Shown here: positions 1 to 36,879 of the stretch, one piece after another
Position numbering within the stretch: the first letter of the stretch is position 1
Layout of the letters: every line of letters starts with the position of its first letter
Translations under genes and position numbers: made by a program
From: a virus
Strand: one strand, 5' to 3'
IMG/VR virus record: IMGVR_UViG_3300032236_000270
Span: 1-36,879 of that record
Length of the DNA stretch: 36,879 nt
The notes under the pieces: generated by a model
Told to the model about the DNA's origin: nothing
The model's input: only the letters and a program-made list of their open reading frames with translations
The model's database searches: none

Positions 1-123
1 AGGCCGTTGTGTTGTTGCACCAACCTACGGCCTTCTGTTTTTCTGGCTTCCAGTAAGAAGGTTTAAGTACATAAGAAGTCAGCGTGTAAATCCGAGTATT
101 CGCTTAGGGCGAGCTTAAAGAGG
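1..123. repeat. Terminal direct repeat, left copy (circular-assembly overlap)
   Basis: These 123 bases are identical to the last 123 bases of the window (36757-36879). The repeat begins inside one stem of the structured RNA and ends inside its body, with no gene or site boundary at either edge. This is what an assembler leaves when a circular or circularly permuted molecule is opened at an arbitrary point. A biological terminal repeat is possible but less likely. Confidence 0.95.
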
Positions 124-410
124 ATTGAAGGTGCGGTGTCCGAGGCTAACAGGCGAGAGCCTGAATCGTAGGACTAACCAAGTGGCTAGAAATAGCGATA
201 CACCGTCAGGGTACGAGAAACACCCAAGACTAGGAGGCACAAGCCGCAAGTCGAGGACGGAAAAAAGCATACCAGCACTACATCTTAAGGCTAGTTTGTT
301 AAGAATCCCTGAGCTAGGGATTTCTTGCGCCCAACGACAAACAAACTTAGGCTAGGGTTGTTAAGACAAGCGAGGAACAATGCAGCTAAAAAATCAATAA
401 GAAGCCGAGC
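1..410 (+). ncRNA. Large structured noncoding RNA, body and 3' part
   Basis: Continuation of the transcript that starts near 36697 across the circle junction. Stems I can pair by eye: 2-7 with 27-32 (extendable to 9 bp with the preceding bases), inner 11-14 with 21-24; 43-46 with 50-53; 100-103 with 109-112; 132-139 with 200-208 (8 bp, one bulge) enclosing two hairpins, 150-154/159-163 closed by GAGA and 185-188/193-196 closed by GAAA, both GNRA tetraloops; 209-212 with 222-225; 228-231 with 249-252 plus 236-238/243-245; 291-300 with 340-350 stacked on 301-310/316-326 (about 20 bp together); 358-362 with 376-380. Bases 45-50 are complementary to 401-406, a possible long-range contact. The one open frame here (125-355) has no recognisable protein character. 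It is not recognisable as tmRNA, RNase P RNA, a tRNA or a self-splicing intron. Large phage RNAs such as GOLLD and ROOL are the classes to compare. The 3' end is not defined; 380-420 is a guess. Confidence 0.7.
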
Positions 411-452
411 CTTTTATGTTGTAAATAATATAAAAATAATTAAAACACACTA

Positions 453-647
453 ATGAAATACAAAATAAATGATATAGTCTATGCAAAAAATAGCGATAGA
501 CCTTTATTGGTCACAGGATTTCTGCAGCAGTCTGATTGTGTAAGACTTTATTTAATGAATGAAGAGGGAGAAGAATATCCTTATTTTGAAAAGAACATAA
601 CAGATTCTAAACCTTATTTATTCGCTTCTGAAGAGGAGGAGTTATGA
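453..647 (+). CDS. Hypothetical small protein, first gene of early operon
   Basis: 64 residues, function not recognised. The N-terminus reads KINDIVYAKNSDRPLLVTGF, a pattern of short beta strands compatible with a small SH3-like barrel. The C-terminus is a run of glutamates (SEEEEL). The start has no Shine-Dalgarno; the leader is rich in A and T. Its stop overlaps the next start by four bases (ATGA), so the two are probably translationally coupled. It is the first coding gene after the structured RNA and may lie on the same transcript. Confidence 0.75.
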   Translation: MKYKINDIVYAKNSDRPLLVTGFLQQSDCVRLYLMNEEGEEYPYFEKNITDSKPYLFASEEEEL

Positions 648-928
648 ATTATCTTAAAGAAGCTACCAATTTAGTTTTAGGAGACAGAAACGAAAGCTAC
701 GGCGATCCTAAGAACGACTATACGAAGACCGCTAAAATCTGGAGTGGACTTTTACACGACAAGTTAAAGCAGGACATAACGCCTGAAGAGGCAATGATGA
801 TGATGGTAGGACTTAAGATGAGCAGAGAGATGCACAAGCATAAGGACGACAACATCACAGATATGATTGGTTATATTCTTTGCTATATTTGGAGTTTTAC
901 AGGTAAGAAGCCAGAAAAAGAAATATAA
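644..928 (+). CDS. DUF6378-like phage protein
   Basis: 94 residues. The order LVLGDRNESYGDPKNDYTKT, then a W (KIWSGLL), an ITPEEAMMMMVGLKMSRE segment, and DNITDMIGYILCY matches the small all-helical phage family known as DUF6378, in which the YGdP and DN..D.iGY motifs are conserved. The biochemical role of that family is not established. The motif layout recalls all-alpha nucleotide pyrophosphohydrolases, but that link is inference. A strong Shine-Dalgarno (GAGGAGG) lies just upstream inside the previous gene. The next gene follows after a 65-base gap. Confidence 0.75.
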   Translation: MNYLKEATNLVLGDRNESYGDPKNDYTKTAKIWSGLLHDKLKQDITPEEAMMMMVGLKMSREMHKHKDDNITDMIGYILCYIWSFTGKKPEKEI

Positions 929-993
929 TTTAAAAATAAACTTGCATCAGGTAAAATAAATACACAACTTAAGTCTATAAATTATAAATAAAT

Positions 994-1185
994 ATGAATG
1001 AAACAATAAATATATTAGAACAAGCTCAAGAGTTTTTCCAAGATTTTAAAGGAGAATGGAGCTGGAAGAAAAACGGAGATAACAACGAAAAAGAAGAGCA
1101 TTCTCGACTCGTTTACTTTTCTAGCATCTTAGATGACCATTTGCGTGATTTAACATTTAGGGAAAACAATAGGAGGCGTGACTAA
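994..1185 (+). CDS. Hypothetical charged protein
   Basis: 63 residues, no recognised family. It is rich in E, K, D and R and is predicted mostly helical, with a central KKNGDNNEKEEHS stretch that is probably a flexible loop. The start is preceded by an A/T-rich leader with no Shine-Dalgarno, the pattern seen at several genes here. The final stop shares a base with the next start (TAATG), indicating coupled translation. Confidence 0.65.
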   Translation: MNETINILEQAQEFFQDFKGEWSWKKNGDNNEKEEHSRLVYFSSILDDHLRDLTFRENNRRRD

Positions 1186-1325
1186 TGAATCCTTATGCAA
1201 TTTGGATACCCAGCAACACAGGCCGTCATTTGATGACCTTTGCATCAAAAGATGATGCTTGCAGATTTGTAATTAAATTCGGTGGTGGACTTGAAATCAT
1301 TGCTAACACATTTGAAAACTTTTAA
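1185..1325 (+). CDS. Hypothetical 46-residue protein
   Basis: A short frame read directly from the sequence: it starts MNPYAIWIPSNTGRH and ends IIANTFENF. A good Shine-Dalgarno (AGGAGG) sits about nine bases before the ATG, and the start overlaps the previous stop as TAATG. The FASKDDACRFVIKFGGGLEI segment resembles short phage alpha/beta proteins in which a residue run of the type 'F.s.ddA..f' precedes a glycine turn. Function unknown. The RBS and overlap are the main reasons to call it. Confidence 0.7.
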   Translation: MNPYAIWIPSNTGRHLMTFASKDDACRFVIKFGGGLEIIANTFENF

Positions 1326-1337
1326 CCAATAAACAAT

Positions 1338-1748
1338 ATGCACGATCTAGCTAAAACATACAGAGCAGCACAGCTCTTTGCACACAACGCACACAACACT
1401 ATTAAGGGACAAACCTTTTTTCAAGACCACGAGTTTTTTGCAACTACCTATGGATCTTTTGAAGAGGCTTACGATGCAATCATTGAACGAATGATAGGAC
1501 TTGGATTTGTATTCGACATCGCAGCTTTAACAAAAGAAGCAGGAACTCTAGCATCAACATATCCAGTGCAGAAGATGAACGCTAAGGATTTGTTTGAATC
1601 GTTATTAGGATTTGAAACAATTATCTGCACGCTCATTATGGCTTATATGGAAAGCAAGTCAACTAATGGTACGCAGGATTTATTGCAGGGATTGGCTGAT
1701 GATAGCGAGATGCGTCAGTACAAGATTAAACAAAGGCTAATGGTATGA
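1338..1748 (+). CDS. Dps/ferritin-like protein
   Basis: 136 residues. The first half follows the Dps pattern closely: AHNAHNTIKGQTFFQDHEFF (about residues 15-34) places H16/H19, then D30, and SFEEAYDAIIERMIGLG places D46 and E50, where the Dps ferroxidase site has a histidine, an aspartate and a glutamate. The second half has a long helix and a final helix containing DLLQGLADDSEMRQYKIKQR, like the C-terminal Dps helix. Host Dps forms 12-subunit shells that oxidise iron and protect DNA. Phage-borne relatives are known in environmental genomes, but their role is unclear; protecting phage DNA or handling iron and peroxide is inference. Somewhat shorter than host Dps (usually 150-180). It overlaps the next gene by ATGA. 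Confidence 0.75.
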   Translation: MHDLAKTYRAAQLFAHNAHNTIKGQTFFQDHEFFATTYGSFEEAYDAIIERMIGLGFVFDIAALTKEAGTLASTYPVQKMNAKDLFESLLGFETIICTLIMAYMESKSTNGTQDLLQGLADDSEMRQYKIKQRLMV

Positions 1749-1936
1749 CAAAGAAACCCGAACTATCTTACATACCGCCTAAAATAGATTTGCCTATCAA
1801 GAAAAAGAAACAAGTGGAAATACATTATCACTTTTCTGAAAATCAGAACGATAAGAATAGAAAGGATTTTGTGAAAGATATTATTATTTGCATTTCCTTA
1901 TTGCTTACAGGATTTTTTTTAGGAGCAATGTTCTAA
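1745..1936 (+). CDS. Small single-pass membrane protein
   Basis: 63 residues. A soluble, lysine-rich N-terminal part (LPIKKKKQVEIHYHFSENQ) is followed by one hydrophobic segment at the C-terminus (IIICISLLLTGFFLGAMF). This suggests a tail-anchored inner-membrane protein with its N-terminus in the cytoplasm. No family recognised. It overlaps the Dps-like gene by four bases at its start and the next gene by one base at its end (TAATG), so it is fixed within the operon. Confidence 0.7.
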   Translation: MTKKPELSYIPPKIDLPIKKKKQVEIHYHFSENQNDKNRKDFVKDIIICISLLLTGFFLGAMF

Positions 1937-2163
1937 TGAGTAACGGAAAAGGTGATACTCCTAGAAATTGCTATACAGAACAATATAGAAATAACTACGA
2001 TGAAATTTTTAGAAAAAGTAATCGACTTCCTACTGTTTCTAGTGTTTGCTCTGATATTGATAGTACTTTGGCCGATAATAAAGATAACAAAATAAATGAA
2101 AACAAAAATAAATCAAAAAGACAATGTAAGCGATGCAGCGATGATTCTCATAGAATTTCTTAA
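1936..2163 (+). CDS. Short conserved phage protein with extended C-terminus
   Basis: 75 residues beginning MSNGKGDTPRNCYTEQYRNN and continuing YDEIF. This opening is a widespread but functionally unknown phage micro-protein motif (GKGD.pR....Y..NYd.I). In relatives I know, the protein ends soon after this motif. Here the frame runs on for about 48 more residues of low-complexity N/K/S/D sequence, and that extension overlaps two other credible small genes in another frame. The start is chosen from the TAATG overlap with the preceding gene; an in-frame ATG 16 codons earlier lies inside that gene. The N-terminal part is well supported; the extension may be fortuitous. Confidence 0.6.
   Translation: MSNGKGDTPRNCYTEQYRNNYDEIFRKSNRLPTVSSVCSDIDSTLADNKDNKINENKNKSKRQCKRCSDDSHRIS
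2000..2095 (+). CDS. 31-residue membrane peptide
   Basis: A tiny frame, +1 relative to the gene it sits in: an amphipathic start (MKFLEKVIDF) followed by a hydrophobic core LLFLVFALILIVLWPI and a basic end. This is a convincing single membrane helix. It is followed at once by another start (ATG at 2096). There is no Shine-Dalgarno, as for many genes here. The hydrophobic pattern supports it more than any homology does; function unknown. Confidence 0.5.
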   Translation: MKFLEKVIDFLLFLVFALILIVLWPIIKITK

Positions 2164-2254
2164 TCGCTTTGAAGAACCACAGAATAGCGAGCAAGCTAAT
2201 GTGGTTAGAGCAGCCATTCAATGGCTAGAAAGGAATGGATTTACGAATGATTAG
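2096..2254 (+). CDS. Hypothetical 52-residue protein
   Basis: Starts immediately after the stop of the membrane peptide, in the same frame. The sequence runs MKTKINQKDNVSDAAMILIE and ends AAIQWLERNGFTND, with alternating charged and hydrophobic residues that predict two helices, the look of a real soluble protein. It overlaps the C-terminal extension of the 1936 frame and the beginning of the next gene (2235). No family recognised. Confidence 0.55.
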   Translation: MKTKINQKDNVSDAAMILIEFLNRFEEPQNSEQANVVRAAIQWLERNGFTND

Positions 2255-2591
2255 TATTACTGACACGATGGCGAACATACGCTATCTTTTGGACAAACAT
2301 TGCAAGGGCATTGAAAACTCAAGCGGTGCTCCAATGTTACCACCCAGAAAAACAAACAGATATAATAAACCAATAAAAATTGAAAAAGCTTTCGAGATAG
2401 CTAAAGAGTTGGATAAGGGCTTAGATTTAAACGAAGCCGTTATTCGATTCAACTATACGAAACAAACGCTTTGGAATATAAAAAACAGAAAAAACAGATT
2501 CGCAGTTATACCTTATGAAAACATCGGAAACAATCAGCAAGATAGCACCAGCTTTATTAGCAGCACAACGCCTGATTTGCAATGCAGCTAA
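2235..2591 (+). CDS. Helix-turn-helix DNA-binding protein (putative)
   Basis: 118 residues. A segment at about residues 47-88 (IEKAFEIAKELDKGLDLNEA, then VIRFNYTKQTLWNIKNRKNR) has the spacing of a helix-turn-helix with a basic recognition helix. It may be a small regulator of the early operon. Two starts are possible: 2235, with AGGA just before it, or ATG at 2247, which overlaps the previous stop. The C-terminal 25 residues overlap the start of the ERF gene by 77 bases and look disordered. Regulatory role is inference from the fold and position. Confidence 0.6.
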   Translation: MDLRMISITDTMANIRYLLDKHCKGIENSSGAPMLPPRKTNRYNKPIKIEKAFEIAKELDKGLDLNEAVIRFNYTKQTLWNIKNRKNRFAVIPYENIGNNQQDSTSFISSTTPDLQCS

Positions 2592-3063
2592 GAACGCTAA
2601 GAATCCACACTTTAAAAACAATTACGCAAACCTTGAAAGCGTCATTGAAGCGACCAAAGAACATCTCAATAACAACTCCATTGTCGTGTTGCAAACGCTC
2701 TCGGAGTCCGAAGGGGCGGTTCTTAAGCTTACTACTAGATTATTGCACGAGAGCGGTGAGTATATTGAAGACACCGCCGCCACACCTCTCTCGAAAGCTG
2801 ACCCTCAAGGAGTTGGAAGCGCAGTTACTTATCTTAGACGATATTCACTTGCAGCGATCTGCAACATTACGCAAGAGGATGACGATGGACAGGCAACTAG
2901 AATTGAAAAAGCAACATCTCAACAAATCTCAAAGCTAAGGCTCGCTGAAGCTAATGCAGTCAATAAGCAAACAATTTCAAAAGCACTAGCCTATTACAAG
3001 CTAGATGAATTGGAAAAACTAAACTCAGATCAAGCAGAAACAATAATAAAAAAACTAACATGA
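2515..3063 (+). CDS. erf: ERF-family single-strand DNA annealing protein
   Basis: 182 residues. The N-terminus matches the ERF superfamily of phage recombinases (type member P22 Erf): KNAKNPHFKNNYANLESVIE, then LNNNSIVVLQTLSE, then a strand region around GEYIEDTAATPLSKADPQGV and the conserved GSAVTYLRRYSLAAICNI. ERF proteins form rings that anneal complementary single strands during phage recombination and genome circularisation or replication. The C-terminal third is helical and probably mediates protein contacts. It is followed directly (ATGA) by an SSB-like gene, and a PD-(D/E)XK nuclease lies two genes on, so a complete nuclease-annealase-SSB module is present. Confidence 0.88.
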   Translation: MKTSETISKIAPALLAAQRLICNAAKNAKNPHFKNNYANLESVIEATKEHLNNNSIVVLQTLSESEGAVLKLTTRLLHESGEYIEDTAATPLSKADPQGVGSAVTYLRRYSLAAICNITQEDDDGQATRIEKATSQQISKLRLAEANAVNKQTISKALAYYKLDELEKLNSDQAETIIKKLT

Positions 3064-3332
3064 TAAGCGCACGCATAGACGTATCGAAGATTGATAAAGC
3101 AAAGCTATATGCAGGTAAGAAAGGTACATACCTTGATATAGTTTTATTTGAAACACCTGATGATAAATATGGTAATGATTATCGTATTGCTCAGGGCGTA
3201 TCAAAAGAAGATAGAGCAAAGGGAGTTAAGGGAGCTATTCTAGGGAATGGCAAATTACTCGCTTCTGCTGGAAATACATCCAGTGGTATAAAAAATATTG
3301 CAAAAGAAGAGAAAGAAGACTTGCCCTTTTAA
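3060..3332 (+). CDS. SSB-like protein with acidic C-terminal tip
   Basis: 90 residues. The body (DVSKIDKAKLYAGKKGTYLD, IVLFETPDDKYGNDYRIAQG) fits a small OB-fold-like beta protein found beside phage annealases. The last residues, EEKEDLPF, match the acidic tip ending in a hydrophobic pair that bacterial SSB uses to recruit partners (DDDIPF in E. coli). Likely role: coat single-stranded DNA and load recombination or replication partners. It overlaps ERF by four bases. A terminator hairpin is built over its last codons. A classical SSB is longer (about 140-180), so this may be a compact phage type. Confidence 0.7.
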   Translation: MISARIDVSKIDKAKLYAGKKGTYLDIVLFETPDDKYGNDYRIAQGVSKEDRAKGVKGAILGNGKLLASAGNTSSGIKNIAKEEKEDLPF

Positions 3333-3348
3333 GGGCATTTCTTTTTTA
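3322..3348 (+). terminator. Rho-independent terminator after the SSB-like gene
   Basis: Perfect 7-bp stem TGCCCTT/AAGGGCA (3322-3328 with 3331-3337), followed by TTTCTTTTTT. The upstream arm encodes the last residues and the stop of the SSB-like protein. The two-base loop would force the closing pairs open in practice, giving a slightly shorter stem. It divides the early operon in two; the next gene has its own A/T-rich leader. Confidence 0.75.
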
Positions 3349-3382
3349 TTACTACAAGTTAGTTAAACATAAAAATATATAT

Positions 3383-3589
3383 ATGAAAAATACATACTTA
3401 CAGAAAATGTTAGACGATATTATTAAAGGCCGTGGCGATGCTCAACGTGTTATTGTTGATATAAAGCATCAGCTTAAGCTTTATGAAATGACTGGAGATA
3501 AGCAGCGTGTTAAAAACGCTCTTGAAATGGCTGACAATGCTATTAATAGCTGGTTTGAACCAGAGCCTAAAAAAGAGGAGGCATTATGA
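3383..3589 (+). CDS. Hypothetical helical protein
   Basis: 68 residues, predicted as two long helices (YLQKMLDDIIKGRGDAQRVI and QRVKNALEMADNAINSWFEP) with an acidic/basic tail. No family recognised. The start follows a run of AT repeats with no Shine-Dalgarno. It ends in an ATGA overlap with the nuclease gene, and its last codons supply that gene's GAGGAGG ribosome-binding site, so the two are coupled. Confidence 0.65.
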   Translation: MKNTYLQKMLDDIIKGRGDAQRVIVDIKHQLKLYEMTGDKQRVKNALEMADNAINSWFEPEPKKEEAL

Positions 3590-4410
3590 GCGAGTCAAAC
3601 CATTGGTACAACGCAGAAGGCAAGCCAGTACATACTGTAGCTGGTAAGACTGTTGAGTCACGCCCTACTAATATCAGGGATGCAAGAGAGCTTAAATTAT
3701 TTCCTTCAGTATCTGGAATTATTAAGCAATGGTACAACCCAAATCTTGAACGATACAAGATTGAGAAAGCTATGGAAACGGCACGCTCTTACCTATCTCA
3801 GTATCCAGTAGTGGAATTTGATTCTCAAGAAGAGGAAGATGCCTATTACAAATTCGTAAGAGAAAACGCTAAAAAGGAATCTGGCAGTGCAGCAGATTTA
3901 GGTACAAAGATTCATGCAACCATTGAAGCAGCATTAGATGGTTACGAATGGAATCAAGACGAAGAGGTAACATCTTCAGAAGGTTATTTAGTACCTATTA
4001 AAGAGTTTGTGCTACCAGCAATAGAAGTCCTTAAAGGATTTGCCATTAGACAAACCGAAACAGTTGTATTAAATAAAGAGGATGGTTACGCAGGTACTAT
4101 GGATGTAGCAGCATTTAAAGATGGAAAGAATTACGTTTTAGACTTTAAATCAACAAAGACTAAACCAGATAAAAAGATTGATGTTAGGCAAGGACACGCA
4201 ATGCAGCTGGCAGCATATTATAAAGCATTTTATGGCAATATAGAGGATATAAACGCAGCTAACATTTACATTTCTACTAATGAAATTGGCAGGGTTGATT
4301 TAGTCATCCACACAAAGGAAGAACTTCTCAAGCAATGGGAAGCTTTTAAGGCTTGTTTAACATTATGGAGGCTTGCCAATGACTACGACCCAAGAATTAC
4401 CACACAGTGA
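3586..4410 (+). CDS. PD-(D/E)XK nuclease, RecB/Cas4-like exonuclease
   Basis: 274 residues. The catalytic core has the RecB-type order: H110 in DLGTKIHATIE, D173 in GYAGTMDV, D186-x-K188 in YVLDFKSTK, and the Q207xxxY211 motif in MQLAAYYKAF. These residues bind the metal and cleave DNA in this superfamily. Residues 1-100 form a helical region typical of phage members. With ERF and an SSB-like protein upstream, it probably resects DNA ends to feed annealing. Good Shine-Dalgarno upstream (GAGGAGG). The 3' end overlaps the helicase start by about 32 bases. Confidence 0.85.
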   Translation: MSESNHWYNAEGKPVHTVAGKTVESRPTNIRDARELKLFPSVSGIIKQWYNPNLERYKIEKAMETARSYLSQYPVVEFDSQEEEDAYYKFVRENAKKESGSAADLGTKIHATIEAALDGYEWNQDEEVTSSEGYLVPIKEFVLPAIEVLKGFAIRQTETVVLNKEDGYAGTMDVAAFKDGKNYVLDFKSTKTKPDKKIDVRQGHAMQLAAYYKAFYGNIEDINAANIYISTNEIGRVDLVIHTKEELLKQWEAFKACLTLWRLANDYDPRITTQ

Positions 4411-5725
4411 TGAGGCGGAGACGTACGTTATTGCGTACGTTTTGTTTGATGGAGTTACGGCACTCGTAAAAGCTTTAGATGCTAAGATTACCGAAGATTG
4501 TTTTCACGATCCTCGTAATCATAAATTGTGGCGTGCCATTTTATGGAATAATAATCACGGCAGACCAGTAGAAGGTAACGTCATTATTGATGAGCTAAGA
4601 AAGGCTAACAAGTTAGATCAAATTGGCATAGAGCACATTTTAGCTATCACTAGTTTAAATCCTACCGCTACAAGTTACGACCATTGGCTTAAGCAGCTTG
4701 TAGAAATATATGTTTTAAGAGAACTGATTAAAGCAGCAGATGCAGTAAAAACTACAGCCCTTACTTATAAAGGAAACGTAGAGGACTTTGTTGCAATTAC
4801 TTCTCGCATCCTTTCCATTCGCCATGGAAGTCAGAAACAACAAACACTAAGCGAAGCAGCCACAGATGCTCTTTCGTTGTGCGAACGCATAATGAAAGGT
4901 GAGACTACCCAAGTAGATCACGGCTTGCCTTTCCCTTGGCCTGATTGGAATAGACGCTTTGGCCCAGCACAGGGCGGAGAGCTTATCGTCATAGCAGCTA
5001 GGCCGGGGAGGGGTAAGTCGTCAGCAGGTCGTCAAATAGCATGGCATTGGAGCAACAAATTAAAAGGAAATGTCATTTTATTTAGCCGTGAAATGCCTAT
5101 ATGTGGACTTCCGCAGCTATTTGCACAAACGCTCAGTCGTCAATCATGGAGAGAGTTTAGACGCAATGGATTGAGCCACAAAGACAGTTTGGATTTTATA
5201 GAAAGCATAAAAGCAATAATGTCAGAAAAGCATTTGCACATCTCAGACAAGGATCGCACTCTTAGCCAAGTTACTGCACGAATCAAAAGCTTTGGACACA
5301 TGATGCCTATCAAGGGGATTGTCGTTGATTATCTGCAACGCTATGATCCGCAGCAGGAACGTGGAGAGACTAGAGACGTAGCCATTGGACGCATGACAAT
5401 GGCTCTTAAAGACGCAGCAATAGAGCTAAACATACCTGTTATTCTTCTTGCCCAGATTAGTCGTGGTGTAGAAAGAGACGGTAGAGAGCCTATGCTTTCA
5501 GACCTTCGTGAATCAGGGAACATTGAACAGGATGCAGATAGGGTTATATTCCTAGATGCTCCAGCAACGCTTCCTGATGGCACATCACAAGACCTTAATG
5601 ATGGTGATAGGCAACGCATATTTATTAACGCTATCCAAGCCAAAGGCCGTGGCGAGGGTTGCGATAGAGTAGGTATGATGTTCAACCGCCCTATTACCGC
5701 ATTTGAATCAATAATAAACACATAA
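4379..5725 (+). CDS. dnaB: DnaB-type replicative DNA helicase
   Basis: 448 residues from the ATG at 4379, which has GGAGG seven bases upstream; a TTG two codons earlier lies too close to that site. An N-terminal helical DnaB domain (about 8-105) precedes a RecA-like motor: Walker A ARPGRGKSS (207-215), E238 in SREMP, Walker B IVVDYLQ (314-320), motif AQISRGVE (359-366), the signature SDLRESGNIEQDAD (374-387), and AKGRGEG (421-427) where the arginine-finger region lies. It unwinds the fork as a hexamer. There is no fused primase and no primase or polymerase was recognised nearby, so host enzymes are probably recruited. Confidence 0.93.
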   Translation: MTTTQELPHSDEAETYVIAYVLFDGVTALVKALDAKITEDCFHDPRNHKLWRAILWNNNHGRPVEGNVIIDELRKANKLDQIGIEHILAITSLNPTATSYDHWLKQLVEIYVLRELIKAADAVKTTALTYKGNVEDFVAITSRILSIRHGSQKQQTLSEAATDALSLCERIMKGETTQVDHGLPFPWPDWNRRFGPAQGGELIVIAARPGRGKSSAGRQIAWHWSNKLKGNVILFSREMPICGLPQLFAQTLSRQSWREFRRNGLSHKDSLDFIESIKAIMSEKHLHISDKDRTLSQVTARIKSFGHMMPIKGIVVDYLQRYDPQQERGETRDVAIGRMTMALKDAAIELNIPVILLAQISRGVERDGREPMLSDLRESGNIEQDADRVIFLDAPATLPDGTSQDLNDGDRQRIFINAIQAKGRGEGCDRVGMMFNRPITAFESIINT

Positions 5726-5726
5726 T

Positions 5727-5906
5727 ATGTCAAAACAAACAAGAATACTAGAACAACTCGAAGAAGAACTAATGATAGCAATGGTTAAAGACGTTGCTGG
5801 ATCTCAAGACCCAATAGAACAGTTTAAAGGGATTGAGCGTTATCATAAATTTGTAGCAGCTAGAAGCGTTAGGCTTAATAGCGAAAACAACCAAGTTACA
5901 AATTAA
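5727..5906 (+). CDS. Hypothetical 59-residue helical protein
   Basis: Starts one base after the helicase stop. The sequence begins MSKQTRILEQLEEELMIAMV and ends VRLNSENNQVTN, with heptad-like hydrophobic spacing in the first half suggesting a short coiled coil. No family recognised. Position directly behind the helicase suggests a replication-associated role, but that is only context. Confidence 0.6.
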   Translation: MSKQTRILEQLEEELMIAMVKDVAGSQDPIEQFKGIERYHKFVAARSVRLNSENNQVTN

Positions 5907-5925
5907 GTATGATAAGCTAATATAA

Positions 5926-6279
5926 ATGTCTCAAAAAACTCGATGCAATGGACAATGGACTCAATCAAGATTTGAAAGCTTTATTAAGTCTGCCTTGCGC
6001 CGAGCTTCTTCGAGATGGTCGCCAAAGTACGAATGTAAAAAGAAAGCTAGGGTAGCCTACAACACATACACTTGCGCTGCTTGTTGCCGTCAGTTTGGTA
6101 ACAAAGAAATTAAAATAGATCATATTAACCCAGTTGTAGATCCTCATAAGGGATTTGAAACGTGGGATAGATATATCGAAAGGCTATTTGTAGAAGTTGA
6201 GGGCTACCAAGCTTTATGTATTGAGTGCCATGATAAAAAAACTGAAGGCGAACGAATTATACGCAAATCCTATAAATGA
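5926..6279 (+). CDS. HNH endonuclease
   Basis: 117 residues. Zinc-binding pairs C50/C53 (YTCAACC) and C98/C101 (LCIECH) frame the HNH core: D65-H66 in IKIDHINPVVDPHKGFETWD supplies the general base, and the C-terminal H102 in CIECHDKKT completes the metal site. The N-terminal 40 residues are basic and probably contact DNA. HNH enzymes of this size in phages nick or cut DNA. Roles in branch resolution, packaging or as a free-standing homing nuclease are all possible. Its place inside the replication operon, overlapping the next gene by ATGA, argues for a core role in DNA processing. Confidence 0.82.
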   Translation: MSQKTRCNGQWTQSRFESFIKSALRRASSRWSPKYECKKKARVAYNTYTCAACCRQFGNKEIKIDHINPVVDPHKGFETWDRYIERLFVEVEGYQALCIECHDKKTEGERIIRKSYK

Positions 6280-7007
6280 AAAAATTCATCATTGTTAGCG
6301 ATATACATGGCAATCACAAAGACGAGAAAGCGTGCAATGCTGCCTTAGCGTTTAACAAAGACTTTAACGCCGATATACGCATTATTGCAGGTGATTTATG
6401 GGAGTTTTCTAGCATACGCAAAGGAGCTTCAATAGATGAACAATCATCCTCAATGCGTGACGATTTTGAAGCAGGAGCTGAATTTGCGGATGCTTTCTTT
6501 AAAGGAGGAAAAGAAAACCATTTGATGTTAGGCAACCATGACGTTAGGGTATGGGATTTAGCAGCCTCTACAGACGGCGTTAAAGCCGATCTAGGGCATT
6601 TAATGATCGAAGACATAAAGAAGGTAGCTAAACGTAATAAAGCCTCTCTAGTGCCATATGATAGCCGTACTGGAGTGGTGCAAGTAGGGCATTTAAACGT
6701 GGTGCATGGATTTCACACTGGAACATCAGCCTGTGCGTCACATAGTCGCATTTATGGCAACGTAGTATTTGGACATTGCCACAGTATAGAGTCCTATCAA
6801 ACCCCCGGACTCAAGCAGCAGGAAGCACGCTGTATTGGCTGCTTATGCAAGCTAGACCCAGACTATGCCAATAGAAAAACAGGTAAGCTACGTTGGGCAC
6901 ATGGTTTTGTAGCTGGTTGGGTAGATAATGATGGAACGTATTCCCTATTTCAAATAAGAGGTATAAACGGTAAATTCTATGCTCCCCAAAACATCAAAGC
7001 ATACTAA
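6276..7007 (+). CDS. Calcineurin-like metallophosphoesterase
   Basis: 243 residues. The complete motif set is present: D9-x-H11 (VSDIHGNH), GD at 39-40, GNHD at 86-89, H144 (VVHGFH) and GHCH at 166-169. These bind two metals in this superfamily, which includes SbcD/Mre11 nucleases, lambda phosphatase and nucleotide hydrolases. The final 70 residues are family-specific. Phage members of this type are common in replication modules; a nuclease role next to the HNH and RecB-like enzymes is plausible, but substrate cannot be read from sequence. The 3' end overlaps the next gene by 29 bases. Confidence 0.85.
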   Translation: MKKFIIVSDIHGNHKDEKACNAALAFNKDFNADIRIIAGDLWEFSSIRKGASIDEQSSSMRDDFEAGAEFADAFFKGGKENHLMLGNHDVRVWDLAASTDGVKADLGHLMIEDIKKVAKRNKASLVPYDSRTGVVQVGHLNVVHGFHTGTSACASHSRIYGNVVFGHCHSIESYQTPGLKQQEARCIGCLCKLDPDYANRKTGKLRWAHGFVAGWVDNDGTYSLFQIRGINGKFYAPQNIKAY

Positions 7008-7224
7008 CCCTTGGGATAAGCTAGATAAGATATTAAGTTACGAGCAAGAGCCTATGGGCACCGAATGGTTTACTGCTCAAGATCTATGCAATCGGTATGG
7101 CTATAGCGAACGAACATCACATAGCAAGTTACAAGCCTTAGTTAAAAAGAAACAGGTAGAAGTATGGAAAGGCTACTGTAAATCTATAAAACACACTGTA
7201 AGCAAATATAAGATTATCAAATGA
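6979..7224 (+). CDS. Winged-helix DNA-binding protein (putative)
   Basis: 81 residues. EWFTAQDLCNRYGYSERTSH followed by SKLQALVKKKQVEVWKGYCK has the form of a helix-turn-helix and wing: a helix ending at a turn (YGYSERT), a recognition helix (SHSKLQALVKK) and a beta hairpin. It could regulate the switch to late genes, because it sits at the end of the early operon. That is inference. No Shine-Dalgarno is seen. It overlaps both neighbours. Confidence 0.6.
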   Translation: MLPKTSKHTNPWDKLDKILSYEQEPMGTEWFTAQDLCNRYGYSERTSHSKLQALVKKKQVEVWKGYCKSIKHTVSKYKIIK

Positions 7225-7472
7225 ATAATCGTATATATAAATGGACTGGCAATCTTGATGCCGTACTAATTAGCGACAACGAAGGCAATCTATGGATGAT
7301 GGAATGTCGTCCAGAACAAAGATTTAGGCTGCTAAAGAAATCTATACATCCAAGTGGTTATCCGTGCCTAACTGGAGAATTCGTTTACAACAAAGAAGAT
7401 GGTCAAAGGTTTTTCTTTGAACCAAATTCAGAAGAATATTGGGACGATATAGCTATTGAAGTTACTGAGTAG
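7221..7472 (+). CDS. Hypothetical protein, last gene of the early operon
   Basis: 83 residues, predicted mostly beta: RIYKWTGNLDAVLISDNEGN, LWMMECRPEQRFRLLKKS, then YPCLTGEFVYNKEDGQRFFF. HNH-associated and regulatory phage proteins sometimes carry such folds, but I recognise no family. It starts in an ATGA overlap and ends by overlapping the converging late operon by 11 bases, so the two operons meet tail to tail with no spacer. Confidence 0.65.
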   Translation: MNNRIYKWTGNLDAVLISDNEGNLWMMECRPEQRFRLLKKSIHPSGYPCLTGEFVYNKEDGQRFFFEPNSEEYWDDIAIEVTE

Positions 7473-10464
7473 CTATTTTTAACTTTGCTAAATCATTAGT
7501 AAAGTCGTCATTATTAATCAAGATTGCAGCCTTTTGTAAAGGTAATGAATTTAATATGCTGCTAGCAACATCTGAACCTTGAGTTAATATTGGAGAAAGT
7601 TTTGGATTAACTATGGCTGAAGAAATTACTTTATAAGCACCATTCATTAAAGCATTTCCTATGTTTCTAACCAATCCAGCTTGTCCAGCTCTTACTCCGC
7701 TTAATTGTTGGCTTTGCATAGTTCTTGAACCAGCTTCAGCAGTAGCAAAAGCATTAGCAAATGAATTTAAATTACTGTCAGCAGTAGATCCATATTTTAA
7801 TGTATTATCTAATGCTGGTATTCCTTTTAAGAAACTTTTGAATCTATTGGCATAATCAGCACCAACAACATCAGACATCTTTTTAAAATCATTGTAATTT
7901 AATCCTTGAGGATCTATATATTGCCTTAAAGCATTAATATTGATTGCAGTAGGATTTCCCGGAGTTGCTGAACGCATTTGGAAATCTTTAAGCTTATTAT
8001 TTAATATATTAGAAACGATTGCTTCGTGAGTATCTGGATTATTAGCTTTTAATCCAGCCATCCAAGCCTTTGCATCTTCAGTCTTGGAGTTCATTATAAC
8101 GCTAGATATTGTGTTAGTAGCTGTGTTAGGATTATTAGACAATACTAAACCGCTTTTACCATTCCAGAAAGATAATGTAGGATCTTTTTGAACCTTTTGA
8201 AACTCATTAAATACTTGCTGTTGAGTTAAACCGGCATCGTTTGCAAACTTTTGAGCTTTATTAAAAGCGTCTTCAGCTTGAGCAGTACGATTCATAATAG
8301 CATTTAAGTTTGCTTGATAAACTTTTTGCTTAAATGCGTTTTCAGCTAATATTGGTTTAATGTCTTGTCCACCATTTAAAGTTTTTCTAAATCTTGGATC
8401 AGCAAATGCAGCAGATATGGCATCACCAGATAATTCATCTGGCTTGTATTGTTTAATAGCATTGCTCCAAGATTTGATCTGATCAAAGTTTCCTAAACCT
8501 AAAGATTCTATCGGGAAGTATTTAGATAAATCACTAGTTTTTTGAAGATTTAATAAACTACTTGCAATTTTAGACCAATCAACTTGACCTTCTTTTTGAG
8601 CATTAAATACAAGGTTATCTTTAATTGCTTTAGCAACACTACCAAATAATAACTGTTTAGTAGGTTTTAAAGCATTAGGATCTTGTGAAATAATAGCATC
8701 TGCAAAGTTGTTAAGATTCTTAATTTTATCAAAATTGTTAGATAATAAATCTTTAGCTATGCCATTAATAGTATCGTCACTTATTTCTCCGCGATACAAT
8801 TGTCTTCCTAATGGAGATTCTAAAATCTTTGATTGATTAGACCAATAGTTGTTGAAATTGCTTAATTCGGAAGATAATTGTTTTCCGTTAGGTAATGAAG
8901 CAATCCTTGATTTTAAATAATCTTGAGCACCAGCATAAGCTTGGTTTGCCATTTTTTCTGCTGCATTGTTATATGCGACATCACCTTTGTTAATAAAGGC
9001 ATTACTAAAATCATCTCTAAGCTCTCTAAATTGATCCATGCTCAACTTGGAGGCACTTGAAGATATTATTGGTTTACCATTCATATCATACAAAGTAACC
9101 GCAGGAGCGGATTCATTTGTATAATTATTAATGGTGCTAAGAATTGCTCTACCTTGCTCTGTATTGGCTTTTGAACCAAGAGCCGATTGAACCGATTGAG
9201 ACAATTCGTCTTTATCAATAAAAGAACCAAGATTGTTAATGTTTGCAGTTAGCTTTGCAGCAGTTTGTTTTCTTAAGGAAAAAAGATTATCTAAATGATT
9301 TTTTAAATCATCAGCTAATCCTGTATTAGATAATACATTTCCAGAAGCAAATGTCTTATCCAATGAAGCCCTTGCTTGATCTGCTAGGGCATTATATTGC
9401 TCTGCTTGAGCATTACTATAAATAGCATTTTGAGTAGGTTCATCTAAATGAATAGCGTTCTTAGTATCTAACGCAGTTTGTTGAGCTTTATTAAATCTTA
9501 AATTTGCATCTTCTAAACGAGATTGAGCCTGATCAAATAAAGGAATGTTTTTTTGTAAAGCATCAGCAATCTTTTCATTGCTTACTATTCCTCTTGATTC
9601 CATTTCTCTTACAAATGCATTGCCAGCATCTGTAGCCATGTTTGATCTTTGTAAAGCTAATGAACTGCTAGTGGCAGCTCTAGATGATTCAAGATTACCA
9701 AATACTTCTGGAGCAAGTGCCCCAAGGGTTGGATTTTTAACTCCAATATCTTTTAAAATGTTAGCACGTTCATTACGCATTTGCATTAAACCAGATAATT
9801 CAGAAGCATAAGAACCTAATGAACCTAATCCAAATAATGCAACAGCTGGCATACTGACATCTTTCCAAAGCTTGTCAGTAGGAAGTAATTGTTTATTTTC
9901 TATTAAAGACTTTGCTTCTTCACCAACTATTTGAGAACCAGTACCAGCAGCTGCTAATTTTAATCCAGATACGATTGGTTTAATAATAAACTCAGAAACA
10001 CCTTTAGGTGCACTTGATGATCCGGGAACTGGCGAAGCAGCTAATGCTCCCATATACGCAGATTCTCCAAGAGCTTGAGGAGAAGTCACGTTATTACCTT
10101 TAATAGCTTCAGATAAAGTATTTCCAGCTGCGCCAATTCCAGCCATGCCAAGATAAGCTCCAATAGACGCTGGAGCTATCATAGCAGCAGACATTGCTGG
10201 TATTCCATATTTAGCAAATCCAGCGGCTACTTCAGGAGTCATTACTCCACCGTTACCACCACTTGTAAATGCAGACTGTCTTGCCAATAAGTCTTGAGAA
10301 GATTCATTAGCTCCCAACTTTCCTCCTTGAGCAACATCCGAAGTAATTTTGCTTTGTGTAGTAGATTGAGGAAATAAAGAATCAAGACCTGCATTGGAAA
10401 TGCTTTTCAAGTCGTTACGACTTAATGCTTCTAAGTCTGCATCGGATAACTTTGTTAAATCCAT
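7462..10464 (-). CDS. Large internal virion / DNA ejection protein (putative)
   Basis: 1000 residues, the largest gene and the last of the late operon. It opens with a short LSDADLEALSRNDLKSISNA-type repeat seen at the N-terminus of many podovirus internal proteins. A hydrophobic glycine/alanine-rich stretch (about 77-116, including SAAMIAPASIGAYLGMAGIG) could insert in a membrane. The remainder is rich in helix, N, Q and A, with long coiled-coil-like segments. No lysozyme or transglycosylase motif was found. Order and relative size match P22 gp16, the last of the three ejection proteins, and T7 gp16 by position; the assignment is from context, not homology. Confidence 0.6.
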   Translation of the reverse strand: MDLTKLSDADLEALSRNDLKSISNAGLDSLFPQSTTQSKITSDVAQGGKLGANESSQDLLARQSAFTSGGNGGVMTPEVAAGFAKYGIPAMSAAMIAPASIGAYLGMAGIGAAGNTLSEAIKGNNVTSPQALGESAYMGALAASPVPGSSSAPKGVSEFIIKPIVSGLKLAAAGTGSQIVGEEAKSLIENKQLLPTDKLWKDVSMPAVALFGLGSLGSYASELSGLMQMRNERANILKDIGVKNPTLGALAPEVFGNLESSRAATSSSLALQRSNMATDAGNAFVREMESRGIVSNEKIADALQKNIPLFDQAQSRLEDANLRFNKAQQTALDTKNAIHLDEPTQNAIYSNAQAEQYNALADQARASLDKTFASGNVLSNTGLADDLKNHLDNLFSLRKQTAAKLTANINNLGSFIDKDELSQSVQSALGSKANTEQGRAILSTINNYTNESAPAVTLYDMNGKPIISSSASKLSMDQFRELRDDFSNAFINKGDVAYNNAAEKMANQAYAGAQDYLKSRIASLPNGKQLSSELSNFNNYWSNQSKILESPLGRQLYRGEISDDTINGIAKDLLSNNFDKIKNLNNFADAIISQDPNALKPTKQLLFGSVAKAIKDNLVFNAQKEGQVDWSKIASSLLNLQKTSDLSKYFPIESLGLGNFDQIKSWSNAIKQYKPDELSGDAISAAFADPRFRKTLNGGQDIKPILAENAFKQKVYQANLNAIMNRTAQAEDAFNKAQKFANDAGLTQQQVFNEFQKVQKDPTLSFWNGKSGLVLSNNPNTATNTISSVIMNSKTEDAKAWMAGLKANNPDTHEAIVSNILNNKLKDFQMRSATPGNPTAININALRQYIDPQGLNYNDFKKMSDVVGADYANRFKSFLKGIPALDNTLKYGSTADSNLNSFANAFATAEAGSRTMQSQQLSGVRAGQAGLVRNIGNALMNGAYKVISSAIVNPKLSPILTQGSDVASSILNSLPLQKAAILINNDDFTNDLAKLKIATQ

Positions 10465-10472
10465 ATAAATAA

Positions 10473-11885
10473 TTATTGACCCGACTTCTTACGTCTAGCT
10501 CTTTCTGCGTTAACTTGAGCTTGAAGATCTGATGGCAACATTGTATTGCTTAAAACTTGATTAGTATTTGCAGGAACATTTACTGGTGCTGCATTATCAC
10601 TTTGATTATAAGAATCAATTAAATCATTTGTTAAACTTGTTTTAATAGAATCGTAATTATCAAAACTAGATTTTCCAGAAATATACTTAGCAGCGTTATT
10701 AGAAAGATCTAACTTGTATTGTTGTTCACGCAATGCCTTTTTTAATAAAGCAGTATTTGCAACATTCCCTTTACCCATAGAAGCTATAGCTCCTGTAACA
10801 GCATCAAACTCTCTTTGATTTCTTATATTTCTAACTCCCTGCATTTGATCTCCAATTTGAGAAGAAAGATAAGATTGCAGTTCATTAGTGCTAGCAATAT
10901 TGTTCATTTGGTCTGGAGATAATTTAACTCCTAAACCAGTTAAATAATTATAAAAATTATTCTTTAACGTTGATAGTTTTCCAGTATCAACAGTTCCAGA
11001 TGAAAGAATTTTAATAGCACTTTGTAAATTACCAATGCTATGCAATGCTTGATCTTTTGCATCAAGTTCTGATTTAGCTGTCGCAACTTTAGCATTAGCC
11101 AATCCTTTTAACTCTTCTGATCTTGCTTGTTCTTCTGGAGTTTGTATTGGACGACCAGCATTTTGAGCTTCTTGAGACCATTGAGATATCAATGCTCCCG
11201 GAATATCATTGCGTGTAGATTTAGGATGTTTTTCTAACCATGATTGTTCTTGTCCAATAACATATGTTTCTCCCGGAGAATGAACAATAGGTTGAGCATT
11301 TTTGCTAGCTAAAGATAATTCGTTTTGTGTTTTAGCTGCGTTTAATGCGTTGCTTAAATATAACTGCCTGCCTTGCATTAACTGAGTAGGTGTAAATTGA
11401 TTTGCATTTACAGGAGAAGGCATCTGACCATTACCTTGTTGTAAAAAGTTTGCTACAGCATTAGCATTTTGTTGATCTATTAATTCCTTTGTTTTAAATC
11501 CGTAATTTAATACATCTCCAAAATGTTGCTGTGTTTGCTGTGCAATAGCAGCACGCTGGCTTAACGGAACATTTTGATCATGCATTTGCTGTATAACATT
11601 ATCAATGTTCTTTCCCATTCCGGGCGATACCATTTCAGCAGTTTGCTTGGATGATGTAAGAAAATTTTCAACGGCTTTAATACTACCTTCTAGCTGTTGA
11701 TTTTGTTTTTTTTGCTCGCCAATATTTAATATTGTTTGACCAGCACTAGAACCTAAATTAGCAAGTCCTTGTCCTATGTTTTGTGCGCCTTGTGCTTGCA
11801 TTTGAGCACCTTGCATCGCCCCTTGTAAAAAAGGCGTGTAGTTACTAGCACCTAATGCTGCATTTACTCCAGTATCTAAGGCCAT
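10473..11885 (-). CDS. Internal virion / DNA ejection protein (putative)
   Basis: 470 residues, almost the length of P22 gp20 (471) and in the same relative position. The N-terminal 70 residues are Q/G/A rich (GAMQGAQMQAQGAQNIGQGL). The rest is predicted helical with many N and Q residues, including a stretch with regular hydrophobic spacing around AKSELDAKDQALHSIGNLQS. No catalytic motif was seen. It starts shortly after the previous gene (gap 17 bases) and ends 8 bases before the next, so the three ejection-type genes are expressed together. Confidence 0.6.
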   Translation of the reverse strand: MALDTGVNAALGASNYTPFLQGAMQGAQMQAQGAQNIGQGLANLGSSAGQTILNIGEQKKQNQQLEGSIKAVENFLTSSKQTAEMVSPGMGKNIDNVIQQMHDQNVPLSQRAAIAQQTQQHFGDVLNYGFKTKELIDQQNANAVANFLQQGNGQMPSPVNANQFTPTQLMQGRQLYLSNALNAAKTQNELSLASKNAQPIVHSPGETYVIGQEQSWLEKHPKSTRNDIPGALISQWSQEAQNAGRPIQTPEEQARSEELKGLANAKVATAKSELDAKDQALHSIGNLQSAIKILSSGTVDTGKLSTLKNNFYNYLTGLGVKLSPDQMNNIASTNELQSYLSSQIGDQMQGVRNIRNQREFDAVTGAIASMGKGNVANTALLKKALREQQYKLDLSNNAAKYISGKSSFDNYDSIKTSLTNDLIDSYNQSDNAAPVNVPANTNQVLSNTMLPSDLQAQVNAERARRKKSGQ

Positions 11886-11902
11886 AGTATTAAATATTTA
11901 AA

Positions 11903-12820
11903 TTAACCAAATAATTTTCCAAAACCACCAGCAGCACCTGCTCCGCTAAAAGCACCACCACCTAAAGCTCCAAGACCACTTAAAGCTCCGCCAATCATAG
12001 CTCCATTTGCTTGAGCATTAGCACCAGCTAACGCAGCGTTTGCTCCATAAATTGAAGAATTATAATTGTTCATGTTTGCAGCGTTCTGCAATGCCAAGTT
12101 AATTCCATTGGAAGGTGTAATAAATGCTGAACCAAGATTCTGTTGATTTTGTTGGAATCCAAAATTTTGTTGATTCTGACCATATTGCATTGCTGCAGCA
12201 GGTTGTCCCAAAATAGACATAATGGGATTAGAAAACTGCTGATTCATTCCATAAGCATTTTGACCAGCGTTTTGAGCTAACATTTGATTCTGTTTTAAAT
12301 AAGCATCACGACCTAATATTTGAGATGCTACGGATGAATTATCACCAATACGACCACTAGCTGCACCAGCAGCCAATGCTTGCTGTGTAGCTGAACGTGA
12401 TTGATCTGGTGTTAATTGCTGACCCTGAGCATAAAGTTGATTTGCAAGATTAGTCTGATTATTTGCAAGTTGAGCTAACGCAGGATTTGCGTTCTTCATT
12501 GCTTGCGTAATCTGACCACCATATTGGTTGAGTGCCCCAACCATGCCGCCGTATTGCTGGTTTAACGCTTGCTGGTTGATGTTCCCAGTCTGTTGTACAG
12601 CGTTACCATACTGGCCTAAACCAGCGTTCATATATTGACCCAACGTATCTATGTTGAGTTGTGCAAAAGGCTGTCTGTAAGATTGATCAACTCCAAGCAA
12701 CTGGTTGTACATGGCAGGGTTTGCCATGCTGTTGGTATAGTCTAAAGCTGATTGACCTGCTTGACCAGCTTGTACCCCTTGAGGAGTTGGAGGAGGCGTT
12801 GGTGCTTTCGTGCTGCTCAT
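11903..12820 (-). CDS. Q/N/G-rich virion protein, ejection protein (putative)
   Basis: 305 residues. A proline-rich start (KAPTPPPTPQGVQAGQAGQS) leads into a long Q/N/G/A-rich helical body, and the C-terminus is a glycine/alanine hydrophobic tract (GAMIGGALSGLGALGGGAFS) that could associate with membranes. This composition and position resemble P22 gp7 and similar small ejection proteins. It overlaps the upstream gene by four bases. The function is inferred from gene order and composition; no specific domain was recognised. Confidence 0.6.
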   Translation of the reverse strand: MSSTKAPTPPPTPQGVQAGQAGQSALDYTNSMANPAMYNQLLGVDQSYRQPFAQLNIDTLGQYMNAGLGQYGNAVQQTGNINQQALNQQYGGMVGALNQYGGQITQAMKNANPALAQLANNQTNLANQLYAQGQQLTPDQSRSATQQALAAGAASGRIGDNSSVASQILGRDAYLKQNQMLAQNAGQNAYGMNQQFSNPIMSILGQPAAAMQYGQNQQNFGFQQNQQNLGSAFITPSNGINLALQNAANMNNYNSSIYGANAALAGANAQANGAMIGGALSGLGALGGGAFSGAGAAGGFGKLFG

Positions 12821-13161
12821 TTACCTGCTAGTCTATCATAAAGCCGTTTACTATCATACACTTTTAGCTGCTGCGCAGACGCTCCTTTATTACGCATCCA
12901 AGCTATTTTTGGAAGGTAATATGGAGCCTTATTTATGAACCAAAATAAGCTGTTATTTCCAGAAGCATAATGAACATACCAAGCGTCTGGATTTACTGGA
13001 TTCCAGCTCTTTTCACCATCTTTAGCCTCTATAGGCTTAAACATAATAAATTGTTCAGGCGTGCTATGAACATAGCCATTAAGCAGGTAATAACCTAAAT
13101 CCTGCTCAAAGTTGAGGTTATGAGATAGGTAATGAGCCTTAGCTTGCTCAATAGGCTTCAT
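12817..13161 (-). CDS. Hypothetical late protein, podovirus type
   Basis: 114 residues with many aromatic residues: NFEQDLGYYLLNGYVHSTPE, then FIMFKPI, WNPVNPDAWYVHYASGN and APYYLPKIAWMRNKG. This pattern recurs in environmental podoviruses between the fibre and ejection genes. In P22 the same slot holds gp14, a minor ejection-related protein, which is a positional analogy only. It overlaps both neighbours by one to four bases. Confidence 0.65.
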   Translation of the reverse strand: MKPIEQAKAHYLSHNLNFEQDLGYYLLNGYVHSTPEQFIMFKPIEAKDGEKSWNPVNPDAWYVHYASGNNSLFWFINKAPYYLPKIAWMRNKGASAQQLKVYDSKRLYDRLAGK

Positions 13162-13703
13162 TAAGCATTAACCAATGGAATCTTATAAGCGTTAGTACCA
13201 TCAACAGTCACTAATAGAAATACACCGCTACCATCGTTTCTAAAGCCTAATTGAATTTTATTTGGATTAGATCCGCTAGTTCTTAGACCAGTAGTAAGGC
13301 CAGTTGATCCAGAAGCTATAATGCTGCTGCCATCAGGAATGGTTACATTACCGCCCAAAGTAGTAGTTGTGCCTACAGATAGGCTTGTGCTTACACCAAG
13401 GCTTCCGGTGATAAGTTGTCCGTTACCTACTGTAAGACCACCGCTAATAGCAGCATCTACATTAACAATAAAATTAGTAGGAATAGTTACGTTAGTGCCA
13501 TCCCATGTAGGAGCACCAGCAGATAGCTTTGTAGGCGTTATCCCATAATCAGCCACCTTTATAGCACCGCCTGACGTTAAGGCCGTGGTGACAGTATCTA
13601 CAGCACCAGCAGCGAACGTAGCGTTGTCCACCAAGTTGTTTAATGAGCTTGCCGACACTTGAGTGCCTGTAGCGAAAGTAGTGCCTTTAGATAAGATGGA
13701 CAT
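13161..13703 (-). CDS. Fibre-like beta-repeat virion protein
   Basis: 180 residues. After an N-terminal segment (KGTTFATGTQVSASSLNNLV) typical of small phage fibre components, residues about 70-140 consist of short T/G/S-rich repeats (GGLTVGNGQLITGSLGVSTS) that fit a beta-helix or triple-stranded fibre. The C-terminus has regular beta strands (IQLGFRNDGSGVFLLVTVDG). Likely part of the tail or fibre complex. A TGATAGAAT motif lies six bases upstream of the start. Confidence 0.6.
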   Translation of the reverse strand: MSILSKGTTFATGTQVSASSLNNLVDNATFAAGAVDTVTTALTSGGAIKVADYGITPTKLSAGAPTWDGTNVTIPTNFIVNVDAAISGGLTVGNGQLITGSLGVSTSLSVGTTTTLGGNVTIPDGSSIIASGSTGLTTGLRTSGSNPNKIQLGFRNDGSGVFLLVTVDGTNAYKIPLVNA

Positions 13704-13709
13704 GGGTTT

Positions 13710-13718
13710 ATTCTATCA
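13710..13718 (-). promoter_or_regulatory. Extended -10-like motif before 13703 gene
   Basis: On the minus strand the sequence is TGATAGAAT, matching an extended -10 element (TGnTAnAAT), six bases before the ATG of the 180-residue fibre protein. Nearly the same motif occurs at 17934 and 28942 and, on the plus strand, TGATATAAT at 36682. No good -35 is visible. If it is a promoter, transcription would start at or beside the ATG, giving a nearly leaderless message. Confidence 0.4.
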
Positions 13719-13728
13719 CGGATAGCTA

Positions 13729-15750
13729 TTAGACGTAGAGTGAGTTCCAGCTGGCAGACATTATGCCAGATTGACCATAATTGGTAGCAGTAGCGTAATA
13801 TTGTAATTCTGTGTCATGCTGACCTGTTGCGTCAAATGAAAAAGGAAATGACGTTTGAGATCCCCAGAAAGCAGTTCCAAACTTAGTATATACAGTATAA
13901 CCAGAAGGTGCTCCAGATGGTAAATTTACTACAATGTTTTGACCAGATAGATAGACGTTAGGTTCAGGAGCTACAGGAGGTGCTCCGTAAGGCCAGTTTA
14001 CAACAGTCCAAGTAGAACCATCCCATTGAATGTGAGCACCAGCAGGATCGCCTACACGGAACTTATATGTTCCGCTATCATTGCCCAACCAGAAACCTGT
14101 TCCAGAACTAAAGCTTGTAGCACCACCTCTAAACACACCGCCGTAAACGTCTCCCATGTTTGCTGAAACGGCACTTAAATTATCTACCGACAACTTAGAT
14201 GCTGTAATGGCTCCATCAACAATAAGATTTCCATTAGCTCTTCTAAGCATCCTAACTTGATCAAAATAAACAGTTCCTGAACCACCTATGATTACGGCTT
14301 CAGCATTTATTTTAACAACATTGGATGGAACCGTACCAGCACCATAACTTGTAGTCCATGTACTTGATGTTACAAAATTACCAAATTGAGTCCAAACTTC
14401 AGCACCACTTGAACTTAATCCTCTAATGCGAACAGCCCCATAAGCTGAACCAGTTGTTCTTATCCAACCATCAACGTAATAGCTATCTCCGGGACTAACG
14501 GTAGTCTGCATATTATTTCTGGCTGCTGCTGCACCAGAAGATAAATTACCTACTAAAACATAGTTTCCGCTATGCGCATTGCCTGAATCATTGTTAATAC
14601 TAAACCCAGATTCTAATGTCCAACTTAAATTACCTGCTTCAAAATCACCATTGTCTGCAAGCGATGTAATATCTGTTATAGTTAATGTTGATGCAATTAA
14701 AGAACGTGTTGCTATTTCAGTAGAACTAATTGCACCTGCTGCAATTTTACCAGCAATAATGCTATTAGCTAAAATCTTGTCAGAAGTTATTGCATTAGTA
14801 GCAATTTTATCAGCAGTTACGCTGCTTGCGGATATGGATGCTGCTGTAACTGAATTTGCAGCAAGTTTATCGCTTGTTATGGCAGATGCAGCTATCTGTG
14901 ATGCAGAAATAGCTCCTGCCTGTATCATTCCAGTGGTTATTGTGTTAGATGCAATATTACCAGTTTGAATAGTATTAGCACCTATTTGTGTAGTAGTTAA
15001 TGTTCCAGTAAGATTAGTTGCAGGAACATTTGCTGTGTATGAACTTCCATTCCAACGATAGACAGTACTATCAGTTGTGTTAAATATCATGTTACCAACA
15101 TTTGTACTTGGAACAGAACTAACAACGTAAACTGGAGCAAGACTTGATGCAAACTTAGTACCAGCTATAGTTCCGTCAGCAATCTGACCGTTAGATATTT
15201 GCCCTGTAATATCTACAGCAGGAACAGCAACTGTGTAGCCAGATCCATTCCAACGATAAAGTTTTCCATCTGTTTGATTAAAAACTACATTGCCATTATA
15301 AGTTATGGGTACAGATGTTGTTAATGTAACAGGTGAAATACCTGAAGCAAACTTTGCTGTATTAATTACTCCATCGGTAATTTTGGCTGCAATAATAGCT
15401 CCGTCAGCAATTTGTGTAGTTCCTATGGTTCCAGATGCAATTTTTGAACCTGTAATAGAACCATCAGCAATTTTATTGGTTGTTATAACGCCATTATCAA
15501 TAGTCCATGTATGACCACTTCCAGATACTGTTATATCGCCATAATCAGCATCAGGAGGCAAACCTCCACCACTACTAGAAGAAGCTATAGTGATGCCATT
15601 GCTATCACGAGTAACCGTTACATTAGTTCCTGCATTAATGTTTACAGTGGCTCCATCCAACATTTTGTTAAGACGTATGGATGTGTCTGAATTATTAGTC
15701 CATTCAGCATTAGACCCTGTAAAGACGTAACCTGATTTGATGTCAGACAT
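13729..15750 (-). CDS. Tail fibre with decapeptide repeats and carbohydrate-binding-like domain
   Basis: 673 residues. Residues 1-60 resemble an attachment region. Residues 80-350 are built of I-A-[DG]-x-x-I-type repeats; from about 258 to 350 they keep a ten-residue period (ANSVTAASIS, ASSVTADKIA, TNAITSDKIL, ANSIIAGKIA). A module is duplicated: residues 138-185 and 204-251 share SVP...N...F..TD...YRWNGS.YT..VPA. Residues about 365-505 (NGDFEAGNLSWTLESGFSIN to VYFDQVRML) look like a CBM_4_9-type jelly-roll that binds sugars. The C-terminal part has a fibronectin-like beta pattern. Probably the virion fibre that binds the host glycan. Confidence 0.75.
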   Translation of the reverse strand: MSDIKSGYVFTGSNAEWTNNSDTSIRLNKMLDGATVNINAGTNVTVTRDSNGITIASSSSGGGLPPDADYGDITVSGSGHTWTIDNGVITTNKIADGSITGSKIASGTIGTTQIADGAIIAAKITDGVINTAKFASGISPVTLTTSVPITYNGNVVFNQTDGKLYRWNGSGYTVAVPAVDITGQISNGQIADGTIAGTKFASSLAPVYVVSSVPSTNVGNMIFNTTDSTVYRWNGSSYTANVPATNLTGTLTTTQIGANTIQTGNIASNTITTGMIQAGAISASQIAASAITSDKLAANSVTAASISASSVTADKIATNAITSDKILANSIIAGKIAAGAISSTEIATRSLIASTLTITDITSLADNGDFEAGNLSWTLESGFSINNDSGNAHSGNYVLVGNLSSGAAAARNNMQTTVSPGDSYYVDGWIRTTGSAYGAVRIRGLSSSGAEVWTQFGNFVTSSTWTTSYGAGTVPSNVVKINAEAVIIGGSGTVYFDQVRMLRRANGNLIVDGAITASKLSVDNLSAVSANMGDVYGGVFRGGATSFSSGTGFWLGNDSGTYKFRVGDPAGAHIQWDGSTWTVVNWPYGAPPVAPEPNVYLSGQNIVVNLPSGAPSGYTVYTKFGTAFWGSQTSFPFSFDATGQHDTELQYYATATNYGQSGIMSASWNSLYV

Positions 15751-17927
15751 TATTTAGCAGATGTTGTAGAAGAGAATGAAAGCATACCGCCAACTTTAAT
15801 AGCCCTAACTTTTGGTCGTCCAGAAGTTTGATTGACGTATAATTGAGCACCATAACCACGCAAGTTTCCAAGCCTTGATCTTACGCTCTCATCTTCGCCA
15901 GCAGGAACTGCACTACCAGTTAAATAACTGACAGTACCTAAATCTACTGTATTATCAATGTTTTGAATAATAAGATTAAGATTAACGTCTGATTGAATTT
16001 CTGGAGAACTTTCAATGTGAAGTTCAAAGTTGTTAAACTTCTTTCTGTCGATTGTGCTAAACGTGTATTGGCGAGTTTTTAATGATGCGTCTATGTTAAA
16101 AGTTTTAATACCTTCACCAACTTTTAAGGCTAGCTTATCTTGCCATTGTGTTCCGCTATCAAGCAAATGTATGCCACCCTGTTTATTAACAGCATATAAA
16201 GAATGTATGCCACCAGCACCTGCTCTTACGAAATTGCGTATATCCCAGCCATCTTGATTAATATAATCAATACTTTCCCATCCACCATTTAGGAAGTTAT
16301 AAACAAGTATGGTGTTATTTTGTGTAGATCCAATAGGAGTCACTGCAAGATAGTAACGATTATCGTGATAAACGCCAACAGCATTAGTAATGTACGTTGG
16401 ATCTATATTTAATATTGAAGGATTTATGGCTTGCGACAACGGAACAGAAGCTCCACGCAAGTTATACAACTGATCAAACTCAACAGCATATACACCGTTA
16501 TCGGAAAGGAATACAATTTGATTACCAATTTGCGCTACAGTTTTACGAGCACAACATCCCACTTCGCGAGTAATTTCAGTGACTGTTGAATTAGCAAGAT
16601 CTGCAGTGACTCCAGAAATTAAATGTATGCTATTACGTCCAAAAGCTACAAGGTTATCCTGTGCAAATGGTTGTAAAGCTACCAAGTAATCAGCAGCTCC
16701 AGACGATATCTTGTATTCATTAAGAATCTGATCGTAAGTGTTTTGATCTAATATGTCAGAAGCAATTATTTCGTCTGAAACATTACGAGACGTAATTGTT
16801 GGATTACCAGAAGTACCTGTGCTAAGGTAATTAAATGGCATCCATAAACGGCGTTGATGATAAATAGCCCAAGGAGGACATGGCATTGTTGTATAGCCAA
16901 GACCAACGCTTTGAGGTTTACCAACAGCTATTGTTGCAGGGCTGCCAGATACTGTGTTTTTAGCATCTGCTCTGAATTGAAATGTATCTGTTGTCTTATT
17001 AAAAACAACATAGTCGGTGAGAGTATTTAAATCTGTTGTTCCAATATCACTAATGGTAACTGAGTCGCCTATTTGCACTGCGTGTGCTGTAGCCGTAACA
17101 GTAACAACACCACTTGCAATTACAGTATTTCCAGTTGTTTGATAAATAACAGGCTGTGTATAAGTTCCGTTATTAACAAGAATCATGGTTGGAGCTGTAA
17201 AGTCTCCATTCCATTGCAATGCTGTATTACCATCTCTAAGTATAAAAAGATAGTTGAAAGCTTGTATTAAATTAACATCAGCAGAAATTGTTACGCCAGA
17301 TGGATAGGCAATGTTGGTTGTTATGCCAGTTTTTACCTTTATCATTTGCAACCCATTGTTAGTTGCTAAAACAATGTACTCGTCATTATTACTGTGTGGA
17401 TCGCTATATAAGCATGATCCAAATACTCCATTGATAGATGTATCGTCTGTTAAAGGTGATCCAGCTGTACCACTTCCTGCGTAAGTTTCACTACCTGCTG
17501 CCCCCGGAATAGTAAAAGTAAACGTAGTAGTGCCAGTAACTGTTATAAGCCTATTACTGTTAGGGCTAATTGTTCCTGTAAGTCCTTGTATGCCTACAAG
17601 CGTGTTAGTCGTAAAACCATGAGCCGTGCTAGTTGTAACCGTAACCGTAGTGGTGCTACGAACTGCGCTAGAAATCGTTTTAGAGGCATATAAATAGAAA
17701 GGTATGAATAGGGCTTGGGTTCCTGTAACAACAGGCGTACCGAACACAGAAATTCCTCTTCTAACCTGCCAAGCACCATCTACATCCATTCTCCCATTTT
17801 GAGACATTGCCACTTCTCCAGCCTTTAATTGATCTGGACGCAAACGACTGTTTACTTTGAAAAAAGTAGTATCTCCATCATCACCCTGAACTGTATCTAA
17901 ACGTCCGTATGTTCTATAGCGTGGCAT
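15750..17927 (-). CDS. Tail hub / DNA-stabilisation protein, P22 gp10-like
   Basis: 725 residues, mostly beta. It begins MPRYRTYGRLDTVQGDDGDT and continues FRVNSRL-like sequence followed by AMSQNGRMDVDGAWQVRRGI, the opening used by podovirus proteins in the P22 gp10 class that close the tail below the portal. The body contains beta-propeller-like blades (for example NDEYIVLATNNGLQMIKVKT, NQIVFLSDNGVYAVEF, NHSLYAVNKQGG-type repeats). Its late-operon neighbours on both sides are tail genes. The family assignment is from pattern and length, so moderate confidence. It overlaps the fibre gene by one base (TAATG). Confidence 0.7.
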   Translation of the reverse strand: MPRYRTYGRLDTVQGDDGDTTFFKVNSRLRPDQLKAGEVAMSQNGRMDVDGAWQVRRGISVFGTPVVTGTQALFIPFYLYASKTISSAVRSTTTVTVTTSTAHGFTTNTLVGIQGLTGTISPNSNRLITVTGTTTFTFTIPGAAGSETYAGSGTAGSPLTDDTSINGVFGSCLYSDPHSNNDEYIVLATNNGLQMIKVKTGITTNIAYPSGVTISADVNLIQAFNYLFILRDGNTALQWNGDFTAPTMILVNNGTYTQPVIYQTTGNTVIASGVVTVTATAHAVQIGDSVTISDIGTTDLNTLTDYVVFNKTTDTFQFRADAKNTVSGSPATIAVGKPQSVGLGYTTMPCPPWAIYHQRRLWMPFNYLSTGTSGNPTITSRNVSDEIIASDILDQNTYDQILNEYKISSGAADYLVALQPFAQDNLVAFGRNSIHLISGVTADLANSTVTEITREVGCCARKTVAQIGNQIVFLSDNGVYAVEFDQLYNLRGASVPLSQAINPSILNIDPTYITNAVGVYHDNRYYLAVTPIGSTQNNTILVYNFLNGGWESIDYINQDGWDIRNFVRAGAGGIHSLYAVNKQGGIHLLDSGTQWQDKLALKVGEGIKTFNIDASLKTRQYTFSTIDRKKFNNFELHIESSPEIQSDVNLNLIIQNIDNTVDLGTVSYLTGSAVPAGEDESVRSRLGNLRGYGAQLYVNQTSGRPKVRAIKVGGMLSFSSTTSAK

Positions 17928-17933
17928 TGAGCC

Positions 17934-17942
17934 ATTCTACCA
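17934..17942 (-). promoter_or_regulatory. Extended -10-like motif before tail-hub gene
   Basis: Minus-strand TGGTAGAAT, six bases before the ATG at 17927 and immediately after the stop codon of the preceding small gene. Same form and spacing as the motif at 13710. No matching -35. Confidence 0.35.
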
Positions 17943-18089
17943 TCATACTGACTTGCGTTTGTGCTTGGAATCTATCCCTTTAATACGTCCCTTATTGGCA
18001 GAAGCATAAAACACTGCTTTACCCTTTTTCTCTCCGTATTCCTCTTTCATAGAGGACATAATTGTTTTACCTTTTTTAGTAAGTGGCAT
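17943..18089 (-). CDS. Conserved 48-residue basic phage protein
   Basis: Read directly from the sequence: MPLTKKGKTIMSSMKEEYGE followed by KKGKAVFYASANKGRIKGID and a basic tail. This is a short protein family recurring in podoviruses of marine and freshwater bacteria (MPLTKKG.kIM..M...YG..kG..VFYAS.nKG.I.G). Its function is unknown; the strong positive charge suggests contact with nucleic acid. Its start overlaps the stop of the preceding gene (TAATG). Confidence 0.8.
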   Translation of the reverse strand: MPLTKKGKTIMSSMKEEYGEKKGKAVFYASANKGRIKGIDSKHKRKSV

Positions 18090-18271
18090 TAGAGTGCTTT
18101 CCTTGTACGTTTAGCCATTAGTTTTTCTGCAAGAGCATTTTTCTTAGCAGGATATTCTTCGCGAGTTGGAAGTTTAATGTGCTTATTGCCACGAAGTTTT
18201 GCAACAACGTCTGCTGGCGTTTCTTTACGACCAAAGCTTTTAATAACTTGTATTTTACCTGCATTTCTCAT
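18089..18271 (-). CDS. Hypothetical basic protein
   Basis: 60 residues, rich in K, R and A (KIQVIKSFGRKETPADVVAK, then KNALAEKLMAKRTRKAL). Predicted helical and soluble; no family recognised. It overlaps the holin-like gene at its start by four bases and the 48-residue gene at its end by one, so it is tightly held in the operon. The charge could suit DNA or RNA binding, but that is only a guess. Confidence 0.65.
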   Translation of the reverse strand: MRNAGKIQVIKSFGRKETPADVVAKLRGNKHIKLPTREEYPAKKNALAEKLMAKRTRKAL

Positions 18272-18462
18272 TTGTGACCTCTGTTGGATTTAATAATGTA
18301 ATAAAGTGTAACTAACGATACTGCTGTAGCAGCTAAATAACTTATACATTTAAACCACCATTCAAATTGTTGTTGTGTGGCTGTAATAACACCCATCCAA
18401 CTGGCTACTGAGCCAACCATACCTACGCCATGTTCTTGAATGTTTGTTTTGATAAAGTTCAT
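18268..18462 (-). CDS. Holin-like membrane protein
   Basis: 64 residues. A weakly hydrophobic segment (VGMVGSVASWMGVITA, about 13-28) and a strong one (WWFKCISYLAATAVSLVTLYYII, about 35-57), with a short basic C-terminus (KSNRGHK). Small phage holins have this form: one or two membrane helices and a charged tail, and they make the holes that release or activate endolysin. The lysis role is inference from topology and late-gene position. The only endolysin candidate (36076) is far away on the other strand. Confidence 0.55.
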   Translation of the reverse strand: MNFIKTNIQEHGVGMVGSVASWMGVITATQQQFEWWFKCISYLAATAVSLVTLYYIIKSNRGHK

Positions 18463-18464
18463 TA

Positions 18465-18818
18465 TTAGGGCTTAAAAGCTCTACGTTTCATGCCAGATAA
18501 CTGAATCATAACTACCATTGCTTGTTTATTAATGGTAAATGTTCCATCGCTATTGGGCTTTATTCCGAAGTCTTTTTTAATAGGAGGTATAAATAATGGT
18601 GTTCCGTCTTGAAGTTTAGAATTTGAATAGGTTTCTATTAACACATTATACCTGTCTCTGAAGTTAGAACTGACCACAAAACCAGCATCAGTTTTGGCTA
18701 TAACACCGCTGTTTTGATCGTTCCCATCAAATGATGCTTGTTGGCTAGGTACAGGATGTTGCACAACTGTAAGACACCCTGCAAAGGCTAAACATAAAAC
18801 AAGGACTAGGGCTTTCAT
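18465..18818 (-). CDS. Lipoprotein of late operon
   Basis: 117 residues. The start MKALVLVLCLAFAGCLTVVQ is a lipoprotein signal: hydrophobic core, then LAFAGC with the lipidated cysteine at position 15. The mature part (about 100 residues) is mixed alpha/beta (VVSSNFRDRYNVLIETYSNS, PLFIPPIKKDFGIKPNSDGT) and ends in a basic tail. It should be anchored in a membrane facing the periplasm, perhaps the outer membrane. It could be an outer-membrane spanin or a superinfection-exclusion lipoprotein; neither can be shown. Overlaps the upstream gene by ATGA. Confidence 0.65.
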   Translation of the reverse strand: MKALVLVLCLAFAGCLTVVQHPVPSQQASFDGNDQNSGVIAKTDAGFVVSSNFRDRYNVLIETYSNSKLQDGTPLFIPPIKKDFGIKPNSDGTFTINKQAMVVMIQLSGMKRRAFKP

Positions 18819-19009
18819 TCCGCTACGTCCTTGCGTAATTGATCTAAATTGTCGCTATTAACGTCTTTAACAGCTTGCGCCTTGTCTTTAGCCAATACAT
18901 CAGCGTCAGCATTGGCTTTGATTTCACTGCTATTCTTTAAATTCTGTCTGTTTGTAACAAAATCAAATAACTGAGCAATAGCTTCAAATATAGGCTCTAA
19001 AAAACTCAT
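18815..19009 (-). CDS. Hypothetical helical protein in exported-protein cluster
   Basis: 64 residues. A hydrophobic first part (FLEPIFEAIAQLFDFVT) that may lie on a membrane surface is followed by a highly charged helix (KANADADVLAKDKAQAVKDV, DNLDQLRKDVAE) with coiled-coil spacing. One amphipathic segment plus a coiled coil is a layout seen in inner-membrane spanin-like proteins, but there is no clear transmembrane helix. It lies between two lipoprotein genes and overlaps both by one to four bases. Confidence 0.55.
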   Translation of the reverse strand: MSFLEPIFEAIAQLFDFVTNRQNLKNSSEIKANADADVLAKDKAQAVKDVNSDNLDQLRKDVAE

Positions 19010-19482
19010 TATGCTTTAGGCTGAGAGTTTTGCCACAAAATGACGCCATTAGACAATCCAGACGAAAAAGCGTTCAAAAGAATAACAACATTTGGATCGG
19101 TTGCTGTTGCTACGTTTATGCCATAGGTGGCTTGATACCACGTTACGCCATCTAATAAAGCTGCTGAGATGGTTGCACAGGCTTCGTTGCTAAGGCCGTT
19201 CTTTTGCCCTATAAGGGCAATTGTGTTAGAAATAGATGTAGCGTCTAGGTCTCCAGCTGCAAAGGCTGCAGGAATGGCTGTAGCCACTGCGCTGATGACT
19301 GGTGCATATTTAGGGTTTTTGTTAAGAACTAAGGGTACGCCAGATTGAGCTAATTGAGTGACAAATGGAGCAATTTGCTTAACATTTGCATTAACTTTAG
19401 GCGCAGGGCTACCAGCAGGGCTTATTACACAGCCCGATAAACTAACTAGCAATAGGAGGAGTAGTAGGTTTTTCATCTTCAA
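19009..19482 (-). CDS. Lipoprotein of late operon
   Basis: 157 residues. MKMKNLLLLLLLVSLSGCVI is a textbook lipoprotein signal with lipobox LSGC and cysteine at about residue 18. The mature domain is helical and small-residue rich (FVTQLAQSGVPLVLNKNPKY, then AVATAIPAAFAAGDLDATSI and SNEACATISAALLDGVTWYQ), like some phage-encoded periplasmic proteins of unknown function. A second start (M3) is possible and does not alter the prediction. The start overlaps the end of the upstream membrane-protein gene by 41 bases. Confidence 0.7.
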   Translation of the reverse strand: MKMKNLLLLLLLVSLSGCVISPAGSPAPKVNANVKQIAPFVTQLAQSGVPLVLNKNPKYAPVISAVATAIPAAFAAGDLDATSISNTIALIGQKNGLSNEACATISAALLDGVTWYQATYGINVATATDPNVVILLNAFSSGLSNGVILWQNSQPKA

Positions 19483-19705
19483 TAATTGGTAATGGATGTG
19501 TCTTAAAATATGCTAAAGCTTGTAAAACAGTAGCACCTAAAAATATTGCCCCTATTTCATGTCCTGTTGGCACAGGAACTTCTTTCATAACAGCTGCGCC
19601 AGCAGATTGACCAAAGGCTGCATATAAAGCTGAAATGCCAGCGTTCCAACAAGAAGCTGCGAGACCATAAAAATAGTGTTCAAAGTATTGTTTCCAGTTT
19701 TTCAC
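19442..19705 (-). CDS. Two-helix membrane protein (holin-like)
   Basis: 87 residues. Two hydrophobic segments, about 11-37 (FYGLAASCWNAGISALYAAF) and 49-65 (HEIGAIFLGATVLQALAYF), separated by a short loop, and a hydrophilic proline-rich tail (PLPIIEDEKPTTPPIAS). This is the shape of a class II-like holin or of a small virion/membrane protein. It lies within the cluster of exported proteins. The overlap with the next gene is 41 bases, longer than usual, so the tail may be shorter in reality. Confidence 0.55.
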   Translation of the reverse strand: MKNWKQYFEHYFYGLAASCWNAGISALYAAFGQSAGAAVMKEVPVPTGHEIGAIFLGATVLQALAYFKTHPLPIIEDEKPTTPPIAS

Positions 19706-20109
19706 GGTAAGATATTGTTGGTTGTTATTGCAGCGTTGTTAGTTGTTATAACAGGACTTGCATTGTTTGTTGTTAATACAACTGGATCTGTATTAATTGT
19801 AATGACAGGCGTAGGATCTTGTAACGTAAACGCTGGAGGAGCTTTGCTTACATCCACTATTGTTTCCGCAAGAGGAGCTGTGAATGTATTAGTCGTAGAG
19901 TCGTAATGCCAGCCCATGCCTGCACCTAGTGCTGGTACGCATTTAACGGCATCAGGAAAAGCTAATAGTCCAGCTTGTGGGTATGTAGCAGCGTTTACTG
20001 GATCGCTTACCATCACCTCAATTACTGTACCATCGCCGTTTATAAGGGCATAGTTAGCCGTTTGTGCGTAAGCTGCCGTAGCTAAAAGTATAAAGAATAG
20101 AGCTTTCAT
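19702..20109 (-). CDS. Secreted small protein with N-terminal signal peptide
   Basis: 135 residues. MKALFFILLATAAYAQTANY is a classical signal peptide (charged start, hydrophobic core, AYA cleavage box). The mature part contains GMGWHYDSTTNTFTAPLAET, which resembles the 'W.YD..t..FtaP' ends of phage tail tip and fibre-assembly proteins. The last 40 residues are a T/N repeat (DPVVLTTNNASPVITTNNAA, then ITTNN) with no fold. A tail-related protein with a signal peptide is unusual. It starts at the stop of the upstream adhesin gene. Confidence 0.7.
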   Translation of the reverse strand: MKALFFILLATAAYAQTANYALINGDGTVIEVMVSDPVNAATYPQAGLLAFPDAVKCVPALGAGMGWHYDSTTNTFTAPLAETIVDVSKAPPAFTLQDPTPVITINTDPVVLTTNNASPVITTNNAAITTNNILP

Positions 20110-22553
20110 TAGAACGTAATAGAACCGTTAGTTAAGAATGTGTACACTTTATATCCGCCAACTGTTGTAAGCGTGCCGTTGGTTACAGATGAAGCTGCTG
20201 GGAATGTAGAAGGATAAGCTAGTATGACTATGCCAGATCCGCCTGCTCCCGATGACATACTGCTGCCTGCATTGTAAGAACCACCGCCTCCTCCTGAACC
20301 AGTATTAGAAGAGGCTGAACTTCCAGCAGTGGTAGAACTAGTTGATCCATTTCCGTATCCGCCTTTAGCACCACCGCCCATTCCACCATAACCACCTATT
20401 CCGCTACCGCCACTATTATGCCAAATAGAACCACCCCCACCGCCTGCGTATGAAGCACCAAATGGGTTTTGGGAGGCTATGTATGGAGAGCCAACTGTAG
20501 TAATTGTAAAGTTGTTGCTTGATGCATCACTAAAACTGCCAGATTGGCAGGTTAATAATGAAGTATTAGTAATAGCAGTAAGCGGGGTTGTAGGAGGGGT
20601 AAAATTTGATGTGTAAAGTGCAGTGCCTTTAAGTACTCTTACATTCGATATATACCCAAAAAAATAATCAGCACCCGAAGTGGATGATTGATCATTTCCT
20701 ATTACAAACGGAGCACTACTTGAATATAATGAATTGGTTTGTGTAAGACTACATTGAGAAACACCATCTATGTAACAAGTAATAGTATTAGAATTTCTTA
20801 CTACGGCAAAATGATGCCATGTATTTAAAGACATTGCTGTTGATCCTGTAACTCCAGCATCCCATGAACTACCTGTGCTTGACGTATATATTTGAGGAGC
20901 ACCATTATATAAATTTAATTGTATAGGACTTGATGCACTACCATTGCTCGTACGTTTGCAAAATACGCCATTGTATCCTGCATTAGGACCACCACCAAAC
21001 AAAGTAGGATAGATCCAACCTTCAACGGTGAAAGCACCACTTCCAAAATTAAGTGCAGTATTATCAGGCACAGTTAAAAAACCAGCACTACCCATATTAT
21101 TAGACCAGCTATACGTTGCTGTGTTGGCTATGTAGGTTGTGTAGCCATCGCCTCCGTTACCGCCAGATCCTGATGATCCTTGCGTTCCGTTTCCACCAAG
21201 CATACCGTATCCACCTCCGCCACCTTCACCTAAATTGCTTCCGTCTGTACCACCAGATCCACCAGCATATCCTTGACCTAGTGTACCGCTACCGCCTGCT
21301 GTTGATGTAACACGACCATCAGGTCCTCCACCACCAGAGCCTCCTGTTCCTGCATTAGTTGGATAAGCACCACCAGCACCACCCCCTATAGCAGTAATTG
21401 TAGTTAAACCTGTTCCAGAAACCGAACTGTTACCACCGTTATTGCCACCATTAGTTCCTGTTACTGCTGTACCGCCACTACCAACTGTAACAGTGTAAGT
21501 AGTTCCTGCTGTTATTTGAGCAAGACCTTGTAAAACGCCACCTGCACCTCCACCTGCACCAGTGTCGCTACCACCTGACGCACCACCAGCCGTTACTAAA
21601 TATTGCACATAAGGAGTCTTAGCTGGGGTAGCGATAGGCGACCATATAACAACTATGCCTGAGCCTCCTGCTCCGCCTCCATTAGCAGCAGCAGCAGCTC
21701 CACCACCACCCCCACCTCCTGTATTATTTGTGCCTGATGTTCCTACTCCAACAGCAGCACCTGCTCCTCCGCCCCCTGTACCGCCCGTTCCAGCAGTATA
21801 TCCACCCCCTAAATATCCACAGCCACCACCACCTCCGCCGTAATAAACAGTAGAATTAGACACAGGTAAATAAATACCAATACCTGTACCTCCATTGCCA
21901 CCAGATGTAGAAGTTCCTGCTCCTCCAACTCCACCTGCTCCACCACCAGCCCCTCCGCAGCCAGCTGTGCCAGGGTAATTTGAGCCATTCCAACCTTGGC
22001 CTGCTACCCCATACCCATAAAGACCTGTATGACCACCACTTGGATCTCCGTCTGAACCTCCACCGCTACCTCCCGATAAAGGGTAAAAAGAATACCCACC
22101 ACCTCCACCACCTCCAACTGCCGTAAAACCAAATGCCGAACTATTGCTACCACTTGAACCAGCGTTTGATGTACCTGTTGACGCACCAGCACCACCAGTT
22201 CCTACAACAATAGTGTATGTGCCAGCAGTTAAAACTGTTTGTCCTGTTACAACGCCACCAGCACCACCGCCTCCACCAGCCCCTGCACCTCCTCCTCCCC
22301 CTCCGCCCACTATAGCATAATAAACAGTGCCTCCTGTTGTAACAGTGAATGTATTAGAGCCTGTCGTAAGAAACGACCATTGGTTATATCCGTTAGCTGG
22401 GGTAGCTTGTGTACCACCAGAAGCTACAACACCACCAGCAGCTACGCTCTGCCAATAGGCAAAGTTCATTTGCCCAAAGTTGCCTCCTCGGAGAGTCGTT
22501 CCAATTAAAATACAAACAAGAAAAAACTTAGAAATTCTGAACATAGGAACCAT
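20109..22553 (-). CDS. Glycine-rich adhesin with LamG-like domain, probably exported
   Basis: 814 residues. The N-terminus (MFRISKFFLVCILIGTTLRG from residue 4) looks like a signal sequence; ATG at 22544 is an equally possible start. Then follow two large glycine-rich regions (about 75-300 and 320-470, long G runs with S, T and Y), of the kind found in T4-type fibre adhesins that recognise receptors. A LamG/concanavalin-like domain follows (about 490-690: NFGSGAFTVEGWIYP, NTWHHFAVVRNSNTITCYID, FFGYISNVRVLKGTALYTS), then a last glycine-rich region and a short beta C-terminus. It would bind surface glycans or proteins. The 5' end overlaps the previous gene by 26 bases. Confidence 0.7.
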   Translation of the reverse strand: MVPMFRISKFFLVCILIGTTLRGGNFGQMNFAYWQSVAAGGVVASGGTQATPANGYNQWSFLTTGSNTFTVTTGGTVYYAIVGGGGGGGAGAGGGGGAGGVVTGQTVLTAGTYTIVVGTGGAGASTGTSNAGSSGSNSSAFGFTAVGGGGGGGYSFYPLSGGSGGGSDGDPSGGHTGLYGYGVAGQGWNGSNYPGTAGCGGAGGGAGGVGGAGTSTSGGNGGTGIGIYLPVSNSTVYYGGGGGGCGYLGGGYTAGTGGTGGGGAGAAVGVGTSGTNNTGGGGGGGAAAAANGGGAGGSGIVVIWSPIATPAKTPYVQYLVTAGGASGGSDTGAGGGAGGVLQGLAQITAGTTYTVTVGSGGTAVTGTNGGNNGGNSSVSGTGLTTITAIGGGAGGAYPTNAGTGGSGGGGPDGRVTSTAGGSGTLGQGYAGGSGGTDGSNLGEGGGGGYGMLGGNGTQGSSGSGGNGGDGYTTYIANTATYSWSNNMGSAGFLTVPDNTALNFGSGAFTVEGWIYPTLFGGGPNAGYNGVFCKRTSNGSASSPIQLNLYNGAPQIYTSSTGSSWDAGVTGSTAMSLNTWHHFAVVRNSNTITCYIDGVSQCSLTQTNSLYSSSAPFVIGNDQSSTSGADYFFGYISNVRVLKGTALYTSNFTPPTTPLTAITNTSLLTCQSGSFSDASSNNFTITTVGSPYIASQNPFGASYAGGGGGSIWHNSGGSGIGGYGGMGGGAKGGYGNGSTSSTTAGSSASSNTGSGGGGGSYNAGSSMSSGAGGSGIVILAYPSTFPAASSVTNGTLTTVGGYKVYTFLTNGSITF

Positions 22554-24660
22554 AGTATGTACTAGCTGTTGCGTTATAGTAAATAGTATAAACGTCAGTT
22601 TTTCCTAATGTTGCAGTTTGTGTTGGGGCTGTACCACCCGCCCATTTAATTGTAGATATACCAGACCAGCTTACAGTTGTAGGAGTTCCTGATGCTGGTT
22701 GATGGATAGCAATGGTAATAACTTGTCCATCTTGCGCATTTGTAAAAGCCATAGATGCAGCCGTAGCGGATGTTAATGTAAGATCAAAACTATTGCTTAA
22801 AGACCAATTAACTGAAGGAGAAGCTCCTGTAGTCACTGTACTTGTTGCTGGCGTTAGAGCACGTTGTCCTGCGGCTGAAGTTGTTGATCCTGTACCACCG
22901 TTTGCTACTGCTATAGATGTACCGTTCCATACGCCTGTTGTAATTGTGCCAAGTGTTGTGACGCCTGTACCACCAGTAGAAGGCAAATAATCTGTCCCAC
23001 TAGTTGCAGCAGATACTACGCCTGATGTTGCTTTTAAAATACCTGTTAAACTAGTTGCTAGCGTTGTAGTTCCAGTAGCTGTTAGAGCTGTAAATGTACC
23101 AGCAGCCGCAGCCGTTCCACCAATTGCTGGAGGACTAGCAAAATAATTTGTAAAGCCTACGCCGCTAACAGTTGAACTAGCGGACAATGTTGTAAATGCA
23201 CCAGTGGATGCAGTAGTTGCACCAATTGATACAGCGTTAAATCCGCTAACAGTTGTTCCGAGTGATGCAGCAGTAGCACCAAATGTAATAGAGCTATTTG
23301 TTAGCTGAGAATTGGCTATTGATCCAAGTGTGCCACCAAGTGTTAAAGATCCAGAACTTGTTACTGTACCTGTTAAAGTGATGCCGTTTACAGTACCTGC
23401 ACCTGCTACAGATGTAACACTGCCTAAACCATAATCAGTTCCGCTAGTGGCTATTGCCAATGTGTTAGCTGCTGTACGTTTGATTATGCCTGTTGCTGAT
23501 AGTCCAGTGATTGTATCTTGACTGATTGATCCACCTAGCGATGTGCTCGTTCCAGCAATCGTAATCGCACTGTTAGCCAACTGTGCATTAGTAACAGTTC
23601 CTGATAAAGCAGTTGTTGGTATTGTTGTACTAGCCGTCATAGCACTCGTACCATTGCCGTAAACATAACCAGTTAATGTATTTGCTCCTGTACCACCGTA
23701 TAAAACACCTATTGTGTTACCATTCCATGTACCACTTGTAAAACTTCCTGCCCACGATAATGTATTTGTGGACCATGAAGCATTAGAAGGTGCTACGTTG
23801 TGATAATCCCAAGTACCAGCAGAAGTTGAATTGCTTAAAAGAGTTACAACTATATACGAACCAGATTGTAGCGTGCAGACTGTTGTGGCCGAATTATTTT
23901 GTACCGTTACAGTACCTGATGATTGATTATTATTAAATATAAAATCAGTACCGTTTGATAATGTAGTTGCGTCAGGTAATTTAATTATTTGTCCGCCAGA
24001 ACCGTTAATAACAAAGTTTTGAACTGATGCCACTGTTAAAGTTACAGTAGTTCCACTTGCAGTAATTGTAGAAAAACCTTCAAATAAATTATTAACTGTT
24101 ACGTTAGAATTACTATCACGCAATACCACACTGTTAGCACCAGATGAGCTTGTTACTCCTGTACCTCCGTTAGCTACAGCAAGTGTTCCACCTAAAGTAA
24201 TTGTTCCAGACGATGTAATTGGTCCGCCAGAAGTTGTTAATCCAGTTGTACCACCAGATACAGCAACGCTAGTTACTGAACCGCCTCCAGAAGTTGAAGC
24301 TAATGTGCCACCAGTAAAAGATAAACCACTTCCAACCGTTACAGAACTAAATCCACCAGATCCATTTCCATAAAGTATGGAAGTGCCAGATGTGGCAGGT
24401 GCATAATCTGTACCGCTAGTAGCAGCAGTAAAAGCTGACGTTCCGTTTCCTTTAAGTAAACCAGTAAGTGTAGAAGCACCAGATCCGCCATTGGCTACTG
24501 GAAGTATTCCGCTTACTTGAGAAGTAAGACCAACTTTTACATTTGATGGAGCTACAATAGTTCCCGAAGAATTAGCATTAACGCCAAATGTTGGTGTAGG
24601 TTGAGCTACAGCCAAAGCAGTTAAAGAAACAAATGCAAAAATCTTTAAGAATAATTTCAT
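22528..24660 (-). CDS. Fibre-like repeat protein with signal peptide
   Basis: 710 residues from the ATG at 24660, which overlaps the preceding stop (TAATG). An upstream ATG in frame (24774) lies inside that gene and yields non-protein-like sequence, so it is rejected. MKLFLKIFAFVSLTALAVAQ is a clear signal peptide. The mature protein is made of fibre repeats: LPVANGGSGASTLTGLLKGN, AVANGGTGVTSSSG, SGTDYAPATSGTSILYGNGS and many copies of the type GTSIAVANGGTGSTT. The C-terminal domain (about 600-710, ending STYYGSYVQNF) is a beta domain common on phage fibres. Fibre repeats behind a signal peptide suggest export. Confidence 0.75.
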   Translation of the reverse strand: MKLFLKIFAFVSLTALAVAQPTPTFGVNANSSGTIVAPSNVKVGLTSQVSGILPVANGGSGASTLTGLLKGNGTSAFTAATSGTDYAPATSGTSILYGNGSGGFSSVTVGSGLSFTGGTLASTSGGGSVTSVAVSGGTTGLTTSGGPITSSGTITLGGTLAVANGGTGVTSSSGANSVVLRDSNSNVTVNNLFEGFSTITASGTTVTLTVASVQNFVINGSGGQIIKLPDATTLSNGTDFIFNNNQSSGTVTVQNNSATTVCTLQSGSYIVVTLLSNSTSAGTWDYHNVAPSNASWSTNTLSWAGSFTSGTWNGNTIGVLYGGTGANTLTGYVYGNGTSAMTASTTIPTTALSGTVTNAQLANSAITIAGTSTSLGGSISQDTITGLSATGIIKRTAANTLAIATSGTDYGLGSVTSVAGAGTVNGITLTGTVTSSGSLTLGGTLGSIANSQLTNSSITFGATAASLGTTVSGFNAVSIGATTASTGAFTTLSASSTVSGVGFTNYFASPPAIGGTAAAAGTFTALTATGTTTLATSLTGILKATSGVVSAATSGTDYLPSTGGTGVTTLGTITTGVWNGTSIAVANGGTGSTTSAAGQRALTPATSTVTTGASPSVNWSLSNSFDLTLTSATAASMAFTNAQDGQVITIAIHQPASGTPTTVSWSGISTIKWAGGTAPTQTATLGKTDVYTIYYNATASTYYGSYVQNF

Positions 24661-25190
24661 TACGAGAAAGCGATTTCTGTCCATTGAACATTGTTTGTTG
24701 AAGCGTTCCAATCTAATGGAACAGTAATGCCAGTAGTTGTTACTGGAGTCCCAGATGAAGCAGTCAATATCCAAGGCCGAAGAGCATTGCTGTAAAACGT
24801 AATAATAAGTGTTGGCTTGCTTAAACCCACTGTAACAATTCCATCTAAATTAGTTCCACCACCAGAAGCTCCAGTAATATCGTACCTAAATTGAACATAA
24901 CTTTGTAAAGGTGTATAAGCTGCTGCAGTAAGAGTTCCAGATTGTGAAGCAGTTAATGAATAACTACCTAAATTTAAAGTGCCTGATCCAGAAGTAATAG
25001 TATTTCCATTTACAGTGGATGGAGTAATTGCACCAAGAGCAAACGTAAGTGCAGGTGTAGTCGTTGGATTAGCAACTGATGCACTAACACCATTAGCATT
25101 AACTACGCTAACGGTTGTGACAGTACCCGATCCACCAGATGAACCACTTGCAGCACCGTAGTTTACTATTTGGTCAAATATTCCAGACAT
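24660..25190 (-). CDS. Small fibre-like virion protein
   Basis: 176 residues, no signal peptide. G/S/T-rich opening (YGAASGSSGGSGTVTTVSVV) followed by the repeat type GNTITSGSGTLNLGSYSLTA and a C-terminal domain with alternating beta strands (LIITFYSNALRPWILTASSG, VPLDWNASTNNVQWTEIAFS). It probably belongs to the tail or fibre complex. It lies between the paralogous small genes and the exported fibre gene and overlaps the latter as TAATG. No catalytic motif was found. Confidence 0.6.
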   Translation of the reverse strand: MSGIFDQIVNYGAASGSSGGSGTVTTVSVVNANGVSASVANPTTTPALTFALGAITPSTVNGNTITSGSGTLNLGSYSLTASQSGTLTAAAYTPLQSYVQFRYDITGASGGGTNLDGIVTVGLSKPTLIITFYSNALRPWILTASSGTPVTTTGITVPLDWNASTNNVQWTEIAFS

Positions 25191-25191
25191 T

Positions 25192-25512
25192 TTATAAGTA
25201 GTTTAATTCACTAACAGTGATTACTCCAGATCCAGATACAGCAATAACTTTAGCAGCTTTAGCAAAACTACTGCTCCATATACCGCTATTGCCATCTTTT
25301 ATAATATGACCATCAGTAGTTGTTGGAGCATTGCCATCAACAGTAAATCGCACATCACATCCTGCATTAGTCCAGTAAACGTGCTGTGTTTCACTATTTA
25401 AAGCAGCAACGATAAGATTGCCAGCCGTACCGCTTATAGCGACATTGCGATGATTAACTCCCTGTATAGGAAGCAACTGCATCGGTCCATTAACTATTCT
25501 TGAGTTAGGCAT
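25192..25512 (-). CDS. Small virion protein, paralogue of the upstream neighbour
   Basis: 106 residues. The second half (DVRFTVDGNAPTTTDGHIIK, then SGIWSSSFAKAAKVIAVSGS, ending VITVSELNYL) aligns by eye with the neighbouring gene (VWITFDGSTPSSTNGHLLPI, WFSKDSIIAAKWLR, ending FVTASEFTN). Both are all-beta and short. Proteins like this in podovirus late operons sit between the neck and tail genes and may decorate the capsid or the tail. Neighbours are separated by a single base. Confidence 0.65.
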   Translation of the reverse strand: MPNSRIVNGPMQLLPIQGVNHRNVAISGTAGNLIVAALNSETQHVYWTNAGCDVRFTVDGNAPTTTDGHIIKDGNSGIWSSSFAKAAKVIAVSGSGVITVSELNYL

Positions 25513-25513
25513 T

Positions 25514-25822
25514 TTAGTTAGTAAATTCTGAGGCAGTTACAAATGCGCTTGTTCCTGTGCTGCGTAACCATTTAGCAGCTATAATTGAATCTTTGCTAAA
25601 CCAACCATTATAATTAATTGGCAATAGATGACCATTGGTTGATGAAGGAGTGCTGCCATCAAACGTAATCCACACAGGAGCTGTTTGAACAGTAATAAAA
25701 ATGGCATTAGTTAAAGCACTAAACGTGTTAGCAAATTGCACAGAAGTTCCAGCAACAGTTAAATTCTGTGAGGTAGCTAACTGATTAGGTTTTGGATAGA
25801 GATTTACTACGAAGCTATTCAT
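25514..25822 (-). CDS. Small virion protein, paralogue of the downstream neighbour
   Basis: 102 residues, all-beta (LATSQNLTVAGTSVQFANTF, AIFITVQTAPVWITFDGSTP). The motif I-T-F-D-G-x-x-P-x-x-x-x-G-H is shared with the next gene downstream, indicating a tandem duplication. The role is unknown; the position after the neck protein suggests a tail or capsid accessory component. Confidence 0.65.
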   Translation of the reverse strand: MNSFVVNLYPKPNQLATSQNLTVAGTSVQFANTFSALTNAIFITVQTAPVWITFDGSTPSSTNGHLLPINYNGWFSKDSIIAAKWLRSTGTSAFVTASEFTN

Positions 25823-25833
25823 TGTATAAAGTA

Positions 25834-26451
25834 TTAACGTGGACTGCGATATGACCTGCTAACGTGGGTTGATATTCTATGAGCAATCATACCAGCAGAT
25901 CGTGTAATGTCTGTTCTGCTTAATTGCTCGTTCATTATTTCGCCAGCAAACTGGTCTTCTGTCAAAGCTTTATCATTTTGACCATCTTGGCGTAAGAAAT
26001 CTGAATAAACGGAATGGGCTAGATAATCAAACCACTCATAAGGAATATTGGTGCTGCTTGAGTTATAAGGACCATCCCAAACTGTTTTATATGTTACATA
26101 CGTTGTATTAGCAGGAAGCGTATCTGCCACTAAATAAGCACCAGTGTTAGTAACATAGTATTCAAGCTCCATAGCTGATAGCAGCTGGTATGGACTATAA
26201 GTTTTATGAATACGCAAAAACGTATCAATGTCTTTTAAACCTGTTTGCTTGTAAGGAACAATGCTATTAGTAGTGGTACGAGGTTCGCCTACAACTAAAT
26301 AACGAGGCCAAAACTCAGTAGATCTGTAAGCTATATTTGCACGCCTATTAATAAAGCTATTAATGAAAATAAGCTCATTATCAGTAAAGTCGCTAACACC
26401 AGCTAATGCTTGGATGCGTGTTAATAGATCACTATACGTTCCTGTATCCAT
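25834..26451 (-). CDS. Neck / head-tail adaptor protein, P22 gp4-like
   Basis: 205 residues, helical at the N-terminus. The opening TYSDLLTRIQALAGVSDFTD and NELIFINSFINRRANIAYRS is characteristic of podovirus tail-accessory or adaptor proteins (P22 gp4, T7 gp11 class), which bind below the portal and complete the DNA-filled head. The helix pair is followed by a mixed domain (VPYKQTGLKDIDTFLRIHKT, EWFDYLAHSVYSDFLRQDGQ). It overlaps the previous gene by one base. Assignment by pattern and position. Confidence 0.75.
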   Translation of the reverse strand: MDTGTYSDLLTRIQALAGVSDFTDNELIFINSFINRRANIAYRSTEFWPRYLVVGEPRTTTNSIVPYKQTGLKDIDTFLRIHKTYSPYQLLSAMELEYYVTNTGAYLVADTLPANTTYVTYKTVWDGPYNSSSTNIPYEWFDYLAHSVYSDFLRQDGQNDKALTEDQFAGEIMNEQLSRTDITRSAGMIAHRISTHVSRSYRSPR

Positions 26452-26765
26452 TAGAGTTTATTAGGGGCTAAATGTGGAAAACGCTTTTGGAAGTCTCTTA
26501 AAAATTCTCTGTTGCCCATAGCTTCTTTGCCATACTTTTGACGCAAATTAAACCATTCCCAAGCTGGCATAACAGATACGCATTTGCCTAAACCTTTTAT
26601 TGCAAACTTTTCGCTGTTTTTTACTTTTACGGCGTGTTGAGCGCATATTTTTTCACGCTCTGTTTCCATTGCACGTTTTAAGTTATAGCCAGTCTTAATT
26701 TCCTTAATTAAGGCTCTGTCTATTTCACCATCAGAGAAACGAGGTAAATGTGTGATTATATCCAT
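26451..26765 (-). CDS. Hypothetical late protein between capsid and neck
   Basis: 104 residues from the ATG at 26765. An earlier in-frame ATG (26783) sits in the loop of a terminator hairpin and is rejected; the later ATG lies just after the terminator's T-run. The protein is helical, basic and rich in aromatic residues near the end (PAWEWFNLRQKYGKEAMGNR, FLRDFQKRFPHLAP). It may take part in head completion, but no family was recognised. It ends with a one-base overlap on the neck gene. Confidence 0.65.
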   Translation of the reverse strand: MDIITHLPRFSDGEIDRALIKEIKTGYNLKRAMETEREKICAQHAVKVKNSEKFAIKGLGKCVSVMPAWEWFNLRQKYGKEAMGNREFLRDFQKRFPHLAPNKL

Positions 26766-26800
26766 AAAAAAGGCTCGTGGCATTGTAGCACACGAGCCTT
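26766..26800 (-). terminator. Rho-independent terminator after the major capsid gene
   Basis: On the minus strand AAGGCTCGTG (26800-26791) pairs with CACGAGCCTT (26779-26770), a perfect 10-bp stem with an 11-base loop, followed by a run of T (26771-26766). It lies about 20 bases after the capsid stop and directly before the next ATG. It should lower transcription of downstream genes, as the T7 terminator after gene 10 does. Confidence 0.88.
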
Positions 26801-26821
26801 GAAACGAAAGCTGTTTACTTA

Positions 26822-27799
26822 TTAAGCAATAGCTGTGATCTTACCGTGTGCTAGAGGAGAAAGAACTTGGAGTGTTAATGCAGCATCAACAAACCCACGT
26901 TCACCACCGCCCAAGTTAGGCAGACGAGTTGAGCCAATGCTCATTAATTCAGCAATTCCGACATAATCAGGATTGAGAAGGTATCCACGACTAGCACTTG
27001 GCATACAAGCAGGGTTACCATTGATAACCGTAATGATACCGAAGTCTGAGTCGTAGGTATTGACCGAGAGAGTGATCTCTTTGTCTGAAGCTTCAGCATT
27101 TACCTTGAAGGTATTGTCTGTTGAAACACCATCCGAACGAGCAAATCCTGAGATTGCACGGCGTAATGTTGTACCAGCAACAAGAGTTAAAGCATCAACT
27201 GTACCTGTTTGGGTAAAGATTGAAGCAATAAGAGCATTAAAAGCTGTTTCGGTTAATGTTGAACCTGTGCCATTGATTGAAGCAGCAGGAGTACGATAGT
27301 TCGATGGAACATCTGTAGGACCTGAGCTAGATAGCCAGTTTCCTAAACCACGAGAAGCATAAGCAGTTGTGCTACCATCTTCTACTGCGCGGTCTTGATC
27401 ACCAACCATTACAGCTTCAATATCACGTTTCATTTCGCGAATCGCTTTAGCTTCAGCTTCAGCAATACGAGCTGGTCCTACGGACTCAACTGCATCCTGT
27501 AACTGTGAAACCATGTAATTCTTTTGGAAAAGTTGTACATAGTTACCTAAACGAGCGCGACCTGAGAATTTATCAGTGAAGCTAGAGATGTCTTGACCTT
27601 CATGTACGCCAGTTGTGCTAGGAGAAGCAAGAACGTCAACTGTCCACTCGTTATAAGTAGCGGTTGCTTTGCTTTTCTTAGCTAGTGAAGTGACTGGTGT
27701 CTCTTCTGGTGCAAGAATTGTTAAGATATCTGTTAAGTCCTCGCGATTTGATACCGCTGAACCGGGATTTGTTTTATTATAAGTATTTGAAAAAGACAT
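26822..27799 (-). CDS. Major capsid protein, SU10/DUF5309-like
   Basis: 325 residues. The opening (NREDLTDILTILAPEETPVT, SLAKKSKATATYNEWTVDVL, GVHEGQDISSFTD) matches the DUF5309/SU10 major capsid family, an HK97-fold group. GNYVQLFQKNYMVSQLQDAV and REMKRDIEAVMVGDQDRAVE follow as the long spine helix, and the C-terminus contains the shell domain (YLLNPDYVGIAELM). It lies immediately after the scaffold gene and before a strong terminator, the normal place for the most highly expressed virion protein. No start-site Shine-Dalgarno; gap to scaffold 5 bases. Confidence 0.85.
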   Translation of the reverse strand: MSFSNTYNKTNPGSAVSNREDLTDILTILAPEETPVTSLAKKSKATATYNEWTVDVLASPSTTGVHEGQDISSFTDKFSGRARLGNYVQLFQKNYMVSQLQDAVESVGPARIAEAEAKAIREMKRDIEAVMVGDQDRAVEDGSTTAYASRGLGNWLSSSGPTDVPSNYRTPAASINGTGSTLTETAFNALIASIFTQTGTVDALTLVAGTTLRRAISGFARSDGVSTDNTFKVNAEASDKEITLSVNTYDSDFGIITVINGNPACMPSASRGYLLNPDYVGIAELMSIGSTRLPNLGGGERGFVDAALTLQVLSPLAHGKITAIA

Positions 27800-27804
27800 G
27801 ATTA

Positions 27805-28899
27805 TTAAGATTTAGTGTGTTGAAGAGCACGAAGTTTTAGGAAGTCCCCATAACTGTTAGATTGTCCAAATCTATCTGACAGATCTTTTAAAGCCTTACT
27901 TTGACGGCCTTCTGGCTGTAAAGTATCCATTGAGTGTCCTGTAATAGATGAAGGAGGGTTAAGCTTTGTGTTTGCTTTTGTAGCATCCACTGGCTTTCTT
28001 GCATACATACTATTAGCAGCATGAGCCAATATGTACGGTAGTTGTGGAGCCAAGTCAGGAAGTAGTTTTTCTATTCCTTTCAGTCGCTCATCACTCACCA
28101 TCGCTTCATACTGTTTACGCACATCATTGTCATCACCTTGCATCCAAGGAAGCTCGGTTTTAGACCTTTCTACAAGGAGTTGTTTTAATGAGTTTCTATC
28201 CTGCATTAATCTAATCTCTTTGTTTTGTGCTGGAAGATATGTATCACGCGCTTTACGCGCTTTACGCATAGCTTCTTTTACATCGCGTTTAGTGTACTCT
28301 TTGCCATTGACGTTAGCTAAAACATCATCTGCAGCAAGATCTTCACCTCTATCAATAAGGTCTTCAGCCCATTCTATTACTTCATTAACCTCTTGGAACT
28401 TTGATTGAAGTTCATCAGGAGTGCTAATTGCAGCGTATGGGTTGTTTTCCACTTTAGCTTCAAGTGGAGCCTTATTTTCGCGTTGTGCGAGTTGTGCTTG
28501 TAGTGCTGCCAACTGCTCTTCAGCTGCTTTACGCTTTGCGGTGAGTTCACCGAATCGCGCTACGGCTTTGCTGCCTAGCTTTTGAGCAAGCTCTCTAAGT
28601 TCACCTTCGCTCATGTTTTCGATCTCAACGTCCTTTGAAAGAACTTTAGCTTCTTCCTGTGATCCTATTTCCTGATTTTGTTCAACAGGCTCTTTATTCT
28701 GTTCAACAGCTTCTGGTTGCGGTTCTTCGACAGGCTTAGGCTGCTCCAAGATTGGTGCTGGCTCTAGCGATTTTTGCGCTTTAGCTATTTCCATCTTAGC
28801 TCGATATCTTTGAGAAGCAAAGTTGCTCGTAGATATGTTGGACTGTGCCACTGGATTTTGGACGGCTCCAGCGTTAGCCGATTGGACTTCATTAGGCAT
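27805..28899 (-). CDS. Scaffold protein
   Basis: 364 residues, highly charged. The first 100 residues are P/E/Q-rich (LEQPKPVEEPQPEAVEQNKE) and disordered, and 100-245 is largely coiled coil (KRKAAEEQLAALQAQLAQRE; VIEWAEDLIDRGEDLAADDV). The C-terminus is basic and rich in leucine (LSDRFGQSNSYGDFLKLRAL), like the capsid-binding tails of podovirus scaffolds. It is placed directly before the capsid gene, as expected. Assigned by composition and gene order. A TGATAGAAT promoter-like motif lies about 43 bases upstream of its ATG. Confidence 0.8.
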   Translation of the reverse strand: MPNEVQSANAGAVQNPVAQSNISTSNFASQRYRAKMEIAKAQKSLEPAPILEQPKPVEEPQPEAVEQNKEPVEQNQEIGSQEEAKVLSKDVEIENMSEGELRELAQKLGSKAVARFGELTAKRKAAEEQLAALQAQLAQRENKAPLEAKVENNPYAAISTPDELQSKFQEVNEVIEWAEDLIDRGEDLAADDVLANVNGKEYTKRDVKEAMRKARKARDTYLPAQNKEIRLMQDRNSLKQLLVERSKTELPWMQGDDNDVRKQYEAMVSDERLKGIEKLLPDLAPQLPYILAHAANSMYARKPVDATKANTKLNPPSSITGHSMDTLQPEGRQSKALKDLSDRFGQSNSYGDFLKLRALQHTKS

Positions 28900-28941
28900 T
28901 GTGTAATTCGTCTTTACGCCACGAATAGTTGCGATGGGCGT

Positions 28942-28950
28942 ATTCTATCA
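28942..28950 (-). promoter_or_regulatory. Extended -10-like motif upstream of scaffold-capsid genes
   Basis: Minus-strand TGATAGAAT directly after the preceding gene's stop codon and 43 bases before the scaffold ATG, a normal promoter distance. It shares the TGnTAnAAT form with the motifs at 13710, 17934 and 36682. No -35 is evident. The position would give extra transcription of scaffold and capsid genes, whose output is then limited by the terminator at 26766. Confidence 0.5.
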
Positions 28951-29202
28951 TTATCTAGGCATAGAGCTTCTCGCTCTTTTCCATAGCAAGGTCTGATAAT
29001 TGCAAATATCCAATATTTCATCATAGGCTTGGATGCGTCCACTTATCTCACGCAATCGTCCTTCGTTTGCTCTTGGCAACGATTTAATGGCTATTTCTCT
29101 ACCTGCTGCTATGTAATCAAGGAAATCTAAAAATTGATCTCGATCTGCTAAAAATTTAATTTGTTCTTCTAACGGATGCTTTTTTTCTGAAAAGATTTTC
29201 AT
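28951..29202 (-). CDS. Hypothetical helical protein between portal and scaffold
   Basis: 83 residues, predicted as two or three charged helices (EEQIKFLADRDQFLDFLDYI, GRLREISGRIQAYDEILDIC). No family recognised. A 93-base gap separates it from the portal gene; the gap contains two C-rich clusters and a possible weak promoter (TTGTCA, 17-base spacer, TTACAT on the minus strand). Stop and start contexts are tight with a promoter-like motif at its end. Confidence 0.65.
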   Translation of the reverse strand: MKIFSEKKHPLEEQIKFLADRDQFLDFLDYIAAGREIAIKSLPRANEGRLREISGRIQAYDEILDICNYQTLLWKRARSSMPR

Positions 29203-29295
29203 GCCTGTATGTAAACAGACACGATTAAGCTTGACAAGGATTTTAATTCCCCCTCAGACTCCCCCTTTCTTACTTCCTCACTTACTTTACGCTTC

Positions 29296-31395
29296 TTACT
29301 GTTGTTGTAATCCTTGAGTCTGCATATTGCCCATAGCTGCTGGTGCTGTTCCTATTTTGCCTATCTGAGCATTTTGCATTTGCTGTAAAGCGAATTGATA
29401 TTGACCTGCATACTTTTGAATACGGTTTCTAAAAGCCTCATCTTGATGCAATCTTTGAGCAACATCTGGTTGTGAAGTGTATTGTTGTATTACTTGCATT
29501 GCAATCTGTCCGCCATTTGGACGAGCACCAGTTTCAATACCAGCATAGATCTTGGAAAGATCGTCTGTAACAAACTTTACAATTTGTTGCTGTGCTTGTT
29601 CTGCTGGTTGCATGATTGAATCTGCTAAAATAGGATCAATCGAGTTTGCCATGTTTTCTATCAAAGCATCTGCATTGATACGATTGTTTCTATCCATTTG
29701 CATGAGCTGTACAAACTGACCAAGGCGTGTCTCGTGCGTATCTGGATCATTATTTAGCAAATCAAAACTGATGTTAATATCAAAATCTTCATCAGGATTG
29801 CCTTTATCGTATTTCATTGGATCTGAAACACCAGTAACACGGAAATATATTTCGTCTGGACCAAAACGCTGATAGCATTTGAAAGCCATCTTTAAAACTT
29901 CTTTTGCATGATTAAGGAATTTATTAACCATGAACTGCTGACGGATTCCAGAAACAGGATCGGTAGCATCAAGACCAATAAGATGGTCTGCAGCTTTTTG
30001 CATTGTTTGCTCAACCTCTACGCTTCCCGGATTGTATTGAGGTACAGGACCAAATTGTATTTCACCAGCACGGCGGTAAGGAACATAGCGACCCGGACCC
30101 CAATCAGTTGGAGGATTTCCAACAGGGTGCATTATCGGAGGCAATGTAGCCAAACTGTTTCTATCAACACGGCTGTCGCGTTCTGCTTTTACTTGATCTT
30201 GATAGCCACGCAATAAATCTGAGAATGTCTGAATTTCATACATTCTCTTTGAGTCATTGTTTAAACGAGTAACTACAAACGGATAATCGTTGTAGCCATT
30301 CATTAACTCAAATTTTGCATAACCTTGCACTGATGTACCTTCACCAGTAAACTTTGGATTAAAGATAGTGCGATAGATACCTTCGCTTCCATCTTCAGCA
30401 TCAATAAGACGCTGAAAACAAAAACAAACTTCTACCAATTCGTGTGCGTTGTATTGCTGACGGTAACGAGCCAATCCTGTCGAACGTGTTCCATAAACAC
30501 TTTCCATGTTGTATGTGTTTACGCCACGATAGTGTTCACAAATATGTTGCGCCCAACTTTCATCCCAGCCGTCAGATGTTACGCGAGATAATATTTCCTG
30601 TGCAGACAGGAATGTTCTGTAAAATACAAAAGGAGCACGCTGTGGATCTATGCAATAAGATGGGAAGAATACATCTCCATCTGGAGCACAACCTTGAACG
30701 TATGGTCTATCAATAGAAAGTTTGCTTATTGGTAAATCAGCAACGCCTGTAGCACGCAGATCTTTTAATGCTTTCTTAGCGCGTTTATCCATAACATCTG
30801 GATAAACAGTTTTAAGCATTGCAATGACTTTATCGTCATTTTTTCCTTCAAGAATAATTTTTGCTAAATCAGGACTTGTTTGAGCTATTTGATTTAAATC
30901 AATCTTTTGAAGATATTTCTTTTCCATACGTTCCCAACCAACGTAGGTAATCATCAGACCACGTTCCATGAAGTAATTGGAAGCAAGTTCCATTTCTTCT
31001 TTGAAACGAGGAATATAAGATTGCAGCATCCACTTAAGAAAAGCACTGGTTACGCGAGCACGCGCAGCATCATTAGCATTTGATGGATAGGCACGAATAT
31101 GTGCACGAGACAATGCTGATGAAAACATTGAAACGTATGTATTGATGGATTGATCAATAATGCGAGCCTCTGTGTCAGAAGCCCCTTCCCACGGAAATGC
31201 ATCTGCACCATGCTTACGAAGGTCAGACGTTTTTCCGGGCCAATAACAACGGCGATAATCAGAGCTATTAACACATTGATTAAAATATGTAGAAAGTTCA
31301 GTAGTCGTACGATTGTACGCAGCCCTTAGCTGAATGATGTTTGGTCCTTCGCTATCAACAAAAGTTAGGGCGTGTTCCTGTGTAGTTTCTTGCAT
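29296..31395 (-). CDS. Portal protein, P22-like
   Basis: 699 residues, close to P22 gp1 (725). Recognisable segments: SDLRKHGADAFPWEGASDTE and IIDQSINTYVSMFSSALSRA near the N-terminus, RFKEEMELASNYFMERGLMI, then long stretches with loops and helices ending in a glutamine-rich C-terminus (ALQQMQNAQIGKIGTAPAAM). Portal subunits form the twelve-fold ring through which DNA enters and leaves. It follows the terminase genes and two small genes. The 5' end overlaps the preceding gene by 31 bases. Confidence 0.82.
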   Translation of the reverse strand: MQETTQEHALTFVDSEGPNIIQLRAAYNRTTTELSTYFNQCVNSSDYRRCYWPGKTSDLRKHGADAFPWEGASDTEARIIDQSINTYVSMFSSALSRAHIRAYPSNANDAARARVTSAFLKWMLQSYIPRFKEEMELASNYFMERGLMITYVGWERMEKKYLQKIDLNQIAQTSPDLAKIILEGKNDDKVIAMLKTVYPDVMDKRAKKALKDLRATGVADLPISKLSIDRPYVQGCAPDGDVFFPSYCIDPQRAPFVFYRTFLSAQEILSRVTSDGWDESWAQHICEHYRGVNTYNMESVYGTRSTGLARYRQQYNAHELVEVCFCFQRLIDAEDGSEGIYRTIFNPKFTGEGTSVQGYAKFELMNGYNDYPFVVTRLNNDSKRMYEIQTFSDLLRGYQDQVKAERDSRVDRNSLATLPPIMHPVGNPPTDWGPGRYVPYRRAGEIQFGPVPQYNPGSVEVEQTMQKAADHLIGLDATDPVSGIRQQFMVNKFLNHAKEVLKMAFKCYQRFGPDEIYFRVTGVSDPMKYDKGNPDEDFDINISFDLLNNDPDTHETRLGQFVQLMQMDRNNRINADALIENMANSIDPILADSIMQPAEQAQQQIVKFVTDDLSKIYAGIETGARPNGGQIAMQVIQQYTSQPDVAQRLHQDEAFRNRIQKYAGQYQFALQQMQNAQIGKIGTAPAAMGNMQTQGLQQQ

Positions 31396-31640
31396 AATTT
31401 AGCGTGTGATATTGCGTTCTTGATGATACCACAGACATACTCCTGCGAACGCCCTATCTTGTCAGACAGATCGTCAGGAAACATTTCCGAAGTATTTTTG
31501 GTCTTTATCCTGCGATAGTATTCATGTTTAAGCAATCTATCGCTTTGCTCCAAGAGCCATTTGCGATTGACCGTTATATCAAGTGGAAAGGAACTCGTGG
31601 CGGTAGGTTGTACCTGAGTCGTCTGTAATGGCTTCGACAT
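31365..31640 (-). CDS. Hypothetical protein between terminase and portal
   Basis: 91 residues. Short polar start, then a basic helical region (NRKWLLEQSDRLLKHEYYRR), and a segment DDLSDKIGRSQEYVCGIIKN that could be a helix-turn-helix. It overlaps the upstream gene by 62 bases and portal by 31, both unusually long, so the exact bounds are uncertain. Role unknown. The open frame and the helical character support it as a real gene. Confidence 0.5.
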   Translation of the reverse strand: MSKPLQTTQVQPTATSSFPLDITVNRKWLLEQSDRLLKHEYYRRIKTKNTSEMFPDDLSDKIGRSQEYVCGIIKNAISHAKLCKKLHRNTP

Positions 31641-31839
31641 TGATGCGCTTTCCTTCGAGTTTTCCTGATAGTTTGCGTGGAATGGCTACAGCGTGTCTGC
31701 CATCTAATCCGTCAATCTTAGCAAAGACCCATTGTGGGTTTCTTGCTTGGGATATGACTACGGCTGGCATAAACTTCTTACCCTTGCCCTCCGTGTTGAG
31801 TGTTTCTACTGACTTGAGTTTTACTTTTGGTGATTTCAT
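31579..31839 (-). CDS. Hypothetical beta-rich protein after large terminase
   Basis: 86 residues. A basic start (SPKVKLKSVETLNTEGKGKK) followed by beta strands (KFMPAVVISQARNPQWVFAK, then AVAIPRKLSGKLEGKRINVE) that suggest a small OB or SH3-like barrel. A strong Shine-Dalgarno (AGGAGG) at the end of the terminase gene decides the start. It overlaps the next gene by 62 bases. No family recognised. Confidence 0.65.
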   Translation of the reverse strand: MKSPKVKLKSVETLNTEGKGKKFMPAVVISQARNPQWVFAKIDGLDGRHAVAIPRKLSGKLEGKRINVEAITDDSGTTYRHEFLST

Positions 31840-31840
31840 T

Positions 31841-33454
31841 TTAATATCCTCCTTGCGCTCGTTTGCTTACTTTTGCATTTGATCCGTCTATGTACGCAAT
31901 ACCATCAATGGCTGCATACCTAATAACGTCTATAGGGTCTTTCCAAGCTTCCTCTAGTCCGTCCTCGCCTGTATATTCCTGAAGTGCCATGATGATGTTC
32001 TGGCATCTATCTGAAATATAAAAATGTGGGTGGTTGAATCCGCTTAAAGGTTCTTTGCGATTGTAAGCCATTTTGGTCTGCAATGCTTGCAATCCGTCCT
32101 CAATGTCCAATCCGGGGGCAGGAATAAATACAAGTCCAGCATCAGCCAAGTCTTCAATAATTGAACTAGCTCCGTTTTGTGCCTGATACTTAGCAGCACC
32201 AAGACGAGGATCTATAAGGCGTTCAAAAATGGTTTCGGAGTTTTCAGACTCCATGCTGGTAATAAGTTCAACGTAGTCCTTAATGCCGTAACCAAGTCCT
32301 TTTGCTCCTTCGCCTGTTCCCCATTTGCCACCATGCCACTTAGCCCAGTCGCCCACCGTTGAATCAGGCCACTCGCGATAAACCCACCATGTTCCATTAA
32401 CGTCCACAGCAATCCAGCACATAAACCAATTCTTCCTTCCCGCAGGATCTAAAATCATGTAACGAGTAACGTCCTTGGTTGGAATCAACTCGTGCTTTAC
32501 TACATTTACTTCCTTTATAAAATTAGGGAACCGTGTTGTGTAACTCTTTGTAGGAATACCATAAGCTGCGGTTAGCGTATAGTTGTCGTCATTCTTGGCC
32601 TTGCATTGCTCAACAATCGTTTCATATCCAGACCACGGATTATCTTTGGAATGGAAATAAATGATGCCAGTGTTTTTAAGTTTGTTATGTTGAACATACG
32701 GAACCATACGGTTCTTTAAAAGTTCAGCTGGCCTTGAATCAATAGTGTCTGCTCCTTCAATGTAATACCTGACTGTTTCCGTAATGCCGTCCTTTGGCGT
32801 AAAGGTAATAAGCATTTTGCTATTCCTTGAAGCCAACCTCAAATAAAGACGATCAAGCATTTCCATGCCCTGTAAATATTCATCGCACCATGCGCCAATG
32901 TTGCTCACTTTTGGTTCACGACCACCAAGCTCCATACCTTCTAGGATGGATTGATTTTGTTGGAACTGACTGTAAGTCTTGAAGATAAGTCTGCTTTTGT
33001 TTGGAAACACTAAGCTATTTCCAGCAAAGCCGTTTTGCATTGAATAACTAATGTAATGCGTTTCTTCCGTTGCTTTCTTTTTATATTCTTCTGGAAGATA
33101 TTCATACACAGCTGCTTGCTGAACTACAACGCTTGTTTCCTGATTTTGACTAAAGCAATAAATTAATGTGCCGTCATTATTGATTGCGGCCTCGACTACG
33201 CTCTTGGCTCCATAGCTGGTCTTACCACTTCTGTTAGCCCCCAACAATAAAAGGGTTCTGCTTTCCTTGAACATCTCGTTGGCTTTTTTCCAATGAGGCA
33301 ATATCCAACCATACCTGTAGGGATCACGCTTACTGTTTGCTATAGCTTCGTGATAGGTCGTCCATAGTTGTAGCAAATCCTCTGGCTGCATTGAAGCAAC
33401 CTCTTCATCGCTAGGAGGTTGTAAGATTAAATGCTTTTCCCATACCAAGCTCAT
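31841..33454 (-). CDS. terL: Terminase large subunit
   Basis: 537 residues. ATPase part: Walker A LLGANRSGKT (71-79), Walker B with acidic pair C-D191-E192 in NIGAWCDEYLQG, and coupling motif LITFTPKDG (215-223). The nuclease part carries an RNase H-like D336 in RYMILDPAGRKN, a second acidic site in ERLIDPRLG (about 405-413) and a third in DPIDVIRYAA near the C-terminus. It pumps DNA into the prohead and cuts the concatemer. The start overlaps the small terminase by four bases. The headful or site-specific nature cannot be read here. Confidence 0.92.
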   Translation of the reverse strand: MSLVWEKHLILQPPSDEEVASMQPEDLLQLWTTYHEAIANSKRDPYRYGWILPHWKKANEMFKESRTLLLLGANRSGKTSYGAKSVVEAAINNDGTLIYCFSQNQETSVVVQQAAVYEYLPEEYKKKATEETHYISYSMQNGFAGNSLVFPNKSRLIFKTYSQFQQNQSILEGMELGGREPKVSNIGAWCDEYLQGMEMLDRLYLRLASRNSKMLITFTPKDGITETVRYYIEGADTIDSRPAELLKNRMVPYVQHNKLKNTGIIYFHSKDNPWSGYETIVEQCKAKNDDNYTLTAAYGIPTKSYTTRFPNFIKEVNVVKHELIPTKDVTRYMILDPAGRKNWFMCWIAVDVNGTWWVYREWPDSTVGDWAKWHGGKWGTGEGAKGLGYGIKDYVELITSMESENSETIFERLIDPRLGAAKYQAQNGASSIIEDLADAGLVFIPAPGLDIEDGLQALQTKMAYNRKEPLSGFNHPHFYISDRCQNIIMALQEYTGEDGLEEAWKDPIDVIRYAAIDGIAYIDGSNAKVSKRAQGGY

Positions 33455-33990
33455 TCTTTGGGTGTAACGTCTATGGCAATAGAGCCGTCTTTAAACTTCT
33501 GCTTTGCAGCCTCAATAGCTTTCATGGCATCCTCAAGGCTAGGTGCTCCAGTCCTGTGTTCTATCACCACCTTATTCTCTCCCACGGCTTCCATGTACTT
33601 TGTGTGAGCAATACCCCAAGGTAAAGTCAGATCCCTAATGTTAGTCTTCTCAAGCTGCTCAGGATTGTCAGCAAGGTCTTGCATCTTCTGTCTTTGCAAA
33701 AGCCTAAGCCCTTCACCAATTTCCAAAGCATCTTGTGCCAACTGCATACGTCTCTGCTCCAACGTAGCATGATGCCTACTCCTTAACGTAATCATTGTAT
33801 CCCAGTCCATATGCAGCGTCCTCTTTATCTCACGATAGGACTTTCCATCAGCTAACATCTCTAAAGCCTTCACTGCCCTTTCTGGATCTCTGGCCTCTAT
33901 CCTATTTCCGTGACCAGTACCAGCAGCAGCCACGCTAGCTGCCATTGCTTTGCTTATAGAGTTCTTTTTAGCCACAACCAATACCCACAT
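33451..33990 (-). CDS. terS: Terminase small subunit (putative)
   Basis: 179 residues, first gene of the late operon. A helix-turn-helix at about 38-75 (AVKALEMLADGKSYREIKRT then LHMDWDTMITLRSRHHATLE) would bind the packaging site, and the remainder (MQLAQDALEIGEGLRLLQRQ) forms the oligomerisation helices. It overlaps the large subunit by ATGA. No Shine-Dalgarno is visible for ATG 33990; a GTG six codons in (VAKKNSISKAM) is an alternative. A TTGACT lies just upstream on the minus strand, without a clear -10. Confidence 0.8.
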   Translation of the reverse strand: MWVLVVAKKNSISKAMAASVAAAGTGHGNRIEARDPERAVKALEMLADGKSYREIKRTLHMDWDTMITLRSRHHATLEQRRMQLAQDALEIGEGLRLLQRQKMQDLADNPEQLEKTNIRDLTLPWGIAHTKYMEAVGENKVVIEHRTGAPSLEDAMKAIEAAKQKFKDGSIAIDVTPKE

Positions 33991-34208
33991 AGCCTTACAT
34001 CTTTAGTCAAGCGTAAAAGGCAAACAAACCGTACGGACAATTAAAACCCCTAGCGTTCGCATAACTATTTAAAGAAACTGTGTAACCTTTTACCTGTTCT
34101 GTCCGTCTTGTAAGACATTACTTAATGTAAGACCTATTTATGTTGGCGTGTTAAGGCCACTTTTATATAAATTTTTAGAGCTGGAGTAGATCAATCGCGA
34201 TAACACCA

Positions 34209-34239
34209 CCCCACTACCCTCGCAACCCCCTCCCCCCCC
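34209..34239 (-). other. G-quadruplex-forming tract (minus strand)
   Basis: On the plus strand the C-runs are 34209-34212, 34217-34219, 34226-34230 and 34232-34239. The complementary G-runs (8, 5, 3, 4) with loops of 1, 6 and 4 bases meet the usual rule for a G-quadruplex. This is exceptional in an AT-rich genome. It lies in the control region, between the terminase start and the repeats. Confidence 0.55.
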
Positions 34240-34261
34240 AAGTAATAGCGAGGAATAAAAG

Positions 34262-34279
34262 TAATTAGGAACCTAATTA
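34262..34279. promoter_or_regulatory. Perfect palindrome, candidate operator
   Basis: TAATTAGG-AA-CCTAATTA: eight-base arms with a two-base centre, a form typical of a dimeric repressor or activator site. It is the strongest symmetric element in the control region. Phage candidates that could bind it are the helix-turn-helix proteins at 2235 and 6979. Confidence 0.5.
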
Positions 34280-34507
34280 GATAAACTTATAGGCTAAAGT
34301 AGGTATTCTTATGGCCTTAATAGTGTCTTAATCTCTTATATTTAGTCTTATTATAACTTAAATTAAGAATTATTAAGTCTTTCTTGCGTGCGTAGTGTTC
34401 TTTTTAAGTGGAAGTTAAACTATTGTTTCAACCTAATCACTACCTTACTAATCAGTCACACTCTCTTTAATATCGGGAAGGCTAGTTTAATTACTTAAAA
34501 AGAAAGT

Positions 34508-34527
34508 TTAAAATAAGTTAAAATAAG
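34508..34527. repeat. Tandem decamer TTAAAATAAG x2
   Basis: Two exact adjacent copies of TTAAAATAAG about 90 bases before the ArdC start. They lie one helical turn apart, so a protein bound to both would face the same side of the DNA. Confidence 0.5.
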
Positions 34528-34568
34528 CTTGCGTAGTGATTAAAAACGTTACTTAATTAACTTCGTTG

Positions 34569-34585
34569 AGAGTGAAAACCACTCT
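34569..34585 (+). promoter_or_regulatory. Leader hairpin with AAAAC loop before ArdC gene
   Basis: AGAGTG and CACTCT form a six-base stem around the loop AAAAC, 28 bases before the ATG of the ArdC gene, followed by an A-rich leader. The same loop and nearly the same distance occur before the 35572 gene. Confidence 0.45.
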
Positions 34586-34613
34586 TAATAATAAACAAAT
34601 AAATATAAATAAC

Positions 34614-35486
34614 ATGAAAAACGAAGTCACAAAAAAAGACGTTTACCAAATTGTTACTGAACGTATTATCGAACAGCTTAATCAAGGAGTAATACCTTGG
34701 CATAAGTCTTGGCGGACAGATTCAACGGCGTTAAGCAACTTTGTAAGCAAAAAGGCTTATAAAGGCATGAATAGTATTTTATTGAATTGCGGTCAGTTTA
34801 AGGCTCCTTATTTCTTAACATATAAGCAAGCAAAGGAATTAGGCGGAAACGTAAAAGCCGGCGAAAAAGGTTTACCAATTATATTCTGGTCTTTTGTTGA
34901 ATCTAAGACTGAAACAGATTTTAACGGAAAGCCTAAGCAAATTGGTTTTCTACGCTATTACACTGTATTTAATATTGAGCAAACCGAGGGGATTAAATGG
35001 AGCATGCCAGAATTACCAGAGAATAAATTTAATCCTATTGAGCAAGCGGAAACAGTTGCAAGCAATATGCCCGAAGCTCCAAAGGTTTTATTTGGTGGAA
35101 ATCGTGCTTTTTATAGTCCGGCTTTAGACTTTGTGCAAATGCCGTTAAAACAAAGCTTTGAAACTAATGAGGCTTATTATTCTGTATTATTCCATGAGCT
35201 TGCTCATTCGACCGGTCATTCAAAACGCTTGGATCGTGGCGTAGAGAAAAACGCTGGCTTTGGTAGCGAGTCTTATAGTAAGGAAGAGTTAATTGCTGAA
35301 ATGACAAGTGCTTTCGTTTGCTCTTCAATTGGTTTAGAGTCTAGGATTCCAGACAATGCTTCTTATATTTCAAGTTGGATTAAAGCTTTAAAGGGAGATT
35401 CTAAGCTAGTAGTCTTAGCTAGTGGTAAAGCTCAAAAGGCCGCAGACTGGATTCTAGGAAATTTAGAAACAGAAAGTGTAGAATAG
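34614..35486 (+). CDS. ardC: ArdC-family antirestriction protein
   Basis: 290 residues from ATG 34614, chosen over the longer frame (34566) because the ArdC N-domain begins here and the A-rich leader precedes it. Residues about 5-125 form the single-strand DNA-binding ArdC N domain (DVYQIVTERIIEQLNQGVIP, then WHKSWR, AYKGMNSILL and YFLTYKQAKELGGNVKAGEK). Residues 150-270 are a zincin-type metallopeptidase: HELAH (194-198), second H202, then ELIAEMTSAF with E229 as a metal-ligand candidate. Known ArdC proteins protect incoming DNA from restriction. Transcribed away from the late genes, it may be expressed early after entry. Confidence 0.87.
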   Translation: MKNEVTKKDVYQIVTERIIEQLNQGVIPWHKSWRTDSTALSNFVSKKAYKGMNSILLNCGQFKAPYFLTYKQAKELGGNVKAGEKGLPIIFWSFVESKTETDFNGKPKQIGFLRYYTVFNIEQTEGIKWSMPELPENKFNPIEQAETVASNMPEAPKVLFGGNRAFYSPALDFVQMPLKQSFETNEAYYSVLFHELAHSTGHSKRLDRGVEKNAGFGSESYSKEELIAEMTSAFVCSSIGLESRIPDNASYISSWIKALKGDSKLVVLASGKAQKAADWILGNLETESVE

Positions 35487-35487
35487 G

Positions 35488-35545
35488 TTTGCTTTTCCTT
35501 CACCTTGACCTTAGCAATGAGGTCAACATGAAGCAAAACGCTTCA
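35488..35545 (+). promoter_or_regulatory. Nested and alternative hairpins after ArdC gene
   Basis: TTTGCTT (35488-35494) pairs with AAGCAAA (35531-35537), enclosing TTGACCT/AGGTCAA (35505-35511 with 35520-35526). The same AAGC bases can instead form TGAAGC-AAAAC-GCTTCA (35529-35545). The two folds exclude each other, a pattern expected for an attenuator or translation switch ahead of the next gene. No T-run follows, so it is not a plain terminator. Confidence 0.45.
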
Positions 35546-35571
35546 ATATAAATATATAAACAATAAATTAA

Positions 35572-35730
35572 ATGAAAACATATAAAATTAAATATATAAA
35601 AACACTAACAAAGCATAAAATAATAAAAGCGGATTCTGAATCTGAGGCTAAAGAAATATTTAAAAAAATTGATTTATGCAATTACGGTTGTGTATTTGAT
35701 GTAGTGGAATTACAAAAAAACAATAAATAA
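35572..35730 (+). CDS. Hypothetical 52-residue protein
   Basis: Starts MKTYKIKYIKTLTKHKIIKA and continues DSESEAKEIFKKID, ending VVELQKNNK. The order strand, strand, then A.SE.EAkeiF helix, strand is a common phage micro-protein pattern (similar to DpnD/PcfM-like small proteins). It has an A/T-rich leader and is preceded by the AAAAC-loop hairpin. The next gene starts one base after its stop. Confidence 0.65.
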   Translation: MKTYKIKYIKTLTKHKIIKADSESEAKEIFKKIDLCNYGCVFDVVELQKNNK

Positions 35731-35731
35731 A

Positions 35732-35929
35732 ATGAATCATCTAGAATTACTAAACAAATTGTTAAAAGAAGCTTTGCAAGCTCATCAGGAACTTGAACAA
35801 AGGATGAAAGACTCCGAAGAGGTTTTAAATATGCGTTATAAAGCTATCAAAGACGCTTTAGGCGGTCGATTCTATGACTTCAGAGACGTTTTAAATGAAA
35901 TTGAACGCTTAAAGGAGAATCAAAAATGA
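35732..35929 (+). CDS. Hypothetical coiled-coil protein
   Basis: 65 residues, almost entirely helical with heptad-like spacing (LLNKLLKEALQAHQELEQRM) and a second helix (YDFRDVLNEIERLKENQK). No family recognised. The AAAGGAG ribosome-binding site for the following gene lies near its end, and the two genes overlap by ATGA. Confidence 0.65.
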   Translation: MNHLELLNKLLKEALQAHQELEQRMKDSEEVLNMRYKAIKDALGGRFYDFRDVLNEIERLKENQK

Positions 35930-36018
35930 GTAATAAAACCTTTATACAATCTCTTATTGTTTTTTTCATCACTTGCTTTGCACTCTTAGCAAGCTTAGCC
36001 ATTAGACTATTTGCTTAA
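35926..36018 (+). CDS. 30-residue membrane peptide
   Basis: MSNKTFIQSLIVFFITCFAL followed by LASLAIRLFA: a short polar start and a single membrane helix. It has a good Shine-Dalgarno (AAAGGAG, about nine bases upstream) and ATGA coupling to the gene before it. Just before an endolysin candidate, it could be a minimal holin or pinholin-like peptide, but a general membrane role is equally possible. Confidence 0.6.
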   Translation: MSNKTFIQSLIVFFITCFALLASLAIRLFA

Positions 36019-36042
36019 CCCTACTAATAAACCTTAACCTTT

Positions 36043-36071
36043 AGACTACCTTAAGAGGGTAGTCTTTTTTT
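36043..36071 (+). terminator. Rho-independent terminator before the endolysin gene
   Basis: AGACTACC (36043-36050) and GGTAGTCT (36058-36065) form an eight-base stem with a seven-base loop, followed by seven T. It ends the ArdC operon and lies only five bases before the next ATG, so the endolysin gene should be read either by read-through or from another signal. Confidence 0.85.
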
Positions 36072-36075
36072 ATCT

Positions 36076-36432
36076 ATGAATCTAATAATGTTAAAAGCTT
36101 TATTTGCAGCTATTTGCATAATTGAATCGAGTGGCAATCCTCATGCAATAAATGGTAAAGCGGTTGGAATCGTACAGATTCAGCCGGCTTTAGTAATGGA
36201 TTTAAATAAATGGGGATATCATTTTACAATGCAAGATCGTTTAAACACAGCTAAGAGCGAAGAAATGTTTTACCTTTACACTCAACATTACATTAAAAAG
36301 CTAAAAATTGAGGACTCAGTACAGAATCGGGCTAATATATGGCGTTATGGTGCTTATGGTCGAAAGGGAAAGACTCCTTATGCTCTTAAGGCTCAGAAGT
36401 TAGTTGATAAGGCTCTTAAGAGCGACCTTTAA
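36076..36432 (+). CDS. Transglycosylase-like endolysin candidate
   Basis: 118 residues. CIIESSGNPHAINGKAVGIV shows the lytic-transglycosylase pattern: catalytic E17 followed by SSGNP, GIVQIQ at 31-36 and, late in the protein, NIWRYGAYG at 87-95, which matches the NIxRYNGG-like third motif. The fold is the lysozyme-like SLT type that cleaves peptidoglycan. There is no signal peptide, so release would depend on a holin. It is far shorter than host transglycosylases, which is usual for phage enzymes. A second start (M5, 36088) is possible. Its operon position, apart from the late genes, is unusual for a lysis enzyme. Confidence 0.7.
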   Translation: MNLIMLKALFAAICIIESSGNPHAINGKAVGIVQIQPALVMDLNKWGYHFTMQDRLNTAKSEEMFYLYTQHYIKKLKIEDSVQNRANIWRYGAYGRKGKTPYALKAQKLVDKALKSDL

Positions 36433-36470
36433 GCCTTAAGGATACCTTTTAAAATCGTCAGGAAGGCCGT

Positions 36471-36659
36471 TTATTTGCCTTTTACGAGGTTTTGTTCGTT
36501 TAAAGGTAGATAATATGGCCTTAACCCAGCATCTATGTTCCAAACCAAAGCAGACTCTTTGCTTAGTTTAATAACTTCGGAGGCTCTAAATGGCAAATCC
36601 TTACATCCGTCTAGAACTTTGCTTAAAGCTTCATTTGGTACAAATTTCTTTTTACTCAT
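36471..36659 (-). CDS. Hypothetical small protein divergent from the RNA promoter
   Basis: 62 residues, basic start (MSKKKFVPNEALSKVLDGCK) followed by DLPFRASEVIKLSKESALVW and a short beta end. It is the only minus-strand gene in this part of the circle and starts about 25 bases from the extended -10 of the RNA, so it is transcribed divergently from it. No family recognised. It could be a regulator of the RNA promoter; that is inference from position only. Confidence 0.55.
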   Translation of the reverse strand: MSKKKFVPNEALSKVLDGCKDLPFRASEVIKLSKESALVWNIDAGLRPYYLPLNEQNLVKGK

Positions 36660-36681
36660 AAATGAATTGACTATAAACCCA

Positions 36682-36690
36682 TGATATAAT
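36682..36690 (+). promoter_or_regulatory. Extended -10 promoter of the structured RNA
   Basis: TGATATAAT matches an extended -10 element with a perfect TATAAT at 36685-36690. A TTGACT at 36667-36672 is only 12 bases upstream, too near for a normal -35, so the extended -10 is probably used alone. Predicted transcript start about 36697, in front of the first RNA hairpin. Confidence 0.7.
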
Positions 36691-36696
36691 CAACTC

Positions 36697-36879
36697 GTTT
36701 AGTGCGGTAGTGCAATACCACAAAAGTCAATTTCTGAGGGAGTAAAATCTCTCTGGAGGCCGTTGTGTTGTTGCACCAACCTACGGCCTTCTGTTTTTCT
36801 GGCTTCCAGTAAGAAGGTTTAAGTACATAAGAAGTCAGCGTGTAAATCCGAGTATTCGCTTAGGGCGAGCTTAAAGAGG
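36697..36879 (+). ncRNA. Large structured noncoding RNA, 5' part
   Basis: The transcript starts about seven bases after TATAAT. The first hairpin uses GGTA/TACC around GTGCAA (near 36702-36720). The second is GGGAG and CTCTC around TAAAAT (about 36738-36753). The third stem begins at 36755 and continues through the junction into 2-7/27-32. 36757 onward is the same sequence as 1-123, so the molecule continues at position 124. See the entry at 1-410 for the rest of the fold. Confidence 0.65.
36757..36879. repeat. Terminal direct repeat, right copy
   Basis: Identical to 1-123. It marks the circular overlap of the assembly; unique sequence ends at 36756. Confidence 0.95.

Follow-up and report, generated by a model that had tools for sequence, protein, structure and literature searches.

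A new class of structured RNA at the head of the early genes in a group of phages, and the apparent exchange of its core

Genome and position of the RNA

The window analysed here is the whole 36,879-nt IMG/VR virus record IMGVR_UViG_3300032236_000270, and coordinates given without a contig name are positions in it. It belongs to a tailed phage, with recognisable genes for terminase, major head protein, an Erf-like annealing protein, exonuclease and a DnaB-like helicase; the nearest named phage is C75C1, with a terminase identity of just 38%. The record carries an exact terminal repeat of 123 nt (1-123 = 36757-36879); the genome is therefore a circle of 36,756 nt, and the RNA reported here crosses its junction. 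Encoded on the + strand, the RNA extends across the junction from the last positions of the record and stands at the start of the early (recombination/replication) gene block, upstream of early genes that start at 453 (Table 1). Its size is about 435 nt, from a start presumed from the promoter box at about 36697 (there is no experimental start site) to roughly 375, the 3' end being unmapped. A sequence-only reading of this DNA had proposed a structured non-coding RNA across the circle junction, and the terminal repeat, the covariation and the broken reading frame described below bear it out.

The same reading had placed an extended -10 element in front of the RNA. This box, TGATATAAT, is real, and it is kept as TGnTATnAT in five relatives, at an equal distance from the conserved leader, despite the divergence of the surrounding DNA. 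No good -35 element was found for it, and it is missing from the list of a generic promoter scan.

Table 1. Coordinates of the RNA and of related features in the window and in related phage contigs (L numbers)
Feature	Position	Strand	Support or remark
Extended -10 box TGATATAAT	36682..36690	+	Sequence; TGnTATnAT in five relatives
5' leader of RNA	36697..36756	+	Hairpins a, b re-formed with other sequence in relatives
Hairpin a	36706-36709/36716-36719	+	In 5' leader
Conserved ACAAAAGT	In 5' leader	+	
Hairpin b	36737-36742/36749-36754	+	Window pairing read by eye
Hairpin c	2-7/27-32, inner 12-14/21-23, within 1..42	+	Stem pairing kept
U tract after hairpin c	38-42	+	
Helix d	43-50/75-82, within 43..82	+	8 pairs in 6/6 sequences, two-sided changes
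Covarying core, model R1	82..264	+	43 pairs, 16 with two-sided changes
R1 helices, first part	90-93/122-125, 94-96/114-116, 99-103/109-113, 138-141/171-174, 150-154/159-163	+	
R1 helices, second part	185-188/193-196 (outer 182-184/201-203), 204-207/256-259, 209-212/222-225, 228-231/249-252, 236-238/243-245	+	
3' domain of RNA	265..375	+	Conserved hairpin; 3' end unmapped
Hairpin AATCCCT-GAGCT-AGGGATT	304-310/316-322	+	Sequence kept in 6/6, no covariation
Open reading frame, judged non-gene	125..355	+	Frameshifts, no codon-position bias, no Pfam match
Type-2 RNA (R2)	L146:4306-4452	-	Promoter-like box and leader hairpin present
Type-2 RNA (R2)	L148:4394-4540	-	
Type-2 RNA (R2)	L231:600-752	+	
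Type-2 RNA (R2)	L227:2192-2333	+	
Third-type non-coding region	L194:8122-8905	-	Conserved, HDV-like ribozyme at 3' end
Third-type non-coding region	L200:8255-9172	-	Conserved, HDV-like ribozyme at 3' end
Third-type non-coding region	L210:344-1090	-	Conserved, HDV-like ribozyme at 3' end

Structure, coding status and distribution of the type-1 RNA

Automatic alignment of the 5' part was poor, and its paired strands were picked by hand. In the relatives, the three hairpins (a, b and c) and helix d consist of other sequences that pair again, and their frequent G-U pairs speak for an RNA, not a DNA element. By eye, hairpin b reads AGGGAG/CTCTCT in the window and is a bulged TTGGGG...CTCCTCAA stem in L088, and the stem of hairpin c differs in sequence between the window, L088 and the other members yet stays paired. 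With the U tract that follows it, hairpin c resembles a large-loop terminator; we read it here as part of the RNA.

The structure of the 183-nt core was drawn by hand from compensatory changes in six aligned sequences. Over its 43 pairs 98.4% of the cells are paired, none of 500 shuffles equalled it, and the 16 pairs with two-sided changes compare with 0-2 when the partners are slid. Since the structure was derived from the same sequences, the percentage paired is favoured and the two-sided counts are the stronger measure; six related sequences, moreover, amount to few independent events. Two-sided changes are not confined to comparisons of the window with the five L-members; the L-members also differ in this way among themselves. 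The GAAA hairpin (185-196) shows them in all four stem pairs (variants GCUA/UAGC, AUGC/GCAU and ACGC/GCGU) around an invariant loop, and pair 206/257 occurs as three pair types. This hairpin and the GAGA hairpin (150-163), both predicted beforehand, lie exactly where they had been placed and are conserved; the 8-bp stem said to close around them is unsupported, and we dropped it for helix 138-141/171-174, which covaries and shares some of its bases. Nearly the same helices as in the hand structure come out of RNAalifold and of the minimum-energy fold of the window alone; the exception is the outer GTG/CAC stem near 182-203, for which both choose another register. The R1 model scores its own members at 208-233 bits. 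Folding energy is just modestly below that of shuffles (z -1.95 for the window core, down to -3.7 for local windows), and the proof of structure is therefore comparative. Covariation in related phages, named in advance as the support to look for, is strong, and we regard it as virtually certain that this is a conserved structured RNA. Also invariant in the core is UAGGAGG (231-237), the complement of the 16S rRNA 3' end, with no start codon at a fitting distance; this could be chance or a ribosome contact.

In the 3' domain, stacked stems had been drawn at 291-350. Their inner hairpin (304-322) is present and conserved, without covariation, and no comparative support was found for the outer stem (294-300/340-346). 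Direct repeats noticed by eye in this domain of the window were discarded, as a repeat finder did not recover them. A highly conserved motif, TCACGAAGTGANAACCACTAGAAACT, sits 3' of the RNA in L008, L011, L088, L089 and L090, and was initially taken for a piece of it. The motif occurs also at L134:12838 (-) and L135:6048 (-), on the other strand and between late genes; as it has this different location in L134 and L135 and the window lacks it, it was left out of the RNA.

The frame at 125-355 could be taken for a small protein gene, as it is open in the window, L088 and L090, with similar translations. It is, however, frameshifted in the other three of the six members (L008, L011 and L089) by a one-base loop insertion, the substitutions relative to the window number 10-12, 3-5 and 7-10 at codon positions 1, 2 and 3, with no third-position excess, and the frame has no Pfam match. 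On these grounds we rejected the gene and give it next to no chance; a frame conserved with synonymous changes, which the sequence-only reading had said would refute the RNA, is not what the relatives contain.

Six type-1 members are known, all phage contigs (the window, L088, L089, L090, L011 and L008/L091). An Erf-based search retrieved phages with the same early genes, L008 and L011 among them carrying the RNA, and the same five contigs from IMG/VR came up with each of two patterns, which were drawn from separate conserved blocks in the RNA. Beyond these five, the IMG/VR pattern searches gave chance matches such as L092; a pattern search of genome contigs gave 27 matches, none supported by the model; an R1 search of 56 related viral records returned the known members alone; and BLASTN of the RNAs against 50,697 phage records gave no real match. 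The RNA core of the window is 77-79% identical to those of L088 and L008, and identity to L090 is 74% over a longer, 317-nt stretch; for comparison, most genes of the window are 65-68% identical to those of its relatives, and part of the terminase gene 74%. This places the core among the best-conserved stretches of DNA common to the window and its relatives.

No Rfam 15 family reached its gathering score anywhere in the window, and at E-values up to 10 window 1-460 and the full L088 RNA gave only chance-level matches; with gathering and relaxed thresholds, the window, L088, L134, L194 and L227 yielded nothing usable for the type-1 RNA. GOLLD, ROOL, OLE, HEARO and raiA are among the families whose covariance models did not match it. 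As far as Rfam 15 goes, the earlier judgement that no known class accommodates the RNA stands, and we describe the RNA as a new class of phage structured RNA, within the broad kind of large structured phage RNAs. The suggested kinship with GOLLD or ROOL found no support, there being no Rfam match and no tRNA or tmRNA genes in the window.

Other occupants of the slot

In L227 the promoter, leader and hairpin c are those of type 1 (78-89% identity), as is the 3' flank (81-88%), and the approximately 380 nt between leader and 3' flank give no R1 match. The fold of this replacement segment is better than that of shuffles (z -3.4), and a related non-coding region exists in L231, L146 and L148. The model built from these four sequences, R2, contains six two-sided pairs against none in slid controls. 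It finds its own members, whose scores are not independent because those sequences built the model, and none of the type-1 phages; outside its members its matches are weak only (L172 and three fragments), and L172 remains uncertain as a distant type-2 member (L172:1180-1324 (-), 22.6 bits). R2 is a second new structured RNA, covarying and recurring in other phages of the group. In L227, the leader segment AAAAGTTC is exactly complementary to GAACTTTT, located just within the core of that phage; the minimum-energy fold pairs the two, which suggests a single folded molecule comprising leader and core. Very probably, the core is exchangeable, a different structured RNA standing under the same promoter, leader and 3' flank.

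The distribution of the type-1 RNA is also patchy. L012/L134 is close to the L-members (Erf 94% and head protein 96% identical to L088, terminase 91% to L089), and a search of L012 for R1 with filters off gave no credible match. Its slot holds an HTH_36 protein and an ORF with a CxxC...HH...CxxCH pattern, HNH-like by eye and without a Pfam match; L008 retains, downstream of the RNA, just the last codons of the HNH-like ORF. Judging from this close relative, phages of the group can do without an RNA in this slot, which speaks for an accessory role.

At a comparable position, a sister clade (L194/L188/L198, L200/L193 and L210) carries a non-coding region of about 700 nt, which lies on the early strand and stops immediately ahead of an early gene. 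The HDV-like ribozyme at its 3' end matches Rfam RF02682 below the gathering score (27.8 bits, E 0.006), and a descriptor recovered the P1-P4 arrangement with the catalytic C; the descriptor was written after L194 had been seen and is thus not blind, and it gave one apparently chance match (L017). P2 changes compensatorily between L194 and L200, and P1 starts with C instead of the usual G, so that activity is not a given. In the window and its type-1 relatives no descriptor match to an HDV-like ribozyme (P1-P4 double pseudoknot, catalytic C in J4/2) was found. Given the exchanged core, the protein genes in the slot and the third RNA type, the locus behaves as a cassette.

Proposed role and competing explanations

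We propose that an RNA of about 430 nt is transcribed from a promoter of its own where the early gene block starts. It folds into two parts, the 5' one comprising hairpins a, b and c with helix d and the other being the multi-helix core. The comparisons show this structure, the lack of coding, the exchanged core and the patchy distribution: the locus is a cassette in which promoter and leader stay, whereas the core can give way to a structured RNA unrelated to it, or protein genes can take the slot. Its product may be an accessory RNA that acts early and in trans, binding a host factor and neutralising or redirecting it for counter-defence or host takeover, and the core types may track different hosts or defences. 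Early expression is inferred from the promoter box and gene order, trans action from dispensability and core exchange, and counter-defence or takeover from the slot, the exchange and a nearby ArdC gene. A new early trans-acting accessory RNA, encoded by a cassette with a swappable core, is the best explanation overall, to which we give slightly less than an even chance; against it stand the absence of transcript data and the small number of type-1 members. The functional part of this explanation, counter-defence or host takeover, is held at least as tentatively, and no target, complementary sequence or protein partner of the RNA has been identified. It is likewise possible, short of probable, that a fixed early promoter and leader carry unrelated large structured RNA cores that are swapped between related phages like anti-defence genes, the one slot then accommodating at least two unrelated RNA families and probably three.

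With its 3' end unmapped and no terminator found before the first early gene, the RNA could instead be an mRNA leader. A cis-acting 5' leader of the early operon, i.e. an attenuator, a put-like processive antitermination RNA (which would carry polymerase past terminators further down) or a large riboswitch, would have the terminator-like hairpin c and U tract as its decision point, and it would suit both the position of the RNA, which immediately precedes the early genes and shares their strand, and the presence of a GC-rich hairpin with a U tract about 100 nt past the promoter in the window, L227 and type-2 L146. However, the core lies downstream of hairpin c and so cannot control it, the slot takes unrelated RNAs or protein genes with the early genes unchanged, no Rfam riboswitch matches the RNA, and the type-2 RNAs of L146 and L148 seem by eye to have a 3' terminator of their own (unlisted by the scan). 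We consider such a leader unlikely.

As the hairpins are conserved and the non-coding stretch that holds them precedes the replication genes, it might also be a DNA element, either a replication origin or a set of protein-binding hairpins. We give this very little credence: hairpin b, helix d and other parts contain G-U pairs, there are GNRA loops, the conserved promoter box has the right orientation, and the core is completely exchanged in L227. An ornate structural RNA of the GOLLD/ROOL kind, forming homo-oligomers, would be in keeping with a large, phage-encoded, GNRA-capped molecule whose many conserved unpaired stretches could make tertiary or intermolecular contacts. Against this, no match to GOLLD, ROOL or any other family appeared even at relaxed E-values, and the genome has no tRNA genes, while a location near tRNA islands is frequent, though not obligatory, for GOLLD and ROOL (PMC12286853). 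Without oligomer data, we find this explanation quite improbable.

To our knowledge, few large phage RNAs have been described, and the functions of GOLLD and ROOL are still open. These two are RNA-only nanocages (PMC12286853); the window RNA resembles them as a large structured phage RNA with GNRA loops and an unknown role, and differs in its smaller size, in lacking a covariance-model match and tRNAs in its genome, and in its early-operon slot with exchangeable cores. The phage RNA sensed by CBASS, cabRNA, is also structured, but derives from terminase genes (PMC10686824), whereas the window RNA is a separate non-coding locus. The HDV-like theta ribozymes of phages (PMC10879173) have their likeness in the fold that ends the third type; none was found at the window RNA, which is not beside a tRNA. 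As for the inferred counter-defence role of the accessory RNA, it is supported merely by the precedent of phage RNAs such as the Racrs, RNA anti-CRISPRs that serve as counter-defence (PMC10651486). Both are phage non-coding RNAs acting on host immunity, a role merely proposed for the window RNA; unlike it, Racrs are small mimics of CRISPR repeats, and the Rfam CRISPR-repeat families did not match window 1-460 even at E 10. We found no papers on exchangeable RNA cores, within an incomplete literature coverage that yielded no dedicated phage-RNA survey.

A covariation-tested structure, a fixed slot, natural absences and natural core exchange offer ready comparisons for the study of RNA function. 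If the exchange reflects an arms race, phages would swap structured RNAs as they swap anti-defence proteins, and, if this is true, non-coding RNAs would constitute a swappable class of counter-host weapons.

The ArdC-type anti-restriction gene of the window (34566-35486) encodes an ArdcN and a zincin domain. Between it and a small terminase-side gene lies the largest ORF-free stretch (33991-34556; 566 nt, AT-rich), in which no RNA family match was found. In the place of ArdC, L090 has a DUF932 gene.
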